DNA from: Acidovorax sp. sic0104
GTDB taxonomy: Bacteria; Pseudomonadota; Gammaproteobacteria; Burkholderiales; Burkholderiaceae_C
Length of the DNA stretch: 64,000 bases
Direction: 5' to 3'
NCBI RefSeq assembly: GCF_019219095.1
Contig: NZ_JAHUWH010000001.1
Coordinates: 496,001 to 560,000, forward strand
Shown one piece after another: positions 1 to 64,000 of the stretch. Positions within the stretch are counted from its first letter, which is position 1; each line of letters starts with the position of its first letter. Below the pieces are notes generated by a model that saw nothing but the letters and a program-made list of their open reading frames with translations, made no database searches and was not told the DNA's origin. Made by a program: the position numbers and the translations under genes.

Positions 1-24
1 AACCGCACCAAGGAAGACACCACG

Positions 25-765
25 ATGACCGCCCCCTGGCCCTATCCCCGCTGGATCGCCCACCGAGGCGCTGGCAAGCTGGCGCCCGAGAACACACTGG
101 CCGCGTTCCGCCTGGGCGCGCAGCACGGCTATCGCATGTTCGAATGCGATGCCAAGCTCTCTGCCGACGGCGTGCCCTTCCTCATGCACGACGCCACGCT
201 GCAGCGCACCACCAACGGCCACGGCACCGGCGGCGACCTGCCTTGGAGCGAGCTGGCCCAGCTCGACGCGGGCGGCTGGCACTCGCGGGCCCATGCGGGC
301 GAGCCGCTGCCCACGCTGGAGAACCTCGCGCGCTATTGCATCGCCAACGGCTTCTTCCTCAACATCGAGATCAAGCCCACGCCGGGGCTCGAAGAAAAGA
401 CCGGCCGGGTGGTGGGCGAGCTGTCGGCACGCCTGTGGCAGGGCCAGGCCGTGCCGCCGCTGTTCTCCTCGTTCAAGCCTGACGCGCTGGCCGGCGCCCG
501 CGCCACCGCGCCGCACATCCCGCGCGCGCTGCTGATCGACGCACTGTGGGACGGCTGCCTCGATGCCGCCCGCGAGCTGGGCTGTGTGGCCATCGTGTGC
601 AACCACGCGCTGTGGGACAGCGCCCTGGTCGCACAGGCCAAGGCTTCGGGCCTGCGCACGCTGAGCTACACCGTCAACGACGACTGGGCGGCACAGCGGC
701 TCATCGACCTGGGCACCGACGGCATCATCACCGACCGGGTCGACCTGTTCAGCCCTGCGGGCTGA
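25..765 (+). CDS. ugpQ: Glycerophosphodiester phosphodiesterase
   Basis: This cytosolic enzyme hydrolyses glycerophosphodiesters to glycerol-3-phosphate and an alcohol. The 246-residue protein has the GDPD signature: His13-Arg14 with Glu22 near the N-terminus, the metal-binding pair Glu40 and Asp42 (ECD), the second catalytic His55 (MHD), and the NIEIKP strand near residue 114. The length fits the bacterial UgpQ type, and no signal peptide is seen. A purine-rich AAGGAAG at 10-16 supports the ATG at 25. In related genomes ugpQ closes the ugp glycerol-3-phosphate uptake operon; the upstream part lies outside this window, so that link is inferred. Confidence 0.93.
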   Translation: MTAPWPYPRWIAHRGAGKLAPENTLAAFRLGAQHGYRMFECDAKLSADGVPFLMHDATLQRTTNGHGTGGDLPWSELAQLDAGGWHSRAHAGEPLPTLENLARYCIANGFFLNIEIKPTPGLEEKTGRVVGELSARLWQGQAVPPLFSSFKPDALAGARATAPHIPRALLIDALWDGCLDAARELGCVAIVCNHALWDSALVAQAKASGLRTLSYTVNDDWAAQRLIDLGTDGIITDRVDLFSPAG

Positions 766-831
766 TCCACTCCCAGCCCGGGGCCGCCGGCTCGAACACT
801 CTTTCACAAGGGTGGCGGCGGGCGCAGCACA

Positions 832-3348
832 ATGCTGCGCATGACACTGCATTGCATACGAGCCCGCCTGGCGGCCAGCGCAGCCTCCCTGGCCTTCGTG
901 CTGGTGCTGGCCGCGCTGCCGGCGCCCCCCTCACACGCCCAGGGACGTGCCACGGCCCCAGCCGCTGCAGCCAGCAGCGCTGCCAGTGAAAAGCCCGAAC
1001 TTCCCAGTGTCGACTCGCTGCGCGACCGGCTGGAAGCCATCCCCGCCAAGATCGGTGAAGACGACGACTACCGCCAATGGCTCAGTGACATCGCGGCCAT
1101 CGGCACGGCGGCCACCCAGGTGGCGGCGCGCCGCGCCGAAGCACTGGCCGACGTCGATACGCGGCTCGCCGGCCTGGGCCCGGCACCGGACAAAGGGGCC
1201 ACGGCAGAAGCGCCCGACGTCGCGCAACAGCGCAGCGCGCTGGCCAAGGAGCGCAGCAGCATCGACGCCGAGCTCAAGCTCGCGCGCCTGATCGCGGTGG
1301 ATGCGGAGCAACGCGGCGCCGACATCATCCGCCAGCGCCGCGAACAGTTCCAGACCGCACTGACGACGCGCATCGACTCGCCCCTGACCAGCACTTTCTG
1401 GCGCAATGTGCGCAGCGCGTTTCCCGGCGACCTGGCGCGCCTGCAGTCACTGGGTGCCGAGTTGCAGGAGTCCGCAGCCCGGGCCTGGGAGCCCGCGCAC
1501 CGCACGGGATTCGTGGTCAGCCTGGCGATGGCCTTGTTCGTGGCTGTGGCCGGCACCTGGCTGGCAGAGCGCCTGCTGCTGCGCCTGGCCCCGGCGCGGC
1601 TGCCGCCCGGGAGGCTGCGCCGTTCGCTGCTGGCGTTTGCGTCCGTGCTGGTACACACCATGCTGCTGGCCCTCGCGGGCCAATTGGCCTGGGGCGGGCT
1701 CACTGTGGACGCAGTCCCAAGCCCGCGCCTGCAGGCCTTTGAGCGCGCCACGCTGCAACTGCTGGTGTTTGCCGCGTTCATGATCGCGCTGGGCCACGCC
1801 CTGATCTCGCGCAAGCGCAGCTCCTGGCGCCTTACCGCCCTGTCGGACGAACTGGCCACGCGCCTGGCCCCCTACCCCTGGTGGCTGGCCCTGACCACCG
1901 TGCTCGGGGGCCTGGTCATCGAAGTCAATCGCGTGGTGGGTGCCAGCCTCTCGGCCGAAGTGTCGGCGCACGCCGTGTCGGCCCTGCTGATGGCCCTGGT
2001 CATCCTGTGCGCGCTGCGCCATCTGCGCGCGCCCACCGCCGCCGCCCCATCCGCCGACGCGGGCACCGATGCGCAAGGCAACCCTGGCGAGCCCGGGCCG
2101 CAGGCAGCAGCCCCTCGCCCGATCTGGATGGGCCTGCTCGTGGCGGGTGCAGCCGCCACGGCCCTGGCCATCCTGGTGATGCTGGTGCTGGGCTTCGTGG
2201 CCCTGGCGCACACGCTGGCCGGACAGATGGTCTGGACCGGTGTGGTCTTTGCCACCACCTACCTTCTGTTCGAACTCGTGGAAGACGTGGCGCAGGCCGT
2301 GCTGTCCTCGCGCGGCGGTTTCGGCCAGCGCCTGCACAAGGGCCTGGGCCTGGACGGCAAACTGCTGGACCAGAGCGCCGTGGTCGCTTCGGGCGCATTG
2401 CGCGTCGTGCTGCTGTTCTACATGGTGATCGCCCTGCTGGCGCCGCTGGGCACGGCGCCCGACGAGGTGTTCCGCCGGGGTGGCAGCGTGAACCAGACCC
2501 TGCAGGTGGGCAGCGTGACGCTGGCGCCGCAGGCGCTGCTGACGGCCCTGGCGATCGCCTGCGCCGGGTTCGTGATGATCCGCATCCTCAAGCGCTGGCT
2601 CAGCGACCAGTTCTTTCCCAACACCTCGCTCGAGCCAGGCATGCGCAGCTCCATCGTCACCCTGCTGGGCTATGTGGGCGGCGTGGCAGTGATCGCCATC
2701 GCGCTGGCAGGCCTGGGCATCAGCGTCGAGCGCATCGCCTGGGTGGCCAGCGCACTGTCCGTGGGCATCGGCTTCGGCCTGCAGGCCATCGTGCAGAACT
2801 TCATCTCGGGCCTGATCCTGCTGGCCGAGCGGCCCGTGAGGGTCGGCGACTGGGTGGTGCTGGGCGAGACCGAAGGCGACGTGCGCCGCGTGAACGTGCG
2901 CGCCACCGAAATCCAGCTGGGCGACCGATCCACCGTCATCGTGCCCAACTCGGAATTCATCACCAAGACCGTGCGCAACATGACGCTGACCGGTGCGCCG
3001 GGCCGCGTGCTGCTGCGCCTGCCCGCGCCGCTGGACACGGACGCCGCCCGCATGCGCGACCTCCTCCTGCAGGCCTTCCAGCAGCACGAAGGCGTGCTGG
3101 ACAACCCCGAGCCTATCGTGCAGCTCGAAGGCATCCTGAACGGCACGCTCACCTTCCTGGCCATCGGCTACGTGAGCAACCCGCGCAACGCGGGCGGCGT
3201 GCGCAGCGACCTGCTGTTCAGCATCCTCGCAGCGCTGCGCGACGCGGGCCTGGCCCTGTCGCCGCCGGCCACGACGGCGGTGGCGCCGTATACGCCAGTG
3301 GCGGCGCAGGGCCCGTTGACCACGGTCAGCGTGCCGCAGCCGCAGTGA
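832..3348 (+). CDS. DUF3772 / MscS-type mechanosensitive channel
   Basis: Large inner-membrane protein of 838 residues that probably opens on membrane tension, like MscK-type channels. An N-terminal signal peptide (hydrophobic stretch ending PPSHAQG near residue 37) leads into a periplasmic helical part matching DUF3772 (about residues 105-215). Several membrane segments follow. The MscS pore and beta domain covers about residues 600-740, with the pore-helix motif GIGFGLQAIVQNFISG (644 onward), then ERPVRVGDWV and the IVPNSEF strand. The C-terminus is a typical MscS alpha/beta domain. ATG 841 is an alternative start. The gene follows ugpQ by 66 bp and ends at a repeat (type C). Confidence 0.9.
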   Translation: MLRMTLHCIRARLAASAASLAFVLVLAALPAPPSHAQGRATAPAAAASSAASEKPELPSVDSLRDRLEAIPAKIGEDDDYRQWLSDIAAIGTAATQVAARRAEALADVDTRLAGLGPAPDKGATAEAPDVAQQRSALAKERSSIDAELKLARLIAVDAEQRGADIIRQRREQFQTALTTRIDSPLTSTFWRNVRSAFPGDLARLQSLGAELQESAARAWEPAHRTGFVVSLAMALFVAVAGTWLAERLLLRLAPARLPPGRLRRSLLAFASVLVHTMLLALAGQLAWGGLTVDAVPSPRLQAFERATLQLLVFAAFMIALGHALISRKRSSWRLTALSDELATRLAPYPWWLALTTVLGGLVIEVNRVVGASLSAEVSAHAVSALLMALVILCALRHLRAPTAAAPSADAGTDAQGNPGEPGPQAAAPRPIWMGLLVAGAAATALAILVMLVLGFVALAHTLAGQMVWTGVVFATTYLLFELVEDVAQAVLSSRGGFGQRLHKGLGLDGKLLDQSAVVASGALRVVLLFYMVIALLAPLGTAPDEVFRRGGSVNQTLQVGSVTLAPQALLTALAIACAGFVMIRILKRWLSDQFFPNTSLEPGMRSSIVTLLGYVGGVAVIAIALAGLGISVERIAWVASALSVGIGFGLQAIVQNFISGLILLAERPVRVGDWVVLGETEGDVRRVNVRATEIQLGDRSTVIVPNSEFITKTVRNMTLTGAPGRVLLRLPAPLDTDAARMRDLLLQAFQQHEGVLDNPEPIVQLEGILNGTLTFLAIGYVSNPRNAGGVRSDLLFSILAALRDAGLALSPPATTAVAPYTPVAAQGPLTTVSVPQPQ

Positions 3349-3352
3349 ACAG

Positions 3353-3410
3353 CCGTTCGGGCTGAGCCTGTCGAAGCCTGGCGCGGCGCTTCGACGGGCT
3401 CAGAGTGAGC
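3353..3410. repeat. Type C palindromic repeat (REP-like)
   Basis: Two inverted arms of the pattern CTGAGCCTGTCGAAG and CTTCGACGGGCTCAG face each other in the gap between the convergent MscS-type and Bug genes. The same arms recur at 12560-12650. It could fold into a hairpin in both transcripts but has no T-run. Confidence 0.75.
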
Positions 3411-3448
3411 GGTTTGGGGGTTGCTGAGAGCGCCGCAGCGACGTCTCC

Positions 3449-4420
3449 CTAATCCAGCTTCGCCCCCGACTTCTTCACCGCATCCGCCCAGCGCGGCATT
3501 TCGCTGGCCAGGAACTTCGCGAAGTCGTCCGCGCCCAGGTAAGCCGGGTCCGCCCCCTGGCTCACCATGCGGTTCTTCACCTCGGGCGACTGCATCACCT
3601 GTCCGAAAGCATCGCTGAGCTTGGCCACCACATCCTTGGGTGTTCCGGCGGGTGCGAGAAAGCCGTAGAAGCCCACCACCTCGAAGCCCTTGATGCCACT
3701 TTCGATCACCGTGGGCACCTCGGGCAACGCGGGGTTGCGCTCGCGGCTGGTCACGGCCAGGGCGCGCACCTTGCCCTGCTTGTGGTACGAGGCGGCCTGC
3801 GGAATGCTCTCGGCCATGAACTGCACCTGCCCGCCCATCAGGTCGGTGAACGCCGGCGCGCTGCCCCGGTACGGGATGTGCACCATGAACAAGCCGGTGG
3901 CGGTCTTGAACATCTCGGGCACCAGGTGGCTGATGCCGCCGTTGCCGGCCGAGCCGAAATTGACCTGCCCCGGACGCGATTTGGCATGCGCCATGAACTC
4001 CTGCAGGCTCTTCGCAGGCACATTGGGGTTGACCAGCAGGGCCAGCGGCTGCATGGCGGTGCGCGCAATGGGCGTGAAATCCTTGAGCGTGGCGTACGGC
4101 AGGCGGCTGTAAAGGGCCGGGTTGATGACCATGACGCCGGTGTTGGCCAGCATGAGCGTGTGGCCGTCCGGGGGCGATTTCATCACCTCCTGCGCACCCA
4201 CGGTGCCGCCGGCTCCGGCCTTGTAGTCCACCAGCACGGGCTGGCCCAGCACGGCCTGCAGCTTGTCGGTGAGCAGGCGGGCATGCTGGTCCAGCGGACC
4301 GCCAGCCGGGAAGCCCACCACGATGCGGATCGGTTTGGAAGGAAAGCCCTGGGCATGTGCAGCGGCCGAAACCGCCAGGCCTGCGGCCAATGCCAGCAGG
4401 GTGCGCGTGAGGGTCTTCAT
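3449..4420 (-). CDS. Bug-family tripartite tricarboxylate receptor (solute-binding protein)
   Basis: Periplasmic solute-binding protein of the Bug (TctC-like) family, which is greatly expanded in Burkholderiales. The ATG at 4420 is preceded by AGGAGA and starts a 323-residue protein with a clear signal peptide (MKTLTRTLLALAAGLA, cut after AHAQG). The mature N-terminus FPSKPIRIVVGFPAGGP is the family signature, followed by GAGGTVGAQEV and FVVHIPYRGSAPA-like ligand-binding elements (here FMVHIPYRGSAPAFTDLMGG). No tctA/tctB membrane genes lie nearby, so it is an orphan receptor. The ligand is unknown, as for most Bug proteins, many of which bind carboxylates. Confidence 0.92.
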   Translation of the reverse strand: MKTLTRTLLALAAGLAVSAAAHAQGFPSKPIRIVVGFPAGGPLDQHARLLTDKLQAVLGQPVLVDYKAGAGGTVGAQEVMKSPPDGHTLMLANTGVMVINPALYSRLPYATLKDFTPIARTAMQPLALLVNPNVPAKSLQEFMAHAKSRPGQVNFGSAGNGGISHLVPEMFKTATGLFMVHIPYRGSAPAFTDLMGGQVQFMAESIPQAASYHKQGKVRALAVTSRERNPALPEVPTVIESGIKGFEVVGFYGFLAPAGTPKDVVAKLSDAFGQVMQSPEVKNRMVSQGADPAYLGADDFAKFLASEMPRWADAVKKSGAKLD

Positions 4421-4523
4421 GAATGTCTCCTGGTTGTTGGTCTGTTGGTCTGTCTGTCTATCTCTATCGGTCCGACGCTCTGTCGTTGCCTGCGCGGGCC
4501 CCATGGGCGGGCGCCGAGGAATT

Positions 4524-5192
4524 CTAGGCGCCGTCACCCCTGCCATCGCGCATGCGCACGGCGGCGGCAAAGCTTGCGAGCGTCCAGCCCTTGCCAAGCA
4601 GGAACATTCGCACATTCAAGGCCTCCCGCTGATGCGCCGGCAACTCGCGGCCCAGGTAGGCCAGCCGCTTGCCGCGCAGCTCCACATGCCCCCACGCATG
4701 GCGGCGAGCCAGCGCACACCACAGCGCGTGTGCGCCGGGGGACTGGCGCGCGCCGGAGACGAGGCACAGGCCCGCCTCCAGCGCCCAGCCGTACACGGCC
4801 GTTGCCAGGCCGCGACGCTGGTAGGTCGCTGCGTACTTGGAGTGTGGAGCGCGCACGTGGGCATCAGCATGCCGGTCCACCTCGACGAGGCGGTTGAACA
4901 CGGTGTAGCCCGCCAGGCGCCGGGCCGCCAAGTCCTCGACATACACGTACCACTCGCCGTCCGCCTCCCGGCAGTGCATCACGAACTGCGGATCGCGCAA
5001 AGGGTGGGTAGGCAGCCCGAACAGACGGTCGCCCGGCCGGTGCAGGCGCCTGTGCAAGGTGTCCAATTCCTGGTCCAGCGAATCGTCGGGCGCGGGGCCG
5101 ACATCGATGCGCAGTTCCTGCGGGCGATGCCACCCGCGGCACCAGGCCGGCAGACGCCAGCCGACAAAAGGCAACACCAGATCAAGTGGCAC
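4524..5192 (-). CDS. GNAT-like N-acetyltransferase domain protein
   Basis: I chose the GTG at 5192 because AGGAG stands seven bases before it; the reading frame runs further upstream but the composition there is unlike a protein. The 222-residue product has a region that fits the GNAT acetyl-CoA fold: QRRGLATAVYGWAL (motif A, R/Q-x-x-G-x-A) near residue 127, preceded by a beta-strand VEVDRHADAHV. Substrate unknown. It stands alone on the minus strand between the Bug gene and a small membrane protein gene. The call to GNAT rests on one motif and overall layout, so it is moderate. Confidence 0.6.
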   Translation of the reverse strand: MPLDLVLPFVGWRLPAWCRGWHRPQELRIDVGPAPDDSLDQELDTLHRRLHRPGDRLFGLPTHPLRDPQFVMHCREADGEWYVYVEDLAARRLAGYTVFNRLVEVDRHADAHVRAPHSKYAATYQRRGLATAVYGWALEAGLCLVSGARQSPGAHALWCALARRHAWGHVELRGKRLAYLGRELPAHQREALNVRMFLLGKGWTLASFAAAVRMRDGRGDGA

Positions 5193-5613
5193 GGCACGCT
5201 CCTGCAATGCGGCGGCCGCGCCCCGGAAAGGACGGGCCGCACGTCTGTGGCCCCAGGCGCGCGGTGCACGGCCTGTGGCTTTGGAAAAATCAAACGAACG
5301 GGGGAGAAGTTGTGCGGGGGCCCTGGCCCGTGCGCTGCGCACCGGCCATCCAAGCAATCAGCGCCAACCTGTTGCACGCAGGCCGGCGCGGTATCAGCTT
5401 CGGGCCTGGAACCCGTGCAGGGAGCGCAGGGCCCGGCCCTGGTGACGCGGGGCGGCTTCTTGCGGCAGACGCACCGGTGCCCCAGCGCGCAGCGCGGGGA
5501 CGACAGGGAACGGCAGGTGAGGCAAGGGGCGGGGTGCAGTCATGAGCGCAATGGCCCGCATGGTAGCGGCGCACGCATACCGCACGGTTTCAGTGCGGGA
5601 TCGCCCGGCCCGG
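5193..5613. other. Gap without a recognised gene
   Basis: About 420 bases between two minus-strand genes. All open frames here look like chance high-GC frames, rich in Arg, Ala and Pro. I see no hairpin with a T-run and no RNA gene. The part next to 5192 must carry the promoter of the acetyltransferase gene, but I cannot pick it out. Confidence 0.5.
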
Positions 5614-5892
5614 TCAGCCGCGCCAGGCCCGCCCCAAAAACCACTGGCAGGTGGCGGTGGCCACCACCAGCGCGGCGTAGGTCAGCATCTTGCCGTCGCG
5701 CCCAAAGACCACCAGGCCCGCAGCCAGCACCGCCAGCCCCACCCCGAATACGATGGCGAACTGGCGCCATCCCGCCATGGCAGACGCCCCCTTGGCACCG
5801 AACAGGCGGCCGCACAGCACCAGCAGCAGGGCCACGGCAGCGGCCGGGGCCATGAAATTGAGCGCGTGGTTGAGGATGTCGAGCGGACCCAT
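5614..5892 (-). CDS. Small conserved-type membrane protein
   Basis: Protein of 92 residues if the ATG at 5892 is used (a GTG at 5925 would add 11). Three hydrophobic segments are visible: about residues 14-31 (AAAVALLLVLCGRLFG), 44-61 (FAIVFGVGLAVLAAGLVVFG) and 68-86 (TYAALVVATATCQWFLG). It ends in a charged WRG. I do not recognise a family; small three-helix membrane proteins of this kind commonly sit next to hemA in Comamonadaceae. It diverges from hemA, with 72 bp between the two start codons. Confidence 0.65.
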   Translation of the reverse strand: MGPLDILNHALNFMAPAAAVALLLVLCGRLFGAKGASAMAGWRQFAIVFGVGLAVLAAGLVVFGRDGKMLTYAALVVATATCQWFLGRAWRG

Positions 5893-5950
5893 GGAATTGA
5901 CCCAAATCAAGGCTTTGGCAAGCACCGCTGCTCACACAAGCCAACAATTT

Positions 5951-5956
5951 TATAAT
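5951..5956 (+). promoter_or_regulatory. -10 element of hemA (possible leaderless start)
   Basis: A perfect TATAAT lies eight bases before the hemA ATG, so a start site about seven bases downstream of it would fall at the ATG itself. No convincing -35 is seen at the right distance. Confidence 0.5.
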
Positions 5957-5964
5957 CGGCGGCT

Positions 5965-7302
5965 ATGGCAGTCTGGGCCCTCGGCATCAACCACACCACC
6001 GCGCCGCTCGACCTGCGCGGCCGGTTTGCGTTCGCGCTCGACCAGATCGAGCCCACGCTGCAGGGCCTGCGCCAGTCGCTGGGCAGCTCCGGCGGCGGTG
6101 CCAGCCGCCATCCTGGGGTGGAAACCGCCATCATCTCCACCTGCAACCGCACCGAGATCTACTGCGCCGCCCCCACCTCCACGCCCGGCCCCGCGCTGGA
6201 CCACACGCTGGGCTGGCTGGCGCAAAGCGGCGGCGTGAGCCCCGCACTCCTGCGCTCGCACTCCTACACCCTGGAAGACAGCCTGGTCGCGCGCCATGCA
6301 TTCCGCGTGGCCAGCGGGCTCGATTCGATGGTGCTGGGCGAGGCGCAGATCCTGGGCCAAATGAAGGACGCCGTGCGCGCGGCCGAAACCGCAGGCGCCC
6401 TGGGCAGCACGCTCAACCAGCTGTTCCAGCGCAGCTTCGCCGTGGCGAAAGAGGTACGCACCAGCACCGAGATCGGCGCGCACAGCATCAGCATGGCCGC
6501 CGCCGCCGTGCGCCTGGCCAGCCAGCTGTTCGAGGATCTCTCCAAGATCCGCGTGCTGTTCGTCGGCGCGGGCGAGATGATCGAGCTGTGCGCCACGCAC
6601 TTCGCGGCCAAGAACCCCAAGCAGATCGCCATTGCCAACCGCACCCTCGAGCGCGGCGAGAAGCTCGCCACCCGCTTCGGCGGAGAGGTGATGCGCCTGG
6701 CCGACCTGCCCGAGCGCCTGCACGAGTTCGACGCCGTGATCAGTTGCACCGCGAGCAGCCTGCCCATCATCGGACTGGGGGCCGTGGAGCGCGCCCTCAA
6801 GAAGCGTCGCCACCGCCCCATCTTCATGGTCGACCTGGCCGTGCCGCGCGACATCGAGCCCGAGGTCAAGGCCCTGGGGGATGTATACCTGTACACCGTG
6901 GACGATCTGGCCAGCGTGGTGCAGACGGCGCAGGCCAATCGCCAGGCCGCAGTGGAGCAGGCCGAGGCCATCATCGACGCGGGCGTGCAGAGCTTCATGC
7001 ACTGGATGGAGCTGCGCAGCCCCGTGGGCAGCGAGACCGGCGGCGTCGTGCCGCTGATCCAGCAGCTCAATGCCCAGACCGACGAGTGGCGCGCCGCCGA
7101 GATCGCGCGCGCCAAGAAGCTGCTGGCCAAGGGCGAGGACGTGGACGCCGTGCTCGAAGCCCTGTCGCGCGGCCTCACGCAGAAGATGCTGCACGGCACC
7201 CTGGCCGAGCTGCGCGCGGGCGACGCGGAGATGCGTGCCCACACGGCCCAGACCGTCTCGCGCCTCTTCCTGCGCTCCAACGCCAAAAGCAGCGGTCTGT
7301 AG
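5965..7302 (+). CDS. hemA: Glutamyl-tRNA reductase
   Basis: First step of C5 tetrapyrrole synthesis: NADPH-dependent reduction of glutamyl-tRNA(Glu) to glutamate-1-semialdehyde. The 445-residue protein has the N-terminal catalytic domain with the nucleophile Cys60 in STCNRTE, the helical signature [15 protein letters not shown] near residue 114, the NADP-binding Rossmann turn FVGAGEM near residue 197, and a C-terminal dimerisation helix with RLFLRSN near the end. It is slightly longer than the E. coli enzyme (418). A TATAAT sits just upstream of the ATG. prfA and prmC follow, as in most betaproteobacteria. Confidence 0.97.
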
Positions 7303-7340
7303 CGGCGCTCGCCCGCCATAGCAGCCTTTTTGGCCCGCAG

Positions 7341-7380
7341 CGCTTGTCCAGCAAGCGCTACCAGCTACTGAATCAGTAGC
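7341..7380. repeat. Type A dispersed repeat, copy 1
   Basis: Between hemA and prfA. It shows both parts of the type A unit: GCGCTTG/CAAGCGC arms, then a second hairpin GCTACTG/CAGTAGC. Confidence 0.75.
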
Positions 7381-7386
7381 GCTTCG

Positions 7387-7392
7387 TACACT
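7387..7392 (+). promoter_or_regulatory. -10-like element before prfA
   Basis: TACACT lies eight bases before the prfA ATG, at the edge of the type A repeat. If used, transcription would begin within a base or two of the start codon. prfA may also be read through from hemA. Confidence 0.35.
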
Positions 7393-7400
7393 GAATTTTC

Positions 7401-8489
7401 ATGAAACCCTTTCTCAGAACCCAGCTGGAGCGTTACGCGCAGCGCCTTGGCGAACTCGACTTCCTGCTCTCGCGCGAAGACATCATGAGCGACATGGCGC
7501 AGTACCGCCGCATCTCCGTCGAGCATGCCGAGGTGACCCAGATCGCGGGCCGCTACGCGCGCTACCAGCAGCGCGAGGCCGACCTGGCCGGCGCACGCGA
7601 GATGCTGGCCGACCCCGACATGGCCGAGATGGCGCAGGAAGAAATCGCAAGTAGCGAAGCCGAGCTGCTGCAGCTCGAAGACGAACTGCAGCGCCTGCTG
7701 CTGCCCAAGGACCCCGACGACGCGCGCAACGCCTTCGTCGAAATCCGCGCGGGCACCGGCGGCGACGAATCGGCCCTGTTCGCGGGCGACCTGACCCGCA
7801 TGTACACCCGCTACGCCGCCAACGTGGGCTGGAAGGTGGAAGTGGTCAGCGAGAACGCGGCCGAGCTGGGCGGCTACAAGGAGATCGTGCTGCGCATCGA
7901 AGGTGACCAGGTATACGGCGCACTCAAGTTCGAATCCGGCGGCCACCGCGTGCAGCGCGTTCCCGCCACCGAAACGCAGGGCCGCATCCATACCAGCGCC
8001 TGCACCGTGGCCGTGATGCCCGAGCCCGACGAACACGAGGCCATCAAGCTCAACCCGGCCGACCTGCGCATCGACACCTTCCGGGCCAGCGGCGCGGGCG
8101 GCCAGCACATCAACAAGACCGACTCGGCCGTGCGCGTGGTGCACTTGCCCACCGGTATCGTGGCCGAGTGCCAGGACGGCCGCAGCCAGCACGCCAACAA
8201 GGCCAAGGCGCTGCAGGTGCTGCAGGCGCGCATTCAGGAAAAGGAACGCAGCGAGCGCGCCGCCAAGGAGGCCGCGCTGCGCAAGGGCCTGATCGGCAGC
8301 GGCGACCGCAGCGACCGCATCCGCACGTACAACTTCCCGCAGGGGCGGCTGACGGACCACCGCATCAACCTCACGCTGTACAAGCTGCTGTATGTGATGG
8401 AAGGCGACCTGGCCGACGTGCTGCAGGCCCTGGCCCATGCGCGCGAGGCAGAGCAGCTGGAAGAGCTGGAAACAGGCGCGTCCGCCTGA
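7401..8489 (+). CDS. prfA: Peptide chain release factor 1
   Basis: Class I release factor that reads UAA and UAG in the ribosomal A site and triggers peptide release. The 362-residue product has the tripeptide discriminator Pro188-Ala189-Thr190, which marks RF1 rather than RF2, and the universal Gly233-Gly234-Gln235 loop that PrmC methylates. The AGTGGDE segment near residue 115 is also typical. The gene for its methylase, prmC, follows directly, so enzyme and substrate are encoded side by side. Confidence 0.97.
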
Positions 8490-8572
8490 ACCGCAAACCA
8501 TCAGCCTGCGTGCTTTCAGACAGGTGCACAGGCCGAACCGATGAGCCAAAAAACCGCTCTACCGCTCACAGG

Positions 8573-8599
8573 ACAAGCGCCACCAGCTATCAAAACAAG
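8573..8599. repeat. Type A dispersed repeat, copy 2 (partial)
   Basis: Degenerate copy (ACAAGCGCCACCAGCTATCA) lying just before the preferred prmC start; it would be coding if the upstream ATG were used. Confidence 0.55.
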
Positions 8600-8600
8600 A

Positions 8601-9458
8601 GTGAAACCCACCCACCCCACCCTGGCCCAGGCGCTGGCCCAGGCCCACACCCTGGGCCTTGCGCGCATCGACGCCCAGTTGCTGCTGCTGCACACGCTGG
8701 GCCGCCCCGACGCCGGCCGCGCCTGGCTGCTGGCGCACGACACCGATGTACTCGGTGACGCCATGCATGCGCAGTTCATCACCCTGTGCCAGCGCCGCGC
8801 CGCAGGCGAGCCTGTGGCCTACCTCACCGGCCGCAAGGAGTTCTACGGCCTGGCACTGCAGGTGGACTCCCGCGTGCTCGACCCGCGCCCCGACACCGAA
8901 ACGCTGGTGGACTGGGCCCTGGAACTGATCGCTCCAGCGCACCTGGATGCTCCCGCCCCCCGGGTGGCGGACCTGGGCACCGGCAGCGGCGCCATCGCGC
9001 TGGCACTGAAAAGCCAGCGCCCAACGGCCCAGGTGCTGGCGGTGGATGCCAGCACCGACGCCCTTGCCGTGGCCCAGGCCAACGCCGAGCGGCTGGGCCT
9101 GGCGGTGCAGTTCCTGCACAGCGACTGGCTGGCAAGCCTGGCGGGCGTGCAGTTGGACATCATCGTCTCCAACCCGCCCTACATCCCCGCACAGGACCCC
9201 CACCTGGCCGCACTCACCCACGAGCCGCTGCAGGCCCTGGCCAGCGGCGCCGACGGACTCACCGACATCCGCACCATCGTGGCGCAGGCCCCCGGTCACC
9301 TCGGTCCCGGGGGCTGGCTGTTGCTGGAACATGGCCACGACCAGGCCGAAGCGGTGCGTGGCCTGCTCACGGCCCGGGGTTTCGAGCAGGTGCAAAGCCG
9401 CAACGATCTGGCCGGCATCGAGCGCTGCACAGGCGGCCAGTGGCGGACAGTGAAATAA
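8601..9458 (+). CDS. prmC: Release factor glutamine methyltransferase
   Basis: SAM-dependent N5-methylation of the GGQ glutamine of release factors. The methyltransferase core shows the SAM loop VADLGTGSGAIALAL and the catalytic NPPY motif (SNPPYIP), with an N-terminal helical domain for release-factor binding. I prefer the GTG at 8601 (285 residues) over the in-frame ATG at 8541 (305): the extra 20 residues are encoded largely by a degenerate type A repeat, and PrmC proteins normally begin near the TLAQAL helix. Start choice is an inference. Follows prfA by about 110 bp. Confidence 0.93.
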   Translation: MKPTHPTLAQALAQAHTLGLARIDAQLLLLHTLGRPDAGRAWLLAHDTDVLGDAMHAQFITLCQRRAAGEPVAYLTGRKEFYGLALQVDSRVLDPRPDTETLVDWALELIAPAHLDAPAPRVADLGTGSGAIALALKSQRPTAQVLAVDASTDALAVAQANAERLGLAVQFLHSDWLASLAGVQLDIIVSNPPYIPAQDPHLAALTHEPLQALASGADGLTDIRTIVAQAPGHLGPGGWLLLEHGHDQAEAVRGLLTARGFEQVQSRNDLAGIERCTGGQWRTVK

Positions 9459-9515
9459 TCCATCCATTGCGGGCCACCCACACCGGCCCGCCAGCCCTTT
9501 TCAAGGAGTATTCCC

Positions 9516-9839
9516 ATGAGCGACACCCAACAACGCATCGACGCCCTCGTCAAATCCAGCGACATCCTGCTGTTCATGAAGGGCAACTCCACCTTTCCCA
9601 TGTGCGGCTTCTCCGGCCGTGCCATCCAGATCCTCAAGGCCAGCGGCGTGGACCCCAAGAGCGTCGTCACGGTGAACGTGCTGGAAGATGACGAAATCCG
9701 CCAGGGCATCAAGGAATACAGCAACTGGCCCACCATCCCGCAGCTGTACGTGAAGGGCGAGTTCATCGGCGGCTCGGACATCATGATGGAGATGTACGAG
9801 TCGGGCGAGCTCAAGCAGGTGCTGGGCACCGAGGGCTGA
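9516..9839 (+). CDS. grxD: Monothiol glutaredoxin (Grx4 type)
   Basis: Short 107-residue monothiol glutaredoxin with the CGFS active site (Cys30-Gly-Phe-Ser) that binds a shared [2Fe-2S] cluster with glutathione, and acts in Fe-S delivery, often with BolA proteins. The TFPMCGFS segment, TIPQLYVKGEFIGG and DIMMEMY are family hallmarks. AAGGAG precedes the ATG. A BolA-family gene lies far away at 57186. The gene ends before a strong intrinsic terminator. Confidence 0.95.
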   Translation: MSDTQQRIDALVKSSDILLFMKGNSTFPMCGFSGRAIQILKASGVDPKSVVTVNVLEDDEIRQGIKEYSNWPTIPQLYVKGEFIGGSDIMMEMYESGELKQVLGTEG

Positions 9840-9873
9840 GTCCCCACGCGGGGCGCTGGCCCCGCCAAGGCAC

Positions 9874-9896
9874 AGGCCGCCTTCGGGCGGCTTTTT
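9874..9896 (+). terminator. Intrinsic terminator after grxD
   Basis: GCCGCC and GGCGGC arms (9876-9891) enclose a TTCG tetraloop and are followed by five T residues. It closes the grxD transcript. Confidence 0.9.
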
Positions 9897-10023
9897 GCGT
9901 TGTGTGTGCGCGGCTTGCAACAGCACCCGCAACAACTGCCCCAATCGGGGACTTTTCCGATGCTGCAGCAGGCATGTTGTGTGCTTGAATGGTTGTGTGA
10001 CCCACATCACGAAGGAGCATGCA

Positions 10024-11031
10024 ATGACCAGCCATAGCCTTGTTCCCCAGCCACCCGCGCTTCGCCTGCCGGTGGCCCAGATGCGCAGTGTGTTCCACCC
10101 CGGCGACGTCGAGCGCAAGCTCGCGCGGCTCCAGGAGTCCGGCAATCAGCGCGAATACGAAACCCTGCGCACCGTGTACGAACGCATGCTGGAGCGCGGG
10201 CCGGAGCGCTTTCATGTCAAGCCGTCGGGCGTGCCGGACATGGCCAGCCTGTACGAGCAATTGCCCAACTTCACCGAGGTGCTGGATGACGTGCGGCGCC
10301 ACGTCGCCCTGGCGCAGGACAGCAGCGACGGCCTGGAGGTGACGCCGATGCTGCTGCTGGGCCCGCCCGGCATCGGCAAGACCCACTTTGCGCGCAACCT
10401 GGCCGAACTGCTGGGCACGGGCATGAACCTTCTGCCCATGAGCTCCATGACCGCCGGCTGGCTGTTGTCGGGCTCGTCCGCGCAGTGGAAGGGAGCGCGC
10501 CCGGGCAAGGTGTTCGAGGCGCTGGTGGAGGGCGAATATGCCAATCCCGTCATCGTGGTGGACGAGATCGACAAGGCCAGCAGCGATGCGCAGTACGACC
10601 CGCTGGGCGCGCTGTACAGCCTGCTGGAGCACGACACGGCGCAGAGCTTTACCGACGAGTTCGCCGAAGTGGCCATTGATGCCAGCCAGGTGATCTGGAT
10701 CACCACCGCCAACGACCCGCGCGGCATACCCGACCCCATCCTGAACCGCATGAACGTGTTCGAGGTGGAAGCCCCCACGCTGGAGCAGGCGCGTGCCATC
10801 GCAAGCAACCTGTACACCGGCATCCTGGCGGGCCACGACTGGGGCCGGATGCTGGATCCGGAACCTCACGGCGACGTGCTCGACCACCTGGCGCAGATGC
10901 CGCCGCGCGAAATGCGCCGCGCGCTGATGACCGGCTTTGGCAACGCGCGGCTGGACCGGCGCTCCACCGTGGAGATCGCCGACCTTCCCCGGGTCGCTTC
11001 AGGGCGCAGCCGCATCGGGTTCCTGCAATAG
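10024..11031 (+). CDS. Lon-like AAA+ ATPase without protease domain
   Basis: The ATG at 10024 follows AAGGAG by six bases and gives 335 residues. The core is a single AAA+ module: Walker A GPPGIGKTH (Gly113-Thr120), Walker B VVVDEID (Asp180-Glu181), sensor 1 WITTAND, and arginine-finger-like PDPILNR. The sequence resembles the ATPase module of Lon (PMSSMTAGWLLSGSS, IPDPILNRM), but there is no Lon N-domain and no Ser-Lys protease domain. The N-terminal 110 residues hold charged helices. Role unknown; a remodelling or chaperone job is an inference. It stands alone after the grxD terminator. Confidence 0.8.
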   Translation: MTSHSLVPQPPALRLPVAQMRSVFHPGDVERKLARLQESGNQREYETLRTVYERMLERGPERFHVKPSGVPDMASLYEQLPNFTEVLDDVRRHVALAQDSSDGLEVTPMLLLGPPGIGKTHFARNLAELLGTGMNLLPMSSMTAGWLLSGSSAQWKGARPGKVFEALVEGEYANPVIVVDEIDKASSDAQYDPLGALYSLLEHDTAQSFTDEFAEVAIDASQVIWITTANDPRGIPDPILNRMNVFEVEAPTLEQARAIASNLYTGILAGHDWGRMLDPEPHGDVLDHLAQMPPREMRRALMTGFGNARLDRRSTVEIADLPRVASGRSRIGFLQ

Positions 11032-11075
11032 CGCGGGGCACGCGGCCCGGTCTGCGTCCGCGCACCTGGTCCTGG

Positions 11076-11107
11076 GCGCACAGGAGCGCTCCTGTGCGCT
11101 CCTGTGC
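11076..11107. repeat. Perfect 24-bp palindrome with 10-bp tandem repeat
   Basis: Bases 11076-11099 are a perfect palindrome (GCGCACAGGAGC and its complement). The right half continues as a tandem copy of GCTCCTGTGC at 11088-11097 and 11098-11107. It lies 45 bp after the AAA+ gene and 92 bp before the CNNM gene, with no T-run. Confidence 0.8.
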
Positions 11108-11198
11108 GCGCTCGGAAGCCCCGTATGCGCCCGCAGGAGGCGCAGATACACTCGGACAGCCGGTGCGCCAAGCCCAGCGCTGCCTCCATCCTCCACCC

Positions 11199-12542
11199 AT
11201 GACCCTGTCCCAAAGCCTCTTCGTGATCGGGCTGCTGATTGCAGCCAGCGCCTTCTTTTCCATGGCCGAGATTTCGCTCGCGGCCGCGCGCCGCCTGCGG
11301 CTGCGCCAGATGGCCGACGAGGGCGACCCGCGCGCCGACCGCGTCCTGCGCATGCAGGAGCAGCCGGGCGACTACTTCACGGTGGTGCAGGTGGGTCAGA
11401 ACGCGGTGGCCATCCTGGGCGGTATCGTTGGCGAGGGAGCGTTGAGCCCGCACTTCACCGCGCTGTTCGAGCTGTGGCTGTCGGACACCACGGCCCAGAC
11501 CGTCGGTTTTCTCGCATCGTTCGCGGCCATTACCTCGCTGTTCATCCTGTTTGCCGACCTCTTCCCCAAGCGCCTGGGCATGGCCGAGCCCGAACGCATG
11601 GTGGTACGGCTGGCCCAGCCCATGGCATGGTGCATGACACTGCTGCGCCCCATGGTGTGGTTCTACAGCCGCGGGGCGGACGCTCTTTTCAGGGTGCTGG
11701 GCCTGTCGTCGCTGCGCGACGACCGCATCACGTCCGACGACATCCTGGCCATGATGGAAGCCGGCGCCCGCGCGGGGGTGCTGGCGGCGCGCGAGCAGCA
11801 GGTCATCACCAACGTGTTCGAGCTCGACACCCGCATGGTCTCGAGCGCCATGTCGCCGCGCGACCGCATCGCCTTTTTCTTGCGCGATGAGCCCGACTCC
11901 GTCATCCGCCTGCGCATCGCGGCCGAGCCGTTCTCCACCTACCCGGTGTGCGAGGGCGACATCGACCACGTGGTGGGCTACGTGGACGCCAAGGATCTGT
12001 TCCAGCGCGTGCTGAACAACCAGCCCATTTCTCTGGCCGACGACAGCCTGGTGCGCAAGGTGCTCATCGTGCCCGACCGGCTCACCCTGTCGGAGGTCCT
12101 CGAGCAGTTCCGCCTGGTGCACGAGGATTTCGCGGTGATCGTGAACGAGTACAGCCTGGTCGTGGGGGTGGTCACACTCAACGACGTGATGAGCACGGTG
12201 ATGGGCGACCTGGTGGTGGGCCCGGCGGATGAGGAACAGATCGTGCGGCGCGACGAGAACTCGTGGCTCATCGACGGCGTGACGCCGGTGCAGGACGTGC
12301 TGCATGCGCTGTCGCTCGACGAGCTGCCACATGCCGAAGAGTACGAAACGCTGGCCGGCTTCCTGATGGTGATGCTGCGCCGCGTGCCACGCCGCACCGA
12401 CAGCGTGAGCTGGGGCGGCTACAAGTTCGAGGTGCTGGACGTGGACAGCTACCGCATCGACCAGGTGATGGTGTCACGCCTGGGCGTGCCACAGAGCGAG
12501 GCCAGCCCGCCGGCACCTGCCATGGCGAAGGCTGAAGGCTGA
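11199..12542 (+). CDS. CNNM/CorC-type transporter-like protein (DUF21-CBS)
   Basis: Membrane protein of 447 residues, often labelled hemolysin family, related to CNNM/CorB magnesium and cobalt transporters. Order of domains: DUF21/CNNM transmembrane domain (about residues 1-185, starting with SLFVIGLLIAASAFFSMAEISLAAARR), a pair of CBS domains (about 205-325, including MSPRDRIAFF and FAVIVNEYSLVVGVVTLNDVM), and a C-terminal CorC/HlyC domain (about 345-430, with TLAGFLMVMLRRVPRR). The FSMAEISL motif is the family signature. It is monocistronic, converging on the lytic transglycosylase gene. Confidence 0.92.
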   Translation: MTLSQSLFVIGLLIAASAFFSMAEISLAAARRLRLRQMADEGDPRADRVLRMQEQPGDYFTVVQVGQNAVAILGGIVGEGALSPHFTALFELWLSDTTAQTVGFLASFAAITSLFILFADLFPKRLGMAEPERMVVRLAQPMAWCMTLLRPMVWFYSRGADALFRVLGLSSLRDDRITSDDILAMMEAGARAGVLAAREQQVITNVFELDTRMVSSAMSPRDRIAFFLRDEPDSVIRLRIAAEPFSTYPVCEGDIDHVVGYVDAKDLFQRVLNNQPISLADDSLVRKVLIVPDRLTLSEVLEQFRLVHEDFAVIVNEYSLVVGVVTLNDVMSTVMGDLVVGPADEEQIVRRDENSWLIDGVTPVQDVLHALSLDELPHAEEYETLAGFLMVMLRRVPRRTDSVSWGGYKFEVLDVDSYRIDQVMVSRLGVPQSEASPPAPAMAKAEG

Positions 12543-12559
12543 TCTTTGGCGCTCGCCCG

Positions 12560-12650
12560 TTCAGGCTGAGCCCTTCGACAGACTCAGGACAGGCCTGTCG
12601 AAGCCTTGCACGCTCAAAGCTCGCCCTGGCTTCGGCGGGCTCATCCCGAG
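12560..12650. repeat. Type C palindromic repeats
   Basis: Three or four copies of the CTGAGCC..TCGAAG arm in both orientations, the same unit as at 3353-3410, in the gap between convergent genes. Confidence 0.7.
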
Positions 12651-12701
12651 AGGATCGGGAGGCATCTGCGGCATGTAGCCAATCAGGCAAAAAAGCCTTC
12701 T

Positions 12702-12744
12702 ATCGCTTTACAGTAAAGCGTCGATAGCTATTGAAATAATAGCA
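12702..12744. repeat. Type A dispersed repeat, copy 3
   Basis: Two clear hairpins in a row: CGCTTTA/TAAAGCG, then GCTATT/AATAGC. Confidence 0.8.
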
Positions 12745-12756
12745 TCGAATCGATCG

Positions 12757-13451
12757 CTAACCCGTCGGCAGCTGCGGCTTTTCGCCGAACAGCCAGTTGC
12801 GCTGCGCGCCGAACACGGCGTCCGGGTAAGGAGAGCGCCCCCGACTGCCGTTGTAGCGGCCCAGCGCCATGAACAGGTCGCCACGTTCGCGGTCGATGTA
12901 GTGCCGCAGGATCACGCAGCCAAAGCGCAGGTTGGTCTGCATGTGGAACAGCTTGCCCGCGTCGCCATCGCCGATCACGCGCGTCCAGAACGGCATGACC
13001 TGCATGTAGCCGCGTGCACCCACGCTGGAGACGGCAAACTTGCGAAAGGCGCTCTCGACCTGCACGAGGCCCAGCACCAGCGAAACGTCCAGGCCAGCGC
13101 GCTTGGACTCGTACCAGACGGTCTGCAGGAAGTCGCGGCGGATCTCCCATTCGGGCTTGCGGCGGCGCAGCCGGTCGCTCATGGTGCCCAGCCACCGCAG
13201 GTAGTGAATGCGCGCCTCGGTGGTGGCGAACTCGGGCTCGGGCGGCGCCTTGTTGGCGATGGCAGAGCTGAGCGCCGTGCGCACCGAGTCCATGAGCGGC
13301 TCTTCGAGCTGGCCACCCGCGTGCGCGGCCTGCGGCATACCCAGCCAGCCCGCCGGGCCTGCCACGGATGCCGCCGCCATCAGCCAGCCGCGCCGGGACA
13401 CCCCGCCTGCCAGCGGGTGCGCACCGTCGCCAGCGCCCACCCACTTCGCGC

Positions 13452-13455
<4 letters not shown>
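12757..13455 (-). CDS. Tat-exported lytic transglycosylase
   Basis: Periplasmic murein lyase, 232 residues. The SLT fold is shown by [17 protein letters not shown] with catalytic Glu134, [11 protein letters not shown], and the [10 protein letters not shown] motif near the C-terminus. The N-terminus carries a twin-arginine signal (SRRGWLM with Arg21-Arg22, hydrophobic stretch, cut after AAHA at about 46), so export should go by Tat, whose genes lie at 42156-43780. Its ATG overlaps the proS stop codon by four bases, so the two genes are co-transcribed and likely translationally coupled. Confidence 0.9.
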
Positions 13456-15197
<1,742 letters not shown>

Positions 15198-15288
15198 CGG
15201 GATCGATTTCGGGCAGAAGGGAGCAGCCCACTTGCCGCACGCTAGGCGCCGTGCATAATGGACACAGTTTAAAAATTGGGGTTTGATT

Positions 15289-15966
15289 ATGCTTGACCGG
15301 GACGGCTTTCGGCCGAACGTCGGCATCATCCTGCTCAACCAGAAGAACCAGGTGTTCTGGGGCAAGCGCATACGCACCCACAGCTGGCAGTTTCCGCAGG
15401 GGGGCATTGACCGGGGCGAAACCCCCGAACAGGCCATGTTCCGCGAACTGCATGAGGAGGTGGGATTATTGCCCAATCACGTGCGCGTGGTGGCCCGTAC
15501 CCGGGACTGGTTGCGCTACGAGGTGCCTGACCGGTACATCCGCCGTGATGCGCGCGGACACTACAAAGGGCAGAAACAAATCTGGTATCTGCTGCAATTG
15601 ATGGGCCACGACTGGGATCTGAACCTGCGGGCCACCAACCACCCGGAGTTCGACGCCTGGCGCTGGAACGACTATTGGGTGCCGCTGGACGTGGTGGTCG
15701 AGTTCAAGCGGGGCGTCTACGAGATGGCCTTGACCGAACTGGCCCGCTATCTGCCGCGTCATGAGCAGCGCAACCGGTACCTGCGCAGTGGCATGCGCAC
15801 CCGCGAGGGCGAGCATGCGGGCGCCATGTACCGCACGGGCTCGATGCTGCTCAATCCGGGCATGGAGTTGCCGCCAGGCGCCAGCTTCGACCCGGATCCG
15901 CAGACCAGCATGCCGGCCGAGCTGGATGCCTTGCCGCCAAGCCCGACGGTGACCGCACCGCGTTAG
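15289..15966 (+). CDS. rppH: RNA pyrophosphohydrolase
   Basis: Nudix enzyme that removes pyrophosphate from the 5' end of transcripts and so starts RNase E-dependent decay. 225 residues from the ATG at 15289 (a TTG two codons earlier is possible). The Nudix box is seen as [20 protein letters not shown] (residues 39-58 of the Gx5Ex7REUxEExGU pattern). [11 protein letters not shown] at the start and FPQGGID are RppH features. A C-terminal extension of about 60 residues is low in complexity, as in other betaproteobacteria. Divergent from proS; CATAAT at 15254-15259 is a -10 candidate. Confidence 0.95.
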
Positions 15967-16027
15967 AACGGGTCAATCCGCCGGCCGAAGTCGGCGGTCC
16001 GGCAGGAAAACAGATGGCCCAGTGAAG

Positions 16028-16056
16028 ATGCCTGCATCAACGTGCAGGCATTTTTT
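16028..16056 (+). terminator. Intrinsic terminator after rppH
   Basis: Nine-base arms ATGCCTGCA and TGCAGGCAT with a six-base loop, followed by six T residues. Confidence 0.9.
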
Positions 16057-16128
16057 ATGAAAGCGGGGCTATGGAGAGTTGCGGCCCGGCCGCTCCAGGC
16101 GACCGGCATCCCCTGCCCCGCAGTCGCG

Positions 16129-17280
16129 TCAGCGTGCGGGCTGGGACGCCGCCAGCACCAGATTGTCACGGTGCACCATCTCCGCTTCGGCCACATAGCC
16201 GAGCAGCTTCTCGAACTCGGACGAAGGTTTACGGCACAGCAGGCGCGCTTCAGCGGCCGCGTAGTTGGCCAGACCGCGGGCAATCTCCACACCGGCCGCA
16301 TCACGCACGGCAATGACGTCGCCGCGCGAGAAGTGGCCCTCCACCGACACCATGCCAATGGGCAGCAGGCTCTTGCCCTCATCGCGGACCTTGGCAGCCG
16401 CACCAGCGTCCACCACCACGGCGCCACGCAACTGCAGATGGTCGGCCATCCATTGCTTGCGGGCCTGCTTCTTTTGTGTCTGCGCTACCAGCAGCGTGCC
16501 CAGCGCTTCGCCGCTGACCAGGCGCACCAGTACGTCAGGCTCTCGGCCCCAGGCGATCACCGTCGAGGCGCCCGAGCCTGCAGCCCGCTTGGCTGCCAGA
16601 ATCTTGGTGATCATGCCGCCCCTGCCGATGCTGGAGCCCGCCCCACCGGCCATGGCTTCCAGGGCCAGGTCCCCAGCCTTGGCCTCGTGCACGAACTGGG
16701 CCGCAGGGTCGCGGCGCGGGTCGGCGGTGTACAGCCCCTTCTGGTCGGTCAGGATGATCAGCGCATCGGCTTCGACCAGATTGGCCACCAGGGCGCCCAG
16801 GGTGTCGTTGTCGCCGAACTTGATTTCATCGTTGACCACCGTGTCGTTTTCGTTGATGACGGGCACCACGCCCAGGCGCAACAGCGTCAGCAGCGTCGAC
16901 CGCGCATTCAGGTAACGCTCGCGGTCGGCCAGGTCGGCATGGGTGAGCAGCACCTGCGCGCTGCCCATGCCCTGCTCTCGCAGCTTGGTCTCGTACATCT
17001 GCGCCAGGCCCATCTGCCCGACGGCAGCCGCCGCCTGCAACTCATGGATTTCGTGCGGCCGCGTGGTCCAGCCCAGGCGCTTCATGCCCTCTGCGATGGC
17101 GCCGCTGGAGACCATGATCACTTCGCGCGGCGCACCGCCCTCGCCCCGCACGAGGGCGGCAAGCTGGCGGCTCCATTCGCCGATGGCGGCCTCGTCCAGG
17201 CCACGGCCTTCGTTGGTCACGAGACTGGAGCCGACCTTGACCACGATGCGGCGGGCATCACGCAATACGCTGGAAACCAT
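16129..17280 (-). CDS. proB: Glutamate 5-kinase
   Basis: First step of proline synthesis: ATP-dependent phosphorylation of glutamate. 383 residues from the ATG at 17280; a GTG at 17307 would add nine. The amino-acid kinase domain has [11 protein letters not shown] near the start, [16 protein letters not shown], and the [18 protein letters not shown] segment. A C-terminal PUA domain (about 290-383) is present, as in E. coli ProB. proA is not adjacent. It follows obgE on the same strand, with a type A repeat between them. Confidence 0.95.
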
Positions 17281-17313
17281 TTTTTGTGTGATTTGGGCCT
17301 CTAACACCCGTCC

Positions 17314-17346
17314 TGCAAGCGTCAGAAGCTATGAAATATATAGCAA
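17314..17346. repeat. Type A dispersed repeat, copy 4
   Basis: Half-unit GCAAGCG followed by the hairpin GCTATGAAATATATAGC, between obgE and proB. Its AT-rich part could supply a -10 for proB. Confidence 0.7.
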
Positions 17347-17376
17347 TCGATTCAGCGACATCCTGCCGCACACCAC

Positions 17377-18459
<1,083 letters not shown>

Positions 18460-18592
18460 TTACAGAAGGAGGCGGCCCTGGCAGAGCCTTCGGGCCAACG
18501 CCCTTTGCGCAGCCGCAAAGGCACCTCGTTCAGGTGCGGCCTGCCACGGCCGGCGGCCTGCATGCCGCCGTCGTCTTGCAGACCAAATAACA

Positions 18593-18614
18593 AAGCCCCG
18601 ACCAGGCGGGGCTT
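18593..18614 (-). terminator. Hairpin after rpmA
   Basis: Eight-base arms AAGCCCCG and CGGGGCTT with a six-base loop between rpmA and obgE. The T-run on the minus strand is interrupted (TTTGTTATTT), so termination is probably partial. Confidence 0.65.
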
Positions 18615-18639
18615 CGATGGTTGCCGGAGGAAAAGAACC

Positions 18640-18897
18640 TCAGGCAGCAGTCACACTGACCGTTTGCTTGGACATTGCGCCCTTGGTGCCGAACGACACG
18701 TGGCCATCGACCAGAGCGAACAACGTGTGGTCCTTGCCCACGCCGACATTGGTGCCGGGGTGGAAACGCGTGCCGCGTTGGCGCACGATGATCGAGCCAG
18801 CGCTGATCAGTTCACCACCGTAGGCCTTGACACCCAGCATCTTTGGCTTGGAGTCGCGTCCGTTTCGCGTAGAGCCGCCGCCTTTTTTCTGTGCCAT
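18640..18897 (-). CDS. rpmA: 50S ribosomal protein L27
   Basis: 85-residue L27, whose N-terminus reaches the peptidyl transferase centre. The sequence begins [16 protein letters not shown], without the Firmicute N-terminal extension, and keeps the conserved [23 protein letters not shown] and GKDHTLFAL blocks. AAGGAGC precedes the ATG. It is 16 bp after rplU in the standard rplU-rpmA-obgE operon. Confidence 0.98.
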
Positions 18898-18913
18898 GAC
18901 TTAGCTCCTTGGA

Positions 18914-19225
18914 TTAACCAGCGATCACGCCGATTTGCAGTTCGGTGAACTGCTGGCGGTGGCCTTGGCGCTTCTGATAGTGCTTGCGACGGCGCATCTT
19001 GAAGATGCGAACCTTGTCGTGCTTGCCGTGGGCCACGACGGTGGCTTTCACGGTTGCGCCGGACACCAGGGGAGTGCCAACCTTGAGCTCAGCGCCGTTG
19101 CCGACAGCCAGAACCTGGTCAATCACGATCTCCTGGCCTACGTCCGCAGCAATCTGTTCTACTTTAATTTTTTCGCCGGAAGCAACGCGATACTGCTTGC
19201 CGCCGGTTTTTATGACCGCGTACAT
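18914..19225 (-). CDS. rplU: 50S ribosomal protein L21
   Basis: 103-residue L21, a 23S rRNA-binding protein of the large subunit. It starts [17 protein letters not shown] and holds the C-terminal RNA-binding block [17 protein letters not shown]. The upstream part of this reading frame is not coding for it. First gene of rplU-rpmA-obgE, divergent from ispB; in many proteobacteria the two transcription units share this intergenic region. Confidence 0.98.
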
Positions 19226-19275
19226 GTGAAACCTCTTGATATGAGTTCTGCAGACGGATTTCCGCAGAGCCCACG

Positions 19276-19304
19276 AGTATAGCGCACGGCTCCAAAACGC
19301 GCCA
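19276..19304 (-). promoter_or_regulatory. Candidate rplU promoter
   Basis: On the minus strand a -10 TATACT (19276-19281) follows a weak -35 TGGCGC by 17 bases. The start site would be about 45 bases before the rplU ATG. Confidence 0.4.
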
Positions 19305-19365
19305 GCCCCCCGGTGCGGCGGGGCCACTGGATGGCTGCAGCGGCAGAGCGGCCTCGCGGGCTTCC

Positions 19366-19371
19366 TATAAT
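19366..19371 (+). promoter_or_regulatory. -10 element of ispB
   Basis: Perfect TATAAT ending 13 bases before the GTG taken as the ispB start, which implies a very short or absent 5' leader. Confidence 0.5.
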
Positions 19372-19384
19372 CCGGGCACTTTCT

Positions 19385-20380
19385 GTGGCCATCATCTTGA
19401 CTGACAACACCGCTCCCGCAGCCTCCCCCCTCCTGCTCGTTGCACAAGACATGCACGAGGTCGACAAGGTCATCGGTCAGCGATTGACGTCCAGCGTCCC
19501 TCTGGTGGCCCAGATTTCCCAGTACATCATTGCCGCAGGCGGCAAGCGCCTGCGGCCCGCGTTGCTGCTCATGGTGTGCGGCGCGCTCGGCTACCGGGGT
19601 TCGCACCGCCACAGCCTCGCGGCCGTGGTCGAACTCATCCACACAGCCACCCTGCTGCATGACGATGTCGTGGATGCATCCACCCTGCGCCGTGGCCGGC
19701 CCACAGCCAATGAAACCTTCGGCAACCCCGCGAGTGTGCTGGTGGGGGACTTTCTGCACACACGATCCTTCCAGATGATGGTCGAAGCGGGCAGCATGCG
19801 CATCATGGAGATCCTCTCTGAAGCCACGAATGTGATCGCCGAGGGCGAGGTACTGCAGTTGATGAACATGCACGATGCATCGCTGGACGAGGCGGGCTAC
19901 CTGCGGGTCATTCGCTCCAAGACCGCCAAGCTCTTCGAGGCCAGCGCCAGGCTGGGCGCCGTGCTGGCCGATAGCCCCCCGGCCATCGAAGAGGCATGCG
20001 CCACCTATGGGCAAGCCCTGGGCACCGCCTTCCAGATCATCGACGATGTGCTCGACTACGACGGCGACGCGGAGGAGATGGGGAAAAACCTCGGGGATGA
20101 CCTCCGGGAAGGCAAATCCACACTTCCCCTGATCGCCGCCATGCAGCGCGGCTCTGCCGATCAGGCCCAAATCGTGCGAGAAGCCATCGAGCAGGGCTCT
20201 ACCGAGCAGTTGGCCCAGGTGGTGCACATCGTTCGCGAGACGGGCGCCCTGGAAGTAACTCGCGCCGCAGCCTTTGCCGAAGCACGCCGCGCCATCGCTG
20301 CCGCTGAGCTATTGCCAGGCAACGCCCACACGTCCGGCTTGCTAGAATTGGCAGCACAATTACTGGCCCGGCGGCACTGA
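19385..20380 (+). CDS. ispB: Octaprenyl/polyprenyl diphosphate synthase
   Basis: Trans-prenyltransferase that makes the polyprenyl side chain of ubiquinone. The two aspartate-rich Mg-binding motifs are present: LLHDDVVD (first) and [10 protein letters not shown] (second), plus [11 protein letters not shown] near the N-terminus. The start is uncertain: GTG 19385 (331 residues) and TTG 19397 are both close to a TATAAT, and no Shine-Dalgarno is evident. Frames further upstream look non-coding. Divergent from rplU, as in other proteobacteria; tRNA-Pro follows. Confidence 0.94.
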
Positions 20381-20416
20381 TGCAACAGCAGCATCGGCCT
20401 CAAGCCGAAGGCCATG

Positions 20417-20493
20417 CGGGGTGTAGCTTAGCCTGGTAGAGCGCTACGTTCGGGACGTAGAGGCCGGAGGTTCGAATCCTCTCACCCCGACCA
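20417..20493 (+). tRNA. tRNA-Pro (anticodon CGG)
   Basis: 77 nucleotides with the CCA end encoded. Acceptor arms CGGGGTG and CACCCCG pair fully. The anticodon arm is CTACG-TTCGGGA-CGTAG, giving anticodon CGG (reads CCG, a common proline codon in this GC-rich genome). The T loop TTCGAAT is standard. Confidence 0.97.
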
Positions 20494-20628
20494 CCACTTT
20501 TCTTTCTCTGATTTGAGATCAACGCGCTTTTTGTGGCGCTGTTGCGAATACCCCGCGCTGTACACCCCATGGAGCATCGGCGATGATAGGATGGTTTCTT
20601 TTCCAAACCTAACACATCCCCCGGTTAC

Positions 20629-22368
20629 ATGGCCGCTGTTGATACTGCCCCCAAAGAAGCTTCTGCAGTTGCCCTCCCCGGCCTGGGACGGGCACTGATT
20701 TCTGCCGGCAAACTCACCCAAAAGCTTGCCGAGGATATTTACAAAAAATCACAAATCAGCAGGACCAGCTTTATTGCGGAGCTGACGGGATCTGGCGCAG
20801 TGTCGGCCAACGACCTCGCTCACACTGTGTCTGCCGTTTTCGGGGCGCCTCTGCTGGATCTGGAGGCTATCGACCCTCTGCGCCTCCCCAAGGAACTGCT
20901 CGATCCCAAGATTTGCATGGCCTACAGGGTCGTCGTTCTCAGCAAGCGCAATAACCGGCTGATCGTCGCCACCGCAGATCCGACCGACCAGGAAGCAGCA
21001 GAGAAAATCAAGTTCACCACTCAGATGGGGGTGGACTGGATTATTGCCGAATATGACAAGCTCAGCAGGCTCGTGGAAGCAGCCAGCAAATCGGCATCGC
21101 AGTCGCTGGATGCACTCAATTCCACCAGCAGCGATTTTGAATTCGACGATGTTGCCGTTGAGGAAGCGCCTGACAACAATGACGCGGGCAGTGGCGATGT
21201 AGAAGATGCGCCCATTGTCAAATTTCTGCACAAGATGCTGCTGGACGCGTTCAACATGCGCGCTTCCGATCTGCATTTCGAGCCGTACGAGCATCAGTAC
21301 CGCGTCCGGTTCCGCATCGACGGCGAGCTTCGAGAAATTGCTTCCCCCCCGATTGCGATCAAGGACAAACTGGCCTCCCGCATCAAGGTGATTTCCCGGC
21401 TCGATATTTCAGAGAAACGGGTTCCCCAGGACGGACGGATGAAACTCAAGGTGGGTCCGGACCGCGTCATCGATTTCCGGGTGAGCACGCTTCCTACGCT
21501 GTTCGGCGAGAAGATCGTGATCCGTATTCTGGACCCCAGCAGCGCAAAGCTGGGCATTGACGCGCTGGGTTACGAACCGGAGGAAAAGGAGCGGCTGCTC
21601 CAGGCCATCGGTCGACCGTACGGCATGATCCTGGTCACGGGTCCCACGGGCTCGGGCAAGACAGTGTCCCTGTATACCTGCCTGAATCTGCTCAACAAGC
21701 CAGGGGTCAATATTGCAACGGCGGAAGATCCGTCCGAAATCAATTTGCCGGGTGTCAATCAGGTCAACGTCAATGAGCGGGCCGGCTTGACGTTCGCCGT
21801 GGCGCTCAAATCGTTCCTGCGCCAGGACCCGGACATCATCATGGTGGGGGAAATCCGGGACCTCGAAACCGCCGATATTTCCATCAAGGCAGCGCAAACA
21901 GGTCACTTGGTCTTGTCCACGCTGCACACGAACGATGCGCCCACGACGCTGACCCGGATGCGCAATATGGGGATACTCCCGTTCAATATCGCGTCCAGCG
22001 TGATATTGATCACCGCGCAACGGCTTGCACGCAGACTGTGCCCCGTTTGCAAGGTTCCAGCCGACATACCGCACGAAGCCATGGTCGACGCTGGCTACCC
22101 GGAGGAAGATCTCGATGGCTCTTGGGTGACATACCGCGCTGTGGGTTGCTCAGCCTGCAACAACGGCTACAAGGGCCGGGTAGGCATCTATCAGGTGATG
22201 CCCATATCAGAAGATATTCAACGCATCATCCTGCGTGACGGCAGCGCATTGGAAATCGCGGAGCAGGCAAAAATCGAAGGGGTCAGGTCCCTGCGGGACT
22301 CTGGCCTCCACAAAGCAAAACTCGGCCTCACCTCATTGGAAGAGGTTCTTGCCGTCACCAATGAATAA
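20629..22368 (+). CDS. pilB: Type IV pilus assembly ATPase PilB
   Basis: Cytoplasmic hexameric ATPase that powers pilus extension. 579 residues: N-terminal MshEN-type domain (about 1-160), then the GspE core with Walker A GPTGSGKT (Gly338-Thr345), Asp box, Walker B region DIIMVGEIRD, His box AAQTGHLVLSTLHTND, and a zinc-binding tetracysteine (CPVC ... CSAC) near 480-520. The tetracysteine separates PilB from retraction ATPases PilT/PilU. First gene of pilB-pilC-pilD; pilC follows after 16 bp. Confidence 0.97.
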   Translation: MAAVDTAPKEASAVALPGLGRALISAGKLTQKLAEDIYKKSQISRTSFIAELTGSGAVSANDLAHTVSAVFGAPLLDLEAIDPLRLPKELLDPKICMAYRVVVLSKRNNRLIVATADPTDQEAAEKIKFTTQMGVDWIIAEYDKLSRLVEAASKSASQSLDALNSTSSDFEFDDVAVEEAPDNNDAGSGDVEDAPIVKFLHKMLLDAFNMRASDLHFEPYEHQYRVRFRIDGELREIASPPIAIKDKLASRIKVISRLDISEKRVPQDGRMKLKVGPDRVIDFRVSTLPTLFGEKIVIRILDPSSAKLGIDALGYEPEEKERLLQAIGRPYGMILVTGPTGSGKTVSLYTCLNLLNKPGVNIATAEDPSEINLPGVNQVNVNERAGLTFAVALKSFLRQDPDIIMVGEIRDLETADISIKAAQTGHLVLSTLHTNDAPTTLTRMRNMGILPFNIASSVILITAQRLARRLCPVCKVPADIPHEAMVDAGYPEEDLDGSWVTYRAVGCSACNNGYKGRVGIYQVMPISEDIQRIILRDGSALEIAEQAKIEGVRSLRDSGLHKAKLGLTSLEEVLAVTNE

Positions 22369-22384
22369 GAGTTAGAGGGTCCAT

Positions 22385-23608
22385 ATGGCAACCGCTGCAT
22401 CATCGTCTCGCGACGTTAAAGAGTTTGTTTACGAGTGGGAAGGCAAGGACCGCAACGGCAAGGTTGTACGTGGCGAAACACGTGCCGTGGGCGAGAACCA
22501 GGTGCAGGCCACCCTGCGCCGGCAAGGCGTCTTCCCGACCAAGATCAAGAAGCGCCGGATGCGCTCCGGCAAGAAGATCAAGCCGAAAGATATCGCCCTG
22601 TTCACGCGGCAACTGGCCACCATGATGAAAGCCGGTGTCCCGCTGCTGCAGTCCTTCGACATCGTGGGCCGTGGCAATACCAATGCGAGCGTCACCAAGC
22701 TCTTGAACGACATCAGGTCCGATGTGGAGACCGGCACGTCGCTCAATGCGGCATTCCGCAAGCACCCGATGTACTTCGACAGCCTCTACTGCAACCTGGT
22801 GGAGGCCGGCGAGGCAGCGGGTATTTTGGAAGCACTGCTGGACCGTCTGGCCACCTACATGGAAAAGACGGAGGCCATCAAGTCGAAAATCAAATCGGCA
22901 TTGATGTATCCGATTTCCGTGGTGATTGTGGCGTTTGTCGTGACCACTGTGATCATGATTTTCGTGATTCCGGCATTCAAGGAAGTTTTCACGTCATTCG
23001 GCGCTGACCTCCCCGCTCCGACACTGTTCGTGATGGGGGTGAGCGATTATTTCGTCAAATGGTGGTGGCTGATTTTCGGTCTCATCGGCGGCGGCTTCTT
23101 TTTCTTCATGCAAGCCTGGCGCAGAAATGAAAAGGTCCAGATGTTCATGGACCGGCTGCTGCTGAAAGTGCCGGTTTTTGGCGGCTTGATCGAGAAATCC
23201 TGCGTCGCCCGCTGGACGCGCACTTTGTCCACCATGTTCGCGGCCGGCGTGCCCCTGGTGGAAGCGCTTGATTCCGTGGGCGGTGCCTCGGGCAATTCCG
23301 TGTACCTGATGGCCACGGAAAAGATCCAGCAAGAGGTTTCCACCGGCACCAGCCTGACGGCTGCGATGGGAAATGCCAACATCTTTCCCTCCATGGTCAT
23401 CCAGATGTGCGCCATCGGTGAAGAGTCCGGCTCCATCGACCACATGCTTGGCAAGGCGGCCGACTTCTATGAAGCCGAAGTCGATGAAATGGTGGCGGGC
23501 CTGTCGAGCCTGATGGAGCCAATCATCATCGTGTTCCTGGGCACCTTGATCGGTGGCATCGTCGTTTCGATGTACCTGCCTATCTTCAAGCTTGGTCAAG
23601 TCGTGTAA
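22385..23608 (+). CDS. pilC: Type IV pilus inner-membrane platform protein PilC
   Basis: 407-residue inner-membrane platform on which PilB acts. Two GspF-type domains are seen, about residues 70-195 (FTRQLATMMKAGVPLLQSFDI, NLVEAGEAAG) and 275-395 (WTRTLSTMFAAGVPLVEALD, MCAIGEESGSID). Three transmembrane segments lie near 175-195, 222-245 and 380-400 (IIIVFLGTLIGGIVVSMYLP). Its stop overlaps the pilD start by one base (TAATG), so translation is probably coupled. Confidence 0.97.
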   Translation: MATAASSSRDVKEFVYEWEGKDRNGKVVRGETRAVGENQVQATLRRQGVFPTKIKKRRMRSGKKIKPKDIALFTRQLATMMKAGVPLLQSFDIVGRGNTNASVTKLLNDIRSDVETGTSLNAAFRKHPMYFDSLYCNLVEAGEAAGILEALLDRLATYMEKTEAIKSKIKSALMYPISVVIVAFVVTTVIMIFVIPAFKEVFTSFGADLPAPTLFVMGVSDYFVKWWWLIFGLIGGGFFFFMQAWRRNEKVQMFMDRLLLKVPVFGGLIEKSCVARWTRTLSTMFAAGVPLVEALDSVGGASGNSVYLMATEKIQQEVSTGTSLTAAMGNANIFPSMVIQMCAIGEESGSIDHMLGKAADFYEAEVDEMVAGLSSLMEPIIIVFLGTLIGGIVVSMYLPIFKLGQVV

Positions 23609-24489
23609 TGGAGATGGAGACTTGGTTGAATGCTGGCTTCGGCGGGTTGTTCGGGCTGTTGATCGGGAGCTTTCTCAACGTTGTCATCTATCGGCTGCCG
23701 AAGATGATGGAGCGCCAATGGGCCGCTGAACTTGCGGCCATGTCTGCGGACGCCAGTGACTCGGTGCAGGGCAGCGAAGGCGTGGTGCAGCCGCCCCCCT
23801 TCAACCTCATGACACCGAGGTCGCGCTGCCCCTCGTGCGGCCATGAGGTGCAGTGGTTCGAGAATATTCCGGTGCTGAGCTACCTCTTTTTGCGCGGCCG
23901 CTGCTCGGCGTGCAAGGTGCGGATCTCCGCCAGATACCCGCTGGTCGAACTGGCCACCGGTGCGCTGTTCTTCTTTTGCATCCAGCGCTGGGGGGTGACG
24001 CCCACCGGCATCGCCTGGTGTGGCTTCTCGGCCGCGCTGGTGGCTCTTGCCTTCATCGACTGGGACACGACCCTGCTGCCGGACGACATTACCCTGCCCC
24101 TGCTCTGGGCCGGGTTGCTGGCGTCGTCCCTCCAATGGACCGATGTCCCGCTGCAGGCTTCCGTGGCGGGCGCGGCTGCGGGCTACCTGTCCCTCTGGAT
24201 CGTCTACTGGGGCTTCAAGCTGGCGACGGGCAAGGAGGGCATGGGCTACGGCGACTTCAAGCTGTTTGCCGCCCTGGGCGCATGGTTCGGCTGGCAGGCG
24301 CTGGTACCGATCATCCTGATGTCTTCCGTCATTGGCGCCATCGTCGGAATCTGCATGAAGATCTTCAGCAGCCTGCGAGAAGGCGGCTACGTGCCCTTCG
24401 GGCCGTTTCTGGTGGGCGCGGGCTTCACGGCCATGGTCTTCGGTCCCAGCACCATCCTGAACTCCGTTCTGCGGCTGTTCGGGCTCTAG
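23608..24489 (+). CDS. pilD: Type IV prepilin peptidase / N-methyltransferase
   Basis: Inner-membrane aspartic protease of 293 residues that cuts and N-methylates type IV prepilins and pseudopilins. The zinc-binding tetracysteine of the long form is present (Cys74, Cys77, Cys99, Cys102). Catalytic aspartates are in FID151WD and GYGD216FK. The N-terminus GLFGLLIGSFLNVVIYRLP is the usual first membrane segment. Follows pilC with a one-base overlap; coaE comes 13 bp later. Confidence 0.96.
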   Translation: MEMETWLNAGFGGLFGLLIGSFLNVVIYRLPKMMERQWAAELAAMSADASDSVQGSEGVVQPPPFNLMTPRSRCPSCGHEVQWFENIPVLSYLFLRGRCSACKVRISARYPLVELATGALFFFCIQRWGVTPTGIAWCGFSAALVALAFIDWDTTLLPDDITLPLLWAGLLASSLQWTDVPLQASVAGAAAGYLSLWIVYWGFKLATGKEGMGYGDFKLFAALGAWFGWQALVPIILMSSVIGAIVGICMKIFSSLREGGYVPFGPFLVGAGFTAMVFGPSTILNSVLRLFGL

Positions 24490-24502
24490 CCTCCGGCAAA
24501 GC

Positions 24503-25129
24503 ATGCCCCGCAGCAACCGCCGCCCCCTGCGCATCGGCCTGACAGGCGGGATCGGCAGCGGCAAGAGTACGGTGGGCCGGATGTGGGTGGCCGAAGGCGC
24601 GGCCCTCATAGACGCAGACGGAATCGCGCGTGATGTGACGGGCCCCCAAGGTGCGGCCATGCCGGCGATAGAAGCAGCTTTTGGGCGCGACTTCGTGGAC
24701 GTGGCCACGGGGGCCCTGGACCGAGCGCGCATGCGCGCGCTGGCGTTCAGCAGCCCCGATGCACGCGCCCAGTTGGAAGCCATCGTCCATCCGCTGGTCA
24801 CACTGCAGAGCAATCTTCAGGCGCAGAGGGCGAGTGACGAGGGATGCGCACTGGTGGTGTTCGATATCCCTCTGCTTGCAGAATCTGGTCGATGGGCGGG
24901 ACGCCTGGATGCAGTGGTGGTGGTGGACTGCTCTGCCCAGACGCAGATCACCCGCGTGATGCAGCGCAGCGGCCTGGCCCGCGAAACGGTAGAGGGCATC
25001 ATCGCGTCGCAGGCCAGCCGGTCTGCACGCCGGGCAGTGGCCGATGCGGTGATCTCCAACGACGGGGACTGCACGCTCGCGCAGTTGCAGGTTCAGGCCC
25101 GGCAGACCGCAGCATTGTTCGGGCTATGA
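24503..25129 (+). CDS. coaE: Dephospho-CoA kinase
   Basis: Last step of coenzyme A synthesis, phosphorylation of the 3'-hydroxyl of dephospho-CoA. 208 residues with the P-loop GGIGSGKST (residues 15-23), DADGIARDVT, the LxAIVHPLV helix and FDIPLLAESG. The order pilD-coaE-zapD-yacG is shared with many gamma- and betaproteobacteria. Confidence 0.96.
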   Translation: MPRSNRRPLRIGLTGGIGSGKSTVGRMWVAEGAALIDADGIARDVTGPQGAAMPAIEAAFGRDFVDVATGALDRARMRALAFSSPDARAQLEAIVHPLVTLQSNLQAQRASDEGCALVVFDIPLLAESGRWAGRLDAVVVVDCSAQTQITRVMQRSGLARETVEGIIASQASRSARRAVADAVISNDGDCTLAQLQVQARQTAALFGL

Positions 25130-25214
25130 TGCGTGGGAAGCCGTTTGTGCTTTCACCCCCTGCCGTGCGCCACCGGCGTCAGAATATTCCCTGAGCCTCC
25201 AGGAACCCGCCAGC

Positions 25215-25970
25215 GTGATCCTTTACGAATATCCCTTCAACGAGCGACTGCGTACCTACCTGCGGCTTGAGCAGCTCTTTCGGCGTCTGGGGGAGCTCAT
25301 CCCTCGCTCCCACGCCCTGGACCACCACTTCGCCCTGGTCACGATCTTCGAGATCATGGATGTCGCTGCGCGTGCAGACCTGAAGGCGGACGTCCTCAAG
25401 GACATCGAAAAGCACAAGCACCAGCTCGACAGCTACCGCGGCAATCCCTCGATTTCCGAGGCCGCGCTCGATGCGGTGATTGCCCAGTTGGACCGATGCT
25501 TCAACGCACTCAATACCCAGTCCGGCAAATCCGGTCACGTGCTCACCGAGAACGACTGGCTGATGAGCATCCGCAGCCGGGTGGGCATCCCCGGGGGCAC
25601 CTGCGGCTTTGACCTGCCGGCCTACTACGCCTGGCAGCATCACGCGCCGGGCGTGCGCCAGGAGGCGCTCGAGCAGTGGGCGTCCACGCTGGCACCGCTG
25701 GCGGAGTCGATCTATGTCCTGCTCAAGCTGCTGCGCGACTCCGGGGTGCCGCAGAAGGTAGCAGCCGAGCGCGGCCAGTTCCAGCAGAACCTGCCGCAGG
25801 GCCGCACCTTCCAGTTGCTTCGGCTTCGCATCGACCCCAGTCTGAACCTGATCCCCGAGATCAGCGGCAACCGCCTGATCGTGTCGGTACGGCTGATGCG
25901 CCTGGAGGACGACGCCCGGCTGCACGCCAGCACGGAAGACGCGGCCTTTGAGCTGACCTTGTGCGCCTGA
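25215..25970 (+). CDS. zapD: Cell division protein ZapD
   Basis: Cytoplasmic protein that binds and bundles FtsZ at the division ring. The start is the GTG at 25215, with AGGAA about a dozen bases ahead. The 251-residue protein begins [18 protein letters not shown], the conserved ZapD opening, and keeps [19 protein letters not shown] and [16 protein letters not shown]. It sits between coaE and yacG, its standard place. Confidence 0.96.
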
Positions 25971-25989
25971 CGGACCATGGGATCCAAGG

Positions 25990-26238
25990 ATGAAAGAGAA
26001 GAAGATGGCATCCGCCCCACGCGCCGGGACACCCGGCAACCCTGAGAAACAGCGGATTGTGGCGTGCCCCAGTTGCGGCGGGGACAGCATCTACAGCCCT
26101 GCCAACGCCTACCGCCCCTTCTGCAGCGAACGCTGCAAACAGGTGGACCTGGGCGCGTGGGCCAGCGAAGACTTCCGCATGCCGGCAGACGCGCCACCGC
26201 AGGACGCACAGTACGGCGACCCGCGCACGGAGCACTGA
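25990..26238 (+). CDS. yacG: DNA gyrase inhibitor YacG
   Basis: Small zinc protein (82 residues) that binds GyrB and inhibits gyrase in E. coli. The zinc site is Cys26-x2-Cys29 and Cys45-x3-Cys49, in [13 protein letters not shown] and [17 protein letters not shown]. The N-terminal 20 residues are longer than in E. coli; an ATG at 26005 is a possible start with better spacing to a purine-rich stretch. Last gene of the pilB-to-yacG run. Confidence 0.93.
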
Positions 26239-26296
26239 CCGCAGATCAACGCAGCGCCACGGATGTTTCAGGAAAATTGCCTGAAACGCCCTAGGA

Positions 26297-26327
26297 ACAA
26301 GCGCCAATAGCTATAAATTCAATAGCA
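26297..26327. repeat. Type A dispersed repeat, copy 5
   Basis: ACAAGCGCC then the hairpin AGCTATAAATTCAATAGC, filling the junction of the convergent yacG and Nudix genes. Confidence 0.7.
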
Positions 26328-26762
26328 CTACGCCGCTTCGCCCGGTGGCGTGAACCGAAGGCCGCGCTCCTGGGCCAACCACTCCAGCACCGGATAGGCC
26401 CCTGGCAGAACGGGGGACACGGTCAGCGGCATCTGCTGCCAAGCCATGGACTGGCCCTCGCGCATTTCGAAGTCACCGTTCCACTCCCGGACCTTGCACC
26501 AGTGCAGGCGGACCAGCGCATGGGGATAGTCGTGCTCGGTGACCTTCCAGACATCGGCGGGGCCGATGGTGACCCCCAGCTCCTCGATGAGTTCGCGGCG
26601 CAGCGCCTGCTCCACCGTCTCGCCCGCTTCGAGCTTGCCGCCCGGGAACTCCCAGTACCCCGCGTAAGGCTTGCCCGGCGGTCGCGTGGACAACAGCATG
26701 GCGCCGTCGCTGCGCAGCAGGATGCCGACGGCAACCTCGGTGTGTGTGCGTGCTTCAGCCAC
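26328..26762 (-). CDS. mutT: Nudix hydrolase, MutT-like (8-oxo-dGTP diphosphatase)
   Basis: Sanitises oxidised nucleotides. The start taken is a GTG at 26762 (144 residues), which overlaps the stop of the DUF815 gene by eight bases. The Nudix box is [20 protein letters not shown] followed by ELGV, with EFPGG ahead and [15 protein letters not shown], the MutT substrate-binding signature. In E. coli mutT sits between secA and the yacG-zapD-coaE genes, and the same neighbourhood is kept here. Confidence 0.92.
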
Positions 26763-27627
26763 CGTGCTGCCCCGCGTAGTCGCGCGCGAACTGGTACGCG
26801 ACCCGCCCGCTGCGCGAGCCGCGCTCCAGGGCCCAAACGAGCGCCTGGGGCCGCGCTGCCGCGATCGCATCCGCCGATACGCCCATCGACGAGAGCCACT
26901 GCGCGACGATGGTGAGGTATTCCTCCTGGCTGAAGGGGTAGAAGCTCACCCACAGGCCAAAGCGCTCCGACAGGGAGATCTTTTCCTCTACCACTTCGCC
27001 CGGGTGCACCTCGCCGTCTTCGGTGTGGGTGTATGTCAGGTTCTCCTTCATGTACTCGGGCAGCAGGTGCCGGCGGTTGCTGGTGGCGTAGATCAGCACG
27101 TTGGGCGTGGATGCAGCCACCGATCCATCGAGAATCGACTTGAGCGCCTTGTAGCCCGGCTCGCCGTCCTCGAAGCTCAGGTCGTCGCAGAAGACGATGA
27201 ACTTCTCGGGCCGGCCCGCGACCACATCGACGATGTCGGGCAGGTCCACGAGGTCGGCCTTGTCCACCTCGATCAAGCGCAGGCCCTCGGGCGCGTAGGT
27301 GTTGAGGCAGGCCTTGATGAGCGATGACTTGCCGGTGCCACGTGCGCCTGTCAGCAGCACATTGTTGGCGGGGCGGCCCTGCACGAACTGCTGGGTGTTG
27401 CGCTCGATCTTTTCCTTCTGCGCATCGATCTCCTTCAAGTCCGACAGCTGCATGGCGGCCACATGGCGCACGGGCTCCAGCGTGCCGTGGCCGCTGCTGC
27501 GCTTGCGGTAGCGCCAGGCAATGGCCACCGACCAGTCGGGCGCGCCCAGTGGCTGGGGCAGCACGGATTCGATGCGGGCGATGAGCTGCTCGGCACGCTC
27601 GATCAGATGATCAAATTTTTCGTTCAT
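26755..27627 (-). CDS. DUF815 P-loop ATPase
   Basis: Cytosolic AAA-type protein of 290 residues from the ATG at 27627 (another ATG lies five codons upstream). Walker A is [13 protein letters not shown] near residue 97; Walker B is [12 protein letters not shown]; a sensor [14 protein letters not shown] follows. DUF815 proteins are widespread and poorly understood. Here it is translationally coupled to the Nudix gene. It follows argJ by about 160 bp on the same strand. Confidence 0.88.
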
Positions 27628-27639
27628 TTTGGCATCTAG

Positions 27640-27680
27640 CACTTGACCAGCAAGCGCAGGCAGCTATCAATACATGAGCA
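27640..27680. repeat. Type A dispersed repeat, copy 6 (degenerate)
   Basis: CTTGACCAGCAAGCGCAGG, then AGCTATCAATACATGAGC. Just upstream of the DUF815 gene. Confidence 0.6.
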
Positions 27681-27788
27681 CCATGAAACCGCCACGATCA
27701 AGGGCATGGGCCCAGGGGGCGGGACAAGGGGCAGGGCACAACGCCCCGCCCTCACCGCAGTACGGCGAAGCGCGGCACGCGGCCCCGA

Positions 27789-29027
27789 TCAGGACCGGTA
27801 GTCGGCGTTGATCGTCACGTAGTCGTGGCTGAAATCACAGGTCCACACCGTGTCAGCGGCATTGCCACGGCCCAGAAGCACGCGCACCGTGATCTCGCTT
27901 TGCTTCATCACGCGCTGGCCGTCTTCCTCGCGATAGGCCGGGTTGCGCCCCCCCTGGATGGCCACATGCACGTCGTCCAGGTACAGGTCGATACCGGTCT
28001 GGTCGAGGTCTTCGATGCCCGCATAGCCCACGGCCGCCAGGATACGGCCCAGGTTCGGGTCGCTGGCGTAGAACGCCGTCTTGACCAGCGGCGAGTGGGC
28101 GATGGCATACGCCACCTTGCGGCACTCGTCGCCCGTCTTGCCGCCTTCCACACGCACTGTGATGAACTTGGTGGCGCCTTCGCCGTCGCGCACGATGGCC
28201 TGGGCGAGCTTCTGCGATACCGCCAGCATGGCCGCCTTGAGGGCCTGGCCCTCTGCGCTGTCCAGCGAGGCGATGGGCGCATGCGCCGCCTTGTTGGTCG
28301 CCACCACCACGAACGAATCGTTGGTCGAGGTGTCGCCGTCGATGGTCACGCGGTTGAAGGACCCATCGGCCAGCTCGCGCGCCAGCTGCTGCATCAAGCC
28401 GGGAGCCACGCAGGCGTCCGTGGCCATGAAGCCGAGCATGGTCGCCATGTTGGGGCGGATCATGCCGGCGCCCTTGCTGATGCCGGTGATGGACACGGTG
28501 ACACCACCGATCTGCACCTGCGCAGAGAACGCCTTGGGCAGCGTGTCGGTGGTCATGATGCCTTCCGCCGCGCGTGCCCAGTGGCCCGGCTGTGCGTCGG
28601 CAATCGCGGCTGGCAGGCCCGCTTCGATGCGGTCATTGGGCAGCGGCTCCATGATCACACCGGTCGAAAACGGCAGGATCTGCTCGGGCGCTACGCCCAA
28701 CTGGCGCGCCAGTGCGATGCAGGTGGAGCGCGCGCGCGCCAGGCCATCCGCGCCCGTTCCGGCGTTGGCATTGCCGGTGTTGATCACCATGGCGCGGATC
28801 GGCTGGCCGCCCTCTTGTTGGGCCAAATGGTCGCGGCTGATCTGCACAGGCGCCGCGCAGAAGCGGTTCTGCGTGAACACGCCCGACACGCTGGCGCCCT
28901 CGTCCAGCAGGAACACCGTAAGGTCCTTGCGGTTGGCCTTGCGGACACCGGCTTCGGCGACGCCGATACGCACGCCGGCAATCGGAAGCAGGTCGGCGGC
29001 AACAGGGGCAGCGAGATTCACAGGCAT
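27789..29027 (-). CDS. argJ: Bifunctional ornithine acetyltransferase / N-acetylglutamate synthase
   Basis: Arginine synthesis: recycles the acetyl group from N-acetylornithine to glutamate. 412 residues. The self-cleavage site NMATMLGF is present, with the nucleophile Thr196 that becomes the N-terminus of the beta chain. [12 protein letters not shown] and [10 protein letters not shown] are family motifs; the C-terminus ends DYRS-like NADYRS. It lies downstream of secA, past a hairpin. Confidence 0.97.
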
Positions 29028-29142
29028 GGGTTCTGGGCCTTTCTATCGGGAAAAGGGAGGCGGATGCCACACGGTCCGGGCGGCCCGGGCATCCGCACGA
29101 TGCGGATTGCGGCCGATTATCCGGAAAACCGTGGCGCGCCAA

Positions 29143-29168
29143 TGAAAACACGGGCCGAAGCCCGTGTT
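29143..29168 (-). terminator. Hairpin terminator after secA
   Basis: Nine-base arms AACACGGGC and GCCCGTGTT with a CGAA loop; on the minus strand it is followed by TTTTCATT. Confidence 0.75.
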
Positions 29169-29187
29169 GCATGCATGCATCAGGAGA

Positions 29188-31962
<2,775 letters not shown>

Positions 31963-32099
31963 GCGAGCAGGACCGCCGGGCCGCTGCAGATCAGCGCGCC
32001 AAGCGACCGAAATCCCTAAGATGAATTGAGTTCAGGTGGGTTCATCGCCACGGATTGCAAGCAATGCAACCCTGGGCCGTGAACACCGGACCGGCGATT

Positions 32100-33095
32100 T
32101 TACCTGCCCGCCGTGGGCGAAGCTGGCTGGCCCGGCGAAGCGCGCGGCTGGATCGACGCGAGCTGCGGGCCAGGCGCGTTGGAGGGGGTCGTACCCCCGG
32201 CGCTCAGAAACTTCTGCGGGTCCTGAAAAACCCCTTGCACCAGCACCTCGAAATGGAGATGGGGGCCGGTGGAGCGGCCCGTGGTGCCGACCTCGGCAAT
32301 CTTCTGTCCGCGCTTGACGATGTCCCCCTGCTTGACCAGGGTGCGCGACGCATGGGCGTAGCGCGTGACCAGCTGGTTGCCATGGTCCACCTCGATCATG
32401 TTGCCGTAGGCCGGGTGAAACTCCTGCGTTACCACCACGCCACCGGCCGCCGCCAGGATGGGCGTGCCGGTATCGGCCTGGAAGTCGAGGCCGGTGTGCA
32501 ACGCGGATTGGCCGGTAATGGGGTCCACCCGCCAGCCGAACGCCGAGCCAGGCACACGCCCGGTGACCGGGGCATGGGTGGGGATCATCTTCTTACGGAT
32601 GTGTTGGTCGAACAGCCGCGATTCGAGCACCGTCATGAGATCCACGCGCTGGTTCGTCAGGCGCTCCAGTTCGTCGAGCGTGGATTGCAGTTCTTCCATC
32701 GACAGGTCACGGGCACTGACCAGCACCCCGCCGCGCGCATCGGTCTTCTGGATGTCCGAAGGGGCCATGCCCGCCAGGCCCAACACGCGGTCGCCGAGCG
32801 ACTCCAGCTGCACCATGCGGGCCTGCATTTCGCCCACACGCCGGGCCATGGCATCCAGGTTGGCGCGCATGAAACGGTCACGCTCGGCGAATTCATCCTT
32901 GACCACGAGGCGCACCAGCGAGCCCACGATGGGCCAGCCCTCCCGCGCGCCCTTGAGGAACACCCAGTGATAGAGCGTGGCCGCCACGAGCATGAGGCAC
33001 AACGACACACCCAGCCCCGCCAGGACCAGCCGTGTGCCAGACAGGTGAATGGCCCGGCTGCGTGCCAACCTGGCGTCCGTGATAATCAGATGCAC
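32100..33095 (-). CDS. M23 (LytM-type) metallopeptidase, membrane-anchored
   Basis: Murein endopeptidase-like protein of 331 residues. The start is taken as the GTG at 33095, with GGAGAA just ahead. A membrane anchor lies near residues 20-45 (LVLAGLGVSLCLMLVAATLYH), then a coiled-coil-prone region (about 55-150). The C-terminal peptidase domain has the zinc ligands His and Asp in HTGLDFQ and His in HLHFEV. Such proteins often act in division or as regulators. It lies between secA and divergent dciA, with only 31 bp between the two start codons. Confidence 0.9.
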   Translation of the reverse strand: MHLIITDARLARSRAIHLSGTRLVLAGLGVSLCLMLVAATLYHWVFLKGAREGWPIVGSLVRLVVKDEFAERDRFMRANLDAMARRVGEMQARMVQLESLGDRVLGLAGMAPSDIQKTDARGGVLVSARDLSMEELQSTLDELERLTNQRVDLMTVLESRLFDQHIRKKMIPTHAPVTGRVPGSAFGWRVDPITGQSALHTGLDFQADTGTPILAAAGGVVVTQEFHPAYGNMIEVDHGNQLVTRYAHASRTLVKQGDIVKRGQKIAEVGTTGRSTGPHLHFEVLVQGVFQDPQKFLSAGGTTPSNAPGPQLASIQPRASPGQPASPTAGR

Positions 33096-33126
33096 TACAA
33101 ATTCTCCACGCCCGAAGACGCACGCC

Positions 33127-33426
33127 ATGAACCGCCGCCACTACGCAGTCACCCTGCAGAAAGCCAGCGCGGAATCACCCACGCTGGCCCGGCTGACCGC
33201 GCTGACACGCGACTCCAGTGATCGGCTCAAAGCCGTTGAAATGCTGATACCCGCCACCTTGCGCCCAGCGATCCAGGCCGGTCCCATCGACGGGGATTCC
33301 TGGTGCCTGCTGGTCAAAAGCAATGCCGCAGCGGCAAAGGTCCGCCAGCTGCTGCCTGCCTTGGGGGCGCATTTGCGCAGCCGGGGGTGGGAGGTTAACG
33401 TGATTCGCCTGAAAGTTCAAACCTGA
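33127..33426 (+). CDS. DciA-family (DUF721) protein
   Basis: 99-residue protein. LTALTRDSSDRLKAVEMLIP, then the KH-like core SWCLLVKSNAAAAKVRQLLP and WEVNVIRLKV match the DUF721/DciA family. DciA is the ancestral loader or operator of the DnaB helicase in bacteria lacking DnaC. Its place next to secA and the M23 gene agrees with the betaproteobacterial pattern. Short form without the long C-terminal tail. I leave the symbol blank because function in this lineage is inferred. Confidence 0.75.
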   Translation: MNRRHYAVTLQKASAESPTLARLTALTRDSSDRLKAVEMLIPATLRPAIQAGPIDGDSWCLLVKSNAAAAKVRQLLPALGAHLRSRGWEVNVIRLKVQT

Positions 33427-33470
33427 CAGACAGGGTTGATTCAGGGAAAAGAGAGACAGGTCAAGAAAAA

Positions 33471-33546
33471 TGGTGCCGGTTGTCGGAATCGAACTGACGA
33501 CCTACCGCTTACAAGGCGGGTGCTCTACCAACTGAGCTAAACCGGC
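33471..33546 (-). tRNA. tRNA-Thr (anticodon TGT)
   Basis: 76 nucleotides with CCA encoded. Acceptor arms GCCGGTT and AACCGGC pair. The anticodon loop CTTGTAA gives TGT, flanked by CCGC/GCGG. The T arm has the A-C mismatch at 52-62 that E. coli tRNA-Thr(UGU) also shows. Confidence 0.95.
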
Positions 33547-33596
33547 GAGGGCTGCATTTTATCGTGGAAAAAGCAGCTAAAAATCCAGAATCATGT

Positions 33597-34157
33597 CTAT
33601 TTGACGCGCTTGAGTGAAGGCCTGGCACCGCCCGCAGTAGGCGGGGGCCTTGGCGCATCATCGCTACCACCGTCTTCCTTCCTGCCGTCATCGGCCGCCA
33701 CCAGTTGGACCACACGGTCATCGGACCCTGCAGACCCCGCGGGCGGCGCCGCAGTGGGTGCGGCCACGGGTTGCGCCTGCGACGACGGCACAGGCTCGAT
33801 CACCGCTGACGCACCCGCCTGACCACCCAGGACATCCACGGGAGGCGGGAACGCCATGCCCTGGCCGTTTTCACGGGCATAGATGGCAATCACCCGGCCC
33901 ACCGGGACCAGGATTTCCCTCGGCTTGCCGCCGAAGCGGGCCTTGAACTCGATGAAATCATTGCCCAGTTGCAGCGCGCTGGTGGCATCGAAGCTGATGT
34001 TCAGCACGATCTCGCCATCCTTCACATACTCGCGCGGCACCTGAACAGAGTCATCCACACGCACGGCGACGTAGGGCGTGAGCCCATTGTCTGTGCACCA
34101 CTCGTACAGTGCACGAATGAGGTAGGGGCGCGTGGATGTGGATTCCTGTGCGGTCAT
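33597..34157 (-). CDS. sspB: ClpXP specificity-enhancing factor SspB
   Basis: Adaptor that hands SsrA-tagged and other substrates to ClpXP. 186 residues: the folded substrate-binding domain spans about 8-115 (RPYLIRALYEWCTDNGLTPY, GEIVLNISFDATSAL, FGGKPREILVPVGRVIAIYARENGQGM). A long flexible Pro/Ala-rich linker follows, and the C-terminus RPSLKRVK is the XB motif that docks on ClpX. Downstream of sspA, the usual pair. Confidence 0.95.
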   Translation of the reverse strand: MTAQESTSTRPYLIRALYEWCTDNGLTPYVAVRVDDSVQVPREYVKDGEIVLNISFDATSALQLGNDFIEFKARFGGKPREILVPVGRVIAIYARENGQGMAFPPPVDVLGGQAGASAVIEPVPSSQAQPVAAPTAAPPAGSAGSDDRVVQLVAADDGRKEDGGSDDAPRPPPTAGGARPSLKRVK

Positions 34158-34217
34158 GGAAAGGGTGTCTGCTGCAACTGCTGCGGTGAATGGAGAGAAG
34201 ACTGGGCAAGCCGAAGG

Positions 34218-34829
34218 TTACTTGCGCATGACCTTTTCAGACGGCGTCAGCGCTTCGATGTAGGCAGGGCGCGAGAAGATGCGCTCGGCGTACTTCAACA
34301 GCGGGGCGGCGTTCTTCGACAGGTCGATGCCGTAATAGTCCAGGCGCCACAGCAGCGGGGCAATGGCCACGTCCAGCATGGAGAAGTTGTCGCCCAGCAT
34401 GTATTTGTTCTTGAGGAACACGGGAGCGAGTTGCGTCAGGCGGTCGCGGATGTGCGAGCGGGCCTTTTCCAGCGCCTTTTCATTGCCCTTGGTCGCACGC
34501 GACTCGAGGATGTTCACGTGCACGAACAGTTCCTTCTCGAAGTTGAGCAGGAACAGGCGAACGCGGGCGCGGTCCACCGGGTCACCAGGCATCAGTTGGG
34601 GATGGGGAAAGCGCTCATCGATGTACTCGTTGATGATGTTCGACTCGTACAGGATCAGGTCACGCTCGACCAGGATGGGCACCTGGCCGTAGGGGTTCAT
34701 CACACTGATGTCTTCGGGCTTGTTGTACAGGTCCACATCGCGGATCTCAAAGTCCATGCCCTTTTCGAACAAGACGAAACGGCAGCGGTGGGAGAAGGGA
34801 CAGGTCGTACCCGAGTAAAGCACCATCAT
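34218..34829 (-). CDS. sspA: Stringent starvation protein A
   Basis: RNA polymerase-associated protein with a glutathione-S-transferase fold, 203 residues. N-terminal thioredoxin-like part has TTCPFSHRCRFVLFEKGMDF and NPYGQVPILVERD with LYESNIINEYIDERFPHP, the SspA signature. The C-terminal helical domain contains FSMLDVAIAPLLWRL. AGGAGCC lies ten bases before the ATG. It follows petC after a terminator hairpin. Confidence 0.95.
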   Translation of the reverse strand: MMVLYSGTTCPFSHRCRFVLFEKGMDFEIRDVDLYNKPEDISVMNPYGQVPILVERDLILYESNIINEYIDERFPHPQLMPGDPVDRARVRLFLLNFEKELFVHVNILESRATKGNEKALEKARSHIRDRLTQLAPVFLKNKYMLGDNFSMLDVAIAPLLWRLDYYGIDLSKNAAPLLKYAERIFSRPAYIEALTPSEKVMRK

Positions 34830-34850
34830 GGTGGGAGGCTCCTAAAAATC

Positions 34851-34881
34851 AAAAGAGTGGGACGCCAAAAGCGCCCACTCT
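34851..34881 (-). terminator. Terminator after petC
   Basis: Eight-base arms AGAGTGGG/CCCACTCT extended by CGC/GCG around a CAAAA loop, with one bulged base. On the minus strand it is followed by TTTTGATTTTT, just before the sspA ribosome-binding site. Confidence 0.85.
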
Positions 34882-34940
34882 GCAAACAATCCGACAGCGC
34901 CCCGAAGGACGCCTTTGCATGGATCGACGGCTTGTGCTGC

Positions 34941-35696
34941 TTACTTCACATCCTTCCAGAAGGCCGCATTCAGCCTCCAGGCGATGACGGTGAAAACACC
35001 CAGGAAGATCAGCACCCACACGCCAACTCGGACGCGGGTGTTCTGGGCAGGCTCGCCCATCCACTGCAGGTAGTTCACAAGATCGCCCACCGTCTGGTCG
35101 AACTGCAGCGGGGTCATCGTGCCTGGCTTGACCTGCTCCCAGCCCTTGAAGACCTGGGTCTTGTGGCCGTGGCTTTCGTGCTCTTCGAACACGGGGCGGC
35201 GGTCACCCTGCATTTCCCACAGCACATGGGGCATGCCCACGCTGGGGAAAGCCAGGTTGTTCCAGCCGGTGGCCTTCGTGTCATCACGGTAGAACGTGCG
35301 CAGGAAGGTGTACAGGTAGTCCGCACCCGTGCCACCGTGGCCGGCACGCGAGCGGGCGATCACGGTCAGGTCGGGCGGGTTGGCGCCGAACCATTCCTTG
35401 GCCTGCTTGGGATCGATGGACGCCTTCATGGTTTCGCCGACCTTGTCGGTCGTGAACAGCAGGTTGTCCTTGATCTGCTGCTCGGTCAGGCCGATATCCT
35501 TCAGCCGATTGAAGCGCATGAAAGCGGCAGAGTGGCAGCTCAGGCAATAGTTGACGAACACCTTGGCACCATTTTGCAGGGACGCCAGGTCGTTGGTCTT
35601 GTTGGGCGCCTTGTCCCAGGCAATGCCGCCTTCGGCCGCTTGCGCGCCCGTGGCAATACCCAGGGCGGCGATCAACGTGAGGATGAGTTTCTTCAT
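34941..35696 (-). CDS. petC: Cytochrome c1 of the bc1 complex
   Basis: Membrane-anchored c-type cytochrome of ubiquinol-cytochrome c reductase, on the periplasmic side. 251 residues; signal peptide MKKLILTLIAALGIATGAQA, heme site Cys51-x2-Cys54-His55 (YCLSCHS), axial Met region GMPHVLWEM, and a C-terminal anchor VWVLIFLGVFTVIAWRL. GGAGAC precedes the ATG at 35696. Last gene of petABC, 17 bp after petB, ended by a clear terminator. Confidence 0.97.
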   Translation of the reverse strand: MKKLILTLIAALGIATGAQAAEGGIAWDKAPNKTNDLASLQNGAKVFVNYCLSCHSAAFMRFNRLKDIGLTEQQIKDNLLFTTDKVGETMKASIDPKQAKEWFGANPPDLTVIARSRAGHGGTGADYLYTFLRTFYRDDTKATGWNNLAFPSVGMPHVLWEMQGDRRPVFEEHESHGHKTQVFKGWEQVKPGTMTPLQFDQTVGDLVNYLQWMGEPAQNTRVRVGVWVLIFLGVFTVIAWRLNAAFWKDVK

Positions 35697-35713
35697 TGTT
35701 GTTGTCTCCAGGC

Positions 35714-37129
35714 TCAGTGCGCCACAAAGGTCACGCGGTCGGGCACGGCCTTGGCCTTGCCGATGCGGCTCCACCAGGGCATCAGCAGGAAGAAGCCGAA
35801 GTAGAACAGCGTACCGACCTGCGACACGCGCTCGCCGATGGGGGACGGAGGCTGCACGCCCAGGTAGCCCAGGATCAGGAAGATGATCACGAAAACGCCG
35901 TACAGGTACTTGTGCCAGTCAGGGCGGTAGCGGATCGACTTGACGGGGCTCGCGTCCAGCCAGGGCAGGAAGAACAGGATGATCACGGCACCACCCATCA
36001 CGACCACGCCCCAGAACTTGGCGTCGATGGACAGCATCATCGCGATCACCGCGATGGCGGCCACGGCGATTCCCGCCTTGACGAAGCTCGGGAGCCGCGC
36101 CTTCAGGATGCCGAAGCCCGCACCGATCACCACGCACAGTACCAGCACGTACATCATTTCGGTGGTGATGGCACGCAGCATGGAATAGAACGGCGTGAAG
36201 TACCAGACCGGCGCGATGTGCGCAGGAGTCTTGAGCGGATCGGCCGGGATGAAGTTGTTGTACTCAAGGAAGTAGCCACCGAACTCGGGCGCGAAGAACA
36301 CCACGGCCGTGAACGCCATCAGGAACATGCTCAATGCGAAGATGTCATGCACCGTGTAGTACGGGTGGAACGGCACGCCGTCCAGAGGCTTGCCATTGGC
36401 GTCCTTGGGGGCCTGCGGGCCCTTGATTTCGACGCCGTCGGGGTTGTTGGAGCCCACGTCGTGCAGCGCCAGCAAGTGCGCCACCACGAGGCCCAGCAGC
36501 ACCAGCGGCACGGCGATCACGTGGAAGCTGAAGAAGCGGTTCAGCGTGGCATCGCCCACCACGTAGTCGCCGCGGATCAGCAGGGCCAGGTCAGGACCGA
36601 TGAACGGGATGGCAGCGAACAGGTTCACGATCACCTGGGCGCCCCAGTAGGACATCTGGCCCCAGGGCAGCAGGTAGCCCATGAAGGCCTCGGCCATCAG
36701 GCACAGGAAGATCGCGCAGCCGAAGATCCAGACCAGCTCGCGCGGCTTGCGGTAGCTGCCGTAGATGAGGCCGCGGAACATGTGCAGGTACACCACCACG
36801 AAGAAAGCGGACGCCCCCGTGGAGTGCATGTAGCGGATCAGCCAGCCCCAGGGCACATCACGCATGATGTACTCGACCGAAGCGAACGCCAGGTTGGCGT
36901 CGGGCTTGTAGTGCATGACCAGGAAGATGCCGGTCACGATCTGGATCACCAGCACGACCAAGGCCAGCGAGCCGAAGATGTACCAGAAGTTGAAGTTCTT
37001 CGGAGCGTAGTACTCCGACATGTGCACCTTGTAGGCATCAAAGGCCGTGGGGAACCGGTTCTCGAACCAGTTCGTGACCTGTGCGCTGATGGGGGCGTTG
37101 GGGGAGATTTCTTTGAATTCGTGGGCCAT
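35714..37129 (-). CDS. petB: Cytochrome b of the bc1 complex
   Basis: Core membrane subunit with two b-type hemes, 471 residues from the ATG at 37129 (GGAGAA ahead). The heme ligands sit in helices B and D (IRYMHSTGASAFFVVVYLHM; FFSFHVIAVPLVLLGLVVAHL). PPW/PEF-type Qo motif is seen as FAPEFGGYFLE near residue 290. Protein is somewhat longer than the mitochondrial form, with extra C-terminal segments (VFVIIFLILGYLGV, GTLFYFGFFLLMPWW), as in other betaproteobacteria. Confidence 0.97.
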   Translation of the reverse strand: MAHEFKEISPNAPISAQVTNWFENRFPTAFDAYKVHMSEYYAPKNFNFWYIFGSLALVVLVIQIVTGIFLVMHYKPDANLAFASVEYIMRDVPWGWLIRYMHSTGASAFFVVVYLHMFRGLIYGSYRKPRELVWIFGCAIFLCLMAEAFMGYLLPWGQMSYWGAQVIVNLFAAIPFIGPDLALLIRGDYVVGDATLNRFFSFHVIAVPLVLLGLVVAHLLALHDVGSNNPDGVEIKGPQAPKDANGKPLDGVPFHPYYTVHDIFALSMFLMAFTAVVFFAPEFGGYFLEYNNFIPADPLKTPAHIAPVWYFTPFYSMLRAITTEMMYVLVLCVVIGAGFGILKARLPSFVKAGIAVAAIAVIAMMLSIDAKFWGVVVMGGAVIILFFLPWLDASPVKSIRYRPDWHKYLYGVFVIIFLILGYLGVQPPSPIGERVSQVGTLFYFGFFLLMPWWSRIGKAKAVPDRVTFVAH

Positions 37130-37140
37130 GTCGTTCTCCG

Positions 37141-37740
37141 TCAAGCCTTCTTGTCTTCACCGATCACGAGGCGCGTGTCGGACAGGTACATGTGCGGAGG
37201 GACTTCAAGGTTGTCGGGCGCGGGCTTGTTCTTGAACACGCGGCCTGCCATGTCGAACGTGGAGCCGTGGCAAGGGCACAGGAAGCCGCCCTTCCAGTCG
37301 TCGGGCAGCGAAGGCTGTGCGCCGGTCTGGAACTTGTCCGACGGCGAGCAACCCAAGTGCGAGCAGATGCCCACACCCACAAAAATCTCCGGCTTGATCG
37401 AACGCGCTTCGTTGCGTGCGTATTCGGGGGTCAGCTCGGAAGGCTTGCGCTCCGACTTGGGGTCGGCCAGTTGGCCATCGAGCTTGGGCAGCTCGGCAAG
37501 TTGCTCGGGCGTGCGCTTGATGATCCACACAGGCTTGCCGCGCCACTCCACGGTGAGTTTCTCGCCCGGCTTGAGGGCGGATATATCCACCTCGACTGCA
37601 GCCCCGGCGGCCTTGGCGCGCTCGGAGGGCTGGAACGTACTCACGAAAGGAACGGCGGTTGCCACGCCGCCCACCGCACCAGCACACGCCGACGTGATGA
37701 TCCACGTCCGCTTGCTGGAGTCGATTGGAGTGTCACTCAT
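37141..37740 (-). CDS. petA: Rieske iron-sulfur subunit of the bc1 complex
   Basis: 199-residue Rieske protein, anchored by an N-terminal helix and carrying a periplasmic [2Fe-2S] cluster. Ligands are in ICSHLGC (Cys126, His128; disulfide Cys131) and CPCHGS (Cys155, His158; disulfide Cys157). The N-terminus has SSKRTWIITSACAGAVGGVA, a Tat-like signal with Lys-Arg in place of Arg-Arg. First gene of petABC with a strong promoter upstream. Confidence 0.97.
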   Translation of the reverse strand: MSDTPIDSSKRTWIITSACAGAVGGVATAVPFVSTFQPSERAKAAGAAVEVDISALKPGEKLTVEWRGKPVWIIKRTPEQLAELPKLDGQLADPKSERKPSELTPEYARNEARSIKPEIFVGVGICSHLGCSPSDKFQTGAQPSLPDDWKGGFLCPCHGSTFDMAGRVFKNKPAPDNLEVPPHMYLSDTRLVIGEDKKA

Positions 37741-37781
37741 GGGGATCCTCGATTGATCATCGCTATTGGGGTCAACCGCGA

Positions 37782-37811
37782 ATTGTAGCGGAGTGAAAAT
37801 GGTTATTTCAA
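37782..37811 (-). promoter_or_regulatory. petABC promoter
   Basis: On the minus strand TTGAAA (37806-37811) and TACAAT (37782-37787) are 18 bases apart, a near-consensus sigma-70 promoter. The transcript would start about 35 bases before the petA ATG. Confidence 0.75.
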
Positions 37812-37827
37812 ACGCATGCGGGGTGGG

Positions 37828-37855
37828 TTGACAGGGGTTGACTCTGGGCAATACT
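37828..37855 (+). promoter_or_regulatory. mscL promoter
   Basis: Perfect -35 TTGACA (37828-37833), 16 bases, then AATACT (37850-37855). Back to back with the petABC promoter; the mscL ATG is 35 bases downstream. Confidence 0.65.
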
Positions 37856-37890
37856 CGCGCATCGGCATTTCACACAGCAAGGAGGGCACC

Positions 37891-38319
37891 ATGGGCATGA
37901 TGCAGGAGTTCAGAGAGTTCGCCGTCAAGGGCAATGTGATCGACCTCGCGGTCGGTGTGATCATCGGCGGCGCTTTCGGCAAGATCGTCGATTCGGTGGT
38001 GTCCGACCTCATCATGCCGGTGGTCGGCCTGGTGTTCGGAAAGCTCGATTTCTCCAACCTGTTCGTGGTGCTGGGCTCGGTGCCGGCAGGCACGGCGATG
38101 ACGCTGGATGCGCTCAAGAAAGCGGGCGTGCCGGTGTTTGCCTACGGCAACTTCCTGACCGTGGCGGTCAACTTCATCATCCTGGCGTTCATCATCTTCA
38201 TCATGATCAAGCAGATCAACCGGCTCAAGCGTGAAGCCCCACCCGCCCCTGAAGCGCCTGCGGCAACACCAGAAGACATCGTGCTGCTGCGTGAGATCCG
38301 GGATAGCCTGAAGAAGTAG
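37891..38319 (+). CDS. mscL: Large-conductance mechanosensitive channel
   Basis: Inner-membrane emergency valve opened by osmotic downshock. 142 residues from the ATG at 37891, preceded by AGGAGGG. The N-terminal [27 protein letters not shown] is the MscL signature (helix and TM1); TM2 is [20 protein letters not shown]. The C-terminal bundle helix is [15 protein letters not shown]. Divergent from petA. The stop codon is followed directly by a type B repeat. Confidence 0.97.
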
Positions 38320-38397
38320 CCCCCTGTGGCGCTGCGCGCCTTCCCCCTGAAAGGGGGACGCACCCGGTGGCCCGGCAGAGCCGGTTCCACGGGAAGG
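38320..38397. repeat. Type B repeat, copy 1
   Basis: Starts right at the mscL stop codon: CCCCCTGTGGCGCTGCG, then CCCCCTGAAAGGGGG and a GGCCCGGCAGAGCCGG hairpin-forming part ending in GTTCCACGG. Confidence 0.85.
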
Positions 38398-38407
38398 ATT
38401 GGAAACC

Positions 38408-38483
38408 CCCTGAGCGGCTGCGCCGCTTCCCCCGTGGGGGGACGCACCCCATGGCCCGGCAAAGCCGGTTCCACGGGTGCACT
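38408..38483. repeat. Type B repeat, copy 2
   Basis: Second copy in direct orientation (CCCCCTGAGCGGCTGCG ... GGCCCGGCAAAGCCGG ... TTCCACGGGTG), ten bases after copy 1. Confidence 0.85.
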
Positions 38484-38540
38484 GGCGTGGGGTGTGCCAG
38501 TTTCATAGATGGCGTGCCGGCTTCAGGGCGCCTCTTCCGC

Positions 38541-38584
38541 TTGCTATCTTAACGCTAGCTGCTAGCGCTTTACCATCAAGCGCC
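38541..38584. repeat. Type A dispersed repeat, copy 7
   Basis: Reverse orientation: AACGCTAGCTGCTAGCG followed by GCGCTTTACCATCAAGCGC, ending near the pdxA stop. Confidence 0.8.
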
Positions 38585-38594
38585 AGCGGGCAAT

Positions 38595-39623
38595 TCACCC
38601 ACACAACGCCCGTGCCATGCGCACGGCCTCTATGAGGCTGGCGGCGTCGGCCACGCCCTGCCCCGCGATGTCGAAGGCCGTGCCGTGGTCCGGGCTGGTG
38701 CGCACCAGGGGCAGGCCCAGGGTCACGTTCACGCCCTTGTCCACGCCCAGGTACTTCACGGGGATCAGGCCCTGGTCGTGGTACATCGCGATCACCACGT
38801 CAAACTCGCCGGGCCGCGCGGGCGTGTGGCGGGCGCGCATGAAAACGGTGTCGGGTGCGAAGGGGCCCTGAACATCCAGGCCCTGGGCGCGGGCCGCTGC
38901 GATGGCCGGGGCGATGACCTCGATCTCTTCACGGCCGAACAGGCCGCCTTCCCCTGCATGGGGATTGAGCCCCGCCACCGCCATGCGCGGGGCGCGGCCC
39001 AGGCTGCGGGTCAGCGCGGCGTGCGTGATCTGCAGCGTCTGCAGAATGTTCTCGTGCGTGACGGCGGCGATGGCCTCGCGCAGCGAGACATGGATGCTGA
39101 CGAGCACCGTGCGCAACTCGTCGCTGGCCAGCATCATGCGCACGGGCATGTCCGACAGGGCAACGCCCTGGTGATGGGCCGCCTCGGCCTGCAGCAGTTC
39201 GGTGTGGCCGGGGAATGTGACGCCGGCGGCCGACAAGGCCTCCTTGTGCAGTGGCGCCGTCACCAGCCCTGCCACCTCACCCCGCAGCGCGGCACGCGTG
39301 GCCCAGACCACGCTGTCGGCGGCTGCACGCCCTGCAGCGGCGCTGATTTGTCCCCAGGGCTGCGGGCCGGGGATGCCGGGCAATTGCATGACGGGAACGC
39401 AGCGCGGCGGCATGCCCACCGCCTCTGCAGGCGCGCCGATCTGCGCCACGGGCACCGAGGGCTCGCCCGGGCGCGCAATGGCCTGCGCGGCGCGGCGCAG
39501 CGTGGCGGTGTCGCCCACCACAAAGCAGCCCTTGAGGTCGCCGGGCGCATCGCGAAAGGCCTTGGCCACGATCTCGGGGCCGATGCCTGCGGGGTCGCCT
39601 TGGGTGATGGCCAGTGTCTTCAT
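38595..39623 (-). CDS. pdxA: 4-hydroxythreonine-4-phosphate dehydrogenase
   Basis: Oxidises 4-phosphohydroxy-L-threonine in the deoxyxylulose-5-phosphate-dependent route to pyridoxal phosphate. 342 residues from the ATG at 39623. Motifs: ITQGDPAGIGPEIVAKA at the start, VTAPLHKEAL, FPGHTELL (metal-binding His), GLNPHAGEGG, AMYHDQGLIPVK and SPDHGTAFDIAG. Downstream of the Nif3-like gene on the same strand. Confidence 0.96.
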   Translation of the reverse strand: MKTLAITQGDPAGIGPEIVAKAFRDAPGDLKGCFVVGDTATLRRAAQAIARPGEPSVPVAQIGAPAEAVGMPPRCVPVMQLPGIPGPQPWGQISAAAGRAAADSVVWATRAALRGEVAGLVTAPLHKEALSAAGVTFPGHTELLQAEAAHHQGVALSDMPVRMMLASDELRTVLVSIHVSLREAIAAVTHENILQTLQITHAALTRSLGRAPRMAVAGLNPHAGEGGLFGREEIEVIAPAIAAARAQGLDVQGPFAPDTVFMRARHTPARPGEFDVVIAMYHDQGLIPVKYLGVDKGVNVTLGLPLVRTSPDHGTAFDIAGQGVADAASLIEAVRMARALCG

Positions 39624-39663
39624 GGAAGTCCGCGTTTTGAATGAAATCATTGCCTACCGCTCG

Positions 39664-39700
39664 ATAAGCAAGCGCTAGTAGCTATGAATTTGATAGTGCA
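39664..39700. repeat. Type A dispersed repeat, copy 8
   Basis: AAGCAAGCGCTAGTAGCTAT then AATTTGATAG, between the Nif3-like gene and pdxA. Confidence 0.75.
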
Positions 39701-39801
39701 AGCACCGCACCCGGGGTTCGCAGGCCCAGCGTGCTGGTGATCCTGATACTGCGAACTCGTGGTTGATGCAGGTGGCGTGGGGATGGACATGCGGGCTGGC
39801 A

Positions 39802-39827
39802 CCTCATGCAACTCATGCAACTCATGC
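39802..39827. repeat. Short tandem CTCATGCAA
   Basis: Almost three direct copies of a nine-base unit at the 3' end of the Nif3-like gene; the last copy reaches its stop codon. Confidence 0.7.
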
Positions 39828-40583
39828 CGGATTGTCAATCTCGATGAACGTGTGCTCCAACCCCAGTTGCTTCGCCACATGCCCGGCAACGGCCGGCGCG
39901 CCGTAGCGCTCGGTGGCGTGGTGCCCGGCAGCGATGAAGCACACGCCCATTTCACGCGCCAAGTGCGCCTGCGGCTCGGAGATCTCGCCGGTGATGAAGG
40001 CATCCGCCCCGGCTGCAATGGCCGATTCAAAATAGCCCTGCGCGCCGCCCGTGCACCAGGCCACGCGGCGTATGGGCTGCTGCGCGCCAGCGGGGTCGGG
40101 CTGCACCAGGGTCACATCGCGACCCAGCGTGCCGGCCACATGGCCTGCCAGTGCCTGGCCATCGGGGAATGCGGCGGTCGCCACAAAGCCCAGATCCTGC
40201 TCACCAAAGCGCGCGTCGGCCGTCCAGCCCAGCACGCGGCCCAACTGCGCGTTGTTGCCCAGCTCGGGGTGTGCATCGAGCGGCAGGTGGTAGGCAAACA
40301 GGTTGATGTCGTGCGCCAGCAGCCGCTGCAGGCGCTGCTTCATCCAGCCGGTGACGCGGCCGTCCTGCCCGCGCCAGAACAGGCCATGGTGCACGAAGAT
40401 CGCGTCGGCCTGGGCGGCGATGGCCGCATCGATCAGCGCGCGGCTGGCGGTCACTCCGCTGACGATGCGGCGCACCTCGGGCTTGCCCTCGACCTGCAGA
40501 CCATTGGGGCCGTAGTCCTTGAAGCGTTCGGGTTGGAGCAGGCTGTCGAAGTCCTGCAAAAGCGCGGTGCGGGAAATGCTCAT
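39822..40583 (-). CDS. Nif3-like dinuclear metal-center protein (YbgI/DUF34)
   Basis: 253 residues from the ATG at 40583. Metal ligands are in FVHHGLFW (residues 63-70), YHLPLDAHPELGNN (98-111) and the C-terminal GHHATERYG (220-228), the conserved pattern of the Nif3/YbgI family. YbgI forms a toroidal hexamer with a dinuclear metal site; GTP cyclohydrolase-like and other roles have been proposed but not settled. Divergent from the DegS-like protease gene. Confidence 0.92.
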   Translation of the reverse strand: MSISRTALLQDFDSLLQPERFKDYGPNGLQVEGKPEVRRIVSGVTASRALIDAAIAAQADAIFVHHGLFWRGQDGRVTGWMKQRLQRLLAHDINLFAYHLPLDAHPELGNNAQLGRVLGWTADARFGEQDLGFVATAAFPDGQALAGHVAGTLGRDVTLVQPDPAGAQQPIRRVAWCTGGAQGYFESAIAAGADAFITGEISEPQAHLAREMGVCFIAAGHHATERYGAPAVAGHVAKQLGLEHTFIEIDNPA

Positions 40584-40718
40584 GCGCCTATTGTCGCGCG
40601 CGTGCGGCGCCCACAGGTTCAGCCTTGGGGGACAATGGCACGCAGGAAGCGACGCCGCGGCCCCCAACGACTGGGCCCGACCCGGCTTCTTCGTTTTTCG
40701 ACCATTCGACAGGACCCC

Positions 40719-41855
<1,137 letters not shown>

Positions 41856-42029
41856 CCTGCTCGCGGGCCGCATTGAGCGGCTCTGGCCTGCCAGGGGTCA
41901 TCTTCGGAAGACATGCCCCCGGCACCCGCCAATACCCCAGCCAGCACCCCGTGCACCTGCTGCGGTCCTGGCAGCCAGCCGGGCATCGCAGGCGCAGGTG
42001 CGGCGCTGGGGCACACAACCCTCGCTATC
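41856..42029. other. Gap without a recognised gene
   Basis: From the DegS stop to the hairpin at 42030, and on to the tatC stop at 42156, there are 300 bases. Apart from the type A hairpin I see no gene, RNA or promoter here. Confidence 0.5.
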
Positions 42030-42080
42030 AAAAAAATAGCTGCCAGCGCTTTTCCATCAAGCACTGGCAGCTATTTTTTT
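42030..42080. terminator. Type A repeat, copy 9: bidirectional terminator
   Basis: Arms of 22 bases (42030-42051 and 42059-42080) pair with a single mismatch around the loop TTCCATC-like TTCCATC. The outer ends are A7 on the left and T7 on the right, so each strand reads a stem followed by seven T residues. It sits between convergent degS-like and tatC. Confidence 0.9.
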
Positions 42081-42155
42081 ACATAGGCGCAGCGACCCAG
42101 CACCATGCAATCACGGCTGCACCTGCCATTGCCCCGCCATGGCGGGCCGCGATGA

Positions 42156-42950
42156 TCAGGATGCCGATGCGGATTCCTCCGCCTCTTCCGGCGCCTTCGT
42201 GTGCTTGATGAAGATCTGCGCTGCCCAGATACCCACCTCGTACAGCAGGCACATAGGGATGGCGAGCGACAGCTGAGAAACCACGTCCGGCGGAGTGACG
42301 ACCGCGGCGATCACGAAGGCCAGCACGATGAAGTAGCCGCGGAACTCGCGCAGCTTCTGCACGCTGACGATGCCCATGCGGGCCAGCACCACCACGGCGA
42401 TGGGCACCTCGAACGCCAGGCCGAAGGCCAGGAACATCGAGAGCACGAAGCTCAGGTATGCCTCGATGTCAGGCGCGGCAGTGATGCTCTTGGGCGCAAA
42501 GCTCTGAATGAACGCGAACACCTGCCCGAACACCAGGTAGTAGCAGAACGCCACGCCGATGAAGAACAGCAGCGTGCTGGAGATCACGAGCGGCAGCACC
42601 AGCTTCTTTTCGTGCGAATACAGGCCCGGCGCCACAAAAGCCCACACCTGCCACAGCACGAAGGGCAGCGCCAGCAAAAAGGCCGACATCAGCAGGATCT
42701 TGAGCGGCACCATGAAGGGCGAGATCACCGAGGTGGCGATCAGCGTGGCACCCTTGGGCAGGTGCGCCACCAGGGGCGCCGCCAGGAAGTCGTAGAGCGC
42801 GCCAGGGCCTGGAAAGAAGAACAGGATCGCCGCCGCGATGGCGATGGCAATGAGCGCCTTGACCAGCCGGTCGCGCAGCTCCATCAGGTGCTGCACGAAG
42901 GGCTGCTCCGTGCCGGCCAGCTCGTCTTCTTGGGAAGGGGTTTCGGACAT
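42156..42950 (-). CDS. tatC: Twin-arginine translocase subunit TatC
   Basis: Core membrane receptor of the Tat pathway, 264 residues with six membrane segments. The N-terminal FVQHLMELRDRLVKA is the conserved signal-binding motif, with FPGPGALYDFLAAPLVAHLP following and the FAFGLAFEVPIAVVVL segment later (seen as AFGLAFEVPIAVVV). Last gene of tatA-tatB-tatC, ended by the type A terminator. Confidence 0.97.
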   Translation of the reverse strand: MSETPSQEDELAGTEQPFVQHLMELRDRLVKALIAIAIAAAILFFFPGPGALYDFLAAPLVAHLPKGATLIATSVISPFMVPLKILLMSAFLLALPFVLWQVWAFVAPGLYSHEKKLVLPLVISSTLLFFIGVAFCYYLVFGQVFAFIQSFAPKSITAAPDIEAYLSFVLSMFLAFGLAFEVPIAVVVLARMGIVSVQKLREFRGYFIVLAFVIAAVVTPPDVVSQLSLAIPMCLLYEVGIWAAQIFIKHTKAPEEAEESASAS

Positions 42951-43018
42951 AGTGGGTTTTCAGGGCGTGGGGGCCGCCCATGCAGCGCACAGCGGCGCCG
43001 GCTGCTGGCGCTTTCGGG

Positions 43019-43483
43019 TCAGTGAAATTTCTGGGGACGGTAGCGCGCAACGCGCGCCGCGCCGGACTGCGCCTTGGTGCGCACGCCGCTCTTGGCCTTG
43101 TACCACTGCGGCACGGCACCGCGCTTCAAGCGCCAGTTCTTGCCTGGGTGCTTGTAGGCAGGCACCACGGCGGCCTGCGATTCGTGCAGGTCGGCGTTGC
43201 TGGTGTCGGTCACGCTGGCCCAGTCTTTCTCGAACTCGCTGGCGTTGGTCTGGATGGACTGGTGCACATCGCGCGCAGCATTTTCCACCGTGTCCTTCAT
43301 CTTCTTGAGCTCGTCGAGCTCCATGGACCGGTTGACCTCGGCCTTCACGTCGGACACGTAGCGCTGGGCCTTGCCCAGCAGGGTGCCCACCGTGCGGGCC
43401 ACGCGGGGGAGTTTTTCGGGGCCGATGACGATGAGCGCGACCGCACCGATCAGCGCCATCTTGGACAGGCCGATATCAATCAT
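43019..43483 (-). CDS. tatB: Twin-arginine translocase subunit TatB
   Basis: 154 residues. The single N-terminal membrane helix [20 protein letters not shown] with GPEKLP(R) is the TatB hallmark, followed by an amphipathic helix ([22 protein letters not shown]) and a long charged tail. The tail ends in a basic segment ([20 protein letters not shown]). 60 bp after tatA and 68 bp before tatC. Confidence 0.96.
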
Positions 43484-43543
43484 GGATGTTCGTCAGTCAG
43501 CGCGCTGCATGCCGTTGCGGGGGCCGCCCGTGCAGCCGCCTTC

Positions 43544-43780
43544 TCAGCTCTTTTGCTTGGCTTCGACATCGATGGTGGTCTTGTCGGTGGCCGCGTTGTT
43601 GGCGACCTGGCCTGCGGGAGGGGTGGAGGCCGCATCGGCCGAGCCGTCCTTCATGCCGTCCTTGAAGCCCTTGACGGCGCCCCCGAGGTCGGAGCCCATG
43701 TTCTTGAGCTTCTTGGTGCCGAACACCATGACGACGATCAGCAGCACGATCAGCCAGTGCCAGATGGAAAAAGAGCCCAT
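43544..43780 (-). CDS. tatA: Twin-arginine translocase subunit TatA
   Basis: 78 residues from the ATG at 43780, with TAGGAGA ahead. Membrane helix [20 protein letters not shown] and the [14 protein letters not shown] hinge are the TatA signature; an amphipathic helix ([14 protein letters not shown]) and short polar tail follow. The pore-forming subunit of the Tat system. Start of tatABC, downstream of hinT. Confidence 0.97.
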
Positions 43781-43908
43781 GGAAAATCTCCTAACGAATT
43801 GCAATCATTTTAGACGGGGGGCGTGGCAGCTAGTTCACAGCCCGCGCCCGACTGCGGGAATCCCCCTGCGACCACCGTCAGTTTTGGTTCAGCCTGGTTC
43901 AGCCTCGG

Positions 43909-44265
43909 TCAACCTTTGAGCCAGGGGCGGGGCCCCCCCATCACGTGCACATGCAGGTGGTGGATTTCCTGCCCGCCTTCCACCCCGGTGTTTACCACGA
44001 CACGAAAGCCACCCTCCGGGTACGGGTTGCAGCCCTGCTCCAGCGCCAGCCGGGGCGCCAGCGCCATCATGCGCCCGAGCACGCCCGCATCGTCCGCGGT
44101 GACCTGCGCCATCGAAGGGATATGCCGCTTGGGCACCATCAGAAAGTGCACCGGCGCCCAGGGGTGGATGTCATGGAAGGCGAAGATTTCCTCGTCCTCA
44201 TAGACCTTCTTGGAAGGAATCTGGCCCGCGATGATCTTGCAGAAAAGGCAGTTCGGATCGTGCAT
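43909..44265 (-). CDS. hinT: HIT-family purine nucleoside phosphoramidase
   Basis: 118-residue histidine-triad protein. The triad is His103-Leu-His105-Val-His107 in HHLHVHVMGG. N-terminal CLFCKIIAGQIPSKKVYEDE and FLMVPKRHIPSM are standard for HinT, which hydrolyses AMP-lysine and similar phosphoramidates. It stands between the patatin-like gene and tatA in the long minus-strand run. Confidence 0.95.
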   Translation of the reverse strand: MHDPNCLFCKIIAGQIPSKKVYEDEEIFAFHDIHPWAPVHFLMVPKRHIPSMAQVTADDAGVLGRMMALAPRLALEQGCNPYPEGGFRVVVNTGVEGGQEIHHLHVHVMGGPRPWLKG

Positions 44266-44331
44266 GGAAAAAATGTCAGAAGAAAATTAGCTGTGAACAA
44301 CTCGCTGGGCACTGCTCAATGCCGTTGCAAC

Positions 44332-44429
44332 CGGCACGCCCCAAGCCAGCGCCACCGTGGAACTGGCTCCGCCAGGCCACGGGTGGCGTCCCCCTGAGGG
44401 GGAAGGCGCCGCAGGCGACACAGGGGGCT
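44332..44429. repeat. Type B repeat, copy 3
   Basis: Minus-strand orientation. CCCCCTGTGTCGCCTGCGGC begins two bases after the patatin stop; the CCCCCTCAGGGGG hairpin and GGCCTGGCGGAGCC part follow toward hinT. Confidence 0.85.
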
Positions 44430-45485
44430 TCAAGCATTCTCTGCGATCTTGATCGTCGGCCTCACGCCCACGTCCTTGCGGTGCGCGTGCAGCCACTCCT
44501 GCCCCGCATTGCGGCCCAGCGCGAACAGCTTGCGCACGAAGGCCAGGTCCGCGCGTGTCTTGCTGTCGGCGCCGAAAGGTGCCAGCACGGAGCCGCCGTC
44601 GATGCGGTGCATGCGCACATTCTTGTAGCGGCGCGGATCGAGCTTGCCTTCGGCCAGCAGCCGTCGCACAAATTCAATCGCCCGCATCTCGGCCAGCAGG
44701 CTGGCGTTGAAGGTGACCTCGTTCATGCGCTCCATGATCTCCTGGCCCGAGTGGGGCAGTTCGAGGTGCTCGATGGGATTGATCTGCACCAGCAGGATGT
44801 CGGAAGTCTCGGTCTGGTAGATCAGCGGGTGCAGGGCGGGGTTGCCGGAGTAGCCGCCGTCCCAGTAGTGCTCGCCATCGATCTCCACCGCCTTGAACAG
44901 GAGCGGCAGGCAGGCCGAGGCCATGACGGCATCGGCGCTGAGCTTGGGTCCCGAAAAAATTTCACCGCGACCCGTGCGCACGTTCGTTGCGCAGACGAAC
45001 ACCTTGGGCCCGCCCGCAGCGCTGATGGCGCGCCGCGCCGTGCACAGCAGCTCGAAATCCACCTCGCGCTCAAGCAGACGCCGCAGCGGGTTGATGTCCA
45101 GCGGGTTGGTCTGATAGGGCGAGAGCCACTGGCGCATCATCCCCATCATGGGATTGGCGGCCGACAGGGGTGAGCCCCACATCAGGCTGCCCAGCGTGCC
45201 CACGCCCTCCCACAGTCGGGTCAGCGTGGCGCGTGCCTCGTGACAGCCCGCCACGTGTGCTTCTTGCGGATCCTTGTGCTCATGGGCGGCCTTGGCGAAA
45301 CCGTGCGCCAGGGCCACTGCGTTCATCGCGCCGGCGCTGGTGCCGCTCACGCCGTCGAAGTGCCACTGCCCGTCTTCCAGCAGCGCATCCAGCACGCCCC
45401 AGGTCAGCGCGCCATGCGAGCCGCCACCCTGCAGCGCCAGGTTCAGGCGCGGCAGGGGCTGCGCGGGCGCTGCGGGATCAGGCAT
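44430..45485 (-). CDS. Patatin-like phospholipase
   Basis: 351 residues. The oxyanion loop QGGGSHGALTWG (about 19-30), the nucleophile elbow GTSAG with Ser50, and the dyad Asp209 in DGG (YWDGGYSGNP) are all present, so it should be an active serine acyl hydrolase. No signal peptide; a cytosolic or membrane-associated role is likely. Its ATG overlaps the stop of the upstream small membrane protein by eight bases, so it is coupled to that gene and to hisE further up. Confidence 0.92.
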   Translation of the reverse strand: MPDPAAPAQPLPRLNLALQGGGSHGALTWGVLDALLEDGQWHFDGVSGTSAGAMNAVALAHGFAKAAHEHKDPQEAHVAGCHEARATLTRLWEGVGTLGSLMWGSPLSAANPMMGMMRQWLSPYQTNPLDINPLRRLLEREVDFELLCTARRAISAAGGPKVFVCATNVRTGRGEIFSGPKLSADAVMASACLPLLFKAVEIDGEHYWDGGYSGNPALHPLIYQTETSDILLVQINPIEHLELPHSGQEIMERMNEVTFNASLLAEMRAIEFVRRLLAEGKLDPRRYKNVRMHRIDGGSVLAPFGADSKTRADLAFVRKLFALGRNAGQEWLHAHRKDVGVRPTIKIAENA

Positions 45486-45864
45486 CCACCGCCTGGTTCT
45501 TGCTCATGGCCAGCATGCCGCGCACGATGCGGTACAGAAACCAGATGGAGATCAAAACCCAAGCGGGATTGAACAAAAACAATCCCAGCAGGAAGAACGG
45601 GAAGGTCACCACGTACAGAACGCCCACCCAAATCGTCGAGCGGATGCGCCACGAGAAGTGGTTGGCCTGCCACGTGCCTTCCGCGTCGCTGCGTTTGACC
45701 AGGTCGATCACCAGCGCAATGACCAGCAGCAAGGCGCTGGCCTGCGCCCCGGGCACCACGGCGCCCACGGCCACGATCAGGTGCAGCACGTAGCTGACCC
45801 AGCCGATGTTCTTGAGCCCCTGGGCCCGTTGCTCGTGGGAGGTCACGTCGATGATGTCGCTCAT
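45478..45864 (-). CDS. DUF4870-like small membrane protein
   Basis: 128 residues with about three hydrophobic segments: [31 protein letters not shown] and [30 protein letters not shown]. The [12 protein letters not shown] stretch between them is typical of DUF4870-type proteins. Function unknown. It overlaps hisE by four bases (ATGA) and the patatin gene by eight, so it is part of the his transcript. This position behind hisE recurs in Comamonadaceae as far as I know. Confidence 0.8.
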
Positions 45865-46238
45865 GGAGATCCTTCTTCGTCGGCTGCACGCGCAGTGGCC
45901 TTGCGCAAGGCTTTTTCCTCGATGCCGCTCGTGCCTTCGCGGCGCTCCAGCTCGGTCAGCACGTCGGCGGGCGTGAGGCCGTAGTGGGCCAGCGCCACCA
46001 TCGAGTGGAACCACAGGTCCGCCACCTCGTACACCAGCTTGGACTTGTCGGCGCCGTGCTGAACGTCCTTCGCCGCCATCACCACCTCCGTCGCCTCTTC
46101 GCCAATCTTCTTGAGGAAGCTGTCGGGGCCCTTGTGCAACAGGCGCGTGACGTAGCTCTTGTCGGGGTCGCCACCGTTGGCCGGCTTGCGGCTTTCGATC
46201 ACTTGCGCGAGGCGGGCGAGGGAATCGTTGGAACTCAT
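45861..46238 (-). CDS. hisE: Phosphoribosyl-ATP pyrophosphatase
   Basis: Second step of histidine synthesis. 125 residues with the MazG-like helical core: [22 protein letters not shown] holds the metal-binding EExxE pattern, and [19 protein letters not shown] closes it. Encoded apart from hisI, not fused as in E. coli. Six bases after hisI; overlaps the next gene. Confidence 0.96.
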
Positions 46239-46244
46239 GGCGCT

Positions 46245-46634
46245 TTATTTGTAGATGGATTCGGGGTCTTTCAAGACCGGATCGACTGGCGTCCATGCGC
46301 CGTCCCTGAGCACGCTGAAAAAACAGCTGTGGCGGCCCGTGTGGCAGGCGATGCCGGGCTCGTGGCCGAGCTGGGTGACCTTGAGCAGCACTACGTCGTT
46401 GTCGCAATCGAGGCGGATCTCGTGCACCGTCTGCACGTGGCCGGACTCCTCGCCCTTGAACCACAGCTTGCCGCGCGAGCGGCTGAAGTACACGGCGCGG
46501 CCAAGTTCAGCCGTCTTTTCCAGTGCCTCGCGGTTCATCCAGGCAAACATCAGCACGTCGCCCGTGCCCTGCTCCTGCGCGATGACGGGCACCAGGCCCT
46601 GCGCATCCCATTTCACTTCGTTGAGCCAGTTCAT
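46245..46634 (-). CDS. hisI: Phosphoribosyl-AMP cyclohydrolase
   Basis: Third step of histidine synthesis. 129 residues; [34 protein letters not shown], the metal site LDCDNDVVL, and the zinc-binding HTGRHSCFF are all conserved. Unfused HisI. A type A repeat separates it from hisF upstream. Confidence 0.96.
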
Positions 46635-46719
46635 GAAAAGGATTGTCGGTGATTTGCATTCCGGAGCGCGGACCCATCGCCGGAATTTTCAAGCTTTTTC
46701 AGGCCCTGCCCCAGGGCAG

Positions 46720-46750
46720 ACAAGCGGCAGTAGCTATGCCTTTTATAGCA
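46720..46750. repeat. Type A dispersed repeat, copy 10
   Basis: ACAAGCGGCAG then the hairpin TAGCTATGCCTTTTATAGCA, between hisF and hisI inside the operon. Confidence 0.75.
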
Positions 46751-46755
46751 AATCC

Positions 46756-47556
<801 letters not shown>

Positions 47557-47597
47557 GTCAGTCAGCGATTCGTTGATGGGGCGCTGCCGAGGCCAGC

Positions 47598-47672
47598 AGA
47601 CGCCGTGGAACTGGCTTCGCCAGGCCACTGGCGTCGTCCCCTGGGAGAAGCGGCGCAGCCGCTCAGGGGGTT
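47598..47672. repeat. Type B repeat, copy 4
   Basis: Minus-strand orientation, starting about eight bases after the hisA stop (CCCCCTGAGCGGCTGCG) and running toward the hisF start. Confidence 0.85.
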
Positions 47673-47679
47673 ACCTGCA

Positions 47680-48420
47680 TCACCCGTTCAGTTCGTCGGC
47701 ACGCGCTTGTGCGGCGGCGAAATCGAGGTCGCCGCTGTAGATGGCGCGTCCGCAGATCACGCCTTCGACACCCTCGTCTTCCACCGCGCACAGTTGCTCG
47801 ATGTCGGCCATGTTCGACAGGCCACCCGAGGCGATCACGGGGATGGAGAGCGACTGCGCCAGCTTGACGGTGGCGTCGATGTTGATGCCCGACAGCATGC
47901 CGTCGCGGCCGATGTCGGTGTAGATGATGGACTCGACGCCCCAGTCTTCGAATTTCTTGGCCAGGTCCACGACCTCGTGGCCCGTGAGCTTGCTCCAGCC
48001 GTCGGTGGCCACCTTGCCATCCTTGGCGTCGAGCCCCACGATGATGTGGCCGCCGAAGGCGCTGCAGGCGTCCTTCAGGAAGCCAGGGTTCTTCACGGCC
48101 GCCGTGCCGATGATCACGTAGCGCAGTCCGCCGTCGATGTATTTCTCGATGGTGTCCAGGTCACGGATGCCGCCGCCCAGCTGCACGGGAATGTCATCGC
48201 CCACCTCCTTGAGGATGGACTTGATGGCGCTGTAGTTCTTGGGCACGCCCGCGAACGCACCGTTCAGGTCCACCAGGTGCAGGCGCCGCGCGCCCGCATC
48301 CACCCACTTGCGCGCCATGGCGGCCGGGTCTTCGCCGAAGGTGGTGGATTGGTCCATATCGCCTTGCTTGAGGCGAACGCAGTGGCCGTCTTTGAGATCG
48401 ATGGCGGGGATGAGCAGCAT
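47680..48420 (-). CDS. hisA: ProFAR isomerase
   Basis: Fourth step of histidine synthesis, an Amadori isomerisation. 246-residue barrel: [20 protein letters not shown] with catalytic Asp8, [14 protein letters not shown] with Asp131 near the second active-site position, LGGGIRD and ASGGLSNM phosphate loops. Longer C-terminal reading upstream of the ATG at 48420 is not coding. 79 bp after hisH. Confidence 0.97.
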
Positions 48421-48499
48421 GGTGGTGGGGCTCGGGGAATAGGCCAAATCTCGGCGCGGCCCGAACGGGGTGGTTGAAGGGGAAGGGGTGGTCAGGAAA

Positions 48500-49177
48500 T
48501 CAAGGATTCCAGTGAAGAAAGTTGCGGTACAGGGCCAGGCCGTGCTCCGCGCTTTTCTCCGGGTGGAATTGCGTCGCGAAAATATTATCGCGTGCAATGG
48601 CCGCAGCAAACAAACCGCCGTAGTCGGTCTGCCCCGCGCAGTGCTCTGCAACCTGCGGCAGCGCGTAAAAGCTGTGCACAAAATAGTAATAGCTGCCGTC
48701 GGGCACGCCCGCCCAGACCGGGTGCACGACACCGCCAGGCGCCATCTGCCGCACCTGGTTCCATCCCATCTGCGGCACCTTGTAGCGGCTGCCGTCGGGC
48801 TGCGTGCGGCCCGCCAGGTCGAACTTGCGCACCTCGCCATGGATCAGGCCCAGGCCGGGGGTGCCGCCATTCGCGCCTTCGGCGCTGTGGTCCAGCAGCA
48901 TCTGCATGCCCACGCACACGCCGAACATCGGCTTGGCTGCGGCAGCTTCGAGCACGGATTCCTGCAGGCCCGACTCGCGCAGCTCACGCATGCAGTCGGG
49001 CATGGCGCCCTGGCCGGGCAGCACGATGCGCTGCGCTGCGCGCACGTCGTCGGGGCGCTGGGTGACGACCACGGTCCAGCCGGTGCCCTCGGCGGCGGCC
49101 TGCACGGCCTGCGAGACCGAGCGCAGGTTGCCCATGCCGTAGTCCACGACAGCGACGGTTTTTGCTTCCATATTCAT
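48500..49177 (-). CDS. hisH: Imidazole glycerol phosphate synthase, glutaminase subunit
   Basis: Class I glutamine amidotransferase feeding ammonia to HisF. 225 residues, with nucleophile Cys88 (FGVCVGMQ) and the His205/Glu207 pair (FHPEKS). [12 protein letters not shown] and [12 protein letters not shown] are family motifs. The first ATG (49177) lies at the edge of a type A repeat; a second ATG two codons later (49171) would also serve. hisB is 52 bp upstream. Confidence 0.96.
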
Positions 49178-49216
49178 AGCTGCTAGCGCTTATCCATCAA
49201 GCGCTAGCGCTTGATT
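49174..49216. repeat. Type A dispersed repeat, copy 11
   Basis: Reverse orientation: ATAGCTGCTAGCGCTTATCC, then AAGCGCTAGCGCTTGATTT, between hisB and hisH. The hisH ATG is at its edge. Confidence 0.8.
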
Positions 49217-49229
49217 TGATTCAAAAAAC

Positions 49230-49865
49230 TCACAAGGAACCCTTGGTGGACGGGATGACGCCCGCCGAGCGCGGGTCGCGCTCCAGCGCCGCGCGCAGCG
49301 TGCGCCCGAACGCCTTGAAGATGGTCTCGCACTGGTGGTGGGCGTTGAAGCCCTTGAGGTTGTCGATGTGCAGCGTCACACCCGCGTGGTTCACGAAGCC
49401 CTGGAAGAACTCATACACCAGTTGCGTATCGAGCTGGCCGATGCTGCCCGCCGTGAACTTGACATCGATGTGCAGGCCCGGGCGGCCCGAGAAATCGGCC
49501 ACCACGCGTGACAGCGCTTCGTCGAGCGGCACGTAGGCGTGGCCATAGCGGCGGATGCCCTTCTTGTCGCCCACGGCCCGCGCGAAGGCCTGGCCCAGCG
49601 TGATGCCCACGTCTTCCACCGTGTGGTGGCCGTCGATGTGCAGATCGCCTTCGCAGTCGATGTCCAGGTCGATCAGCCCGTGGCGGGCGATCTGGTCGAG
49701 CATGTGGTCGAAGAAGCCGATGCCCGTGTGCAGCTTGGCCTGGCCCGTGCCGTCGAGGTTGATGCGCACGCGGATGCGCGTCTCGGCGGTGTTGCGGCTG
49801 ACTTCGGCGATGCGGTCGGCCAGGGGGTCGGTGGTCGTGGAGGTGACGAGTGCGGAAGAAGTCAT
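49230..49865 (-). CDS. hisB: Imidazoleglycerol-phosphate dehydratase
   Basis: Sixth step of histidine synthesis. 211 residues, monofunctional (no histidinol-phosphatase part). Manganese-binding motifs HxxxEH appear as [14 protein letters not shown] near residue 80 and [13 protein letters not shown] near 176; [13 protein letters not shown] is also diagnostic. The ATG overlaps the hisC stop (ATGA). Confidence 0.97.
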
Positions 49866-50986
49866 AGGGAGGCTTGCAGGGCGGCCAGCATCTGCGCGTT
49901 GTCTTGGGCAGCGCCTACCGTCAGGCGCAGGCAGTTGGCCAGCAATGGGTGCATTGTAGAAACGTTCTTGACGAGGACCTTGCGGTTTTTCATGCCCTCG
50001 TAGGCCCGGGCGGAATCCGCCACGCGGACCAGGATCATGTTGGCCTCGCTGTCCCAGCATTTTTCGATGCCGGGCATCTGGCGCAGGGCCGCCAGGACCT
50101 TGGTGCGCTCGGCGCGGATCTCGGCGGCCTGCTCGGCAAACACCTCGGCGTGCTCCAGCGCGAACAGCGCGGCCTCGCAATTGAGCACGCTCACGTTGTA
50201 GGGCGGGCGCACCTTGTCGATCTCGCCGACGAACGCGGCGGGCCCGATGAGGTAGCCCAGGCGCACACCCGCGAGGCCGAACTTGCTGAGCGTGCGCATC
50301 AGCAGCACGTGGGCGTTGCGCGCAGGCTCTGCGCGCATGCGGTCGATCCAGGTGCGGCTGGCAAAAGGCTGGTAGGCCTCGTCCATGACCACGATGCCGC
50401 CCTGCGCGCCCGCGGCGTCGATGATGCGCTGTACGGCGCCCTCGTCCCACAGCGTGGCCGTGGGGTTGTTCGGGTAGGCGATGTAGGTGATGGCGGGTCT
50501 GTGCTGTTCGATGGCAGCCAGCATGGCGGGCTCATCCAGCTCGAAGTCGGGCGTGAGCGGGACGCCCACGAAGTCCAGGCCCTGCAACTGCGCGGACAGC
50601 GGGTACATCACGAAGCCGGGCATGGGCGCGAGCATGGTGGCGCGCTGGCCCGTGCCGGGCTGTGCGCAGGCCAGGGCCAGCAGGGTGATGAGCTCGTCCG
50701 AGCCGTTGCCCAGCACGATGCCATAGCCTTCGGGCATGCCGGCGTACCTGGCAAGGGCGGCTTTGAGGTCGAGCAGGCGATCACCGGGGTAGCGGTTGAG
50801 CGCCACCGCGCCCAGGCGCTGGCCCAGCGCGGCCTGCAGGTGCGCGGGCAGGCGGAACGGGTTCTCCATCGCGTCCATCTTGAGCATGCCGGTGGAGGGC
50901 TGCACGGCATAGGCATGCATGGCGCGCACGTCGGGGCGGATGCGGGCCAGGGCTTGAAGCGGGGAAGATGGAGCGGCGTTGGTCAT
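49862..50986 (-). CDS. hisC: Histidinol-phosphate aminotransferase
   Basis: PLP enzyme of 374 residues. [32 protein letters not shown] (substrate and PLP contacts), [11 protein letters not shown], and the Schiff-base lysine in [16 protein letters not shown] are all present. The ATG at 50986 overlaps the stop of the PIN-domain gene by four bases; no ribosome-binding site is evident in the few bases before it, so translation is probably coupled to that gene. Downstream it overlaps hisB. Confidence 0.96.
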
Positions 50987-51435
50987 TCGGCGGTGTCCAG
51001 TTCGTTGGGGGAGGTGAGAAACGGGTTGACGGGTGTGACCGCATCCATGGGCTCGCCGTGCGGCAGCGCCTCGGTCAGCAGATAGCGGCAGCCCTGCTGG
51101 TGGGCCGACGAGAGGATGAGCGCGTCCCAGTAGCCCAGGCGATAACGGTCCTGCAGGTCCCAGGCGCCGTCCACGGTGTAGGAGTCCAGGTGCGGCGGCA
51201 GCCACACGCGAAGGCGGCGCACCTGGGCACGCACCTGCTGCAGCACCTGCGGGCCGTCAAAGCGCTGGATCGCCTGGTTGTACAGCTCATTGAGCACCTG
51301 CGAGCTGATGCGGCCGCTGCGCGTCTGCCAGCAAAAGCTGATCCACTCGCGTGCGCGCGCCTGGCGCTCGACATCGCGGTCGTCCACGCTGGCCAGCAGG
51401 ATCTCGGTATCGACAAAGATGGGGACGGTGCTCAT
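50983..51435 (-). CDS. PIN-domain protein, VapC-like toxin
   Basis: 150-residue PIN-domain protein, probably a Mg-dependent ribonuclease of VapC type. The acidic residues expected in the active site are present: Asp9 (FVDTEILLA), Glu50 (VLNELYNQ), Asp104 (YWDALILSSA) and Glu122 (LLTEALPHG). It follows the ribbon-helix-helix gene by 14 bp. Its last codon overlaps the hisC ATG. Toxic activity is inferred from the family and the pairing. Confidence 0.82.
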   Translation of the reverse strand: MSTVPIFVDTEILLASVDDRDVERQARAREWISFCWQTRSGRISSQVLNELYNQAIQRFDGPQVLQQVRAQVRRLRVWLPPHLDSYTVDGAWDLQDRYRLGYWDALILSSAHQQGCRYLLTEALPHGEPMDAVTPVNPFLTSPNELDTAE

Positions 51436-51449
51436 GCGTTTTGCAGCAT

Positions 51450-51674
51450 TCAGCGCAGAAACAAGGTTTCGCGGGGCACGTAGGGCCCGGTGGACGCGCC
51501 CCAGGACTCAAAACCCAGCGCCTCGCGCATGGCCTGGGCGTAGGCGTCTTCCTGGCGCATCTTTTCGGCCAGCCATTCACCGAGCAGGCGCGACACGCTG
51601 CTGCCGCGCTTGGCGGCTTCCACGCGCACCCATTCGGCAACGGTGTCGTCCATGGTCACGGTGACGTTTTTCAT
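51450..51674 (-). CDS. Ribbon-helix-helix antitoxin-like protein
   Basis: 74 residues. The N-terminus MKNVTVTMDDTVAEWVRVEA with AKRGSSVSRLLGEWLAE matches the CopG/Arc ribbon-helix-helix fold (beta strand 3-8, two helices). The remaining 30 residues would bind the partner PIN protein. A perfect 14-bp inverted repeat lies just upstream, the probable autorepression operator. First gene of the pair that precedes hisC. Confidence 0.82.
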   Translation of the reverse strand: MKNVTVTMDDTVAEWVRVEAAKRGSSVSRLLGEWLAEKMRQEDAYAQAMREALGFESWGASTGPYVPRETLFLR

Positions 51675-51680
51675 GGGGAG

Positions 51681-51716
51681 ATATTACACGAACTTCGTGC
51701 TCCACGAAGTTCGTGT
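51681..51716 (-). promoter_or_regulatory. Promoter/operator of the RHH-PIN pair
   Basis: Perfect inverted repeat ACACGAACTTCGTG / CACGAAGTTCGTGT (51686-51699 and 51703-51716) with a three-base spacer. On the minus strand TAATAT (51681-51686) is a -10 ending six bases before the ATG; TTGACA lies at the far edge (51714-51719) but too far from it. Confidence 0.75.
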
Positions 51717-51743
51717 CAACAATTGTGGCGAATTTTCAGTATG

Positions 51744-53195
51744 TCAGGCGGCTTCGCGCTGGCTGTGCAGCATGCGCGTGGCCATGTCGCCCACGGTCCG
51801 CAGCGCCTCCAGATGTGCCGGCGACCAGTCGCCCCCCACTCCGATGCGCAGGCAGTTGCGAAAGCGCCCGCTGGTGCTGAACACCGTGCCGGGCGCGATC
51901 AGGATCTTCTGGTCCAGGCAGGCTTCGTGCAGCTGCACCGAATCCAGCCCTTTGGGCAGCTCCAGCCACATCAGCAAGCCGCCGGGGGGGTCGCTCACCC
52001 GGGTGCCCTGCGGGAAATGCGACGCGATCACCCGGCGTGCCTCGTCCATGCGCGCCGCCACGCCCGCGCGCAACTGGCGCATGGCGGCGGCGTGGCCGGC
52101 CTGGGTGATGAGGTCGGCCAGCGCCAGCTCCAGCACGGCCGACTGGCCGCCGGCCTGCAGGTCCTTGATGCCGCGCACCTTGTCGCTCCAGCGCCCGGCC
52201 TCCAGCCAGCCCAGGCGCAGGCCCGGCGCCAGCGTCTTGGAAAACGAATCGCACAGCATCACGTGGCCCGTGGTGTCGTACGACTTGACGGTGCGACGCA
52301 TCTCGTCAACCTCGACCAGGTCGTTGTAGATCGCGTCCTCGATGACGGCCATGTCGTGGCGCGCGGCCATCTGCGCCAGGCGCTTGCGTTCTGCCTGCGG
52401 CATGCAGCTGCCCAGCGGGTTGCTGAGCGTGGGGACGATCATCACGGCCTTGACCGGCTGGGTGTCCAGCGCCAACTGCAGTGCATCGAGCGACAAGCCA
52501 TGGCGCGGGTGCGTGGGGATCTCCAGCGCGCGCAGGTGCAGGCCCTGCAGCACCTCCAGAAACGAGAAATGCGTGGGCGACTCCAGCGCCACCACGTCGC
52601 CCGGCTGCGTGACGGCGCGCAGGCACAGCGCGATGGAGTCCATGCAGCCGCCGGTGATCACGATGTTCTCCGGGTCCAGGCTGCAGCCCATGCCAACGGC
52701 GTAGCGGGCCAGGGCGCGGCGCGCGTCCTCGTGCCCGGCCGATGTCGGGTAGGTGCACAGCAGATTGCGGTGGCGCTGCGCGGCGCGCACCACGGCGCGG
52801 CGCACGCGGTCGGGGTTGAACAGCTCGAAGCCGGGCGTGCCGCTGCTGAACGAGATCATGTCCTCGGGCTGGTTGCGCCCCAGGATGCGCTGGCCCAGCC
52901 AGTCCACAGACACCTCCCGCGGACGGCGCATGGGGCGCGGCGTGCTGGGCTCGGGCAGGCTCACAGGCCGCGCCGCCACGAAGAAACCCGAGCGCGGGCG
53001 CGCGGTGATCAGGCGCGCATCTTCGAGCCAGTGGTAGGCCTGCACCACCGTGGTCTGAGCCACGCCATGCTGGCGCGCCAGCTCGCGCACCGACGGCAGC
53101 TTTTCGCCACGCGCCAGCGTGCCGTTGCGGATCAGCTGCGCGAGCTGCTCGGCGATCTGGAGGTACAGCGGGGGTGCGTCGTCGGTGGAGGCCAT
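51744..53195 (-). CDS. MocR/PdxR-type regulator (GntR HTH + aminotransferase domain)
   Basis: 483 residues from the ATG at 53195. N-terminal GntR winged helix (about 8-75: PLYLQIAEQLAQLIRNGTLA, LPSVRELARQHGVAQTTVVQ) joined to a fold-type I aminotransferase domain (about 110-470). PLP-binding residues are kept: Asn259-Pro260, Asp287 (IEDAIYND), Lys320 (SFSKTLAPGLRLGW). MocR proteins sense PLP or amino-acid-like ligands. It is divergent from the DUF2917 gene across an array of CTGTAC boxes, and lies between hisD and the RHH/PIN pair. Confidence 0.92.
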   Translation of the reverse strand: MASTDDAPPLYLQIAEQLAQLIRNGTLARGEKLPSVRELARQHGVAQTTVVQAYHWLEDARLITARPRSGFFVAARPVSLPEPSTPRPMRRPREVSVDWLGQRILGRNQPEDMISFSSGTPGFELFNPDRVRRAVVRAAQRHRNLLCTYPTSAGHEDARRALARYAVGMGCSLDPENIVITGGCMDSIALCLRAVTQPGDVVALESPTHFSFLEVLQGLHLRALEIPTHPRHGLSLDALQLALDTQPVKAVMIVPTLSNPLGSCMPQAERKRLAQMAARHDMAVIEDAIYNDLVEVDEMRRTVKSYDTTGHVMLCDSFSKTLAPGLRLGWLEAGRWSDKVRGIKDLQAGGQSAVLELALADLITQAGHAAAMRQLRAGVAARMDEARRVIASHFPQGTRVSDPPGGLLMWLELPKGLDSVQLHEACLDQKILIAPGTVFSTSGRFRNCLRIGVGGDWSPAHLEALRTVGDMATRMLHSQREAA

Positions 53196-53204
53196 GGCTG
53201 CATT

Positions 53205-53286
53205 CTGTACTGGCAGCCCGACAGACAGCCAGTACAGAGCCGCATCTGTACGTGCAGTACAGATGCTCTGTACTACCCATCTGTAC
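53205..53286. promoter_or_regulatory. Operator array between mocR-type and DUF2917 genes
   Basis: Six boxes in 82 bp: CTGTAC at 53205, 53246, 53268 and 53281, and GTACAG at 53232 and 53257. They form two inverted repeats: CTGTACTGGC/GCCAGTACAG (53205-53214, 53228-53237) and CATCTGTAC/GTACAGATG (53243-53251, 53257-53265). Confidence 0.8.
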
Positions 53287-53348
53287 TGCCCCACCTGGCC
53301 CCGTCCTGTGACTGGCGCCATGCTGCGGCGGGCCGCACAGTGAATGCC

Positions 53349-53765
53349 ATGAACACCCTGCCCCAACCCACCCCCCAGCCGCCCACCCTCGCCAAGCCAG
53401 CCCAGGGCGCCCTGACACTTGAATGGAAGCGCCAGCCCCTGCCCCCCCTGCAGGCGGTACAGGTGCTCGACTTCCGTGCGGGCGAGGTCGCCCTTCTGGA
53501 GGTCGAGAACGGCCGTGTCTGGGTGACCTGCGAAGGCCTGATGGAGGACTACTTCCTGGAAGCCGGCCAGCGCCTGTCGTTCACCGGCCCGGCCCGCCTG
53601 CGCGTGAGCGCCGAGGGCCACCGCCCGGCCCGGCTGATGTGGGCACGCCACCAGGCGACGGCGGGTGCCGCCTACCCGCCCGCGCCGGCCGTGGCGCAGC
53701 CGCTGACGGTGGTGCCTGCCGGGGCACCGATGCAGTTGCCGCGCGGCGCCGTCAGCGCGGCTTGA
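53349..53765 (+). CDS. DUF2917 protein
   Basis: 138 residues from the ATG at 53349. The core [20 protein letters not shown] with GQRLSF matches DUF2917, a small beta-rich domain common in Burkholderiales; function unknown. N-terminal 30 residues are Pro-rich and the C-terminus is Ala/Pro-rich. The only plus-strand gene in the his region; its last 14 bases overlap the hisD 3' end tail to tail. Likely controlled by the divergent MocR-type protein. Confidence 0.85.
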
Positions 53766-55134
53766 GGGGCGTCTTCAGGCGCATCTCGGCAGCCTGCGCG
53801 TGGGCCTGCAGGCCCTCGCCGTAGGCCAGCTCTGCGGCGATGGTGCCCAGCACCTGGGCACCAGCTTCACTCACCTCGATGAGGCTGCTGCGCTTCTGGA
53901 AGTCGTACACGCCCAGCGGGGAGGAGAAGCGTGCCGTGCCGCTGGTGGGCAGCACGTGGTTGGGGCCTGCGCAGTAGTCGCCCAGGCTTTCGGAGGTGTA
54001 GCCCCCCAGGAAGATCGCGCCCGCGTGGCGCAGCAGCGGCTCCCAGCGGTGTGGGTCGGTGCTGCTCACTTCCAGGTGTTCCGGTGCGATGCGGTTGCTG
54101 ATCGCGCAGGCTTCTTCCATGTCCTTCGTCAGGATCAGTGCGCCCCGGCCGGTGAGGCTCTTGGCGATGATCTCGGCGCGCGGCATGGTGGGCAGCAGGC
54201 GGTCGATCTCGCGCTGCACGGCGGCGATGTAGTCGGCGTCGGGGCACAGCAGGATGCTCTGGGCCAGCTCGTCGTGTTCGGCCTGGCTGAAGAGGTCCAT
54301 GGCCACCCAGTCGGGCGGCGTGCTGCCGTCGGCCAGCACCAGGATCTCGCTCGGGCCCGCGATCATGTCGATGCCCACCGTGCCGAACACGCGCTTCTTG
54401 GCGCTGGCCACATAGGCATTGCCGGGGCCGGTGATCTTGTCGACCTTGGGCACGGTGTCCGTGCCGTAGGCCAGGGCGGCCACCGCCTGCGCGCCGCCGA
54501 TGGTGAAGGCGCGGGTGACGCCCGCCACGTAGGCGGCCGCCAGCACCAGTTCGTTGCGCTCGCCCTTCGTCGAGGTGCCCTCGCCCGTTCCGCCCGTCGC
54601 CACGCTGCCACGCACGGGCGTGGGCACGACCATGATGATTTCCTGCACGCCCGCCACGTGGGCCGGGATGGCATTCATCAGCAGGCTGGACGGGTACGCC
54701 GCCTTGCCACCGGGCACGTAGATGCCCACGCGATCCAGCGGCGTGACCTTCTGGCCCAGCAGGGTGCCGTCTTCGTCGCGGTAGCTCCAGCTCTCGCCCG
54801 AAGCCTTTTTCTGCGCTTCGTGGTAGCTGCGCACGCGCTGGGCAGCGGCCTGCAGCGCGTCGCGCTGGGCCTGCGGGATGGCGTCGAACGCGGCCTTGAA
54901 GTCGGCCTGGGTCAGTTCCAGCGCGGCCATGGTGGGCGCCGAGAGGCCGTCGAAGCGGGCGGTGTACTCCAGCACGGCTGCGTCGCCGCGCTTTTGCACC
55001 TCGGCCAGGATGTCGGCCACGCGCTGCTCGATGGCCGCGTCGGTGTCGGCAGACCAATGCAGGCGGGCTGCAAAATCAGCCTCGAAAGTGGCCGCAGCGG
55101 TGGACAGACGGGCGGGAGCAGCTACCAAAGTCAT
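53752..55134 (-). CDS. hisD: Histidinol dehydrogenase
   Basis: Last two oxidations of histidine synthesis, zinc-dependent. 460 residues, longer than E. coli HisD (434). Motifs: [59 protein letters not shown], and the catalytic [13 protein letters not shown] stretch rich in Gly, Thr and Ser (about residues 175-191, [16 protein letters not shown]) lies between VVPTP and [10 protein letters not shown], where most homologues have one or two residues. 20 bp after hisG. Confidence 0.95.
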
Positions 55135-55154
55135 AGTGCGTTCTAAAGTTGGGT

Positions 55155-55810
55155 TCAGTTCTTCGGGGCAGGTATGGCCGAGGCGAACGCATCGATGATG
55201 CGGCGCAGCGGCGCCTGCTTGAGCTTGAGCGCTGCCTGGTTCACGACCAGGTAGGAGCTGATGTCCATGATGCGCTCGACCTCGACCAGGTTGTTGGCCT
55301 TGAGCGTGTTGCCGGTGGAGACCAGGTCCACGATGGCGTCGGCCAGGCCGGTGAGCGGGGCCAGCTCCATGCTGCCGTACAGCTTAACCATGTCCACGTG
55401 CACGCCCTTGGTCGCAAAGAAATCGCGGGCGATGCTGGTGTACTTGGTGGCGACCTTCAGGCGTGCGCCCTGCTTCACGGCGCGCTCGTAGTCGAAATCA
55501 TTGCGCACGGCCACGCTCACGCGGCACTTGGCGATCTGCAGGTCCAGCGGCTGGTACAGGCCCTGGCCGCCGTGCTCGATGAGGGTGTCCTTGCCGGTCA
55601 CGCCGATGTCGGCGCCGCCGTACTGCACATAGGTGGGCACATCGGTGGCACGCACCAGCACCACGCGCACGTTGGGCTGGTTGGTGGGCAGGATGAGCTT
55701 GCGCGATTTTTCGGGGTCTTCCAGCACCTGGATGCCGGCAGCGGCCAACAACGGCAGGGTTTCGTCGAAGATGCGGCCCTTGGAAAGCGCCAGGGTAATC
55801 ATGCTGCTGC

Positions 55811-55814
<4 letters not shown>
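55155..55814 (-). CDS. hisG: ATP phosphoribosyltransferase, short form
   Basis: First step of histidine synthesis. 219 residues, the short HisG(S) form without the C-terminal regulatory ACT-like domain; it works as a hetero-octamer with His[32 protein letters not shown] and [14 protein letters not shown] (PRPP-binding) are conserved. No hisZ is in the window; in betaproteobacteria hisZ usually sits elsewhere, near purA. Overlaps murA by ATGA. Confidence 0.96.
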
Positions 55815-57097
<1,283 letters not shown>

Positions 57098-57134
57098 CTC
57101 GAAAAGAACCAGGAATAGGGGTAAAAAATGCCGC

Positions 57135-57180
57135 TATCGCGCTTTCACAAAGCGTCAATAGCTATAAAAATCATAGCGAT
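57135..57180. repeat. Type A dispersed repeat, copy 12
   Basis: Both hairpins are present: CGCTTTCACAAAGCG and TAGCTATAAAAATCATAGC, between bolA and murA. Confidence 0.8.
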
Positions 57181-57185
57181 TGGGA

Positions 57186-57428
57186 CTACTTCGGCTGCGC
57201 GGCCCATTCGCCGGGCGTGAAGGTCTTCATCGACAGCGCATGCACTTCATCGGTGTGCATTTTGGCGCCCAGCGTGGCGTACACCCGCTGGTGGCGCTGG
57301 ATGGCGCGCTTGCCCTCGAACTCGGCCGAGACGATGGTGGCGTACCAGTGGCGGCCGTCGCCTTCGAGCGTGATGTGTTCGCAGGTCAGACCCGCGGTGA
57401 TGATGTTCTGGAGTTCTTCTGCAGTCAT
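57186..57428 (-). CDS. BolA/IbaG-family protein
   Basis: 80-residue BolA-like protein (IbaG/YrbA type): LTCEHITLEGDGRHWYATIV and the conserved AIQRHQRVYATLGAKMHTDEVHALSMKTFTP block with the helix-turn-helix-like core and His ligand. Such proteins form [2Fe-2S] complexes with monothiol glutaredoxins, of which grxD is in this window. ibaG lies beside murA and mlaB in E. coli too. Confidence 0.94.
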   Translation of the reverse strand: MTAEELQNIITAGLTCEHITLEGDGRHWYATIVSAEFEGKRAIQRHQRVYATLGAKMHTDEVHALSMKTFTPGEWAAQPK

Positions 57429-57444
57429 GGTGGGGCGCTCGGAA

Positions 57445-58200
57445 TCAATTGCGAATTTTGTAGCCGGTGCGCAGCAGGTTCACGGCCAGCGCACTCACTG
57501 CCAGCCATGCGACGCCCACGATGCCCAGGCTCAGCCAGGGCGATGTGTCGCTCTGGCCGAAGAAACCATAGCGAAAGCCGTCGATCATGTAGAAGAACGG
57601 GTTGAGGTGGCTCACCGTCTGCCAGAAGGGCGGCAGCGACTGGATCGAATAGAACACGCCCGACAGGAAGGTCATGGGCACGATGATGAAGTTCTGGAAC
57701 GCAGCCATCTGGTCGAACTTGTCGGCCCACAGGCCAGCCAGCAGCCCCAGCGTGGCCAGCAGCGCCGCGCCGAGGAAGGCGAACGCCAGGATCCACAGCG
57801 GCGCCGCGAATTCGGGTCGCGCGAAGGCCAGCGTGACGATGAACACCCCGAGCCCCACCACCAGCCCGCGCACGATGGAGGAGCCCACGTAGGCACAGAA
57901 CCACGCCCAGTGTGACAGCGGCGTGAGCAGCACGAACACGAGGCTGCCCATGATCTTGCTCTGAATGATGCTCGACGAGCTGTTGGCAAACGCGTTTTGC
58001 AGCACGCTCATCATGACCAGCCCGGGCACCAGGAACGCGGTGTAGCTGATGCGGTCGTAGACCTTCACGTGGTCTTCGAGCACGTGGCCGAAGATCAGCA
58101 GGTACAGCACGGCGGTAAGCACGGGCGCGGCCACGGTCTGGAAGCTGACCTTCCAGAAGCGAAGCACTTCCTTATAAAACAGGGTCTGCCAGCCGGTCAT
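57445..58200 (-). CDS. ABC-2 type exporter permease
   Basis: 251 residues with six membrane segments, for example TVAAPVLTAVLYLLIFGHVL, LVPGLVMMSVLQNAF and the closing LGIVGVAWLAVSALAV. The ABC-2 signature FIIVPMTFLSGVFYSIQSLP is present. It resembles E. coli YadH. The ATG overlaps the stop of the ATPase gene (ATGA). Substrate unknown. Confidence 0.92.
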   Translation of the reverse strand: MTGWQTLFYKEVLRFWKVSFQTVAAPVLTAVLYLLIFGHVLEDHVKVYDRISYTAFLVPGLVMMSVLQNAFANSSSSIIQSKIMGSLVFVLLTPLSHWAWFCAYVGSSIVRGLVVGLGVFIVTLAFARPEFAAPLWILAFAFLGAALLATLGLLAGLWADKFDQMAAFQNFIIVPMTFLSGVFYSIQSLPPFWQTVSHLNPFFYMIDGFRYGFFGQSDTSPWLSLGIVGVAWLAVSALAVNLLRTGYKIRN

Positions 58201-59222
58201 AGTGGTGCCCCCACGCTCGGCACTGGCGTGTCCTCGCTGCCCCCCGAGGGGGCCCCGCCTTGCTTGGGGCGGCCCGGCGCTGCGGCGGACGCAAACTTGT
58301 CCAGAGAAATATTCGATGCCGAGGTGCCCGACATCACCTGCAGGAACACATCCTCCAGGTCGGGTCTGCGGATCTCCATGTCGTGAACGTCGACACCGCC
58401 CAAGCGCAGCGCGGCCAGATGGCTCTCGATCTCGGCGGCGTCGTGCGCGGGCAGCTGCACGATGCGGCCTGTGACGCGCGCCACGGTGGCCAGCGACGGC
58501 GGCAGCACCGCATCGGTCTTGAACTGGAGCACGCTGCCCGAAGCAGCCTGCAGCAGTTCGCTGGTGCGGTTGAGTGCCACGATCTGCCCGGTCTTGAGCA
58601 TGGCGATGCGTCCGCACAGCGCCTCGGCTTCTTCAAGGTAGTGCGTGGTGAGCAACACGGTGTGGCCTTCCTTGTTCAGGCGGGCGACGAAGTGCCAGAG
58701 CGTCTGGCGCAGCTCCACGTCCACACCCGCCGTGGGTTCGTCGAGCACGATGATCGGCGGCTTGTGCACCAGCGCCTGCGCCACCAGCACGCGGCGCTTC
58801 ATGCCGCCCGAGAGCTGGCGCAGGTTGGAGTTGGCCTTGTCGGTGAGGCCCAGGTTTTCAAGCAGCTCGTCGATCCAGGCGTCGTTGTTCTTCACGCCGA
58901 AGTAGCCCGACTGGATGCGCAGCGATTCGCGCACGTTGAAGAAGGGGTCGAACACCAGCTCCTGCGGCACGATGCCGAGCTTGCGGCGCGCGTCGGCGTA
59001 GTCGGCCTGCACGTCGCTGCCCTGCACGAGCACGCGGCCACTGCTGGCACGGGCCAGGCCCGCCAGGATGCTGATGAGGGTGGTCTTGCCGGCGCCGTTG
59101 GGACCCAGAAGGCCGAAGAACTCGCCCTCCTGGATATCCAGGCTGACATTGTTCAGCGCCTGGAAAGGGCCCTTGGGCGTGGAGAAGGTCTTGGAGACGG
59201 CTTGGAATGAGACTGCGGGCAT
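58197..59222 (-). CDS. ABC-2 type exporter ATPase with repeat-encoded tail
   Basis: 341 residues, YadG-like. Walker A GPNGAGKTT (near residue 40), signature LSGGMKRRVLVAQAL, Walker B IIVLDEPTAGVD, and the H-loop TTHYLEEAE. After about residue 310 (end of the normal fold at VMSGTSASNIS) a tail of about 30 residues (PGRPKQGGAPSGGSEDTPV and on) is encoded by a type B repeat. The tail is thus probably an accident of repeat insertion rather than a domain. Confidence 0.92.
   Translation of the reverse strand: MPAVSFQAVSKTFSTPKGPFQALNNVSLDIQEGEFFGLLGPNGAGKTTLISILAGLARASSGRVLVQGSDVQADYADARRKLGIVPQELVFDPFFNVRESLRIQSGYFGVKNNDAWIDELLENLGLTDKANSNLRQLSGGMKRRVLVAQALVHKPPIIVLDEPTAGVDVELRQTLWHFVARLNKEGHTVLLTTHYLEEAEALCGRIAMLKTGQIVALNRTSELLQAASGSVLQFKTDAVLPPSLATVARVTGRIVQLPAHDAAEIESHLAALRLGGVDVHDMEIRRPDLEDVFLQVMSGTSASNISLDKFASAAAPGRPKQGGAPSGGSEDTPVPSVGAPL
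58206..58300. repeat. Type B-like repeat inside the ABC ATPase 3' end
   Basis: GC-rich unit (CTGCCCCCCGAGGGGGCCCC, CTTGCTTGGGGCGGCCC) related to type B, read in frame as the ATPase tail and ending at its stop codon. Confidence 0.7.
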
Positions 59223-59285
59223 GAAGCCCCTGATTTTACGGCCTTGCCCCGTTCCGCGCCGGCGTGGGGACGGCAGGCCACCTGC

Positions 59286-59558
59286 TCAGGCCGCAGGGGT
59301 GAGCAGCAGACCCACGCCGTACAGCCCCGCCATGCTGCGCAGCGCGGCCGGCAGGCCCTGCACGGCAAAGGTCTTGCGCATGGCCAGCGCTTCACGCCGG
59401 CATTCGAGCAGCACAGCCAGCGCGGAGGTGTCGAACACGGTCAGCGCGTTCGCATCCACCACCACGCCCGGCTCGCGGTGCGCCTTCAGACCCTGCAGCA
59501 GCATGTGCAGGCAGGCCGTAGCTTGGCGCTGGGTGAGTTCGGCCGGCAGGACGAGCAT
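59286..59558 (-). CDS. mlaB: STAS-domain protein MlaB
   Basis: Cytoplasmic subunit of the Mla phospholipid transporter that binds and stabilises MlaF. 90 residues from the ATG at 59558, with AGGAAA ahead. VVVDANALTVFDTSALAVLLE is the STAS core, including the conserved Ser. Follows mlaC; a type B repeat lies between them. Confidence 0.9.
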   Translation of the reverse strand: MLVLPAELTQRQATACLHMLLQGLKAHREPGVVVDANALTVFDTSALAVLLECRREALAMRKTFAVQGLPAALRSMAGLYGVGLLLTPAA

Positions 59559-59597
59559 CTCAAAATTTCCTGATATCAAGAGTAGCCTCTGAGCACT

Positions 59598-59708
59598 GCA
59601 ACCGGCGCGGGCACGCCAGTGCACCCGTGGAACTGGCTCTGCCAGGCCACCGGGTGCGTCCCCCTCCCGCAGGAGAGGGGGAAGGCGCGAAGCGACTCAG
59701 GGGGAGCA
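59598..59708. repeat. Type B repeat, copy 6
   Basis: Minus-strand orientation, beginning four bases after the mlaC stop (CCCCCTGAGTCGCTTCGCG), with CCCCCTCTCCTG/CAGGAGAGGGGG-type arms and a GGCCTGGCAGAGCC part. Confidence 0.85.
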
Positions 59709-60350
59709 CTACTTGCCGCTTGCGTTGGACTTGTTGCGAGCCACCAGGGTCTCGATAAGGCCGTCGACGCCCTTGGCATTGATCTCCTGGGCGAACTGGC
59801 CACGGTAGGTTTCGACCAACCACACGCCCAGAACGTTCAGGTTGTAGATTTTCCAGCCAGCGCCGTCGCCGGGGGTCTTCTCCAGGCGATAGTCCAGCTG
59901 GATGGGGTCGCCACGGCCGACGATCTCGGTGCGAACCAGCACGTCCTTGTCGGCAGGATCGGCACGCAGGGGCTTGACCTGGATGGTCTGGTCGTTCACC
60001 TGGGCCAGCGCGCCCGCGTAGGTGCGCACGAGCAGGATCTTGAACTCGTCCTGCAGGCGCTTTTGCTGCTCGGGCGTGGCCTGGCGCCAGCCGGGGCCGA
60101 CTGCGGCGGCGGTCATGCGGCGGAAATTCACATTGGGCATGACGGTCTTGTCGACCAGCGCAATGATCTTGCCCAGATCGCCGCCCTGGATGGCCTTGTC
60201 CGACTTCACGGTGGTCAGCACATCGGCAGACAGGCGCTTGATCAGCGCATCGGGCGCCTCGTCTGCCGCCAGCGCCGCAAAGGGCAGGCCGAGTGCGGCC
60301 ACTGCTGTCAGGCACAGGGCCGCTCGGCCCAGGGTGCGTCGGTTCATCAT
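59709..60350 (-). CDS. mlaC: Periplasmic phospholipid carrier MlaC
   Basis: 213 residues. Signal peptide (RAALCLTAVAALGLPFAALA, cut after AALAA), then the MlaC/Ttg2D fold with PNVNFRRMTAAAVGPGWRQA, EFKILLVRTYAGAL and DGAGWKIYNLNVLGVWLVETYRGQF. It ferries phospholipids between MlaA and the MlaFEDB complex. Two adjacent ATGs (60350, 60347) are possible starts. Confidence 0.95.
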   Translation of the reverse strand: MMNRRTLGRAALCLTAVAALGLPFAALAADEAPDALIKRLSADVLTTVKSDKAIQGGDLGKIIALVDKTVMPNVNFRRMTAAAVGPGWRQATPEQQKRLQDEFKILLVRTYAGALAQVNDQTIQVKPLRADPADKDVLVRTEIVGRGDPIQLDYRLEKTPGDGAGWKIYNLNVLGVWLVETYRGQFAQEINAKGVDGLIETLVARNKSNASGK

Positions 60351-60505
60351 GATGGTGTCTACTTTCTAGAGGGCTGCAGGCGCAGGTAGCACCTTGCATT
60401 CATTTCATTGTGGTTGGAGCAGGCAGGCCCCGTGCGTCGCCCGGGTTGCGGGTTGCAAGCAAGTGCAACAGCATCGCCGCCGCGGCCCTAGCTACGTCGG
60501 ATGAT

Positions 60506-61312
60506 TCAACGCGGGGGTTCTTCAGGCAGCACGCCATCGTTGCTGTTGCCGCCGCCTTTGCCATTGCCGTTGCGCTCATCCCTGTCGTCCCCGTTCTGGG
60601 CCGTGCCGGCCTGCTGCTGGCTGCGCACCTGCAGGAAAACGTCGCGGGTGAAGCTGTACTTGTCCAGCGCTGCGCTGTCGAGCACCGAACTGGCGCGCAG
60701 CAGGTTGGAGCGGGTGTCCACGACGCGCAAGGCATAGAGCGAGTTGCGCGCCGAGACCGGGTCCACGTAGCTCACCACATTGCCCTTCATGTCGACCGGC
60801 AGGGCCAGGGTGTCACGCACGGTGGAAGGCCCCAGGATCGGCAGCACCAGATACGGACCCGTACCCACACCCCAGTACCCCAGCGTCAGGCCGAAGTCCT
60901 GCTTGTAGCGGTCGATGCCCAGCTCGCTGGCGATGTCCAGCACGCCACCCAGGCCCATGAAGGTGTTCACATTCACCCGCATGAAGGTGGACGCGGCGGC
61001 CTCGCCGCGCAGCTGCAGCACGTTGTTGAAGAACGACCACACGTCGCCCAGGTTCGCAAAGAAGTTGCTGACCCCGGTGCGCACTGGTGCCGGCGTCACG
61101 TCCTTGTAGGCAATGGCAACCGGCTTGAGCACGAGCGCATCCACCTGCTCGTTGAAATTGGTCATGCTGCGGTTGTACGACTCGAGCGGATCGCGCGGGT
61201 CGGGGTTGGCCACGGTGGCGCAACCGGTGAGCAGCGCCGCGCCCAGCACGAACGCCAGCCACGCGACGGCGCGGGCGGCGGGTTGGGAAAAAAGCTTGGT
61301 CTTCGTCGTCAT
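60506..61312 (-). CDS. mlaA: Outer-membrane lipoprotein MlaA (VacJ)
   Basis: 268 residues. Lipobox LLTGC with Cys31 marks lipidation. DPRDPLESYNRSMTNFNEQVD, FFANLGDVWSFFNN and the GYWGVGTGPYLVLPILGPSTVRD block are the VacJ signature. The C-terminal tail is polar and Gly/Asn-rich. Here mlaA sits inside the mla operon between mlaD and mlaC, unlike E. coli, where it is separate. The ATG overlaps the mlaD stop (ATGA). Confidence 0.96.
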   Translation of the reverse strand: MTTKTKLFSQPAARAVAWLAFVLGAALLTGCATVANPDPRDPLESYNRSMTNFNEQVDALVLKPVAIAYKDVTPAPVRTGVSNFFANLGDVWSFFNNVLQLRGEAAASTFMRVNVNTFMGLGGVLDIASELGIDRYKQDFGLTLGYWGVGTGPYLVLPILGPSTVRDTLALPVDMKGNVVSYVDPVSARNSLYALRVVDTRSNLLRASSVLDSAALDKYSFTRDVFLQVRSQQQAGTAQNGDDRDERNGNGKGGGNSNDGVLPEEPPR

Positions 61313-61803
61313 TTCTTGTCACCTGCCCCTGCGGGCTTGCTGTTGCTGCCGTCTTCGGCCTTGTTGTAGAGGAATTGTCCGATCAGGTTCTCGAGCACCA
61401 CGGCGGACTGCGTGGAGGTGACCATGTCGCCGGCCACCAGGTTCTTCTCGTCCGCACCGGCCTCGATGCCGATGTACTGCTCGCCTAGCAGGCCGCTGGT
61501 GAGGATCTTGAGGGAGCTGTCCTTGGGGAAAGCGTAGCGTTTTTCCATGGCCAGCGTCACGCGGGCCTGGTAGGTCTTGTCGTCGAACGTGATGGACTCC
61601 ACGCGCCCCACCACCACGCCGGCGCCACGCACCGCGGCCTGGGGCTTGAGGCCGCCGATGTTGTCAAACCGCGCGGTGATGCGGTAGCCCGACTGGAAGT
61701 TCAGGCTCAGCAGGTTGGCCGACTGAAGCGCCAGAAAGACCAGCGCCGCCGTGCCGAGCATGACGAACAGCCCTACCCAGAGATCGTTTTTGGATGGTTG
61801 CAT
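61309..61803 (-). CDS. mlaD: MCE-domain protein MlaD
   Basis: 164 residues: one N-terminal membrane helix (WVGLFVMLGTAALVFLALQ), then the MCE domain (YRITARFDNIGGLKPQAAVR, GVVVGRVESITFD, LTSGLLGEQYIGIEAG) and a short tail. It forms the hexameric periplasmic ring that accepts lipid from MlaC. 35 bp after mlaE, overlaps mlaA. Confidence 0.96.
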   Translation of the reverse strand: MQPSKNDLWVGLFVMLGTAALVFLALQSANLLSLNFQSGYRITARFDNIGGLKPQAAVRGAGVVVGRVESITFDDKTYQARVTLAMEKRYAFPKDSSLKILTSGLLGEQYIGIEAGADEKNLVAGDMVTSTQSAVVLENLIGQFLYNKAEDGSNSKPAGAGDKK

Positions 61804-61838
61804 TGTTTGATTCCTCTTTGCCGGCCGCTGTACCGGCA

Positions 61839-62621
61839 TCAGACACTGAACATCAGTGCGGTCAGGATGAAGTCGAGCGCAAGCACCGCCAGCGACGCCA
61901 TCACCACGGTGCGCGTGGTGGCACGCGCCACGCCCTCGGGCGTGGGCTTGGCGGCATAGCCCTGCAGGAGCGCGACGAAGGTGACCGTGATGCCGAACAC
62001 GACGCTCTTGATCACGCCGTTGCCCACATCGCGCCACACGTCCACCCCGCCCTGCATCTGGCTCCAGAAGGCACCGTGGTCCACGCCGATCATGACCACG
62101 CCCACGATCCAGCCGCCAATCACGCCCACGGCGCTGAACACCGCAGCCAGCAGCGGCATGGTGATCACACCGGCCCAGAAACGCGGAGCAAGGATGCGGC
62201 GCACCGGGTCGACCGCCATCATTTCCATGGCGCTGAGCTGCTCGCCCGCCCGCATGAGGCCGATCTCGGCCGTGAGCGAGGTTCCCGCGCGGCCCGCGAA
62301 CAGCAGCGCCGTGACCACGGGCCCCAGCTCGCGCACCAGCGAGAGCGCCACCAGCAGGCCCAGCGCTTCGGACGAGCCATAGCGCTGCAGCGTGTAGTAG
62401 CCCTGCAGGCCCAGCACGAAGCCCACGAACAGGCCGGACACCGCGATGATGGCCAGCGAATAGTTGCCCAGGAAGTGGATCTGGTCGCGCACCAGTGCCG
62501 GCCGCATGAAGGCCGCGCCCGCGAGCCGCAGCAGGCGGACGAACAAACGCGCGGCCATGCCGATGTCTGCCAGCTTGCTGCGCACGGCGAAGCCCACGTC
62601 CGAAGGGTTGTACCAGCTCAC
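61839..62621 (-). CDS. mlaE: Mla ABC permease MlaE
   Basis: 260-residue inner-membrane permease. [60 protein letters not shown] (the coupling helix) and the C-terminal [20 protein letters not shown] are diagnostic. Start is a GTG at 62621 that overlaps the mlaF stop (GTGA). Confidence 0.96.
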
Positions 62622-63436
62622 AGGACCTTGCCTCCCAGGGGCCCGAAATCCTCTTCCGCCGAGGGCCCTGCATAGTGGAAAGGCACCGGCCCGGTGGGCA
62701 GCGCGTTCACGAACTGGTGCACCAGCGGGTCGGTGCTGGCGCGCACTTCGTCGGGCGTGCCCTGGGCCGCCACCACCCCGGCGCCCAGGATGATCACATG
62801 GTCCGCCAGGCGGAATGTCTCTTCCAGGTCGTGCGAGACGATGATGCTGGTCAACCCCATGGCGTCATTGAGCTGGCGGATGAGCTGAGCGGCCGTACCC
62901 AGCGAGATCGGGTCGAGCCCGGCGAAGGGCTCGTCATACATGACGAGCTCGGGGTCCAGCGCAATGGCCCGCGCCAGCGCCACCCGCCGCGCCATGCCGC
63001 CGGAGATCTGGCTGGGCATGAGGTCGCGCGCCCCGCGCAGACCCACGGCGTGCAGCTTCATGAGCACCACGTCGCGGATGAGCGTGTCGGACAGATCGGT
63101 GTGCTCGCGCAGCGGAAACGCCACGTTCTCGAAGACGGACAGGTCGGTGAACAGCGCCCCGAACTGGAACAGCATGCCCATGCGCCGGCGGGCCGCATAC
63201 AGCCCCGCAGCATCGAACCCGGCCACGTCCTGTCCGTCGAACATCACCTGCCCGCCCTGCGCCTTCTGCTGCCCGCCGATCAGGCGCAGCACCGTGGTCT
63301 TGCCGCCGCCGGAGGCCCCCATGAGCGCCGTGACCTTGCCACGCGGCACGGACAGCGTCACATCGCGCAAGATCGTGCGGTCGCCATAGGAGAACGTGAC
63401 GTTGCGCAACTCGGCAAGAAAGGAAGGCTCGGGCAT
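62618..63436 (-). CDS. mlaF: Mla ABC ATPase MlaF
   Basis: 272 residues, ATPase of the phospholipid transporter. Walker [18 protein letters not shown]-loop [20 protein letters not shown], signature [15 protein letters not shown], Walker [16 protein letters not shown]-loop SHDLEE. First gene of mlaFEDACB. No purine-rich ribosome-binding site is seen before the ATG. The promoter region 80-110 bases upstream carries a palindrome. Confidence 0.96.
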
Positions 63437-63520
63437 GCGAAAAGGAAGGGATTCAGCGATCCGGGACTGGCCGGGGCCAGGAAAAATGGGGAGGCGGCAG
63501 CAGTGATGGTAGCCGAAGAC

Positions 63521-63548
63521 TTAAACATACATTCATGTATGTTTGCAA
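63521..63548 (-). promoter_or_regulatory. mla operon promoter with embedded palindromic operator
   Basis: On the minus strand TTGCAA (63543-63548) and TTTAAG-like -10 (about 63520-63525) are 17 bases apart. A palindrome with 10-bp arms AAACATACAT / ATGTATGTTT (63523-63532, 63535-63544) covers the spacer, a layout typical of TetR-family repression. Confidence 0.65.
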
Positions 63549-63766
63549 TTTGAAGCACCTGCACGCGGAAAACAAAAAACCGCTGATGGGTATTTGCCCC
63601 CTACCGACATGGGTTCCGATTGTGCCAAGAAAGGCGAAACCGGGTGACGACAGGGTCCATGCGGCAGAAATTGCCGCCCGGACGGTCGGGCCAGGCACCG
63701 CCCGGCAGTTCGCCCACGTGCCTCAGCCACGTTCACAACACCGCATCGTGCATCGTGCGCGGCCAT
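63549..63766. other. Gap without a recognised gene
   Basis: Between the mla promoter and the gltD terminator, both on the minus strand, no gene is evident. The only structure seen is a small GGCAGAAATTGCC hairpin near 63662. Confidence 0.5.
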
Positions 63767-63792
63767 AAAAAACGGCGCCCGCTGGCGCCGTT
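63767..63792 (-). terminator. Intrinsic terminator after gltD
   Basis: Arms AACGGCGCC and GGCGCCGTT (63771-63779, 63784-63792) with a CGCT loop; on the minus strand they are followed by six T residues. Confidence 0.9.
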
Positions 63793-63831
63793 GAACGCCC
63801 GAGACGGGCGGGACCTGGAGATCTTGCAAGC

Positions 63832-64000
63832 TCAGCGCGGCAAATCCGAATAGCCCATCAGGAACTCGTCCACGGCCCGCGCGGCCTGGCGGCCTTCGCG
63901 GATCGCCCACACCACCAGCGACTGGCCGCGGCGGATGTCACCAGCGGCGAACACCTTGGGCACGTTGGTGGCATAGCCGCCGTCGAACTCGGTGGTGGCG
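63832..64000 (-). CDS. gltD: Glutamate synthase small subunit, C-terminal end (partial)
   Basis: The last 55 codons of a minus-strand gene cut by the window edge. The translation includes [20 protein letters not shown] and [19 protein letters not shown], the NADPH/FAD-domain C-terminus of GltD. It supplies electrons to GltB for glutamate synthesis from 2-oxoglutarate and glutamine. Ends before a strong terminator, so it is separate from the mla operon. Confidence 0.93.

Follow-up and report, generated by a model that had tools for sequence, protein, structure and literature searches.

The Mla system excludes phospholipids from the outer leaflet of the outer membrane and thus lessens the entry of hydrophobic drugs and solvents, and RND pumps expel what gets in; the Mla system of Pseudomonas was named Ttg2. 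In Pseudomonas putida, the tetR-type gene ttgR is divergent from the RND pump operon ttgABC. As reported, the TtgR operator is TTTACAAACAACCATGAATGTAAGTA, situated inside a longer oligonucleotide (PMC4538802), and the operator of E. coli AcrR comprises two 10-bp inverted repeats with a 4-bp spacer, 24 bp in total (PMC10597343). The targets of AcrR go beyond acrAB and include flhDC (PMC10597343). No paper tying TtgR to ttg2/mla was retrieved in our literature searches. In this study, we describe a predicted operator upstream of mlaF in Acidovorax that shares its motif with the operator of an RND pump, and drug efflux and lipid-barrier repair are probably switched on here by one repressor.

The 64-kb window (the whole stretch of DNA that was analyzed, 64,000 nucleotides) contains the palindrome AAACATACAT-TC-ATGTATGTTT at 63523-63544, with perfect 10-bp arms and a 2-bp spacer (the plus strand reads AAACATACATTCATGTATGTTT); the AT-rich palindrome of the sequence-only reading is confirmed. 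mlaF, whose start codon is at 63436 on the minus strand, begins 86 bp from it. With its 5' flank (TTGCAAACATACATGAATGTATGTTT), the putative operator occupies 63523-63548 on the minus strand and includes the block CAAACATaCaTGaATGTATG, conserved in the alignment of congeners; a second register, shifted by 4 bp and with 3 mismatches, overlaps the operator within this interval. The site has the ACAT(A/T)CA...TG(A/T)ATGT half-sites of the TtgR/AcrR class of operators and shows 0 mismatches to the merged 22-bp pattern AWACATACANNNATGWATGTWT. At up to 3 mismatches, no second copy of the palindrome itself is present in the window (0 in 100 shuffles), and none elsewhere in the 5.82-Mb genome. The window has perfect palindromes with 10-bp arms and spacers of 0-6 bp at five or six further places (null, about 0.6), but the mla palindrome is the sole AT-rich one (AT-rich null, 0.0). 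Two further symmetric elements of the window are a perfect 20-bp palindrome without spacer at 49196-49215 (ATCAAGCGCTAGCGCTTGAT) and an inverted repeat with perfect 14-bp arms and a 3-bp spacer at 51686-51716 (ACACGAACTTCGTG/CACGAAGTTCGTGT).

The intergenic region between the RND pump operon and its tetR gene holds the operator ATACATACAACCATGAATGTAT, and AWACATACANNNATGWATGTWT fits both this operator and the mla site exactly. Genome-wide, the merged pattern at up to 3 mismatches is found at two places, the mla promoter and the pump/tetR intergenic region; the remaining matches are the opposite strand or the 4-bp-shifted register of those two sites. Similarly, all 13 congeners scanned have the pattern at both the mla and the pump sites, with at most one or two extra 3-mismatch matches, in four of them, and a reversed control pattern matched in only 1 of 14 genomes (3 matches, one strand). 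Genome-wide scans were made by pattern, and the 64-kb window was additionally scanned with a matrix built from 36 pump-linked operators that included no mla site. With this pump-only matrix, the top score in the window, 29.2 bits, belongs to the mla site, followed by 22.8 and 8.7 bits for the overlapping registers of that site and 3.7 bits for the best position unrelated to it. Four scored positions differ between the mla and pump sites. In a scan of 150 family genomes that allowed up to 3 mismatches, the palindrome was located at 26 distinct places. A tetR gene of the TtgR/AcrR-like kind adjoins 17 of them (at L005, it was recognized only by a TetR-like N-terminus read from the sequence), 7 immediately precede mlaF, and the other 2 lie elsewhere. 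In another genome, a run of TATG repeats (L017, 1501-1540) forms a long imperfect palindrome, ATCATACATTCATGTATGTATGTATGTATGTATGAT, and is unlinked to the TtgR homologue found there.

The repressor gene (G000:C15:2427-3077, minus strand) is located away from the mla locus and is divergent from a complete RND pump operon encoding a periplasmic adaptor, a permease and an outer-membrane channel. TtgR of P. putida is the nearest solved protein (E 3e-33), followed by AcrR and NalD. The recognition helix, TRGAIYWHF, matches that of TtgR, and of the 30 TetR proteins detected in this genome the repressor alone has it; likewise, the operator is present only at the locus of this repressor, the next best having 4 mismatches. 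Against the AcrR equivalog model the protein scores 142 bits, below the curated cut-off of 271, and for this reason we label it TtgR/AcrR-type rather than AcrR. The genome with the putative mla operator also encodes a repressor of the matching class. Collectively, these observations bear on three proposals of the sequence-only reading. It had suggested scanning the genome for further copies, and the merged pattern returns only the mla site and the RND pump/tetR operator; it had assigned the mla palindrome to the operator class of AcrR-like TetR proteins, and the pump-linked operator fits the same 22-bp pattern; and it had envisaged a regulator common to mla and an RND pump, a role for which the divergent repressor gene is a fitting candidate.

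The mla site is present in 37 of the 46 Acidovorax genomes that have mlaF. The sequence-only reading had named absence from close relatives as a refuting outcome, and this check did not refute it. In an alignment of these 37, the blocks CAAACATaCaTGaATGTATG and GCTACCAT are conserved, in contrast to freely varying flanks. A repressor orthologue of at least 60% identity is encoded in 36 of the 37 site-bearing genomes, the exception (G180) being a fragmented assembly in which the site occurs without a detected repressor, and in 0 of the 9 site-less ones. For this 36/1/0/9 distribution, Fisher's exact test gives p = 9e-9, a value that overstates the number of independent events because the absences cluster by clade. 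Most of the nine site-less genomes have a repressor of about 50% identity whose operator is laid out differently (ATACATACATTCAAGAATGTATGTAT). This repressor and operator characterize an Acidovorax subgroup (L200-L206, in G182, G155, G162, G174, G153, G152 and G189), and all of its genomes with an mlaF match are without the mla site.

Outside Acidovorax, the mla site is patchy, and several relatives with a TtgR homologue are without it; the link between mla and TtgR is therefore lineage-specific. Similar palindromes before mlaF, possibly gained independently, occur outside the genus at L033, L049, L085 and L022. In Comamonas sp. JUb58 and the L022, L049 and L085 genomes, the sites preceding mlaF look different in detail and may be independent gains. 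Those of the non-Acidovorax genomes with an mlaF site that were checked encode a TtgR-like repressor too. A broader reading, which we offer tentatively and hold to be somewhat doubtful, is that the regulon of the Acidovorax efflux repressor consists essentially of the RND pump and mla, and that similar mlaF operators arose independently in other Comamonadaceae (Comamonas sp. JUb58, L022, L049, L085), with lipid-asymmetry repair placed repeatedly under efflux control.

The genes downstream of the site, all on the minus strand, form an mlaFEDACB operon. The ATPase gene mlaF (62621-63436) has MlaF as its best NCBIfam model at 342.7 bits, under the curated cut-off of 441, and a Pfam ABC_tran match; the permease gene mlaE (61839-62621) matches Pfam MlaE and exceeds its NCBIfam cut-off. 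They are followed by genes for the MCE protein MlaD (translated range 61309-61794; Pfam MlaD), the lipoprotein MlaA (60506-61312; Pfam MlaA), the periplasmic carrier MlaC (59709-60350; Pfam MlaC) and an MlaB-like STAS protein (59286-59624; Pfam STAS_2). Further downstream lie an ABC-2 type exporter pair (57445-59222; ATPase 58197-59222, permease 57445-58212) and, within 55811-57428, a bolA/ibaG-like gene (57186-57428) and murA (55811-57097). Judging by orientation, these genes are possibly on the same transcript as the mla genes; E. coli K-12 also has the conserved core mlaFED-C-B-ibaG-murA. Among named relatives, Acidovorax sp. Leaf191 is the closest, its MlaF being 99% identical. After the gene upstream of mlaF, a terminator-like hairpin (AACGGCGCCAGCGGGCGCCGTT) with a T-rich tail is found at 63771-63792 on the minus strand, and it would insulate that gene from the mla promoter.

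In the sequence-only reading, the operator lay exactly within the 17 bp that separate the TTGCAA and TTTAAG elements of a plausible promoter. These hexamers occur together in just 3 of the 37 congeners, and a consensus scan called no sigma-70 promoter there; we therefore dropped the pair as the mla promoter. Of that earlier account, the AcrR-like operator class, the location at mla and the shared RND regulator are supported, and the placement between that −35 and −10 is not. Instead, a −10-like element, TACCAT (63506-63511, minus strand), is kept in 36 of the 37 and lies 11 bp downstream of the operator; among congeners this distance is 7, 11, 12 or 15 bp, usually 11. TATSAT-like elements are visible by eye upstream of mlaF in other family members. 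With the −10 placed at TACCAT, in the conserved GCTACCAT block, the −35 region of the mla promoter probably falls beneath the operator.

At 15-19 bp from TACCAT there is no convincing −35 hexamer, and the operator sits where one belongs, which leaves room for an activator: the same TtgR/AcrR-type protein might activate mla, or aid RNA polymerase at a promoter lacking a −35, with pump and mla oppositely controlled. There is a parallel for such behavior, as MtrR, a TetR-type efflux repressor of gonococci, is reported to activate off-target genes (PMC4464784). However, the varying distance between operator and TACCAT is easier to reconcile with a repressor that blocks than with an activator that makes contact, and the literature describes TtgR and AcrR as repressors; we regard activation as unlikely. 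Repression, like the position of the promoter, is what we infer for mla.

Another regulator than the TetR protein of the pump might recognize the palindrome, given that the mla and pump operators are not identical and that about 30 TetR proteins are encoded in the genome. Yet the TtgR/AcrR recognition helix, or such an operator alongside, is a feature of just one of these proteins, and congeners without a close TtgR orthologue are also without the mla site, which makes a different regulator quite improbable. It is harder still to believe that the palindrome has no protein ligand, being either an inverted repeat that arose by chance or a hairpin in the RNA of the mla leader. While the window does have several more perfect palindromes with 10-bp arms, this one is strongly conserved between freely diverging flanks, and its motif recurs at the pump operator. 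Because the conserved −10-like element comes after the palindrome, the latter is probably untranscribed, and we set the hairpin reading aside.

We therefore favor, with a probability of roughly 80%, the reading that the palindrome is the operator of a TtgR/AcrR-type repressor that would hold down both the pump and mla until a ligand releases both. In the absence of ligand, the repressor would occupy both operators and keep the pump and the mlaFEDACB operon down, at mla by masking the promoter's −35 region. Binding of a hydrophobic drug, a solvent or a plant phenolic would then free both operators, and efflux and the repair of outer-membrane lipid asymmetry would rise together. The shared operator, as a sequence match, supports this model; the binding, the sign of regulation and the ligand are modeled on the known behavior of TtgR and AcrR. 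If the model holds, barrier repair and efflux would be triggered by ligand as a single response, and both would be expected to change when the repressor loses its function by mutation.

Among the described systems, TtgR is the closest solved relative of the Acidovorax repressor. As in P. putida, the tetR gene is divergent from the RND pump operon, and the TtgR operator TTTACAAACAACCATGAATGTAAGTA and the Acidovorax pump operator have the 15-mer ACAACCATGAATGTA in common, whereas the mla site has only parts of the TtgR operator. With its 2-bp spacer, as opposed to 4 bp, the mla palindrome falls outside the strict 24-bp definition of the E. coli AcrR operator. The E. coli acrA-acrR intergenic region contains TACATACATTCACAAATGTATGTA, 2 mismatches from the merged pattern, and the mlaF-yrbG region of E. 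coli has no such site, the best match there having 8 mismatches. The sequence-only reading had remarked that Mla is not generally described as being under such a repressor. This is borne out insofar as the open-access literature searched, which does not extend to subscription papers, yielded no account of an mla promoter under a TtgR/AcrR-type repressor, the AcrR of Acidovorax included. It needs qualification insofar as drug resistance and Mla are already known to be controlled jointly, because MarA of E. coli activates mlaFEDCB (PMC5684230), improving the barrier against doxycycline (PMC5684230, PMC12052159). MarA is likewise a drug-resistance regulator that governs the mla operon and tightens the outer-membrane barrier. 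In contrast, it is an activator acting on marboxes, and the protein predicted here is a TetR-type repressor acting on a palindromic operator. If correct, the Acidovorax arrangement would represent a second, independent wiring of a logic that E. coli reached through the unrelated activator MarA.
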